From Ignavibacteria bacterium (GTDB lineage: Bacteria; Bacteroidota; Ignavibacteria; Kapaibacteriales; UBA2268): a stretch of DNA of 33,322 bases. Position numbers and translations under genes: made by a program. The notes beneath the pieces are model-generated. The model saw only the letters and a program-made list of their open reading frames with translations. It did not search any database and was not told the origin of the DNA. The stretch's first letter is position 1, and every line of letters starts with the position of its first letter. Below, one piece after another: positions 1 through 33,322 of the stretch. The DNA lies in assembly GCA_026416955.1 (NCBI GenBank), contig JAOAEE010000077.1, forward strand, positions 1 to 33,322. The letters run 5' to 3'.

Positions 1-255
1 AAAATCTGGGCCAGGGTCGTACATTAAATCCAAATGCCAAGGACTAAGAAGTGGGAAACCAATTTCTGGATTTTCGATTGAAATTAGCCACTTAAATGGA
101 AGGGTTTCCTCGTCTGCAATTAAAACAAATTCGCGTAGGTCCTCAAATCCGAGTATTCCATTATCAAAGTAAAAAATATGGTGCGGTTCAATTTCAATAG
201 TTCCAAATTGTAAAGTTTTTATAACCCTTTTTTCTTTAACTTGATTTTCGTTCAT
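1..255 (-). CDS. fliW: Flagellar assembly factor FliW, C-terminally truncated by the window edge
   Basis: The minus strand from ATG at 255 stays open for 85 codons to the window edge. The translation has the FliW pattern: a strand ending LQFGTIEI, then the segment IFYFDNGILGFEDLREFVLI, then a polar stretch and WLISIENPEIGFPLLSP. In characterised bacteria FliW binds flagellin and antagonises the translational regulator CsrA, coupling flagellin synthesis to filament assembly in the cytoplasm. FliW proteins are about 130-160 residues, so roughly half is present. No clear ribosome-binding site precedes the ATG. The three-gene unit upstream ends 68 bases away, so read-through into fliW is possible. 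The family call is from motif recognition and is fairly firm; a flagellin gene and csrA would be expected elsewhere in the genome. Confidence 0.82.
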   Translation of the reverse strand, partial: MNENQVKEKRVIKTLQFGTIEIEPHHIFYFDNGILGFEDLREFVLIADEETLPFKWLISIENPEIGFPLLSPWHLDLMYDPGPDF

Positions 256-323
256 AAAATACAAAGTTTTTGAGGTAGTAAATTATAAAAGATTTAGTAA
301 TTATCAAAATTTAAATTTAAATG

Positions 324-965
324 CTATTTGCAAGGGAGCCCTAGCAATTCATTAGGGCAAGGTACTTTCTTTTTCTGAGTAGAAGATGAAGTTTTGTTTG
401 TTCTTTTCTTTGTACAGTCATTAAATTTTTGTAGTGTTTGCTTTGCAAATGCTTTGCAGCCACTCTCTTCCGAGCCATACCTAAATTCATATCCAATAAC
501 GTTACAAGTGTCGTCAAATAAAGGTGTAATCACTATCTGCTCTGGATTAAGGTTCGATGCAAGTTCAATTTTAGGTAATTTACCTACCACCATTCTTTTA
601 ATTGTTTGACATTTAGAGCTAAGAAAAACTCTTGTTTCCTCAATGTTAACTAATTTAAGTGTGAGTTCTTGTGTTGCAAGGTCAGTTTCTATTTCAAAGG
701 TATACATATTAAAATCAATATTTTCAAATACCAACTCGATTCTTTCTCCATTGCGTAAAGTACAAGTTTGCCCCGCTTCGTAAAAAACAAATTTCTTTGT
801 AGGATAACCAGGTTCAGCTGTATTAAGTACTAAATTACCATTATTGTTCTTTACTATACTTGAAGTTGTTTCTTCTTGCTCGGAATAAGTTGTTCGACAA
901 CTAGTTAAAATGTAAAATAAAAGTTGAAAAAGCAGAATAATAAAATATTTTATTAACTTTTCCAT
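324..965 (-). CDS. Putative lipoprotein of unknown function
   Basis: A 213-residue protein that I do not recognise. The first 22 residues form a hydrophobic export signal ending in a lipobox-like LTSC, so Cys23 is probably lipidated and the protein anchored in an envelope membrane facing the periplasm. The mature part starts with a Ser/Thr/Glu-rich linker, then beta-rich sequence (LRNGERIELVFENI, TFEIETDLATQELTLKLVNI). Four further cysteines lie in the second half (near TCNV, SGCKAF, NDCTKK, VPCPNE) and one closes the chain (PCK at the end), so disulfides are possible. It lies 6 bases after the single-span protein gene on the same strand and is the last gene of a three-gene cluster, suggesting a joint envelope role. 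Export is well supported; the function is unknown. Confidence 0.75.
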   Translation of the reverse strand: MEKLIKYFIILLFQLLFYILTSCRTTYSEQEETTSSIVKNNNGNLVLNTAEPGYPTKKFVFYEAGQTCTLRNGERIELVFENIDFNMYTFEIETDLATQELTLKLVNIEETRVFLSSKCQTIKRMVVGKLPKIELASNLNPEQIVITPLFDDTCNVIGYEFRYGSEESGCKAFAKQTLQKFNDCTKKRTNKTSSSTQKKKVPCPNELLGLPCK

Positions 966-971
966 ATAACT

Positions 972-2132
972 TTAATAATTTTTATAAATTTTAATCTTAT
1001 AGTATTTTTGCAACACTGGGAAAAAGTTTGATTCTAAATAACCTTTTTGTTCACCTTTTGGAAGGAAATGGTACCAAACCATGTTTGGAATTTTAGAAAA
1101 AGCAACCCAAAATTCTTTGTTGAGGAGCCTTTGATTTGATGGTTCAGGGAATTTTCCAATAAAAAATAGGAGTTTATTTAAGGTATCTGGCATAGTGGAA
1201 AGTTGATGATAAGATTGCTTAAATAAAAAGTTTAGAGACGACCAATCACATTTGGTCATACTTGAAGAATAATTTAAAAATTCTAAACTATCAATATTTC
1301 TTGATAAATACAATTGAGTTGAGCCATTTTTAGGCCCATCATTCCAAAAAGTTACAAAGAAACGATTCCCAACATTCTTGCTAATGAAATCTAAAATATC
1401 TAAAGAAGTTGGTTGAGTGAACTTGTTAAGAAAGATGCAAAAAATTTTTGGTACATCAAGTGGAATACATTTTCTTTCTTTTTCCAGATCGATATCAATT
1501 TTCTTAATCTCGAACATATTAGTTGCATTCAGAGAATCAAAAATTTCCTTTTCAATGTTTTTTCGAGGGTCAACAAGAGCAGAAATTAATCTAACTTTAT
1601 CCTTTTCTTTTCTCTTTTTTACAAGTTCCTTTACAGAATTGATTAAAGATTTTTTTGATTCATAATCGAAACACTCAGGGAATGTTCCAGTGATTAAGTA
1701 ATAGGTATTTTCAAGATTATCTTTTTCCGTAAAAGCTTCAGAAATAAAATTCAATACAAGGTCGTTAACCTTTTGGTTTTCAAGTGATACTAAAACTGAG
1801 TCGTGTAAAGTACTGTAAAGGTAAGTTTTTATCCTGAACTTCCAGTTTTCGATGTTTTCACCTGGCCTTATTTTGAGTTCATAGTAAGGTTTGAAAATTC
1901 TTGTTGTTGTAAAATATGTAAAATTTAATTGATTTGGCTTATTTTTTGATAGTTCAAGAGCTAGTTTGTCGGAAATATTTTGCAATATAGTGTCGATTTG
2001 AAGATAATCGTTATTAAGAATAAGTATCTTTACATTATATATTGGTGGTTTTTGAGTTACAAAAAGGTAAATAATACCACCAATGACCAAAGTGATAATA
2101 ATAAATAAAAATAAAAGTTTAACTTTGTTCAT
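972..2132 (-). CDS. Membrane-anchored periplasmic protein of unknown function, possible tandem repeat of one domain
   Basis: A 386-residue protein with one N-terminal membrane span (about residues 5-25) and a large domain that should face the periplasm. I do not recognise a family. The chain looks like two similar halves. Each begins with a beta strand (VKILILNN near residue 34; KIFCIFLN near residue 230), has a strand with aromatic residues (TYFTT; FFVTFWND), and later has a hydrophobic strand followed by FPE (YYLITGTFPE; LLFFIGKFPE). This strand order is reminiscent of von Willebrand A-like Rossmann domains, but no DxSxS metal site is visible. Its start overlaps the upstream membrane-protein gene by 14 bases, indicating translational coupling, and the lipoprotein gene follows after 6 bases. 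The domain resemblance is inference. Confidence 0.72.
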   Translation of the reverse strand: MNKVKLLFLFIIITLVIGGIIYLFVTQKPPIYNVKILILNNDYLQIDTILQNISDKLALELSKNKPNQLNFTYFTTTRIFKPYYELKIRPGENIENWKFRIKTYLYSTLHDSVLVSLENQKVNDLVLNFISEAFTEKDNLENTYYLITGTFPECFDYESKKSLINSVKELVKKRKEKDKVRLISALVDPRKNIEKEIFDSLNATNMFEIKKIDIDLEKERKCIPLDVPKIFCIFLNKFTQPTSLDILDFISKNVGNRFFVTFWNDGPKNGSTQLYLSRNIDSLEFLNYSSSMTKCDWSSLNFLFKQSYHQLSTMPDTLNKLLFFIGKFPEPSNQRLLNKEFWVAFSKIPNMVWYHFLPKGEQKGYLESNFFPVLQKYYKIKIYKNY

Positions 2133-2892
2133 TAATCACCTCGTTTGTTTTTGAGACTTTTTTATAAATCTCTGTTAGCTGTTCCTTTGTTAATATTTCC
2201 TCAAAACCGTCCTTTGTCAATTCCAATAAATTGTTAAAAAGTTTTCTCAGTTCAAAGGTTATCTTTTCCGGGTTCTCAAGTAAAGCCTTATAAAATCCAA
2301 ACCAAATGACGCCGAACAAGTACCATAAGCCAAAACCATTTGTACTTAATATCGAGTAAACTATTATGACGAAAAGAACTTGAGAACCAATAATTTTAAT
2401 AGCATCAAAAGTTGATAATTGAAATACTTCCAAGCCTGAATTTGGGTCTATTTCGGTATACTTATTAATTACTAAAATCACGAACAATACAATCTTGACT
2501 AAACCTAACAAGATTAAAATTGGAACCCCACTCTTTTTATGCAGTTCTTTTCGTCTTTGATTTAACCCAGCTAATCCCCCACTTGCGTAAATTGCTAAAA
2601 AGCCATCAAGAATACTAAATAAAAGGGCTAAAAAGGCAACAGGTACTCTAATTACATCGGCTAAGAGTTCCATACTTCTGTGGGATACCCAGAAATCAAA
2701 TATTAGAACTAATAAGCATAAAACGCCGCCAACGACATATCGACTAGTTTTTTCTTCTGAGAATAGTTCAAAAAAGTCCTGTTTTTTCTTCTCGAAATTA
2801 TGATAGGCTTTTTCTGCACGTAAAAGGTTTTCGTATTGTTTTCTAATTTGGTAAATGTGGTCATTAATGGATGCTTCAAGTATAGTTTTCAT
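2119..2892 (-). CDS. Polytopic membrane protein with N-terminal coiled coil, unknown function
   Basis: A 257-residue protein of unknown family. Residues 1-45 are charged and helical (coiled-coil-like). Hydrophobic spans follow at about 53-70, 80-103, 124-143, 163-183 and 187-203, and the tail from 205 is again charged and helical. The layout suggests an inner-membrane protein with helical cytoplasmic ends, as seen in membrane scaffolds or channel-associated proteins; no catalytic motif is visible. It is the first gene of the three-gene envelope cluster, and its 3' end overlaps the next gene by 14 bases. A promoter with both a -33 TTTG and a -7 TAAATTTG lies just upstream (2922-2952). Membrane topology is a reading by eye. 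Confidence 0.72.
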   Translation of the reverse strand: MKTILEASINDHIYQIRKQYENLLRAEKAYHNFEKKKQDFFELFSEEKTSRYVVGGVLCLLVLIFDFWVSHRSMELLADVIRVPVAFLALLFSILDGFLAIYASGGLAGLNQRRKELHKKSGVPILILLGLVKIVLFVILVINKYTEIDPNSGLEVFQLSTFDAIKIIGSQVLFVIIVYSILSTNGFGLWYLFGVIWFGFYKALLENPEKITFELRKLFNNLLELTKDGFEEILTKEQLTEIYKKVSKTNEVINEQS

Positions 2893-2921
2893 TTCAATTG
2901 GTAGAAATAATTTTTAAAGGA

Positions 2922-2952
2922 CAAATTTAATTATAAATTAATAAATAGCAAA
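2922..2952 (-). promoter_or_regulatory. Bacteroidota-type promoter for the three-gene envelope cluster
   Basis: On the minus strand TTTG (2952-2949) is followed after 19 bases by TAAATTTG (2929-2922). This matches the Bacteroidota consensus TTTG-N19-21-TAnnTTTG. Transcription would begin around 2915, leaving a leader of about 23 bases before the ATG at 2892. It is the best-formed promoter in the window. Confidence 0.6.
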
Positions 2953-2971
2953 AATTAATAAAAATATAAAC

Positions 2972-4600
2972 TTAATTATTCCTTTCATTTATAATATTAA
3001 TTATTTCTATACACATTTTAAAAGCAATCTCGACTATTTCTTTTGCTTCCTTTTCAATTTTTTCTTTGAAGCATTCATCTTTAATCGAGGGCAAATTAAT
3101 TAATACATTTCGATATGCACCCCAAATTCCTGTCTCTAATGCTTTTGCTCCAACTTCAACGTCCGATTTTGATGCAATGTTACCAATTCGGGCAACTGCT
3201 TTTAATGGTTCCCAACACTCATTTGCAATTTTCATTGTGCTCAGTGGGACTTGAATTGCTTTTTTCAAAGCATCTTGCATTGCTTTTTGTCTTTGTTCAA
3301 TTTCTTCGGGGGTGTTTTTGGGAAGTCGAAGTGCTTCCATATATTCATTGAACGCACTTGCATCCGCATCAATCATTGAAATAAGTTCTTTTGTTTTGAA
3401 ATATAATGGAGGAATTACTTTCCTAAGTTCGTCTGTTAAATGTTCAAATTTCCTAACTCCATATGTTAATTGGGCAACCATACATCCAAGGGCTGAACCG
3501 ATTGCTGCAATTGCTGCCGAGGCGGAACCACCACCCGGAGCTGGGGTTCTTGCTGCAATTTGAAGTATGAAATCCCTCACGCTACTTCGAGCAAGCGGCT
3601 CGTTGGGTTCTTCTTCTATCATATATTCGATAATTTTCTTTTGTGGGTTGAATTTGGTAATTGAATTTAAACCAAGTCTGTCGATTACCAATTTGATTTT
3701 TTGGTCTTCATCAAGAATAAACAAGTCTTCTGTTTCTATATAATAATTTGCTGCCATAAGCATTGCTTCTAATGGAATTAACCCGACCAACTCGGAGCCA
3801 ACTACTCCAACTTTTAGTTCTTTTGCTTGTCTTTTAATTTCTTCGTAAACGACGTGTGGTGGAGTTATTTTATAATTTGTCAAATTAATAGAAACTTGGG
3901 CAAGGTTGTATTCCTCCACCCACCATCCAATTGCTTTTACTTCTTTAAATAATCCGGGTTGCTCGGGACCACGACCAGCCTCGCGAATGTTTAATGCTAT
4001 CCTATGTGCTTGTTCCTTTGTTCCAATAATGTTTACATTGTAGGCGATAAGGAAAAATCGTGCACCAGTAACAGTTGCGCCCCATTCTGGAACAAATTCT
4101 GCTGGTCCAAAGTCTGGTTTCCATTCAGGTTTTTTTATTTTTTCTGGGAGCCCTTCGTATTCTCCCTCGCGAATTTGTGGTAATTTCTTTCTGTATTCTA
4201 ATGGTTGAGCAAATTCATACAAGTAGACAGGGACGGATAGTTCTTCTGCCAATCTTTTTCCGAATTCCTTTGAGCACTCGACACATTCTTCCATTGAAAC
4301 ATTAGCAACTGGAACAAAAGGACATACATCCAGAGCTCCAATTCGGGGATGTTCCCCTTTGTGTTTTCTCATATCGATTAATTTCTTTGCGACCCTAGCT
4401 GCGTTTAATGCACCTTCGACAACAGCCTTTGGTTCCCCAACAAATGTGTAAACAGTACGGTTCGTTGATTTACCAGGGTCGATATCCAAAAGAGTGCATC
4501 CAGCAGTGTTTCTAATTGCATCTGCTATTGCGTTGATGATGTTTTCGTCTCTCCCTTCAGAAAAATTTGGCACACATTCTACAATCTTTTTGTTTCTCAT
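2972..4600 (-). CDS. ftcD: Bifunctional glutamate formimidoyltransferase / formimidotetrahydrofolate cyclodeaminase
   Basis: A 542-residue fusion like the vertebrate FTCD enzyme. Residues 1 to about 300 are the formimidoyltransferase, which moves the formimino group of N-formimino-glutamate onto tetrahydrofolate. Key features are VPNFSEGRD near the start and EHPRIGALDVCPFVPV at 83-98; His84 aligns by motif with the catalytic His of mammalian FTCD. Residues about 335-540 are the cyclodeaminase, with the PGGGSAS loop at 355-361 and the segment MIDADASAFNEYM; it releases ammonia and forms 5,10-methenyl-THF. Together they finish one route of histidine breakdown and feed one-carbon units to folate. 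Many bacteria encode the two parts separately. No hutH, hutU or hutI gene lies beside it; the neighbours are unknown envelope genes. The protein looks complete and I see no missing motif. Confidence 0.95.
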   Translation of the reverse strand: MRNKKIVECVPNFSEGRDENIINAIADAIRNTAGCTLLDIDPGKSTNRTVYTFVGEPKAVVEGALNAARVAKKLIDMRKHKGEHPRIGALDVCPFVPVANVSMEECVECSKEFGKRLAEELSVPVYLYEFAQPLEYRKKLPQIREGEYEGLPEKIKKPEWKPDFGPAEFVPEWGATVTGARFFLIAYNVNIIGTKEQAHRIALNIREAGRGPEQPGLFKEVKAIGWWVEEYNLAQVSINLTNYKITPPHVVYEEIKRQAKELKVGVVGSELVGLIPLEAMLMAANYYIETEDLFILDEDQKIKLVIDRLGLNSITKFNPQKKIIEYMIEEEPNEPLARSSVRDFILQIAARTPAPGGGSASAAIAAIGSALGCMVAQLTYGVRKFEHLTDELRKVIPPLYFKTKELISMIDADASAFNEYMEALRLPKNTPEEIEQRQKAMQDALKKAIQVPLSTMKIANECWEPLKAVARIGNIASKSDVEVGAKALETGIWGAYRNVLINLPSIKDECFKEKIEKEAKEIVEIAFKMCIEIINIINERNN

Positions 4601-4631
4601 TTCCTTTGCTTATTGATTTGTTAAACAAAAT

Positions 4632-5165
4632 CTATCTGTGGATAACAATTTTTGTAATGTTTTCTAAAACAAATAAAAAACATTTATTGGAATATAAAAG
4701 AATGTAATATTTTGGATTGTCAACATTTGTCCAAAAGTTTTCCTTTTTAATAATAATTTTTATTGGATTTATGTATTTATAACCGGAATAAACATTTTGA
4801 TGGTCTATTTTTTTTGTCTTTTTAGATTCTGAAAAGCGAAGTGTATCTTTAAACTCATATTTTCTTTTTTCTAGTAACCAAATGAAATTTGTATCCTTTG
4901 TATTAGAAAGCACAATACAAAGTGAATCATTAGAATAAAACTCAATTTTTTTGCAGTTTTTCAAGCGTAATGTTTTAAGGACAGTTTCGGTATCGAGACC
5001 GAGGAAAAAAGCAGACTTTGTTTTTTTCCCCGTTTTAAAAATGATATTATAGTAATTTAATTCTTGGCGTAATTCATTTGAAAGGTGATTTGCAAAAATG
5101 GTATCGGTTTCTTTTGCAAAAATTAATATTGGAACAATTAATACGAAAAATATACAAAATTTCAT
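4632..5165 (-). CDS. Small exported protein of unknown function
   Basis: A 177-residue protein with an N-terminal hydrophobic segment ending ILIFAKETD, which looks like a cleavable signal peptide (about 17 residues). The mature part is strongly basic, rich in Lys, Asn, Tyr and Phe, and has alternating beta-like stretches (KIEFYSNDSLCIVLS, YYILLYSNKCFLFVLENI). It contains three cysteines and no recognisable motif. A TAATTTTG box stands 20 bases upstream. It ends 31 bases before ftcD on the same strand, so the two may share a transcript, though nothing suggests a shared function. It could be a lineage-specific periplasmic or surface protein. Confidence 0.6.
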   Translation of the reverse strand: MKFCIFFVLIVPILIFAKETDTIFANHLSNELRQELNYYNIIFKTGKKTKSAFFLGLDTETVLKTLRLKNCKKIEFYSNDSLCIVLSNTKDTNFIWLLEKRKYEFKDTLRFSESKKTKKIDHQNVYSGYKYINPIKIIIKKENFWTNVDNPKYYILLYSNKCFLFVLENITKIVIHR

Positions 5166-5184
5166 TGTTGAAAAATTAAAAAGA

Positions 5185-5213
5185 CAAAATTAATAAACTG
5201 AATTACAATCAAA
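5185..5213 (-). promoter_or_regulatory. Promoter-like element upstream of the small exported protein
   Basis: TAATTTTG on the minus strand (5192-5185) with TTTG at 5213-5210, separated by 17 bases. The -7 box matches TAnnTTTG; the spacing is two bases shorter than the usual 19-21. The ATG follows at 5165. Confidence 0.45.
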
Positions 5214-5285
5214 GGGAAAAAAAGATAATTTGCAAGCAGAATAAATTAATTAATGTCTGAACAACTCAATTAGTTCTCTTTCTTG

Positions 5286-5320
5286 AAAAAACCAATAATC
5301 ATATTTGTTTTACTGGTTTT
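5286..5320 (-). terminator. Possible terminator of the ABC exporter operon
   Basis: Read on the minus strand, the arm AAAACCAGTAA (5320-5310) pairs with TTATTGGTTTT (5298-5288) over 11 positions including one G-U pair, with an 11-base loop. The arm runs into six T residues (5291-5286). It lies about 80 bases after the last permease stop. The stem has only two GC pairs, so this is a weak candidate. Confidence 0.4.
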
Positions 5321-5398
5321 GTTTAAAGTTAATAAAATATTTTTAGGCGAAGAGATAAAAAAATTTTTTATATGTTCTTAAAAAATAGGAGACAAGTG

Positions 5399-6628
5399 TT
5401 ATTCATATCTTAGTGCCTCAATGGGGTCTAAATTTGCTGCACGGTATGCAGGATAAGCACCGAAACTTATTCCTAGAATGGTGCAAACAATAACACTGAG
5501 TATTATCCAAGAAATAGGGAAATACATTGGGAGTTTGATTGCATTGCCTAAAAGATATCCACCGACTACTCCAAGAATTATACCAATTATTCCACCAACT
5601 TGGCAAAGAGTGATTGCTTCGAAAATGAACTGCCACAAAACCCATCGTTTCTTTGCACCTACGGCTTTACGAATTCCAATTTCTCTTGTTCGCTCCTTCA
5701 CTGCAACGAGCATAATATTCATAATTCCCACACCAGCAGCAATTAGAGCAAAACCACCAGAAAGAAATCCAAAGATAGAGAGAAAGTTAACGAAACTGCC
5801 AAATTGTTGAGAAATTGTTTCGTTCGTTTCAATTTCAAATGTGTTTTCTTCCCAAGGCTTAACATTGCGGACTACACGAAGGTTGCCAATTACCTCGTCC
5901 ATTGTACTTTCAATTAGAGTTCTATCTAATGCTCGTACAGAAATAGTTAGTGATTCTTCCCAAGGCGAGGCAAAATATTTAAGGAAATTGGTAAGTGGAA
6001 TAATGACCATATTATCTTTACTTTGACCTAGCATAGCCCCGCGGGTTTTCATAACTCCAATTACGGTATATCTTTGGTTTTTAACAATGATTTCTTTTCC
6101 TAAAGGATTTGTGTTTGGAAAAATTTTAACTATTACATCATTCCCAATAATTGCAACATTTCGATTATAATCTATGTCTTCTTCTGTAAATGTTCTACCA
6201 ATTTCAACATCAATTGCATTTGTAATGAAGAAAGTATTGTCGGCACCGACAAGAAAAACATCTGGGTCTGTCGATAAATTTCCTGCGTTAATAGTCATTC
6301 CAGAAGTAAAAGAATGGGCAGAAATTAGATTTGTTGAGTTAGTCATCTTTTTTAATTCTTTCCATTCACGAAAAGTAATTGGTTTACGCTTTCGATATTT
6401 ATACCAAGTATGACCTGTTTGAATTGCTGGTTCTCGTTTAATCCAAAATGTTGTTTCGCCTACATCTTCGAGTTGCTTTAAAACTGCTTTTTCGAACGAA
6501 GTAATAATTGTTCCTGCTGCAATTAAAGCAAAAACCCCCATTGCAATACTAAGAAGAGTAAGGAAAGTTCGTAACTTGTTTGTCCTAATTGAATCAAATG
6601 CTTGTGTTATGCTTTCACCTATGTTCAT
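5399..6628 (-). CDS. MacB-type ABC transporter permease (second permease)
   Basis: A 409-residue permease of the MacB/LolCE/FtsX class, the inner-membrane part of a tripartite exporter. The layout fits: a first span at about 22-42, a large periplasmic domain (about 45-275), then three spans in the C-terminal third. The cytoplasmic motif [22 protein letters not shown] lies between spans 2 and 3, and the chain ends in DPIEALRYE, typical of this family. Such permeases do not form a channel; they drive periplasmic conformational changes that push substrate into the TolC duct. The gene is last in the operon and starts 5 bases after the stop of the other permease. The two are related but clearly different, so a heterodimeric transporter is likely. 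The substrate is unknown. Confidence 0.9.
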   Translation of the reverse strand: MNIGESITQAFDSIRTNKLRTFLTLLSIAMGVFALIAAGTIITSFEKAVLKQLEDVGETTFWIKREPAIQTGHTWYKYRKRKPITFREWKELKKMTNSTNLISAHSFTSGMTINAGNLSTDPDVFLVGADNTFFITNAIDVEIGRTFTEEDIDYNRNVAIIGNDVIVKIFPNTNPLGKEIIVKNQRYTVIGVMKTRGAMLGQSKDNMVIIPLTNFLKYFASPWEESLTISVRALDRTLIESTMDEVIGNLRVVRNVKPWEENTFEIETNETISQQFGSFVNFLSIFGFLSGGFALIAAGVGIMNIMLVAVKERTREIGIRKAVGAKKRWVLWQFIFEAITLCQVGGIIGIILGVVGGYLLGNAIKLPMYFPISWIILSVIVCTILGISFGAYPAYRAANLDPIEALRYE

Positions 6629-6633
6629 ATGAT

Positions 6634-7893
6634 TTACTCATATCTTAAAGATTCAATTGGGTCGACACGCGAAGCACGAATAGCTGGGAGAAGACCAGCA
6701 ATTGCTCCGACTAAAATTGCAACAAAAGAAGCATATAAAACAAAATCGAAGGGAAGAAATGGTTGTAAAAAAGCTGTCTCGGGTACAAACTTGGGCAAAA
6801 ATTTAGCAACAAAAAAGACTAAAATCGAACAGAAAATGACAGAAGTTAATGCACCAACTAAACAAAGTGTTGATGATTCAATTAAAAATTGCATCAAAAT
6901 TGAACGATTTTTTGCGCCCACTGCTTTTCTTATTCCAATTTCTTTGGTTCTTTCGGCAACCGAAACAAACATTATGTTCATAATTCCAATCATTCCAACA
7001 ATGAAAGCAAGTATTGTCATTCCGAGACCAATTCCCCAAACATATAATCTAAAAGTCGAGACAATTTCTTCAAATGCTTTCGTTTCGTTGATTGAAAAGT
7101 CGTCTTCTTCCCAAGGCTTAAGGTTTCTAATTATTCGCATTAATCCTCGAGCTTCTTCACGAACTTCGTCCATTCTATCAATGCTTCCGGCCTTTATTCC
7201 AATCGAGACACTTCGGTAGAATTCCCCACCAAAAATGTCCAAGAAGTTGCCAATAGGGATATAAATTCTATCATCGATAAAGTCCATAAGCATTGTACCT
7301 TGTTTCTTGACAACTCCGATGACTTCGAAGTCTCGTCCTTTAATTTTGATGTATTTGCCAATTGGGTTTTGGTCCGGAAAAAGTGTTTTTGCAACTTTGT
7401 GTCCAAGAACTGCTACGTTTCGAGTTTCTCGTTCTTCGAAAAGGGAAAAGAACCTACCCAATTCAACATCACCAGCGGGTAGTCGTCCATAGTCGGCTGA
7501 TGTTCCATATATACTTATCCCAGAGTAAAAATTATTATTCGCTTTTACTTGTGCACTCCAAGTAGTAACACCGGGAATAGCTATTTCTGCAAGAGTAAGT
7601 TGGGAGATAAGTTGCTTGGCTTGTTGATAAGTTATGTCTTTTCTATTGCGTATTTCTTTCCATTTCTTCCCACCAGACCAATCCCACTTATCGATATAAA
7701 GCATATCTTCCCCTATTAGATTAATGGAATCTTGGAGAGCTTTGTCGAGACCAGAAATTGCCCAACCCATTAAAACAACAAAAGAAATTCCAATAACTAC
7801 ACCGAGAGCGGCAAGAAATGCTCTTAATTTGTTAGCCCATATAGATTCTAACGAAAGTCTAATTCCTTCTGAAATTTCTGTGATAACTTTCAT
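6634..7893 (-). CDS. MacB-type ABC transporter permease (first permease)
   Basis: A 419-residue partner of the downstream permease with the same build: span at about 22-42, periplasmic domain, three C-terminal spans, the motif [22 protein letters not shown], and the ending DPIESLRYE. Its ATG overlaps the end of the ATPase gene by four bases, a sign of coupled translation and fixed stoichiometry. In MacB itself permease and ATPase are one chain and form a homodimer; here a separate ATPase serves two distinct permeases, as in LolCDE and many Gram-negative and Gram-positive MacB-like systems. The neighbouring adaptor and TolC-type genes indicate export across both membranes rather than lipoprotein release. 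The family call is firm; the substrate cannot be told from sequence. Confidence 0.9.
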
Positions 7894-8627
7894 TCCACCA
7901 TACTATCATAGGTTATTCTTGTTGAATTTGGTGCATCAGATTCGATAAGTCCATCGCGAAGTCGAATAATCCTTTGTGCGTGCATAGCAATTTCATATTC
8001 GTGGGTAACCAAAATAATAGTATTTCCCAAAGTCCATATCCTATGGAAAAGTTTCATAATATCTTCTCCGCTTTTGGAGTCGAGATTTCCAGTGGGTTCG
8101 TCTGCAAGAATTAATGATGGATTTGTAACAAGTGCTCTTGCGATTGCAACTTTTTGTTTTTGTCCCCCAGAAAGTTCGTTTGGTTTGTGCGAAATTCTAT
8201 CGCCTAAACCAACCGATTCCAGCGCTTCTCGGGCCCTTTTTATTCTTTCGGTTTTCGATATTCCTGCATAAATTAAAGGTAGTTCGACATTCTTTAAAGC
8301 ATTTGCTCTTGGGAGTAAATTAAACATTTGAAAAACGAAGCCTATTTCCTTGTTTCTAATTTCCGCAAGTTCATTATCGTCGAGTTCACCAACATTTACA
8401 CCTTTTAGGTAATATTCTCCACCAGTCGGAGTATCTAAACAACCGATAATGTTCATTAATGTAGATTTGCCAGAACCAGATGGTCCCATAATTGCTACAA
8501 ACTCGTTTCGGTATATATTAAGATTTATATCGCGAAGTGCAAATACTTGCTCGACCCCAACTTGGTAAACGCGGGAAATGTGGCGAAGTTCTATTAATGG
8601 CTGACCGTTTAGATTGGTTTCGTTCAT
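7890..8627 (-). CDS. ABC transporter ATP-binding protein, MacB/LolD type
   Basis: A 245-residue ATPase with every catalytic element: Walker [10 protein letters not shown] (residues 48-56), Q-loop near FVFQMFN (about 97-103), signature LSGGQ (152-156), Walker B LILADEP (172-178) followed by TGNLDS (179-184), and the switch histidine in LVTHE (206-210). The close match to the LolD/MacB subfamily includes the N-terminal [14 protein letters not shown] and the GFVFQ-FNLLP segment. It powers the two MacB-type permeases encoded immediately downstream and sits in the cytoplasm on the inner membrane. The upstream adaptor gene ends 9 bases before its start. Length is normal and nothing is missing. Confidence 0.95.
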
Positions 8628-8636
8628 CTTTATATA

Positions 8637-9914
8637 TTATTTTTTCTTGAATACATACTTAGTAGTATCGACTTTGATTGGTGAACCATCTTTCAAAAGT
8701 TTACTTACTGCCATAAAACTACCAGAAATCACTTCTTGTCCTTCTTGCAGTCCTTCAATGATTTCTATGAACCCTTTGTCGCTAATTCCAGTTTTAACTT
8801 TCACCATTTTGGCTTTACCTTTTTCGTTTAGGAAAACGACGGAGGGTGGGGTTTTCTTGAACATTTTTTGTTCGGTATTTTCCTTTTCTATTTCACCAGA
8901 AATTACATCCGATTTGGGAGTAAATCCTTCCATACGAACTGTTACTGCTTGCAATGGTACTGCAAGAACATTTTCCCTTTTCTGGGTTTGAATTTCAGCA
9001 TTACAACTCATTCCCGGTCGCAATCTTCTGTCGGGTTTTAAAAAACGAACTTTTACTTTGAAGTTTGTAACTTCGTCCTGGGTGCCAAGTTTGCTTGCAA
9101 TAGCACTATGGCCAGTTTCAACCACAACACCTTTGAATATTTCGTCTGGAATTGCATCGACTTCAATGTTTGCCGAATCGCCAACTTTTACATTGACAAT
9201 ATCGTTTTCATCGACTTCAACAATTGCATTCATAACCGAAAGGTCGGCAATTTGCATTATTTCGGTTCCAGCCATTTGTGCAGTTCCGACTACCTTTTCT
9301 CCTTTTTCAACGGAAAGTGAAGTAACAACACCATTAATTGGAGAGTAAATAGTGGTTCTTTCGAAACTTTTTTGCATTTGTTTATAAGCAGCAAGTGCTT
9401 GCTGGTAGTTCGAAAGGCTGGCATTGTAGGAACCAAGAGCCCTTTCGTAATTCGCTTTTGCCAATTCTAGCTCTTGCTTAGAAGCAAATTCTTTTTGATA
9501 GAGTTCGGTCACTCGGCGAAGTTCGTTTTCGGTGCGTACTTTTTCTGCCAAAGCGATTTCAATTTGTACTTTTGCAGCCTCTGCAGCTGCTTTAAATTGT
9601 TCAAGTTGGGTTTCAAAGATATCGGGCTTAATTCGCACCAAGAGTTGTCCAGCTCGCACTGTATCTCCTTCGCGAACTCCAAGGAAAATTATTTCACCAC
9701 TTGTTTCCGATGATACTTTTACTTTCGTTTCTGGTTCAATTTTTCCAACTGCAGAAACAGTTTGTATTATGGTTCTCCTTTCTACTTTTGAAGTTGTAAC
9801 TTTGATAACTTCATCTTTGTTTCCAGATACAAAAGAAATTACTACAATTGAAATTACAAGTAGAATAACAATAGCTAGGATGATTCTTCTTTTTTTGGAT
9901 TTTCTTTTTGCCAT
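8637..9914 (-). CDS. Periplasmic adaptor (membrane fusion protein) of the MacA/HlyD family
   Basis: A 425-residue adaptor linking the ABC permeases to the outer-membrane channel. Residues 1-10 are very basic, 11-29 are the membrane anchor, and the periplasmic part has the usual order: a split lipoyl domain (about 60-105 and 190-215, with ETSGEIIFLGVREGD and SPINGVVTSLSVEKGE), an alpha-helical hairpin between them (about 113-190, Glu/Ala/Lys-rich), a beta-barrel (IVEVDENDIVNVKVGD, then RLRPGMSCNAEI) and a membrane-proximal domain near the C terminus (TGISDKGFIEIIEGLQEGQEV). The hairpin is of MacA-like length. It lies between the RDD protein gene (6-base gap) and the ATPase gene (9-base gap) in the same operon. 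An insertion of about 30 residues around 330-355 looks lineage-specific. Confidence 0.92.
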   Translation of the reverse strand: MAKRKSKKRRIILAIVILLVISIVVISFVSGNKDEVIKVTTSKVERRTIIQTVSAVGKIEPETKVKVSSETSGEIIFLGVREGDTVRAGQLLVRIKPDIFETQLEQFKAAAEAAKVQIEIALAEKVRTENELRRVTELYQKEFASKQELELAKANYERALGSYNASLSNYQQALAAYKQMQKSFERTTIYSPINGVVTSLSVEKGEKVVGTAQMAGTEIMQIADLSVMNAIVEVDENDIVNVKVGDSANIEVDAIPDEIFKGVVVETGHSAIASKLGTQDEVTNFKVKVRFLKPDRRLRPGMSCNAEIQTQKRENVLAVPLQAVTVRMEGFTPKSDVISGEIEKENTEQKMFKKTPPSVVFLNEKGKAKMVKVKTGISDKGFIEIIEGLQEGQEVISGSFMAVSKLLKDGSPIKVDTTKYVFKKK

Positions 9915-9920
9915 ATTATT

Positions 9921-10652
9921 TTACTCCTGAATTGTCTGCTCCTTAGTTTTATCTTGGTTAAGTTCTTCCAAAATTTCTGTTTTAAAAACAGCAGTTTTGG
10001 CGATAATATCTTGCAAATTTTGTTTATTCCTTCCGAAAATTAAAAGAAAACCAAAAAAGATTGCAAGCCCAAAAATTGAATTTAGAACATTGAATAATGA
10101 TAGACCAGAAATAACCCAGATTAATGTCATAATACTGCTGGAATTTTTTACTAAATATCTTGTCCAAAGTACAATTTGGGGTGCATTTTTTCCATCTACA
10201 CTTGCAATTTTTAAACCAAGTAGGTATTTTCCCAAAGAAATACCATAAAAGGCTTCGGAAAGGAAATAGATTAGATAAAGAATTGCAGGAAATGCAAAGT
10301 TTAAAGCATTTGCCCTAAAGAAGTTTTCTTGAAATTCTGAAATTGCTTCTTTGTCGGTACCGATATTTCTAAGTTCTTGGAAAAACTCGATGTAGGAATC
10401 GAAAAACCCAGTGAATTTATAAAATGCAATAACAATTACGACGAGAATTAATGTATCAACAAGCGCGGCAAGAAAACGCTTGCCAAAGTTTGCACGAAGT
10501 TCGATTGTTTGTTCTTGAGTGTATAGCTTGGTAATCTTTGATAGACGCTGTTTTTCTTCGTCCGAAAGTTTTTCGTAGCACGATTTGCAAATTGTTGGTG
10601 TCGCAAAAAAGTAGGTTGAAGGATAGTCGTTGTTACATTTCTCGCAAATCAT
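9921..10652 (-). CDS. RDD family membrane protein with N-terminal zinc ribbon
   Basis: A 243-residue protein. The N terminus has four cysteines as CxxC-x15-CxxC (Cys3, Cys6, Cys22, Cys25), a probable zinc-binding ribbon in the cytoplasm. Residues about 52-225 form an RDD domain: the start FGKRFLAALVDTLIL contains the family Arg and Asp, followed by hydrophobic spans near 62-82, 120-140 and 173-205. RDD proteins are poorly understood; some have been linked to ion transport. What is unusual is the position: it lies inside the exporter operon, 7 bases after the TolC-type gene and 6 bases before the adaptor gene. It may be an accessory or assembly factor for this exporter, which is inference from context only. 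Confidence 0.8.
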   Translation of the reverse strand: MICEKCNNDYPSTYFFATPTICKSCYEKLSDEEKQRLSKITKLYTQEQTIELRANFGKRFLAALVDTLILVVIVIAFYKFTGFFDSYIEFFQELRNIGTDKEAISEFQENFFRANALNFAFPAILYLIYFLSEAFYGISLGKYLLGLKIASVDGKNAPQIVLWTRYLVKNSSSIMTLIWVISGLSLFNVLNSIFGLAIFFGFLLIFGRNKQNLQDIIAKTAVFKTEILEELNQDKTKEQTIQE

Positions 10653-10659
10653 TTTAAAC

Positions 10660-12015
10660 CTATTTATTTGTTAAATTTCCTATAGCAAATTGGATTTCTT
10701 TTTGGGCAAGAAAATAATTATACTCGGCATTAATGTAATTAATCTTGGCATTCATCAATAGATTGTTTGCGTAAACATAGTCTACAATACCAATCGAGCC
10801 AACTCGGTATCTTTCAGTAGCGCTTTCATAGTTTTTTTGGGCAGATTCTAATGATTTCTTAGTTGCAACAAGTTGTTTCTCGGCGGCCTCAAGATTGTTT
10901 AATGATTGAATTATTTGATTTCGTATATTTTGTTCTAGTTGGAGTTTTTGCATTTCAAGTTGAAGTAGTTGTGCTTTTGCTAACTCAATTTGGTAGTTGG
11001 ACTTAAAATTTTCAAATATTGGAATTCGAAGTGAAAGTCCAACGAAGGAACGACCTAATTCTGAAAATTTTCTGAACTCGTTGTTAGCCCAGGACCAACC
11101 ACCGTATGCAGTAAGAGAAGGAAAATATCCTGAGCGAGCAACAGTAAGGTTTGCTCGGCTCGAAGTAATTTGTTGGTCGAGAGCAATTACATCGTAACGT
11201 TTGGCAAGTGCCATCCGAACAAGTTCTTCGAAATTACCAAGTTCATTTCGAAATTTTTTTACTTCTTCATCAGAAAAATTAGTCTTTACATCGCTTTCAT
11301 TTACATCGATATCAAGTTCTGGATTTAATCCCATAGAAACCAAAAGCATTGCTTTAGCGTTTTTTAAATCATTTTCTGCTTGAATTATTAGTATTTCTTT
11401 GTTTGCTAATTCTGCTTCTTGCGATAGAACATTGGAATAGGGCAGAGAGCCTGCTTGGTATTTGGCTTTGATTCTTTCCAATTCTTTGCTTGCGACTTCC
11501 AAATCTTGTTTTCGGGCACCAAGAATTTTCTTAGCCCTCAGTACATTGATGTATGTTTTATAAACATTTAGTTCAATCTCTTGCAAGGTGTATGAATATT
11601 TCGAATAGACTGAATTTAGGTTTTCCTTTGCAGAACTATATTGTGCCTCTCTCGAAAAGCCATCAAAAAGATTGTAACTAAGAGAAAGGCCCATATTGTA
11701 AGAATTTGGTTCTATTTTTCCAACGACAATAGTTTGTCCACCAATGTTGATTTTTTGACCGCTTTCAACGTTTAATTGCCTTGTATAGCCCATATTGAAA
11801 CTTGCCGAAGGAAGAAAGTTGCCAAAAGCCGAGGTTATTTCTGCTCCAGCAGTTGAAATTTGTGATTCAACAATTTTTATTTGTGGATTCTTTTCTCTTG
11901 CTATTGATAAGCATTCTTGCAGCGAATAAATTCGAACTTTACCTTTTTCCTGTGAAACTAAAATAGTATATCCAAAATTAATAATTAATAATAACCAAAT
12001 AAAAAACTTTTTCAT
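10660..12015 (-). CDS. TolC family outer-membrane efflux protein
   Basis: A 451-residue outer-membrane factor. Residues 1 to about 21 are a signal peptide (basic start, hydrophobic core, cleavage near LVSQE). The mature chain shows the TolC pattern of two similar halves made of long heptad-rich helices with short beta strands: one half begins YSLQECLSIAREKNPQIKI, the second includes MALAKRYDVIALDQQI and ends near YNYFLAQKEIQFAIGNL. TolC proteins trimerise into a barrel and periplasmic tunnel. It is the first gene of the six-gene exporter operon and therefore the dedicated channel partner of the downstream adaptor and ABC subunits. A -7-like box lies 23-30 bases before its ATG. Confidence 0.93.
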   Translation of the reverse strand: MKKFFIWLLLIINFGYTILVSQEKGKVRIYSLQECLSIAREKNPQIKIVESQISTAGAEITSAFGNFLPSASFNMGYTRQLNVESGQKINIGGQTIVVGKIEPNSYNMGLSLSYNLFDGFSREAQYSSAKENLNSVYSKYSYTLQEIELNVYKTYINVLRAKKILGARKQDLEVASKELERIKAKYQAGSLPYSNVLSQEAELANKEILIIQAENDLKNAKAMLLVSMGLNPELDIDVNESDVKTNFSDEEVKKFRNELGNFEELVRMALAKRYDVIALDQQITSSRANLTVARSGYFPSLTAYGGWSWANNEFRKFSELGRSFVGLSLRIPIFENFKSNYQIELAKAQLLQLEMQKLQLEQNIRNQIIQSLNNLEAAEKQLVATKKSLESAQKNYESATERYRVGSIGIVDYVYANNLLMNAKINYINAEYNYFLAQKEIQFAIGNLTNK

Positions 12016-12037
12016 TTTAAAGCCAAATAAAACAAAT

Positions 12038-12045
12038 CAAATTTA
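12038..12045 (-). promoter_or_regulatory. -7 box for the exporter operon
   Basis: The minus strand reads TAAATTTG here, an exact match to TAnnTTTG and the same octamer as in the promoter at 2922. The TolC-type ATG is at 12015, giving a short leader of about 15 bases. No -33 TTG is visible at the expected distance. Confidence 0.42.
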
Positions 12046-12099
12046 CGGATAAATAAAAGAAATGTTACAGTAATTGTTAAAATATGTTAATTCAAGAAA

Positions 12100-12747
12100 T
12101 CAAGAGAAAGAGGAACGCGATAAATCCATTTTGGAGGTTTTGGGAAGAATCCCTTTCTTTCGTCGAATTGCTCTAATAATAATAAATGCAATTGAGCCAG
12201 CAATAATAAGTGTCATTAAAAATTTACCAGTGTCGAATGTAGGTGGGTAATATGTTACAGTTCCATCTTCATTGACAACTTTGATAGGTTGGGAGTAGTA
12301 GAATGCTGGATGGAAAGGTAAAGCCCAAAGCCAAGATGTATGCCCCATTAAGTATCCCATCATTAAACCACTTGCAAAATCTCCATAATCGTAGACCCTT
12401 GCGTTTGCTGGTAGGTTTGGGATTTCTCGGGGGGTAAGTACTTTCCTTGGCACTCCGTATTTACTTTGAATTTGGCTTCTATTGTAAATAGAAGTTGCCG
12501 AACCACCAAAACTTCTTGTTTGTGGGTTATTGTAACTTCTCATAGGCGTGGAGTATCTTGGGGAAGAAGATGGGTTTCGAAATGAGCGGGTTCCTCCGAA
12601 AGATTTTGTGCCACCAAAACTTCGACTATAACTTCGCGTGCCACCAAAACTTCCCTTCCCACCTTTTGCAAATAGCAAATCTATGGGAAATGAAAAGAGA
12701 AGGAGTGAAATAGAAAGTAACCAAATCAACCAATTTATTTTTTTCAT
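12100..12747 (-). CDS. Secreted or membrane protein with Gly/Ser/Phe-rich repeats, unknown function
   Basis: A 215-residue protein. Residues 1-28 form a signal peptide or anchor ending FAKGG. Residues about 29-80 are low complexity, with repeats of SFGGT(R/K)S interrupted by Ser, Arg, Tyr and Asn; at DNA level the string CCACCAAAACTTC recurs on the plus strand (12504, 12611 and 12641). A conserved-looking middle follows (VLTPREIPNLPANARVYDY, MGYLMGHTSWLWALPFHPAFYY), then one membrane span at about 178-195 and a basic tail. Similar SFGG-type stretches are common in small bacterial membrane proteins of unknown role. Its ATG shares one base with the stop of the upstream gene (TAATG), so the two are translationally coupled and probably act together. 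I do not recognise a family. Confidence 0.6.
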   Translation of the reverse strand: MKKINWLIWLLSISLLLFSFPIDLLFAKGGKGSFGGTRSYSRSFGGTKSFGGTRSFRNPSSSPRYSTPMRSYNNPQTRSFGGSATSIYNRSQIQSKYGVPRKVLTPREIPNLPANARVYDYGDFASGLMMGYLMGHTSWLWALPFHPAFYYSQPIKVVNEDGTVTYYPPTFDTGKFLMTLIIAGSIAFIIIRAIRRKKGILPKTSKMDLSRSSFS

Positions 12748-13223
12748 TAGAAAATCTCCTCTGTTTTTATTACATTACCCGGATAACGAAAAGTAAATGT
12801 TGCTTTGAACACTGCACCTTCCGAATATTTCTCCTTTTTAAAGAGCGAAACAATCGAAGATTTATTTTTCTTTGGCGATTTAATATGGACAAAAAGATTT
12901 ACCAAACCGTCGAGGACTTCGTTATCGAAAAAAACAGTCGTATTTTCAATATCCCCATCGCTTTCAATTGTTAAAAGGTGGAGCTGTTGGGCTTCTTCTT
13001 CCGTAAAGACTGGTTCACGGAATTGGATATTGTCTAAATAGTCGAGAAAAGGATTTTTGATATACTCTTGACCATCGATTCCTGTGTAGGAAATAACCGA
13101 GTCGAAGGTACCATCCTCACTTAGGTTTAGAAAAAGTTCGCTCAAACCAGATACTTGCTGACCATTGTAATAAACTGCTGTCATTTCAATTGTTCCATTG
13201 CTTTCTATAGATAAAACAGCCAT
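12747..13223 (-). CDS. Unknown protein with internal duplication
   Basis: A 158-residue cytoplasmic-looking protein (no signal peptide or membrane span) that I do not recognise. It carries two copies of one motif: residues about 4-33 (LSIESNGTIEMTAVYYNGQQ, then VSGLSELFLNL) and about 84-115 (LTIESDGDIENTTVFFDNEV, then LDGLVNLFVHI). Each copy is followed by beta-like sequence, and the second copy by a Lys-rich loop before the C-terminal AVFKATFTFRYPGNVI. It therefore probably folds as a tandem of a small alpha/beta or all-beta domain. The stop overlaps the start of the downstream repeat-rich membrane protein as TAATG. An alternative start is not obvious; the first residues already belong to repeat one. 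Confidence 0.6.
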   Translation of the reverse strand: MAVLSIESNGTIEMTAVYYNGQQVSGLSELFLNLSEDGTFDSVISYTGIDGQEYIKNPFLDYLDNIQFREPVFTEEEAQQLHLLTIESDGDIENTTVFFDNEVLDGLVNLFVHIKSPKKNKSSIVSLFKKEKYSEGAVFKATFTFRYPGNVIKTEEIF

Positions 13224-13281
13224 AAAAACTAACCAAATAAAACAACAAATTAATTAAAGATTTCTACTTAATCACTAAAAA

Positions 13282-13569
13282 TTAATCACAAAAGAACAAA
13301 AATTGGAACCAAGGATAAATATTTTCGTATTTGATAAACTTGTACGCAGAGAATGTAATACTTGAAAGTAGTATGGATAAAAGAACAACAGAAAGAGTTG
13401 CTATAGCCTTTTTGGGCTTTAGAAGTAATATACCAGCGAAAAGAAAAATTAATGGAAATAATTTTAAGTTGAAATGGTAAGGATGCGTGTAGTATGGAAT
13501 AAGGTCGAAAATATAGAATAAACCAAGGGAAATAAAAAAAATGCCCCAAAAAAGTTTGGAATTATTCAT
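13282..13569 (-). CDS. Small membrane protein, LiaI/LiaF-like transmembrane segment
   Basis: A 95-residue protein with three hydrophobic spans (about 5-25, 34-50 and 56-76). The first, LFWGIFFISLGLFYIFDLI, and the second with PLIFLFAGILLL resemble the membrane part of LiaI/LiaF-like proteins (DUF5668 type), which often occur with PspC proteins in cell-envelope stress loci. Its start overlaps the end of the PspC gene by eight bases, so translation is coupled. The chain ends in FFCD shortly after the last span, so there is no soluble domain. The family link is by eye and moderate; the physical link with PspC is clear. Confidence 0.62.
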   Translation of the reverse strand: MNNSKLFWGIFFISLGLFYIFDLIPYYTHPYHFNLKLFPLIFLFAGILLLKPKKAIATLSVVLLSILLSSITFSAYKFIKYENIYPWFQFLFFCD

Positions 13570-14020
13570 TCTTTATTTCCTTCTTAAGTAAATTTTCCTC
13601 ACGGGTAGTGTAGAAAAGTACGAGTAATCCCAAAGTTATTAATACCATTGGAATCCACATTCTTCCCGATAACCAAAAGAAAAGATTATCCATAGTAGCA
13701 AAAATACCAGTTACGATTAGAATTATTGCTAAAATTTCTCTTACTCTTTTACTTCGAACTTGTTTCTTTCGAGCGACAAGACTTTCGTCAATATTTTGTT
13801 CTTCGTTTTCACTTATTGTTGTTTCGGAACCGTCTTCTTGTTTTACTGGCATAGCAATCCAAAAGAATATGTAAATCAATATGCTAATTCCCCAAACCAA
13901 TGCTGTTGCTAAAAAAATTACTCTAAGAATTACCACGTCGATATCAAAGTAATCGGAAAGACCACTACAAACACCAGCAATTACTTTTTCTTTTTTGTTT
14001 CTATAGAGCTCTGTTTTCAT
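13562..14020 (-). CDS. PspC domain membrane protein
   Basis: A 152-residue protein whose first 60 residues are a PspC domain: YRNKKEKVIAGVCSGLSDYF, then DIDVVILRVIFL and a membrane span ending IYIFFWIAMP. An acidic linker (about 62-80), a basic patch (ARKKQVRSKR) and two more spans near 95-113 and 118-138 follow. In Proteobacteria PspC senses inner-membrane damage with PspB; in other phyla PspC proteins occur alone or with LiaI/LiaF-like partners. The small membrane protein gene overlapping its 3' end fits the latter type. The histidine kinase gene upstream ends 94 bases away on the same strand, and a TAATTTTG box lies in that gap, so the pair may have its own promoter. Its role in envelope stress is inferred from the family. 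Confidence 0.85.
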   Translation of the reverse strand: MKTELYRNKKEKVIAGVCSGLSDYFDIDVVILRVIFLATALVWGISILIYIFFWIAMPVKQEDGSETTISENEEQNIDESLVARKKQVRSKRVREILAIILIVTGIFATMDNLFFWLSGRMWIPMVLITLGLLVLFYTTREENLLKKEIKNE

Positions 14021-14069
14021 TAAATCACCAAGGTTTTTAAATAATTACGAAAATCCATTACTATTGTTT

Positions 14070-14077
14070 CAAAATTA
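14070..14077 (-). promoter_or_regulatory. -7 box upstream of the PspC gene
   Basis: The minus strand reads TAATTTTG, an exact TAnnTTTG match, 50 bases before the PspC ATG at 14020 and downstream of the kinase stop. No -33 TTG is seen at the normal spacing. It would let the PspC pair be transcribed separately from the kinase. Confidence 0.42.
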
Positions 14078-14114
14078 ATAAAATAGATGAGTAAAAAAAT
14101 GTATAAGGATGAAA

Positions 14115-15857
14115 TTAATTTACTAATGGTAGGGAAAAGTAAAAGGTGGTTCCTTTATTTACTTCACTTTCAACCCAAATTTTTCCCCCATTTTTTTCGA
14201 CAAAATCCTTGCAAAGCAATAAACCTAAACCCGTCCCAGATTCATTATTTGTACCCTTTGTCGAAATTTTATAATCCAAGTTGAAAAGTTTATTAATATT
14301 TTCTTTTGGTATTCCAATTCCAGTGTCTTGAACCGAAATTATGCAGTGGCTTTCGTTTTTTTGTAAATCAATTGTAATCTTTCCACCATTGTTTGTAAAT
14401 TTAATTGCATTACTTGCTAAATTTCTTAAAACTGTTGTTATCATAAATACATCGGCAAAAACCACACAATTATTTGGAACTTTATTAATTAATGCGATAT
14501 TCTTGGCTTTTGCTTGGGAATGAAGGTGATTAAGTACTGTTTCGACAACATAATTTATATCGAACTCTTGTGGATTAAATGTGGTTCGTTTTAACTGTGT
14601 GAAAGACCATTGAAGCAAATTTTCTAAAAGGTCGTACACCGAAACAGCGGAATGTTGGAGTTCTTCCAGAAACTCTTTTTTTTCTTCTTCCGAAAAGGTT
14701 TGATAATTTTTATTTAAGTATTCAATCATTGTTTTGAAATTTGAAACTGGATTTTTTAAGTCGTGTGCAATTATCGAGAATAAGCGGTCCTTTGTTGTAT
14801 TTATTGTTTTTAATTCATTATTCATTTTCTCCAATTCTTCGTTCTTTTTGAGAATTAAATAATTGTTTTGTTCAAGATTGTTGACCATATTGTTGAAAAA
14901 ATCTGCAAGAATGGAAAATTCATCGTTTGTATTAATCTCGACCTTGACTTTCAAATTACCATTTGCAACTTGTAAAGTTGCTTTTTGAAGTTCATTTACT
15001 GGTTTTGTAATTGTTTGTGCATATATTAAAGTCAGAATAAAGCCCATTAGCACAGAAATAAACATAATTGGATTGACAACCTTATAAGCTGTTTCGGCTT
15101 CTTGGGTTAATTTTTCAAGTTCTTTATCCAATAGTAAACTCAATCTTTTTTGATTATTATGTATCGATAAATATGATTGTCGATATTTAAAATAGGAGTG
15201 GAAATAGTTTTCGAAACTTTTAATGTAATTATTGAGGTATTGTTTTACAAAATCTACCGAGGTATAAATTCTATTTATCCTTTTGCTTAATAATTCAATA
15301 TTTTGCTGAACTTGTTCAACATATTCTTTTCGGTGTCGAAGAAGAAAATCCTTTTCCCTTCTTCTGGCTTGTAGCAAATAGAAGAGCGATTTGTAATCCT
15401 TAGCGTGGATAAAGAATTTTTCCAATTTATGGATGTTCTTTCTGAATTCACCTTCCAAACCCTCGTTTTCCGAAAGACCCAATTCAAGTAAATTTTCTAA
15501 AAATGAATTAATGTTTTTTCTATAATTCTCAAATTCTTTGTTAAATTCTTCATTTTTTTGGAAATTTAGAATATGAGTCAAACTATCGATTGAATTAAGT
15601 CTTTCTACAATTTTTGCCTTGTCGGAATAGTACGTTTGGTTAAGGTTGTCGCGAACTCTTTCTGCCATTGAACGAAGAGTTTGGTTTAATTCGTTGAAAT
15701 GGATAATTATTTCGTTGAGTTTGTCTTTTTCCGATAATTTATTGTACGAATAGTTAAATAATAGGGATATTAAAATAATTACTATTATCAATATTCCAGA
15801 AAGTAACAACAACTTAAAAAACAAAGGGAAATTGAGTTTTCGATTAAATTTATTCAT
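14115..15857 (-). CDS. Membrane sensor histidine kinase, orphan
   Basis: A 580-residue hybrid-free sensor kinase. Order of parts: membrane span about 13-34; periplasmic all-helical sensor about 36-258, with ARRREKDFLLRHRKEYV near 164-180, a pattern typical of helical bimodular (HBM-like) ligand domains; second span about 262-282; HAMP about 283-335; coiled coil to 355; H-box SIIAHDLKNP with His365; N-box RNLASNAIKF with Asn483; G1 box DTGIGIP (511-517); and G2 box GTGLGL (541-546). It should autophosphorylate on His365 and pass the phosphate to an unknown regulator; no response-regulator gene is adjacent. Its downstream neighbours on the same strand are PspC and a LiaI-like protein, which would suit envelope sensing, but this is inference. 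The HBM assignment is by motif only. Confidence 0.92.
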   Translation of the reverse strand: MNKFNRKLNFPLFFKLLLLSGILIIVIILISLLFNYSYNKLSEKDKLNEIIIHFNELNQTLRSMAERVRDNLNQTYYSDKAKIVERLNSIDSLTHILNFQKNEEFNKEFENYRKNINSFLENLLELGLSENEGLEGEFRKNIHKLEKFFIHAKDYKSLFYLLQARRREKDFLLRHRKEYVEQVQQNIELLSKRINRIYTSVDFVKQYLNNYIKSFENYFHSYFKYRQSYLSIHNNQKRLSLLLDKELEKLTQEAETAYKVVNPIMFISVLMGFILTLIYAQTITKPVNELQKATLQVANGNLKVKVEINTNDEFSILADFFNNMVNNLEQNNYLILKKNEELEKMNNELKTINTTKDRLFSIIAHDLKNPVSNFKTMIEYLNKNYQTFSEEEKKEFLEELQHSAVSVYDLLENLLQWSFTQLKRTTFNPQEFDINYVVETVLNHLHSQAKAKNIALINKVPNNCVVFADVFMITTVLRNLASNAIKFTNNGGKITIDLQKNESHCIISVQDTGIGIPKENINKLFNLDYKISTKGTNNESGTGLGLLLCKDFVEKNGGKIWVESEVNKGTTFYFSLPLVN

Positions 15858-15998
15858 ATATAAAAATCAGCTTTTAAAAAATCTAAAATAGATACCAACT
15901 ATTAAGATTTTGTAAATATGTAAATTTGTTGCTTGTTTAGTAAAAACGTTTTCTTTTTATCGACTTCTCTTTTTCAACCTGGTAGTTTATTTCCATTG

Positions 15999-16006
15999 TA
16001 ACTTTG
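15999..16006 (+). promoter_or_regulatory. -7 box (distal) of the carbamoyl-phosphate operon
   Basis: TAACTTTG, an exact TAnnTTTG match, about 250 bases before the argF ATG. No TTG at the proper -33 distance. Transcripts from here would include both inverted repeats. Confidence 0.33.
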
Positions 16007-16039
16007 TACTTTCTTTTTTATTAGTAATCTTTTCTTTAT

Positions 16040-16047
16040 TAATTTTG
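16040..16047 (+). promoter_or_regulatory. -7 box (proximal) of the carbamoyl-phosphate operon
   Basis: TAATTTTG, the octamer seen upstream of several other genes here. Initiation near 16054 would give a leader of about 200 bases carrying both hairpins. No clear -33 element. Confidence 0.4.
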
Positions 16048-16107
16048 TAATTTATTTATTTCCTTATGTATAAACTTTGTTTAAAAACATTTAGTTCTAT
16101 TGAGAAA

Positions 16108-16173
16108 GGTAGCTTGAAATTGGTACTTAGGCTACCCAAAACCCGTGCATTGAAAATTCTACTTTTCAAGCAC
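16108..16173 (+). promoter_or_regulatory. Two tandem hairpins, candidate structured leader of the argF operon
   Basis: Hairpin one pairs GGTAGC (16108-16113) with GCTACC (16131-16136). Hairpin two pairs GTGC (16145-16148) and TTGAAAA (16150-16156) with TTTTCAA (16163-16169) and GCAC (16170-16173), 11 pairs with a single bulged A and a six-base loop TTCTAC. No T-tract follows either stem, so they do not look like ordinary terminators. I do not recognise a known riboswitch class. GCAT at 16147-16150 could alternatively pair with ATGC at 16184-16187. They could equally be a protein-binding site or a small RNA. Confidence 0.45.
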
Positions 16174-16255
16174 TATGTAACTGATGCTCCAATATAAATC
16201 CTTCCTTTTTGTTAACTCAATTTTGTTATTTTGTTAAATCTTTAGGTGTATTGTT

Positions 16256-17176
16256 ATGAAAAAAGATTTTTTAGAAGTTACTGATTTTACAACAGAAGAA
16301 ATTCTTCTTGCATTTGAATTGGCAAAGAAAATGAAAGCAAAGCCTTCGGATTATTACGATGCATTGAAATTTAAAACATTAGCACTTATTTTCGAAAAAC
16401 CCTCGTTAAGAACCAGAACGACCTTTGATGTGGGTATTCAACAGTTAGGAGGTTTTTCCATTTACCTTTCGCCCTCGGAAATTAATTTAGGCAAAAGAGA
16501 ATCCGTGTATGATGTTGCAAAAAATCTCGAGCGTATGGTTGATGCAATAATGGTTCGAACTTTTGGTCACGATATTGTTGAAGATATGGCAAAATTTGCT
16601 AAAATCCCAATTATCAATGGCTTAACCGACTATGCTCATCCTTGCCAAGCAATGGCAGACTTTTTCACAATCGAGGAAGTTAAAGGCACGATAAAGGGAC
16701 TCAAAATTGCTTATGTTGGCGATGGTAACAACGTTGCTCATTCTCTGATGGCTGCTGCTGGTAGGCTTGGCGCATATATTGTTGTAGCAACTCCAAAAGG
16801 CTATGAACCAAATTTGAACGCTTATAGGAATGCTATCAAAGCTGCCCAAGAAACTGGTGCACAAATAGAAGTAATTAACGACCCGAAAGAAGCAGTGGAA
16901 AATGCCGATGTTGTTTATACAGATGTTTGGGCTTCTATGGGACAAGAATCCGAAGCAGAAAAGAGAAAGAAAATCTTTATGCCATTCCAAGTGAATAGTA
17001 AACTCTTTTCCTTGGCAAAACCCGATGCAATTTTTATGCATTGCTTGCCAGCACATCGTGGAGAGGAAGTTACCGACGAGGTGATAGATTCTCCAAATTC
17101 GGTTGTGTTTCAAGAAGCAGAAAATAGGTTACACGTTCAAAAAGCAATTCTATATATGTTAATGAAAAAAGAATGA
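16256..17176 (+). CDS. argF: Ornithine carbamoyltransferase
   Basis: A 306-residue enzyme that interconverts ornithine plus carbamoyl phosphate and citrulline plus phosphate in the cytoplasm. The carbamoyl-phosphate site SLRTRT is at 50-55, HPCQ at 128-131, the ornithine-binding DVWASMGQE at 223-231, and the catalytic-cysteine motif HCLPAHRG at 262-269. The SMG loop supports true ornithine specificity rather than acetyl- or succinyl-ornithine use. Length is normal. An AGGTG sequence lies 10 bases before the ATG. The carbamate kinase gene begins one base after its stop, so the enzyme could run in the catabolic direction (arcB-like, ATP from citrulline) or use carbamoyl phosphate made by the kinase. 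Sequence alone does not decide; no arginine deiminase is present in the window. Confidence 0.95.
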   Translation: MKKDFLEVTDFTTEEILLAFELAKKMKAKPSDYYDALKFKTLALIFEKPSLRTRTTFDVGIQQLGGFSIYLSPSEINLGKRESVYDVAKNLERMVDAIMVRTFGHDIVEDMAKFAKIPIINGLTDYAHPCQAMADFFTIEEVKGTIKGLKIAYVGDGNNVAHSLMAAAGRLGAYIVVATPKGYEPNLNAYRNAIKAAQETGAQIEVINDPKEAVENADVVYTDVWASMGQESEAEKRKKIFMPFQVNSKLFSLAKPDAIFMHCLPAHRGEEVTDEVIDSPNSVVFQEAENRLHVQKAILYMLMKKE

Positions 17177-17177
17177 T

Positions 17178-18125
17178 ATGGAAAATCAAACTAAAACTGC
17201 TTTAATAGCCATCGGCGGTAATTCATTGATAAAGACTGGTGAGCGAGGAACTTTGGAGGAGCAGTTTAAAAATGCTCTCGAAACTGCAAAACATATTGTC
17301 AAAATGGTTAAAGACGGTTGGAAAATTGTTGTTACCCACGGCAACGGACCACAAGTTGGTGCTGCATTGATACGTTCCGAGAGAGCATCGAGCGAAGTTT
17401 ACACCCATACTTTGGATATGTGTGTTGCAACAACACAAAGCGAAATTGGTTATCTCTTGCAAAAGGCTTTTTACCAAGAATTAAAAGCCCAAAACTCAAA
17501 CAATCCAGTTACAGTTGTGCCGACAATGGTTATTGTCGACCCAAATGATACAGCTTTCAAGAACCCAACCAAACCTATTGGACCTTTCTACGAGAAAAAA
17601 ATTGCCGAGGAAAGAAAAAGGAAATTGGGGTGGAATATCGTTGAAGATGCTAATCGTGGATGGCGTCGTGTTGTACCATCTCCCGAACCATTGGATATTG
17701 TCGAGTTGGATGTGATCAAAACTTTACTTGCCTCAAATGTGATAACAATAGCTCTTGGGGGAGGTGGTATCCCAGTATACATTGAAAATGGAAAAATCAT
17801 TGGTTGTGAAGCAGTTATCGATAAGGACCGTTCCTCTGCCTTACTAGCACTCAAGCTCAACGTAGATTTGTTTTTGATTAGTACAGCAACAGATTATGTA
17901 TATTTGAACTTTAAGAGGCCAGATAGAACCCCCTTGAAACAAATCACAACTGATGAGGCAGAGAAATATTTAAAAGAAGGACATTTCCCCGAAGGAAGTA
18001 TGGGACCAAAAGTAGAATCTGCAATCAAGTATTTGCGGGGTGGTGGGAAAAAAGTTATTATTACTTCCTATGAATATATTGAAGATGCTTTAAAAGGAAC
18101 TTCGGGAACACATATTTTACCATAA
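17178..18125 (+). CDS. arcC: Carbamate kinase
   Basis: A 315-residue kinase that catalyses carbamoyl phosphate plus ADP to carbamate plus ATP, or the reverse. Visible family motifs are IAIGGNSL (11-18), HGNGPQVG (54-61), IALGGGGIPV near 195, and the VIDKDRSSALLAL stretch around 213-225 with the DKD at 215-217. The length is typical. It is the second gene of the operon, one base after argF and 15 bases before the pyrB ATG. Lying between two carbamoyltransferases, it is the only enzyme in the window able to make or consume their common substrate besides the transferases themselves; no carbamoyl-phosphate synthetase gene is seen here. In the arginine deiminase pathway this enzyme makes ATP; in some archaea it has been proposed to work in synthesis. 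Confidence 0.95.
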   Translation: MENQTKTALIAIGGNSLIKTGERGTLEEQFKNALETAKHIVKMVKDGWKIVVTHGNGPQVGAALIRSERASSEVYTHTLDMCVATTQSEIGYLLQKAFYQELKAQNSNNPVTVVPTMVIVDPNDTAFKNPTKPIGPFYEKKIAEERKRKLGWNIVEDANRGWRRVVPSPEPLDIVELDVIKTLLASNVITIALGGGGIPVYIENGKIIGCEAVIDKDRSSALLALKLNVDLFLISTATDYVYLNFKRPDRTPLKQITTDEAEKYLKEGHFPEGSMGPKVESAIKYLRGGGKKVIITSYEYIEDALKGTSGTHILP

Positions 18126-18140
18126 ATATTGGTATTAAAA

Positions 18141-19058
18141 ATGAAAATTGAACACGTTATTCAATCGCAACAGTTTACAGTTCCCTTGATTTGGGAACTT
18201 TTTAACCGAACAAAGCAGATGGAACGAATTGTTCGCAAGGGCGGAACAAAAGATTACGAGCGATACATTATGGCAACTCTTTTTTATGCACCTTCCACAC
18301 GTACAAGATTTTCCTTTGAATCTGCTATGTACAGACTTGGTGGGAAGGTGCTTTCGACTGAACAGGCCCAAGAATTTTCTTCGGAAATCAAAGGTGAAAG
18401 GCTTGAGGATACAATTAGGATAATTGGAAACTACTGCGATTTAATTGTTCTACGACACCACGAGGAAGGCGGGGCGGCTCGTGCGGCTTCTGTTTCGAAA
18501 GTACCCATTATTAATGCTGGTGATGGTTCCGGTGGTCAACATCCAACACAAGCATTGTTGGATTTGTATACTATTTATAATGAATTGGGGACCTTGGATG
18601 GATTGAAAGTTGCACTTGTTGGAGCATTGGATAAAGGAAGGACTGCACGCTCACTTGCATACTTGCTTAGTAAATTTGAAAGAACAAAGTTGTTTTTTAT
18701 CGCTCCTCCAGAATTGCAAATTAAAAAAGATATACTTGAACATTTGGATGAAAAAGGTGTTTCCTATGAATTGTTAGACTCGGTTGAAAAAGTTATTTCC
18801 GAAGTTGATGTTATTTATCAAACTCGAATAGATAAAGAGCGTTTGCACAACGAAAATGTTGATTTGAGTATTTATAACATTACTCCAAATGTTCTAAGAA
18901 GAATGAAAAATAATTCTATTATTATGCATCCATTACCTCGTTCTGTTGAAATTAGTAGGGAAGTGGATACAGACCCTCGTGCCGCATATTTTCGCCAAGC
19001 GGAAAATGGGCTTTATGTTCGTATGGCTTTAATAACATTATTACTTGATAATGAATAA
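18141..19058 (+). CDS. pyrB: Aspartate carbamoyltransferase, catalytic chain
   Basis: A 305-residue catalytic subunit that joins aspartate and carbamoyl phosphate to carbamoyl-aspartate, the first committed step of pyrimidine synthesis. It has APSTRTRFSFE near residue 50-60, the mobile-loop lysine in EIKGERLEDT, GQHPTQALLDLYTI near 135-148, HPLPRSVEI near 268-276, and the C-terminal GLYVRMALITLLL. These are true ATCase signatures rather than those of ornithine or knotted transcarbamylases. I chose ATG at 18141; an upstream TTG at 18129 would add four residues (MVLK) but is less likely. No regulatory chain (pyrI) and no dihydroorotase follow. Its place behind argF and arcC suggests that the operon manages carbamoyl-phosphate partition between citrulline and pyrimidines. 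Confidence 0.94.
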   Translation: MKIEHVIQSQQFTVPLIWELFNRTKQMERIVRKGGTKDYERYIMATLFYAPSTRTRFSFESAMYRLGGKVLSTEQAQEFSSEIKGERLEDTIRIIGNYCDLIVLRHHEEGGAARAASVSKVPIINAGDGSGGQHPTQALLDLYTIYNELGTLDGLKVALVGALDKGRTARSLAYLLSKFERTKLFFIAPPELQIKKDILEHLDEKGVSYELLDSVEKVISEVDVIYQTRIDKERLHNENVDLSIYNITPNVLRRMKNNSIIMHPLPRSVEISREVDTDPRAAYFRQAENGLYVRMALITLLLDNE

Positions 19059-19067
19059 AGGTGTGTT

Positions 19068-20264
19068 ATGAGAACTCAAGATTATATTGAATTGGAAAAT
19101 CTTTACGGAGCCCAAAATTACCATCCTTTGGATGTTGTAATTTCGCGTGCCGAAGGTTGTTGGGTTTACGATGTAGAGGGAAAGAAATATTTGGATTGCC
19201 TTGCCGCATATTCTGCTGTGAACCAAGGACATTGTCACCCGAAAATTCTAAAAGCCTTTGTTGAACAAGCAACAAAAGTAACATTAACAAGTCGAGCATT
19301 CAGAAATGACCAACTCCCACTTCTTTACAAACTTTTGCACGATTTGACTGGTTTCGATATGGCTTTGCCAATGAATTCTGGCGCCGAGGCTGTTGAAACT
19401 GCAATAAAAGCAGCAAGAAAATGGGGATACAAGGTTAAGGGAATTCCCGATGGTAAGGCTGAAATAATTGCTTGTGAAAATAATTTTCACGGTAGAACAA
19501 CAACAATCATTAGCTTCTCCACCGAACCACAATATAGAGATGGTTTTGCCCCTTTTACCCCGGGATTTCCTATTGTTAAGTATGGCGATGTAGAGGATTT
19601 AAAATCTAGGATTACCGAAAATACTGCTGCATTCTTAGTTGAACCAATCCAAGGCGAGGCTGGTATTATTGTTCCACCCGAAGGTTATTTAAGCGAGGTG
19701 GAAAAGGTATGCCGAGAGAATAATGTGCTCTTGATAGTAGATGAAATTCAAAGTGGTTTGGGACGAAGCGGAAAATTGTTTGCGTATCAATATGAAAATG
19801 TTCAACCAGACCTTGTAATTATTGGTAAAGCACTTTCTGGTGGGTTTTACCCAGTTTCTGCTGTTCTTGGTAAAAAGGAAGTTTTGGGGGTGTTTAAACC
19901 CGGAGACCACGGCTCGACTTTTGGTGGTAACCCTCTTGCTGCTGCTGTTGCTCAAGCAGCCCTTAAGGTTTTAATTGAAGAAAAAATGATTGAAAATTCT
20001 TATGAATTGGGTAAATATTTCTTAGAACAGTTGAAAAAAATTCAAGATAAGCATATTGTGGATGTTAGAGGTAAGGGGCTTTGGATTGGAGTTGAACTTG
20101 ATGGTCCAGCCCGACCGTATTGCGAACGACTTAAAGATGAAGGAATTTTGTGCAAGGAAACCCACGATAGAGTTATCCGCTTTGCTCCACCTCTTGTGAT
20201 AACAAAGGAAGAGATTGATTGGGCTTTGGAAAGAATAGAAAAGGTCATTAAGTCTTTCAGTTAA
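19068..20264 (+). CDS. rocD: Ornithine aminotransferase
   Basis: A 398-residue class III PLP aminotransferase that moves the delta-amino group of ornithine to 2-oxoglutarate, giving glutamate semialdehyde and glutamate. The opening [20 protein letters not shown] and [13 protein letters not shown] are characteristic of ornithine delta-aminotransferase. [18 protein letters not shown] (104-121) and [13 protein letters not shown] (224-236) are present, and the PLP lysine is Lys254 in IIGKALSGG. An AAGGTG sequence lies just before the ATG, 9 bases after pyrB. The enzyme links ornithine released by the operon's transcarbamylase to proline or glutamate metabolism, in either direction. Acetylornithine aminotransferase is a less likely alternative because of the N-terminal signature. 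Confidence 0.93.
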
Positions 20265-20271
20265 TAATTTT

Positions 20272-21318
20272 ATGATGGAGAAAATAAGTTTCGAAGAGAA
20301 AGTAGGTCAAAAAATAATAATTGGATTCAGAGGGACCACTCTGAAAGAGGAACCAATTATTATTGATTATTTAAAAGAAGGATTTATTGGTGGAGTAATT
20401 TTATTTGAAAAAGACGCTCAAAATGGGAAACAAAGAAATTTAGTTGAACCTAAGCAAATCCAAAATTTAATTAATGAAATCAAAGTTAATTCCAAGCATA
20501 TTCCTTTTATTTCTATTGACCAAGAAGGTGGCAAAGTTTCAAGGTTAAATTCAAATAATGGTTTCGAGGATTTTCCTTCGAGCAAAAAGGTAGCAATGTT
20601 CGAGAATATTGAATTTGCCGAAGAAATTTACGATAGAATGGCAAATATTTTGCAAAATATTGGTATAAATGTAAATTTTGCCCCCGTTGTCGATTTATGC
20701 ATAAATTCGGAAAATGAAGTTGTTGTAAAAAAGGAACGCTGCTTTTCGAGTGAACCAGAAGTAGTTGCGAAATTTGCTAAATCCTTTATTCAGTGTCATT
20801 TAAAAAGAAAAATATTGCCAGTTGCAAAACATTTTCCGGGTCACGGTTCCTCGACGGGTGACACCCATTTGGATTGGGTAGATATTACTAACACTTGGAA
20901 GCAAGTCGAATTAAAGCCCTACCAAATTTTATTGGAAAACAATTTTTTGCTAGGGGTAATGGTTGGGCATTTATTCAACAAAAATATCGACCCATTATTT
21001 CCGGCCTCACTTTCGCATATTTGGGTTGACGAAGTTTTGCGAAAGCAATTAGGATTTAATGGTTTAGTTTTTACAGATGATATGCAAATGAAAGCAATTT
21101 CGAACTACTTTTCTCTTGAAGAGATAGTTGAACTAGCTTTCAACTGTAGTATTGATGTTTTGGTTTTTGCAAATCAATTATATTATGAAACTGATTTGCC
21201 AGAAAGAATAATTACTATTTCAAAGGAACTAGTTTCAAAAGGGAAAATAGTATCCGAGAAAATAGAGGAATCATTTCAACGAATTGTTAAGTTTAAGAAA
21301 GAAATTATGTTCAATTAA
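20272..21318 (+). CDS. nagZ: Glycoside hydrolase family 3, NagZ-type beta-N-acetylglucosaminidase
   Basis: A 348-residue single-domain GH3 enzyme. The NagZ hallmark KHFPGHG at 186-192 is followed by GDTH, giving the Asp197/His199 dyad that acts as general acid/base in this family, and the nucleophile is probably Asp269 in VFTDDM. FISIDQEGGKVSRL (79-92) and INVNFAPVVDL (132-142) are also typical. No signal peptide is present, so it should act in the cytoplasm, removing GlcNAc from muropeptides during cell-wall recycling. Start may be either of two consecutive ATG codons (20272 or 20275). It follows rocD by 7 bases within the same operon. The link to ornithine and carbamoyl-phosphate genes is not explained by known cell-wall recycling; it may simply share a promoter. 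Confidence 0.9.
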   Translation: MMEKISFEEKVGQKIIIGFRGTTLKEEPIIIDYLKEGFIGGVILFEKDAQNGKQRNLVEPKQIQNLINEIKVNSKHIPFISIDQEGGKVSRLNSNNGFEDFPSSKKVAMFENIEFAEEIYDRMANILQNIGINVNFAPVVDLCINSENEVVVKKERCFSSEPEVVAKFAKSFIQCHLKRKILPVAKHFPGHGSSTGDTHLDWVDITNTWKQVELKPYQILLENNFLLGVMVGHLFNKNIDPLFPASLSHIWVDEVLRKQLGFNGLVFTDDMQMKAISNYFSLEEIVELAFNCSIDVLVFANQLYYETDLPERIITISKELVSKGKIVSEKIEESFQRIVKFKKEIMFN

Positions 21319-21330
21319 TAAGGTGAATTT

Positions 21331-22656
21331 ATGGGGAATAGGACAAAAGTATTGATTTTGGGTGCTGCTGGACGCGATTTTCACAATTTCAATGTTTTTT
21401 TTAAGAACAAACCAGAGTACGAAGTTGTAGGATTTACTGCCGCACAGATACCAAATATTGAGGGAAGAATTTATCCTGCTTCGCTTTCTGGAGATTTGTA
21501 CCCTAACGGCATACCTATTTATTCCGAAGATGAACTTGAGGAACTTATTGAAAAATTCGATATTGATGAATGTGTTCTATCTTATAGTGACTTGTCGTAC
21601 GAAACTGTTATGCATTTAGGTTCAAGAGTTTTAAAGGCTGGTGCAAAATTTTCAATGCTTGGTTCCCGGCAAACAATGTTGGTTTCGAGTAAACCAGTTA
21701 TTTCAATAACTGCTGTGAGAACTGGATGTGGTAAAAGTCAAACAACACGCGCAGTTGTAAAGCTGCTTCGGGAAATGGGTAAAAAAGTAGTATCGGTAAG
21801 GCATCCAATGCCTTATGGAAATTTGGAAGAGCAAAAGGTTCAAAGGTTTGCGACTATCGAGGATTTGCATCGCTATCGATGTACAATCGAAGAGATGGAA
21901 GAGTACGAACCACACATTTCTATGGGTAGCGTGATATATGCAGGGGTTGATTACGAAGCAATTTTGAGAGAAGCCGAAAAGGAAGCAGAAATAATTGTTT
22001 GGGATGGTGGCAATAACGATATGCCTTTTTATAAGCCAAATCTTTCTATTGTTGTTGTCGACCCCTTAAGACCTGGCCACGAAATAACATATTATCCGGG
22101 AGAGGTTAACTTTAGAATGGCTGATGTAATTGTAATCAATAAAATCGATTCTGCCTATCCCGAGGATGTTGAATATGTATTAGAAAATATTAGGTTGTAT
22201 AACCCAAAAGCAAAAGTAATTTTTGCTGCATCAGCGATAATTGCAGAAAATCCAGAAATTATCCAAGGAAAACGAGTTCTTGCAATTGAAGATGGACCCA
22301 CTTTAACTCATGGAGAAATGTCAATTGGGGCTGGAGTAGTTGCATCGCGACGTTTTGGGGCAAAAGAATTGGTCGACCCAAGGCCTTTTTTGGTTGGGAG
22401 TTTGGTTGAAACTTTCGAAAAGTATCCGGATATTGGTTCCTTGTTGCCAGCAATGGGTTATGGTGAACAACAAATGAAAGATCTTGAGGCAACAATAAAT
22501 CGAACAGATTGTGATGCAGTTGTTATTGGTACTCCAATTAATCTTTCAAGGTTCATTCGAATAAACAAACCCTATACAAGAGTATTTTACGAACTTGCTG
22601 AAATTGGCAAACCCAATTTGAAGGAAATTTTAACAGATTTCTTAAAAAATTTATAA
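21331..22656 (+). CDS. GTPase-like protein related to cyclic 2,3-diphosphoglycerate synthetase
   Basis: A 441-residue cytoplasmic protein. The N terminus begins with a Rossmann-like strand and LGAAGRDFHNFN (10-21); residues about 120-300 form a P-loop domain with a variant Walker A (AVRTGCGKS, 128-136), VWDGGNNDMPF (223-233) as the likely Walker B region, and NKID (270-273) like a GTPase specificity motif. HGEMSIGAG near 327-335 is also distinctive. The overall pattern matches the family annotated as cyclic 2,3-diphosphoglycerate synthetase, known from methanogens and hyperthermophilic archaea, where it makes a thermoprotective solute. Bacterial members are widespread and mostly uncharacterised, so I do not infer that activity here. 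It is the last gene of the operon, preceded by AAGGTG. Its co-location with carbamoyl-phosphate enzymes makes a role in that metabolism plausible. Confidence 0.8.
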   Translation: MGNRTKVLILGAAGRDFHNFNVFFKNKPEYEVVGFTAAQIPNIEGRIYPASLSGDLYPNGIPIYSEDELEELIEKFDIDECVLSYSDLSYETVMHLGSRVLKAGAKFSMLGSRQTMLVSSKPVISITAVRTGCGKSQTTRAVVKLLREMGKKVVSVRHPMPYGNLEEQKVQRFATIEDLHRYRCTIEEMEEYEPHISMGSVIYAGVDYEAILREAEKEAEIIVWDGGNNDMPFYKPNLSIVVVDPLRPGHEITYYPGEVNFRMADVIVINKIDSAYPEDVEYVLENIRLYNPKAKVIFAASAIIAENPEIIQGKRVLAIEDGPTLTHGEMSIGAGVVASRRFGAKELVDPRPFLVGSLVETFEKYPDIGSLLPAMGYGEQQMKDLEATINRTDCDAVVIGTPINLSRFIRINKPYTRVFYELAEIGKPNLKEILTDFLKNL

Positions 22657-22674
22657 AGTAGATTTTTAAAAAAT

Positions 22675-22708
22675 AAAAAAGCGGGCAAAAATTTTGCCCG
22701 CTTTTTTT
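22675..22708. terminator. Bidirectional terminator between convergent genes
   Basis: GCGGGCAAAA (22681-22690) and TTTTGCCCGC (22692-22701) form a perfect inverted repeat around one base. Seven T residues follow on the plus strand and six A residues precede it, so it can stop transcription from both the carbamoyl-phosphate operon and the convergent T9SS gene. Confidence 0.9.
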
Positions 22709-22723
22709 GTCCAAAAAAGTGCA

Positions 22724-25700
22724 TTATCGCAAGTAAACTGCTGGAACAACTTTTATTTGATTTTGGGTTTGTATTTTCAAATTGTAGGTTCCGCTTGGTA
22801 AGTTCAAGGAATTAAATGGGATACTAACTTTAACTTGGTTATTGATAGTGTTGATGTTATTTATCGAATAAACAATTTGACCTAAGTTGTTGATTAATTC
22901 GATGTTAAGTATTTTTTCTTCGTTTGTCTCTATAAACAACTCGCTAATGTGGGTAGTTGGGTTGGGATATAAACGGAATTTAGTTCCATCTGTCATTGTA
23001 TTCCAATCTACACTGGATACGTTAAATAGGGTAACACTGACATTAACAATGTTTGACGAAACAGTATCGCAGTTCCATACCAAACAATGGTATCTACCGG
23101 CATCTTCCACGCTTACATTTGTAATAAGTAGGTTAGGTTCGATAGCAGATGCAAGAGGGGAGTTGTCTTTGAACCACTGGTAGCGAAGATTTAATCCTTC
23201 GGCAACAATGGAAAGTCGGAGAGTATCTCCAATTTTAAGTGAAATTGCATTGGGTAAATCTTTCTTAATTACAGGGGGTTCGGTAACTTTTACAACTTTA
23301 ACTATGTTTGTTTTAAAAGAGCCACCAATACCGGGGACTTTAACAATTGCATAATAATCTCCGGGAATGATTGAAACAACTGGTAGTTTTATGTTAATTC
23401 CAACAACCGAAGGAGAATAACTTCCAATCATAATGTTTCCACGATAAACTTCAACAATGTAGTTTCCGGGAAGGCTTGGGAATGGAATTTCGATTGGTAT
23501 GCTTAAATAAGAATCTTCGTCGCAAACATAAAGAGTGTCGGCTTTAATAAGAATATTTGGTACGATGTGTACTTTGACAATTGCAGTGGTGTCTATTCCG
23601 CATCTGCCATTCACGATAGCATAGAAATAGTCGCTTGTGTCGCTGTATGAAATATTCTTGATTGTAAAGTAATTAGAGCGTGTTCCAGAATATTTCCAAT
23701 CGTCGCGTAAGGGTTTACCATTTTTATACCATTGAATTGGAACTACCCCAGAAGGTACTTCTTCGTAGGTATGGACATCAAAAGTGAAAGTTGCTGTAGA
23801 ACCAAGATAGCCGTAGTAATCTGTGGGTTCCTTTGTAATTTTGGTTTTTGTAAGTATATAGACAAGGATTTTGTCTGTAAAGTCGCTTTCGCATACACTT
23901 GCTCCGGTAACCTCGCAATAATAGATACCAGAAGTAGTAAAGTCTACATTGTTAAGTATCAATTGTTGGCTTTTTGCTCCTTCGATTTTCTTTCCATCTT
24001 TATACCATTGATAGCCGAGTTTGGAACCTGTCGCGTATGTTGTAAGAATAACTTGTTCCCCGCGGCAAGCGATAGCAGATTGGGTATGGGAACTAACTTT
24101 GGGTTTATCATAAATGTAGAAATCTCCCGTCTCGGAAGAAACATATTGCCTTGGGTCAAGATTTGTTGGATGTTCTCTATCGTATATTCTAATTCTATTT
24201 GTGGTGTCGGCAAAAAGCCCACGTGGAATTCTCCATTCAACTGAACCATTATTTGCTGGTATATCTTCGAAGATATTAAAGAATGTTCTACCTCTGTCTT
24301 TCGAAATGTCAATATCTATCTTTTGAACTCCACGAGAAATCCATTTGATTTCGTAAGAACCTGAATTACAAATTTCTTTTGTAGAACCTTCCTCTGGGTT
24401 AATGATTTTGATATTAGGTGTTTTAAAGGAAATAGGATTATCAATACCACCAAAAACATTTTTTGTGTTCACGCCAGCCCAAACTCCATCCAAATCGTAA
24501 ATTCTGCGAAGTAGATTGCCATTACGGTCGTAAACTTCTAATCTTCTGATACCGTTAGATAAGTTATTTGGAATAATTGTAGCCCAAGAACCGTCGACTC
24601 CGTCTAAGTTGTTATAATAATTTGGGCCTTGCGGTGGGAATGGATTCCCTTGTGCGTCTGTTCCTTCTTGTAAAACTGCATTTTCATTTTGTACAATTGC
24701 GACAGTAACTGGATTACCACCAGTTTGCTCATCGAAAAGGCAGACAAAGGATTTTGGTGGTAACCAACTGTCTTCGTCATAAATTCCAGTGCATTTTGTT
24801 GGGGGATTTCCAAAATCCAAAGCAACAGAAGTATTTGTTGTTTGATATCTTTTAATAACGGTTCCTTTTTCTGTACCAAGAACTAAAATCCAATATACTC
24901 GTTGTCCCTCGTTAAACGAGGCGTTTGTTGTTGGAACTAATGTTAGCCATATTAATTTAGTTCCGTCGTTATTTGATTCAAAAGTAGAGTAAGCATTATC
25001 TTGTGTCAAGTCTCTTTGTGAATTGTATAAATACCTATTGTTTTGATGATTGTAATGGAAATTGTTTCCTGCCCCATTATCGGTTTCAACATTTCCAGTG
25101 TAACCAACATTCCTTCCACCAGAGAAAAATCTGTAAACTGTATTTGGATGTAAGTTTTCTAACCTGACCAAGGCGAAGGTGGGAATGCGAGTTCCAAAAG
25201 TACCTACACCTTTAAGAAACTTAGGAACAAATACTTCTGTAAAAGTTGGTAAAGGTCTTACATTTACTACAACTGTGTTGGAAGTGTTAAATCCCGGAGA
25301 ACTTGCACTGGCAGAATAAGTTCCGGAAGTTGAAAATGTAACGTTAGTTACTGTTGCAACACCATTTACAAAATTAGCAGTTACAAAAAAGTTGGTAGGT
25401 CCATTAAAATTTATTTTTGCTTGGTAGTTATGGTAGTTTGTGTTTGTAGTATTATCGGAATTAATAGCCCTGACCTTGAAGTTGGGGACAGGAGAATTGA
25501 TGTGTAACTTTGTATAAAGGTCTTCGATTACAATTCCCACTGGACCAGGTAGAACCTGTATATTAGTTTGGGTAGATGATAGCAATTCGCCAGAAATTAC
25601 TTCGGCGCGAACTGTAATTGTTTCAGATAAATTATAAACTAAGTCGTCAAAAACTACATTCGTGGCCTTGTATGGAATTTGCTTGGTGAGTGTTCCAACA

Positions 25701-26560
25701 AGGTTACCGTTACCCGAGATTAGAGAAAGTCTTACATTTGTAGCGACGGAAACCTTTTTTGCAATCCCATTATTATCAACAGATGTAACAGTTAAAGAAA
25801 AAGGAACATTGGATAATGGAAATTGAGGCGTAATGTTGGAAATTTGTAGTCTAGTTCCACCACCAATGGAGGATTCACTTGTTACATAGATGTTGTCAAT
25901 TCTTAATTCTGGTCGGTTTCCACTTCCTGTGCCAACAAAGTAGTATTTCCATCTAAGATACACAACAGGTTGGTCTTCCAAAGAAGCTGGTAAGGTAACA
26001 GTGAATGTGGTTGAATGTGGTGGTAATGTCGTAGGATTGGGGTGACCAATATATTCGGTATAAATATACTCAATTGGATTACCGTTTTGGTCGGTTAAGT
26101 CGGTGAAATTGCCAACGTCTCCAATTCGGTATTGAACTCGAATACGGTACTCTCGAGTAGTAGTACCGGCAATTCTCCAAAAGCCCCCAGTCCAAGTCAA
26201 TTGGATATTAGTTCTGTTAGTGGTGTTCAATGCGAGTACGGCAGCACCAATATTTCCAGCTGTGCTTGTGTTTACAAATGATACACCATCGGTTCCTAAG
26301 CCATTTATTCTACTTCCAGATGTGAGATTGTATGCTCCGGTGTAATTAGTTGTCATTTCTGTTAAGAGCAAAGGGTCTTGTGTTGAAGTTCGATGAAAAA
26401 TCATTGATGTTGGATAAGTTCCTGCTGGATTAGTGGCACTCCATTCGGTAAATGAATAATTTCCAGTAGAAAGGTCAAATGGGGTTGGATAGGTTAGTTG
26501 GGCATTTGTAAAATAAATAAAGGTTAAAAACAAAATTGATATGAAGATTATTTTTTTCAT
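22724..26560 (-). CDS. Large secreted multidomain Ig-like protein with T9SS type A C-terminal sorting domain
   Basis: A 1278-residue protein, starting at the ATG at 26560 because a typical signal peptide follows (MKKIIFISILFLTFIYFTNAQ); an upstream frame extension to 26602 would place 14 residues in front of it. Domain order by eye: jelly-roll-like N-terminal region (about 20-215, with a TTREYRIRVQYRIGD stretch); several beta-rich modules (220-700), including Ig-like filler; a module of the KRE9-like type near 705-803 (EIKWISRGVQKIDIDISKDRG); Ig-like domains with Cys pairs and YQWYKDG or YQWFKDN cores (about 820-1000 and 1100-1185); and a C-terminal sorting domain with FRLYPNPT, LINNLGQIVY and PSGTYNLKI. 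It should be exported by Sec, then by the type IX system, and cleaved at the surface. No catalytic domain was recognised; adhesion or binding is likely. Confidence 0.9.
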   Translation of the reverse strand: MKKIIFISILFLTFIYFTNAQLTYPTPFDLSTGNYSFTEWSATNPAGTYPTSMIFHRTSTQDPLLLTEMTTNYTGAYNLTSGSRINGLGTDGVSFVNTSTAGNIGAAVLALNTTNRTNIQLTWTGGFWRIAGTTTREYRIRVQYRIGDVGNFTDLTDQNGNPIEYIYTEYIGHPNPTTLPPHSTTFTVTLPASLEDQPVVYLRWKYYFVGTGSGNRPELRIDNIYVTSESSIGGGTRLQISNITPQFPLSNVPFSLTVTSVDNNGIAKKVSVATNVRLSLISGNGNLVGTLTKQIPYKATNVVFDDLVYNLSETITVRAEVISGELLSSTQTNIQVLPGPVGIVIEDLYTKLHINSPVPNFKVRAINSDNTTNTNYHNYQAKINFNGPTNFFVTANFVNGVATVTNVTFSTSGTYSASASSPGFNTSNTVVVNVRPLPTFTEVFVPKFLKGVGTFGTRIPTFALVRLENLHPNTVYRFFSGGRNVGYTGNVETDNGAGNNFHYNHQNNRYLYNSQRDLTQDNAYSTFESNNDGTKLIWLTLVPTTNASFNEGQRVYWILVLGTEKGTVIKRYQTTNTSVALDFGNPPTKCTGIYDEDSWLPPKSFVCLFDEQTGGNPVTVAIVQNENAVLQEGTDAQGNPFPPQGPNYYNNLDGVDGSWATIIPNNLSNGIRRLEVYDRNGNLLRRIYDLDGVWAGVNTKNVFGGIDNPISFKTPNIKIINPEEGSTKEICNSGSYEIKWISRGVQKIDIDISKDRGRTFFNIFEDIPANNGSVEWRIPRGLFADTTNRIRIYDREHPTNLDPRQYVSSETGDFYIYDKPKVSSHTQSAIACRGEQVILTTYATGSKLGYQWYKDGKKIEGAKSQQLILNNVDFTTSGIYYCEVTGASVCESDFTDKILVYILTKTKITKEPTDYYGYLGSTATFTFDVHTYEEVPSGVVPIQWYKNGKPLRDDWKYSGTRSNYFTIKNISYSDTSDYFYAIVNGRCGIDTTAIVKVHIVPNILIKADTLYVCDEDSYLSIPIEIPFPSLPGNYIVEVYRGNIMIGSYSPSVVGINIKLPVVSIIPGDYYAIVKVPGIGGSFKTNIVKVVKVTEPPVIKKDLPNAISLKIGDTLRLSIVAEGLNLRYQWFKDNSPLASAIEPNLLITNVSVEDAGRYHCLVWNCDTVSSNIVNVSVTLFNVSSVDWNTMTDGTKFRLYPNPTTHISELFIETNEEKILNIELINNLGQIVYSINNINTINNQVKVSIPFNSLNLPSGTYNLKIQTQNQIKVVPAVYLR

Positions 26561-26599
26561 ATAATTTCTCCGAACTAAAAAAACAAAACATAAGAATAA

Positions 26600-26607
26600 C
26601 AAAATTA
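26600..26607 (-). promoter_or_regulatory. -7 box upstream of the T9SS-secreted protein gene
   Basis: The minus strand reads TAATTTTG, an exact TAnnTTTG match, 40 bases before the ATG at 26560. No -33 TTG is at normal spacing. Its presence upstream of 26602 also fits the downstream start choice, since most of the extended frame would be leader. Confidence 0.42.
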
Positions 26608-26651
26608 AGAAAGAAGTTTCTTAATTTAGTTAAGGAATAGTTAATAGTTTT

Positions 26652-28178
26652 ATGGGTATTAAAAAAGGTGTTTTTATTGCATTTTGGGTTTTGTTTTTTT
26701 TATCAACCATTAACTTTGATATAAATATCTACGACGAAGGGGTTGCACTAGTTGGTGCATTAAATGTTATTAATGGTAAAAAGCCATACATTGATTTTTG
26801 GACTATGTATTCACCAGGTTGGTTCTATCTTCTTGCTGGTTGGATTATGCTCTTTGGAAAACAAATTTTGGCTATTCGAATTTTGACTTTAATAATCAAT
26901 ACTTTTAACTTGTTCTTGTTTTTTTATATATTGAAAAAGGGAATTAAAGCATCTAATGTTTCATTTATTATTTTACTTTGTTTGATTGCATTTTATTCTA
27001 TTAATCCATTTTACGCAAGGAATGTTCCATTTTCAATTTCAATTTATTTGCTTTCCTTTTTCCTTCTATTAAGCGATATGAGGTGGAAGTATTTTCTTTT
27101 GGGTTTATGTGCGGGATTCTTTTTCTTAATTCGGCACGATTTTGCAATTTATTTTGCATTGTGGGTTTTTTCTTCTTTATTTGTTCAATTCTTGCTCGAT
27201 AAAAACAAACTTAGATTTATTAACATAATTGTTTTTGCTTGTGTTTTCTTTTGCTTCGTAAGCATATTTTCTCTATTGCTATCAAGTACAGGGATGTTGC
27301 AAGGTTTTATTCAAGATGCAATTCTGTTTCCCATAACTCATTTTGGGGCAACTCGGTCTTTACCATTCCCCAATCCATTTTCTTTTGTCTTTGATTTAAA
27401 CCTTTCGATTGTTTCTAAGTTTTACAAACTTTGGGAAACCACAATTTTCTACCTCCCTTGGAGCTTATTAATATTGAGTTGTGTATTATTCTTTTACAAA
27501 AGGAAATCTTCGGTGAAATTTGAATATTACGACCTTTTTGCAATCGGTGGGGTATTATTTTTGTCATTCCAAGGGGTAATTCGTTCGGATTTGGAGCATA
27601 TCTTTCCCTCCCTTGTTTTCGGACTTTTACTTTTGGGGAAATTTTTAGAGCGTTATTTAGAAAGTAAGAAAATTGCATTAGTTCTAATACTTGTATTTTT
27701 TGTTGTCCCCCCTTTTTTTAAAAAAGTTCAATCAATTTTTCTGCTTTATAATTCAAGGAAGTCCATAGAACTTGCTTCGATAAATGGTAATAATATAAAA
27801 ATTCCTTCAACAAATAGTTATTACAACGACTTACTTAATTTTATTTCTACAAGCTTTGGCAATAAGTTGTTTTTTTCTGGTTTGAATCGCCACGATAGGA
27901 TTTACACTAATGATGTTATTTTGTATTATTTGGTGGATAAGCTTCCCCCAACAAAATATTACGAATTGCATCCGGGTTTAGCAACGAACGAATCTATTCA
28001 AAAGAAAATAATTGATGAATTGATTGAGAAAAAAATTGAATGGTTAGTTATTTACGATAATCAAGTTTACGAAAACCAAAATTACATTGGAAGCGATACA
28101 TTAGATAAATTTTTTTCTACAAATTACAAAATTTTCAAAAAGTTTGGTAGATATTCAATCTACAAAATTCGCTCGTAA
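26652..28178 (+). CDS. GT-C type integral membrane glycosyltransferase (PMT/ArnT-like)
   Basis: A 508-residue protein with about ten or more membrane spans in the first 370 residues and a soluble C-terminal part (about 375-508). The first extracytoplasmic loop carries the acidic pair Asp28-Glu29 in NIYDEGVALVGALNVINGKKP, followed by FWTMYSPGWFYLLAG; an acidic motif in this loop is the usual metal/catalytic site of GT-C enzymes that use polyprenyl-phosphate sugars. A further charged motif FLIRHDFAIYF lies near residue 160. The likely role is transfer of a sugar onto a lipid, glycan or protein on the periplasmic side of the inner membrane, but donor and acceptor are unknown. It is divergent from the T9SS protein gene and not obviously in an operon with valS, 77 bases further on. 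Confidence 0.75.
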   Translation: MGIKKGVFIAFWVLFFLSTINFDINIYDEGVALVGALNVINGKKPYIDFWTMYSPGWFYLLAGWIMLFGKQILAIRILTLIINTFNLFLFFYILKKGIKASNVSFIILLCLIAFYSINPFYARNVPFSISIYLLSFFLLLSDMRWKYFLLGLCAGFFFLIRHDFAIYFALWVFSSLFVQFLLDKNKLRFINIIVFACVFFCFVSIFSLLLSSTGMLQGFIQDAILFPITHFGATRSLPFPNPFSFVFDLNLSIVSKFYKLWETTIFYLPWSLLILSCVLFFYKRKSSVKFEYYDLFAIGGVLFLSFQGVIRSDLEHIFPSLVFGLLLLGKFLERYLESKKIALVLILVFFVVPPFFKKVQSIFLLYNSRKSIELASINGNNIKIPSTNSYYNDLLNFISTSFGNKLFFSGLNRHDRIYTNDVILYYLVDKLPPTKYYELHPGLATNESIQKKIIDELIEKKIEWLVIYDNQVYENQNYIGSDTLDKFFSTNYKIFKKFGRYSIYKIRS

Positions 28179-28231
28179 AGGAATGGATTATCTATTTTTG
28201 CATTCTAAAACAAGTCATTTTCGTAAGTTTG

Positions 28232-28239
28232 TAATTTTG
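28232..28239 (+). promoter_or_regulatory. -7 box upstream of valS
   Basis: TAATTTTG, exact TAnnTTTG, ends 16 bases before the valS ATG at 28256, so the leader would be only about ten bases. No -33 TTG at normal spacing. Confidence 0.42.
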
Positions 28240-28255
28240 TAAAGATTTGATTGCT

Positions 28256-30976
28256 ATGCAAGATAAATATCCAAAAGCTTATAATCCGGGACTTGTTGAG
28301 AAAAAATGGTATGAAGTTTGGCAAAAAAACAAAATATACGAAGCATCGGCAGATTCTCCAAAGCCGGGATATAGTATTTTAATGCCACCTCCAAATATTA
28401 CTGGGATTTTACATTTTGGTCACGTATTGAATATTACAATTCAAGATATTTATATCCGCTGGAAAAGGATGCAAGGCTACGAAGTTTGCTGGTTTCCTGG
28501 AACAGACCACGCTGGAATTGCCACCCAAACACGGGTTGAGAAAGAACTAGCAAAAGAGGGACTTAATCGAAACGACTTGGGAAGGGAAAAATTTTTGGAG
28601 CGCGTCTGGAAATGGAAAGAAGAATATGGAGGAATAATACTTCGTCAGCTTCGGGAGTTGGGAATTTCTTGTGATTGGAGCCGAACGCTTTTTACAATGG
28701 ATGAATCGGCTTCTAATGCAGTCCGTGAGGTTTTTATTCGACTTTTCGACGAGGGCTTAATCTATAGAGGGAAAAGAATTATTAACTGGTCGCCTTTATC
28801 ACGAACTGCGTTATCCGACGAAGAAGTAGAGTTTCGCGAAGTCAAAGAGCATCTTTATACACTTCGTTATTATTTTGTTAATTCCGATGATTATCTTCTT
28901 GTTGCAACTGTCCGACCAGAAACTATATTTGGCGATGTTGCAGTTGCTGTCAATCCAAATGATGAAAGATATAAAAATTACATAGGTAAGTATGTTATTG
29001 TTCCTTTGGCGAATAGGGCTGTCCCAATAATTGCTGATGAATACGCAGACCCTAAGTTTGGAACTGGTTGTGTGAAAATTACACCTGCACACGACCCAAA
29101 TGATTTCGAAGTTGGTTTGCGTCATAATTTGCCAATAATTAATTCAATTAATCCCGATGGAACTTTGAATGAGTATGCTGGGGAATTTAATGGATTGGAG
29201 CGCTTCGAAGCCAGAAAAAAGATACTGGAGAAATTAAAGACAAACAATCTCGTGGAAAAAATCGAGGATTATGTTCATAATGTTGGTTTTTCTCAACGAG
29301 GAGGTGAACCAGTTGAACCATATCTTTCAGACCAGTGGTTTGTCAGAATGAAGCCATTGGCTGAAATCGCTCTTAGACCTGTTGTCGAAGGAAAAATAAA
29401 ATTTTATCCAAAACATTGGGAAAAAACCTATCAACATTGGTTGGAAAATGTTCGCGATTGGTGTATTTCCCGTCAACTTTGGTGGGGACATAGAATACCC
29501 GTTTATTATACTCCGGATGGGAACTATACAGCTGCAAGGTCCGAAGAACACGCACGATTGAAATTAAATATAGGAGATGATGTTCCGCTGACCCAAGACC
29601 CCGACGTACTCGACACTTGGTTTTCCTCTTGGCTTTGGCCTCTTACGACTATGCGTTGGTTATTCGATGGTAAAACCGAAGTTACACCAGATTTAAATAA
29701 ATTTTTACCGACTGATTTGCTTGTTACAGCACCCGACATAATTTTCTTTTGGGTAGCAAGAATGATAATGGCCACTATGAAATTTAAAAACCAAATACCA
29801 TTCAAGGATGTTTACTTTACTAGTACAATAAGAGATGGTTTGGGCAGAAAATTGAGTAAATCGCTTGGAAATTCACCGGACCCATTGAGGATTATCGAGA
29901 AATATGGTGCCGATGCAACAAGATATACAATGACTTTCTTGTCTCCATTGGGTCAAGATGTTCGAATGGAAATCGATGTGAAAACACAAGATATTCCATC
30001 TATGGAGATTGGTCGAAACTTTGCCAATAAGATTTGGAATGCAGCTCGTTTTCTTTTGCTTAAACGCGACGCGATTTTTCTTCCCGATTGTTGTCCATCA
30101 AAGGTCGAAAGACAACTTTCGGAAGATGAACTTACATATGCTGATAGGTGGATAAGGTCCCGGTTGCATTCAACAATACTGAAAGCAAATAAATATTTGG
30201 AAAGTTACAAGATAAATGATTATGCTAAACTTCTTTACGATTTTATTTGGAGCGATTTTTGTGATTGGTATGTTGAAATATTGAAAGTTGAACTTAATGA
30301 AAATAACGAAATTTCCTTTAATAGAGCATTAATGCAATTCGCACTGGATATTTTCGAGAATATTTTAAAACTAATCCATCCAGTAATGCCTTTTATCTCC
30401 GAAGAGTTGTGGCATTTACTTAAAAATTCAGAAATTGACCAAAGTATAAGTCTCGAAACCTTTCCAATTCCAGAGGAGAAATTTATTGATGAAGATATCG
30501 AAAGGAATTTTGAAATATTTCAATTAGTTGTCGAAGAAATTAGAAAATTAAGAAGTGAGGTTGGAATTGAGCCAAACAAAAAGGTTGATTTAGTATTATG
30601 TACTCAAAATCCCTTACAACTTGATATGCTTAATCGAACAATAGAACCACTTGCTTTTTTAGTACGAGGAAATGGTATTGAGATTTGTGACAAGGTTGAG
30701 TCCAATTTGAAGGCAATTTCGAGTGTTGTTCGTGAAATTGAAATACATTTGTTAATTACAGAAGCTATAAACATAGAAAAAGAAAGAGAGAGAATTTCAA
30801 AAGAAATAGAGCGTTTAAAAAGTAATATTTTGTCGATTACAAAGAAATTGCAAAATCCTTCTTTCTTGGAAAAAGCCCACCCAGATGTCATCGAAAAAGA
30901 AAGAGTTAAACTTGAAAGTATGACAGAGTCTTTGGGGAAACTTGAAAGATTATTTTCAAAGTTGAGTAGTTTATGA
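28256..30976 (+). CDS. valS: Valyl-tRNA synthetase
   Basis: A 906-residue class I synthetase that charges tRNA-Val. Using the ATG at 28256 (an in-frame TTG at 28247 would add three residues), the HIGH-type motif HFGH lies at 53-56 and the KMSKS-type motif KLSKS at 532-536. Between them sit the editing domain and the ValRS-typical WCISRQLWWGHRIPVYY and TAARSEEHAR, followed by LTQDPDVLDTWFSSWLWP. The anticodon-binding domain follows (about 620-760) and the last 70 residues form a charged coiled coil (KERERISKEIERLKSN), the ValRS C-terminal tRNA-binding arm. Nothing is truncated. Its stop overlaps the rpe start by four bases (ATGA), which couples it to rpe. Confidence 0.97.
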   Translation: MQDKYPKAYNPGLVEKKWYEVWQKNKIYEASADSPKPGYSILMPPPNITGILHFGHVLNITIQDIYIRWKRMQGYEVCWFPGTDHAGIATQTRVEKELAKEGLNRNDLGREKFLERVWKWKEEYGGIILRQLRELGISCDWSRTLFTMDESASNAVREVFIRLFDEGLIYRGKRIINWSPLSRTALSDEEVEFREVKEHLYTLRYYFVNSDDYLLVATVRPETIFGDVAVAVNPNDERYKNYIGKYVIVPLANRAVPIIADEYADPKFGTGCVKITPAHDPNDFEVGLRHNLPIINSINPDGTLNEYAGEFNGLERFEARKKILEKLKTNNLVEKIEDYVHNVGFSQRGGEPVEPYLSDQWFVRMKPLAEIALRPVVEGKIKFYPKHWEKTYQHWLENVRDWCISRQLWWGHRIPVYYTPDGNYTAARSEEHARLKLNIGDDVPLTQDPDVLDTWFSSWLWPLTTMRWLFDGKTEVTPDLNKFLPTDLLVTAPDIIFFWVARMIMATMKFKNQIPFKDVYFTSTIRDGLGRKLSKSLGNSPDPLRIIEKYGADATRYTMTFLSPLGQDVRMEIDVKTQDIPSMEIGRNFANKIWNAARFLLLKRDAIFLPDCCPSKVERQLSEDELTYADRWIRSRLHSTILKANKYLESYKINDYAKLLYDFIWSDFCDWYVEILKVELNENNEISFNRALMQFALDIFENILKLIHPVMPFISEELWHLLKNSEIDQSISLETFPIPEEKFIDEDIERNFEIFQLVVEEIRKLRSEVGIEPNKKVDLVLCTQNPLQLDMLNRTIEPLAFLVRGNGIEICDKVESNLKAISSVVREIEIHLLITEAINIEKERERISKEIERLKSNILSITKKLQNPSFLEKAHPDVIEKERVKLESMTESLGKLERLFSKLSSL

Positions 30977-31644
30977 GAAAAGTATTTATAGAACCCTCGC
31001 TTTTAAGTGCTAACTTTGCTAACCTTGAGCGCGACATTAGCCTTTGTGAAAAAGGTGGTGCCGATATGCTCCATCTTGATATTATGGATGGTTGTTTTGT
31101 TCCAAATATTACTATTGGGCCAGTTGTAGTTGAATCAATTAGAAAGATTACTACTTTGCCACTTGTTTGCCATTTAATGATTAATCAACCCGAAAGATAT
31201 ATCGAAAATTTTGTATCTGCTGGTGCAGATTATATTTCAATCCATTGCGAAGGGCAAATACATATCAATAGGACATTGGAAGCAATTCGTGGTTTTGGAA
31301 AGAAAAGTGGATTGGCATTAAACCCCGGAACACCTTTGGAATTTGCATACGAAAATGCCCAGTTTTGCGATTTCATTCTACTTATGTCGGTTAATCCCGG
31401 ATTTGGTGGACAGTCTTTTATTCCTACATTTTTCCGTAGGTCTGAATCTTTGAAGAATTTTTTGGTTAAAAACGGGTTGGAACAAGTTCTAATTGAAGTT
31501 GACGGGGGAGTAAAAGTGGACAATGTTCAAGAAGTTGTTCGTGCTGGTGCAGATATGGTTGTTTCTGGCTCTGGATTGTTTAATGGAAATTTAATTGAAA
31601 ATTTGATGTTGATGAGGAAAGAAATAGAAAAGGTTTTGAAATGA
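30973..31644 (+). CDS. rpe: Ribulose-phosphate 3-epimerase
   Basis: A 223-residue TIM-barrel enzyme interconverting ribulose 5-phosphate and xylulose 5-phosphate in the pentose phosphate pathway. The family signatures are visible: PSLLSANFANLERDI at the start, HLDIMDGCFVPNITIGP (34-50), CHLMINQPERYI (66-77), MSVNPGFGGQSFIP (138-151), and EVDGGV (175-180). Metal ligands are predicted as His34, Asp36, His67 and Asp177. The start codon overlaps the valS stop (ATGA) and its own stop overlaps the DUF2703-like gene in the same way, so the three genes are coupled. Length is normal and no motif is missing. Confidence 0.96.
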   Translation: MRKVFIEPSLLSANFANLERDISLCEKGGADMLHLDIMDGCFVPNITIGPVVVESIRKITTLPLVCHLMINQPERYIENFVSAGADYISIHCEGQIHINRTLEAIRGFGKKSGLALNPGTPLEFAYENAQFCDFILLMSVNPGFGGQSFIPTFFRRSESLKNFLVKNGLEQVLIEVDGGVKVDNVQEVVRAGADMVVSGSGLFNGNLIENLMLMRKEIEKVLK

Positions 31645-32102
31645 TAATTAGGCAGAAAACAAACTGTTGTTGCGAGTCGAATAACTTTATAAAATTGGAA
31701 AGTCCTCGAAGTAAGAAACCAAAAAAGTTGATAATTGAATGGAAAAGACTGGTTAACGATGGAAAAACTTGTTTTCGTTGTGGTAATACAGAAGTGGAAT
31801 TAGACAAGGGAATTGAAATAGTTCGAAATTGTGCAAAAAATCTAAATATTGAAGTGGAGGTAGTTAAAAGTGAAATTTCATTGGAGGAATTTCGCAAAAA
31901 CCCATTGATTTCTAACCAGATAATGATAAATGGAAAATTACTTGAGGAATGGTTAAATGCATCAACGGGTTCGAGTTTGTGTTGCGACGTATGTGAATCG
32001 AATGAATGTAGAACAATTCAAATTGATGGAAAGATTTATGAAACAATTACCAGAGAACTAATTATTAAAGGCAGTTTGATTGCAATGACACATATTTTGT
32101 AG
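31641..32102 (+). CDS. DUF2703-like cysteine-rich protein
   Basis: A 153-residue protein with ten cysteines. A CCC triplet is at 9-11; IIEWKRLVNDGKTCFRCG (31-48) gives a CxxC at 44 and 47; a further Cys is at 64; MINGKLLEEWL at 95-105 resembles the thioredoxin-like DUF2703 fold; and CCDVC (114-118) with ECRTI (122-126) adds four cysteines near the C terminus. DUF2703 proteins are small thioredoxin-like proteins of unknown function, so a redox or metal-binding role is likely, by inference. No signal peptide is present, so it is cytoplasmic. It overlaps rpe by four bases and is the last gene of the valS-rpe operon. The family assignment is by eye. Confidence 0.7.
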   Translation: MIIRQKTNCCCESNNFIKLESPRSKKPKKLIIEWKRLVNDGKTCFRCGNTEVELDKGIEIVRNCAKNLNIEVEVVKSEISLEEFRKNPLISNQIMINGKLLEEWLNASTGSSLCCDVCESNECRTIQIDGKIYETITRELIIKGSLIAMTHIL

Positions 32103-32169
32103 ATCTCCTTTAAGAATTTTTTTCACTTAATAAAAACAGAATAATATCGTTTTTTTACTTGCTTTTTGT

Positions 32170-32177
32170 TAATTTTG
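32170..32177 (+). promoter_or_regulatory. -7 box of the tRNA-Glu gene
   Basis: TAATTTTG, exact TAnnTTTG, 15 bases before the mature tRNA 5' end, which is an appropriate distance for a tRNA promoter. No -33 TTG at normal spacing. Confidence 0.5.
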
Positions 32178-32192
32178 TATTTTATTTTTAGT

Positions 32193-32264
32193 GGCCCTAT
32201 CGACTAATGGTTAGGTCACCACTCTTTCAAGGTGGTAGTACGGGTTCGAATCCCGTTAGGGTCA
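32193..32264 (+). tRNA. tRNA-Glu (anticodon UUC)
   Basis: A 72-base cloverleaf. The acceptor arm GGCCCTA (32193-32199) pairs with TAGGGTC (32257-32263), followed by discriminator A. The D arm contains AATGGTTAGG. The anticodon loop CTTTCAA carries TTC, closed by CCACT/GGTGG with one G-U pair, and the T arm is ACGGG-TTCGAAT-CCCGT. CCA is not encoded. It reads GAA/GAG codons. Confidence 0.95.
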
Positions 32265-32272
32265 CAATCTTT

Positions 32273-32280
32273 TATCTTTG
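32273..32280 (+). promoter_or_regulatory. -7 box upstream of the outer-membrane protein gene
   Basis: TATCTTTG, exact TAnnTTTG, nine bases after the tRNA and 52 bases before the ATG at 32333. It suggests the following gene is transcribed on its own despite its internal stop. Confidence 0.38.
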
Positions 32281-32332
32281 CTTTTCGATTTTTTAATAAA
32301 TTTACTTTTTGCCTAATTATCTATGGAACAAA

Positions 32333-33322
32333 ATGAAAGTGTTCCTATTTCTTGTTTTTTTGTTATTATTTTCTTCGTTGCAATCTAATTCCCAAAGGAT
32401 TACTTATGGAGTGTTTGGTACATTTGATTTCAACATTCATCGATGCAATTTCCAAAAGCTGCCCGGTTATCCGAATTGTTGCCCTAATTTTGAAAGTGGA
32501 AAGGGTTATGGTTACAGCTTTGGATTAGAATTCTCGAACGAAATTTTTTCTAATTATTTTCTTTCACTACGAATTGGATTTATTGATTTCTCCTGAGATT
32601 TCCGTAGAAAAGAAACTACTTACTTTCTTGTTAATAATCAACTTATCGAAGGTGAATTTGAACATAGACTTGATACAAAGTTGAATGGTTTATTTTTTGA
32701 ACCAGTTGTCAAAGTTAAACCAGTTAAGTTCCTTTCCCTATCTGCTGGATTTAATGTAACATATTTGGTAAAATCTAAATTTCATCAAGAAGAAGCAATT
32801 ACTAAACCATCTTCTGGTGTGACTTTTATCGATAGTAGCGGGAATGATACTTATTCAAGGGTGCGAAATGTTTTTGACGGTGATATTCCCAATGTCAATA
32901 GGTTCCAATTTTTTGTGGTGAGTAGGATTGGGGTTGAATTTCCCTTATCGAAACAGTGGGAATTTAAACTTGCACCAGAAATTTCTGTTTATTTACCATT
33001 GGTAAATTTTGCAAAAGACATTAGCTGGAAGATTTCTAAATTTTCACTTGGAGCAAGTTTGAAATTTTCTCCTCCACCACCAAAGAAAAAAAATCGTTTC
33101 GAAGAGAAAATTTATCAAATTGATACAATTATTCTAAAAACAAATTTAGAACCACCTTTACGATTTAAAAAAGGTAAAGAAACAATTTCAGAAACAGTTA
33201 CTGAAAATGATGAGACTATTGTAAAGACAATTAGGATAAATCGCAGAGATACAATTTTTACTTATCACGAAAAAAAGTTGCAAGCACGGTTAGAATTATT
33301 TGCAATCGATAGTCTTGGAAAT
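32333..33322 (+). pseudogene. Outer-membrane beta-barrel-like protein interrupted by one in-frame TGA, truncated by the window edge
   Basis: The ATG at 32333 starts a signal peptide (MKVFLFLVFLLLFSSLQSNS, cleavage near SNSQ); an upstream in-frame TTG at 32309 is less likely. The frame reads beta-barrel-like sequence (GVFGTFDFNIH, YSFGLEFSNE, FLSLRIGFIDFS) and then meets TGA at 32594-32596. The same frame continues without any stop for 242 codons to the edge (VKPVKFLSLSAGFNVTYLV, EFKLAPEISVYLPL, FSLGASLKFSPPPPKKKN), ending in a charged region with repeated DTI motifs. No in-frame ATG occurs after the stop, so an independent downstream gene is unlikely. The build resembles OmpA-type envelope proteins of this phylum, with a peptidoglycan-binding domain perhaps beyond the edge; that is inference. 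A nonsense mutation, a sequencing error or readthrough are all possible. Confidence 0.72.

Follow-up and report, generated by a model that had tools for sequence, protein, structure and literature searches.

The TGA codon at positions 32,594–32,596 of the analysed stretch of DNA (33,322 nucleotides, hereafter the window) interrupts an outer-membrane protein gene, and we consider it one of six lesions in a dispensable two-gene surface module that is undergoing recent decay, with a probability of about 0.87. The six breaks are located in an adjacent pair of genes that is intact in one relative and absent from another, and therefore point to ordinary gene decay. The preliminary description, prepared from the window alone, could not reveal that the interrupted gene is one half of a decaying pair, because the partner gene is located on another contig. 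Its proposal of a recent nonsense mutation and its doubt about recoding agree with our results, whereas phase variation, readthrough, and a lone assembly error, which it also listed, fit them poorly.

The interrupted gene and its partner

The outer-membrane protein gene begins with the ATG at position 32,333 of the forward strand, is open for 87 codons up to the TGA, and then remains open in the same frame for another 242 codons, up to the window's last base at position 33,322. The assembled sequence is thus exactly as it was first described. The window is one contig (C22) of a 2.49-Mb genome, which consists of 78 contigs and is 98% complete. The last 141 bases of the window (33,182–33,322, forward strand) are identical to the start of contig C5 and represent an assembler overlap, so that the gene crosses the contig break. 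The window contains the first 330 of 714 codons of the pseudogene (32,333–33,322, forward strand), and the remainder occupies bases 142–1,293 of C5. The joined gene is in register throughout, with the TGA as its single internal stop. The join is based on the overlap, the reading frame, and synteny rather than on read pairs. The first 141 bases of the window match exactly bases 31,511–31,651 of contig C26, and the sequence can probably be continued beyond this end of the window. Since overlaps of the same length are present at both ends of the window, they look like a habit of the assembly.

The 87-codon piece in front of the stop (32,333–32,593, forward strand) encodes a start that by eye resembles a signal peptide, along with the opening segment of the putative barrel; it has no Pfam match of its own. 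The part behind the stop has a match to the OMP_b-brl_2 family (E 0.00013, 22.5 bits) that is below the cut-off of 27 bits, and this family was not reported for the Ch6 orthologue described below at E 0.001. The part on C5 contains two stretches matching the OmpA family (PF00691, E 3.7e-20), as does the Ch6 orthologue (two stretches, E 3.5e-21). Judged from these matches, the product would be an outer-membrane protein, probably a β-barrel, with two OmpA-type domains. A search with the first 330 residues as the query identified members of the family in all 60 genomes searched, including the one studied here, with 2 to 21 matches per genome. All the listed matches outside the locus under study are without internal stops, and the nearest homologue among them is that of Ch6, with 52% identity over query residues 5–330. 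A first search of the contigs of relatives with the part behind the stop, the scope of which possibly excluded the genome studied here, found no relative.

The gene is directly preceded by tRNA-Glu (TTC), which was identified by ARAGORN at 32,193–32,265 of the forward strand. The TAnnTTTG motif is linked to Bacteroidota, and a promoter-like copy of it is located at 32,273–32,280 of the forward strand, with 52 bases between the motif and the ATG. It is weak evidence of a promoter, as the window contains 68 matches to the motif compared to 51.8 expected by chance, and a single site is not significant. The TAA codon reported for the window in the search of the genome with the Ch6 protein is located at 32,297–32,299, before the ATG.

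The partner gene is located downstream on C5. Frame-aware alignment identified five lesions in the partner, compared to one stop in the outer-membrane protein gene. The lesions of the partner are a premature TAG at C5 positions 1,539–1,541, which replaces a glutamate identical in all 13 aligned homologues, a frameshift near 1,632, a premature TGA at 2,942–2,944, a frameshift near 3,311, and a premature TAA at 5,620–5,622. Four of the six lesions of the pair are in-frame stops without a change in length. The final partner piece matches the type A sorting domain of the type IX secretion system (T9SS) at 18.9 bits, below the cut-off of 23. A T9SS C-terminal sorting tail was also matched, at 27.3 bits and just above the cut-off of 27, in another gene of the window (22,724–26,602, reverse strand), which has 1,292 codons, is open throughout, and encodes Ig-like domains; its product is probably a large secreted surface protein.

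The breakage is local. The Ch6 outer-membrane protein matches 23 places in the genome, and internal stops were found only at the locus under study and on contig C76, which harbours a second broken paralogue. The Ch6 partner protein matches 15 places, with stops only in three matches belonging to the same locus. The paralogue on C76 (positions 217–2,368) is of the OmpA type, starts with an ATG at position 217 near the beginning of the contig, beside the end of another gene, and is split by a frameshift in a short run of A residues around position 1,640, ahead of a conserved OmpA-domain motif. Among the matches listed, one homologue of the partner in another genome (G016) also has one stop; single stops in the partner family are thus not unique to this locus.

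The locus in relatives and the age of the lesions

Candidatus Kapaibacterium sp. isolate Ch6 (CP058732.1) is a congener and contains the pair at the same locus and in the same gene order, tRNA-Glu, outer-membrane protein, VWA/WD40 protein, and P-type Ca-ATPase. Both of its genes are intact, with open frames of 726 codons (1,073,248–1,075,425) and 1,602 codons (1,075,466–1,080,271), the latter encoding VWA and WD40 domains. OmpA domains are present in the outer-membrane protein genes of both genomes, but the pair from Ch6 has no stop and no frameshift in either gene. Frame-aware alignments showed that 388 of 711 aligned residues are identical in the outer-membrane proteins and 745 of 1,593 in the partners. 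The sequence on either side of the TGA aligns in a single frame with the one intact congener gene, which shows that the open frame did not arise by chance. In the genome studied here, the Ca-ATPase gene and the two genes that follow it are unbroken and share 60–82% identity with those of Ch6. The pairing with the VWA/WD40 protein recurs but is not universal: a partner-type piece was found within 1.5-kb flanks in 8 of 29 homologue loci (L005–L033), Ch6 included.

What occupies the slot from tRNA-Glu to the Ca-ATPase gene differs among relatives, with an intact pair in Ch6, a broken pair in the genome studied here, no pair gene in a third congener, and a different gene at a fourth locus. In the third congener (G002; locus L054, CALBDO010000005.1), valS and rpe precede tRNA-Glu as they do in the window, the Ca-ATPase gene follows about 150 bases further on, and the site is empty. 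At the fourth locus (L055), the slot contains a single long open frame, which is located on the opposite strand and matches neither gene of the pair. The tRNA-Glu (TTC) forms the left border of the variable slot in all four. Site-specific insertion at this tRNA gene was considered, and no evidence for it was found, as the 3′ end of tRNA-Glu occurs once in the joined region searched of the genome studied here and once in the Ch6 region, without the duplication expected of an attachment site. The window encodes a DUF2703 protein between rpe and tRNA-Glu (31,641–32,102). The DUF2703 gene seems to be absent at L054, where tRNA-Glu is located about 225 bases after rpe and the protein has no match. 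We speculate, with the odds against it, that pairs of surface-protein genes have repeatedly been gained, have decayed, and have been replaced in the slot in this Kapabacteria genus, and that the window has captured one such pair partway through, with a polymorphism that perhaps persists in the living population.

All 34 intact homologues compared, which comprise 28 of the 29 loci and six paralogues from the same genome, have a sense residue at the TGA site. The residue is glycine in 17, Ch6 among them, and alanine in 13, whereas valine, asparagine, leucine, and serine occur once each, and cysteine and tryptophan do not occur. One of the 35 homologue loci (L013, with an open frame of 338 codons) was left out because it is shorter than 600 residues. 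The alignment with homologues that was proposed as a check of the site thus yields glycine or alanine in 30 of 34 sequences. The sense codon in relatives and the retention of almost all conserved sites support the earlier suggestion of a recent nonsense mutation. In 55 alignment columns with at least 90% agreement among 33 homologues, the interrupted gene alone deviates once, the Ch6 gene alone never, and both together once; at 80% agreement, the interrupted gene alone deviates once and that of Ch6 alone twice. Compared to the majority consensus, each has eleven unique changes, and the lineage with the stop did not evolve faster. The outer-membrane protein gene was probably under selection until recently. 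Where 80% of 13 homologues agree, the partner gene alone deviates in six columns, compared to three for Ch6 alone, which is a slight difference and mixed over the 13 outgroups. The lack of excess changes in the outer-membrane protein gene and the slight excess in the partner fit recent decay, without proving relaxed selection. The ratio of non-synonymous to synonymous changes between the two genomes was not used because synonymous sites are nearly saturated (pS 0.74 for the outer-membrane protein gene and 0.66 for the partner).

Approximately 3–5% of single substitutions in the two genes give a stop codon, depending on the transition bias assumed. Using about 4%, the four nonsense changes found over about 7.0 kb correspond to a neutral divergence of about 1.4% (calculated by hand; Poisson range about 0.4–3.6%). 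As a rough estimate with a wide error, the neutral divergence since inactivation is 1–2%. The one-to-five split of lesions between the outer-membrane protein gene and the partner fits the lengths of the genes (hand-calculated binomial, P about 0.4).

Alternative explanations of the stop codon

The strongest alternative is that the TGA, and perhaps also the lesions of the partner, are errors of sequencing or assembly or the result of a strain mixture, worsened by the contig break. The outer-membrane protein gene crosses this break, the 141-base overlaps suggest branch points of the assembly graph, and the frameshift of the paralogue on C76 is located at a short A run near a contig start. However, six lesions are concentrated in one pair of about 7 kb, whereas the 27 other main open reading frames of the window appear unsplit. 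These frames cover about 96% of positions 324–32,102, overlaps counted; two of them, valS and rpe, were compared with relatives, and ten were scanned against Pfam, of which eight have a family match. Together with the three genes after the pair, valS and rpe match those of relatives over nearly their whole length. The four in-frame stops, which leave the length unchanged, and the absence of the pair from a relative also argue against errors. We consider an artefact improbable, and a lone assembly error at the TGA fits poorly with six breaks in one pair between checked neighbours that are whole.

A polymorphic on/off allele, with the stop present in only part of the population and the outer-membrane protein gene otherwise functional, is still less probable. 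It would be consistent with the single lesion in this gene and the retention of almost all its conserved sites, and the contig break within the gene is compatible with a strain mixture. However, a nonsense substitution does not readily switch back, and the partner is broken at five places. The search for repeats in positions 32,100–33,322 found two direct repeats, each short and in two copies, and a single short inverted pair; none of these is at 32,594. Phase variation, which had been listed among the initial options, has no support from repeats or inversion and fits poorly, as there is no repeat tract, inverted-repeat pair, or invertible element at the site and five more breaks are present next door.

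The suggestion that the TGA is read through or recoded, by selenocysteine, tryptophan, or a suppressor tRNA, so that the full-length protein is made, would account for the open and conserved frame after the stop, but its probability is negligible given the ordinary genetic code, the lack of cysteine and tryptophan at the site in the 34 homologues, and the TAG, the TAA, and the frameshifts of the partner, the last of which readthrough cannot rescue. The genome encodes release factor 2 (prfB), all 16 tRNA-Sec matches fall below the family cut-off (the eight scanned as loci are ordinary tRNAs), and the anticodon of tRNA-Trp is CCA. Therefore, TGA reads as an ordinary stop in this genome, and the original judgement that genome-wide recoding is unlikely is upheld. 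Five of the 27 main open reading frames of the window end in TGA, including valS, rpe, and the gene initially called argF, which belongs to the ornithine/aspartate carbamoyltransferase family (16,256–17,176). As originally claimed, TGA terminates these genes at full length: their family matches run nearly to their ends (residues 900 of 909, 203 of 223, and 302 of 306, respectively).

Probable decay of a two-gene surface module

Based on the structure of the broken pair and its state in relatives, a course of events can be proposed. The module would encode two products. The first would be an outer-membrane protein carrying two OmpA-type domains that bind peptidoglycan, and the second a large VWA/WD40 protein, the end of which has the weak, below-cut-off match to a T9SS sorting tail. 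The two-gene unit presumably became dispensable and is now decaying under relaxed selection. The stop, the five lesions of the partner, the intact orthologues, and the empty site are observed directly; relaxed selection, the recent date, and the loss of function are inferred. The 87-residue truncated product of the outer-membrane protein gene would be missing both OmpA domains and most of the putative barrel, and the portion behind the stop would be without the N-terminal region and the likely signal peptide that it contains. The gene should therefore be null. The stop and the frameshift near the start of the partner should make that gene null as well. The outer-membrane protein gene has one lesion and, taken alone, could be a younger or polymorphic allele.

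Among close relatives in an uncultured lineage, the locus can be seen intact, in decay, empty, and with a replacement gene. Automated annotation of the genome could list several spurious short genes at this position. Our limited literature search found no report of pseudogenes in Kapabacteria. The gene decay is of a known kind, and, as far as we can see, the locus makes no long-standing open question testable.

The pair resembles the bacterial pseudogenes described by Liu et al. 2004 (PMC522871), in which a disabled copy with premature stops and frameshifts has intact relatives. In that survey, a match had to contain more than one disablement, as the partner gene does. The outer-membrane protein gene differs from those pseudogenes in that it has a single disablement, and the argument depends on the two genes together. 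The encoded outer-membrane protein has an OmpA_C-like peptidoglycan-binding domain in common with the T9SS proteins of the PG1058/PorE type, as these are described in PMC5053529. The match of the Ch6 orthologue to the NCBIfam PorE model is confined to its OmpA part and reaches 43.8 bits, compared to a cut-off of 600. A β-propeller is a further feature in common with the PG1058/PorE system; in the decaying pair, the propeller is encoded by the separate partner gene, and the outer-membrane protein differs from the PG1058/PorE type by its probably barrel-like N-terminus.
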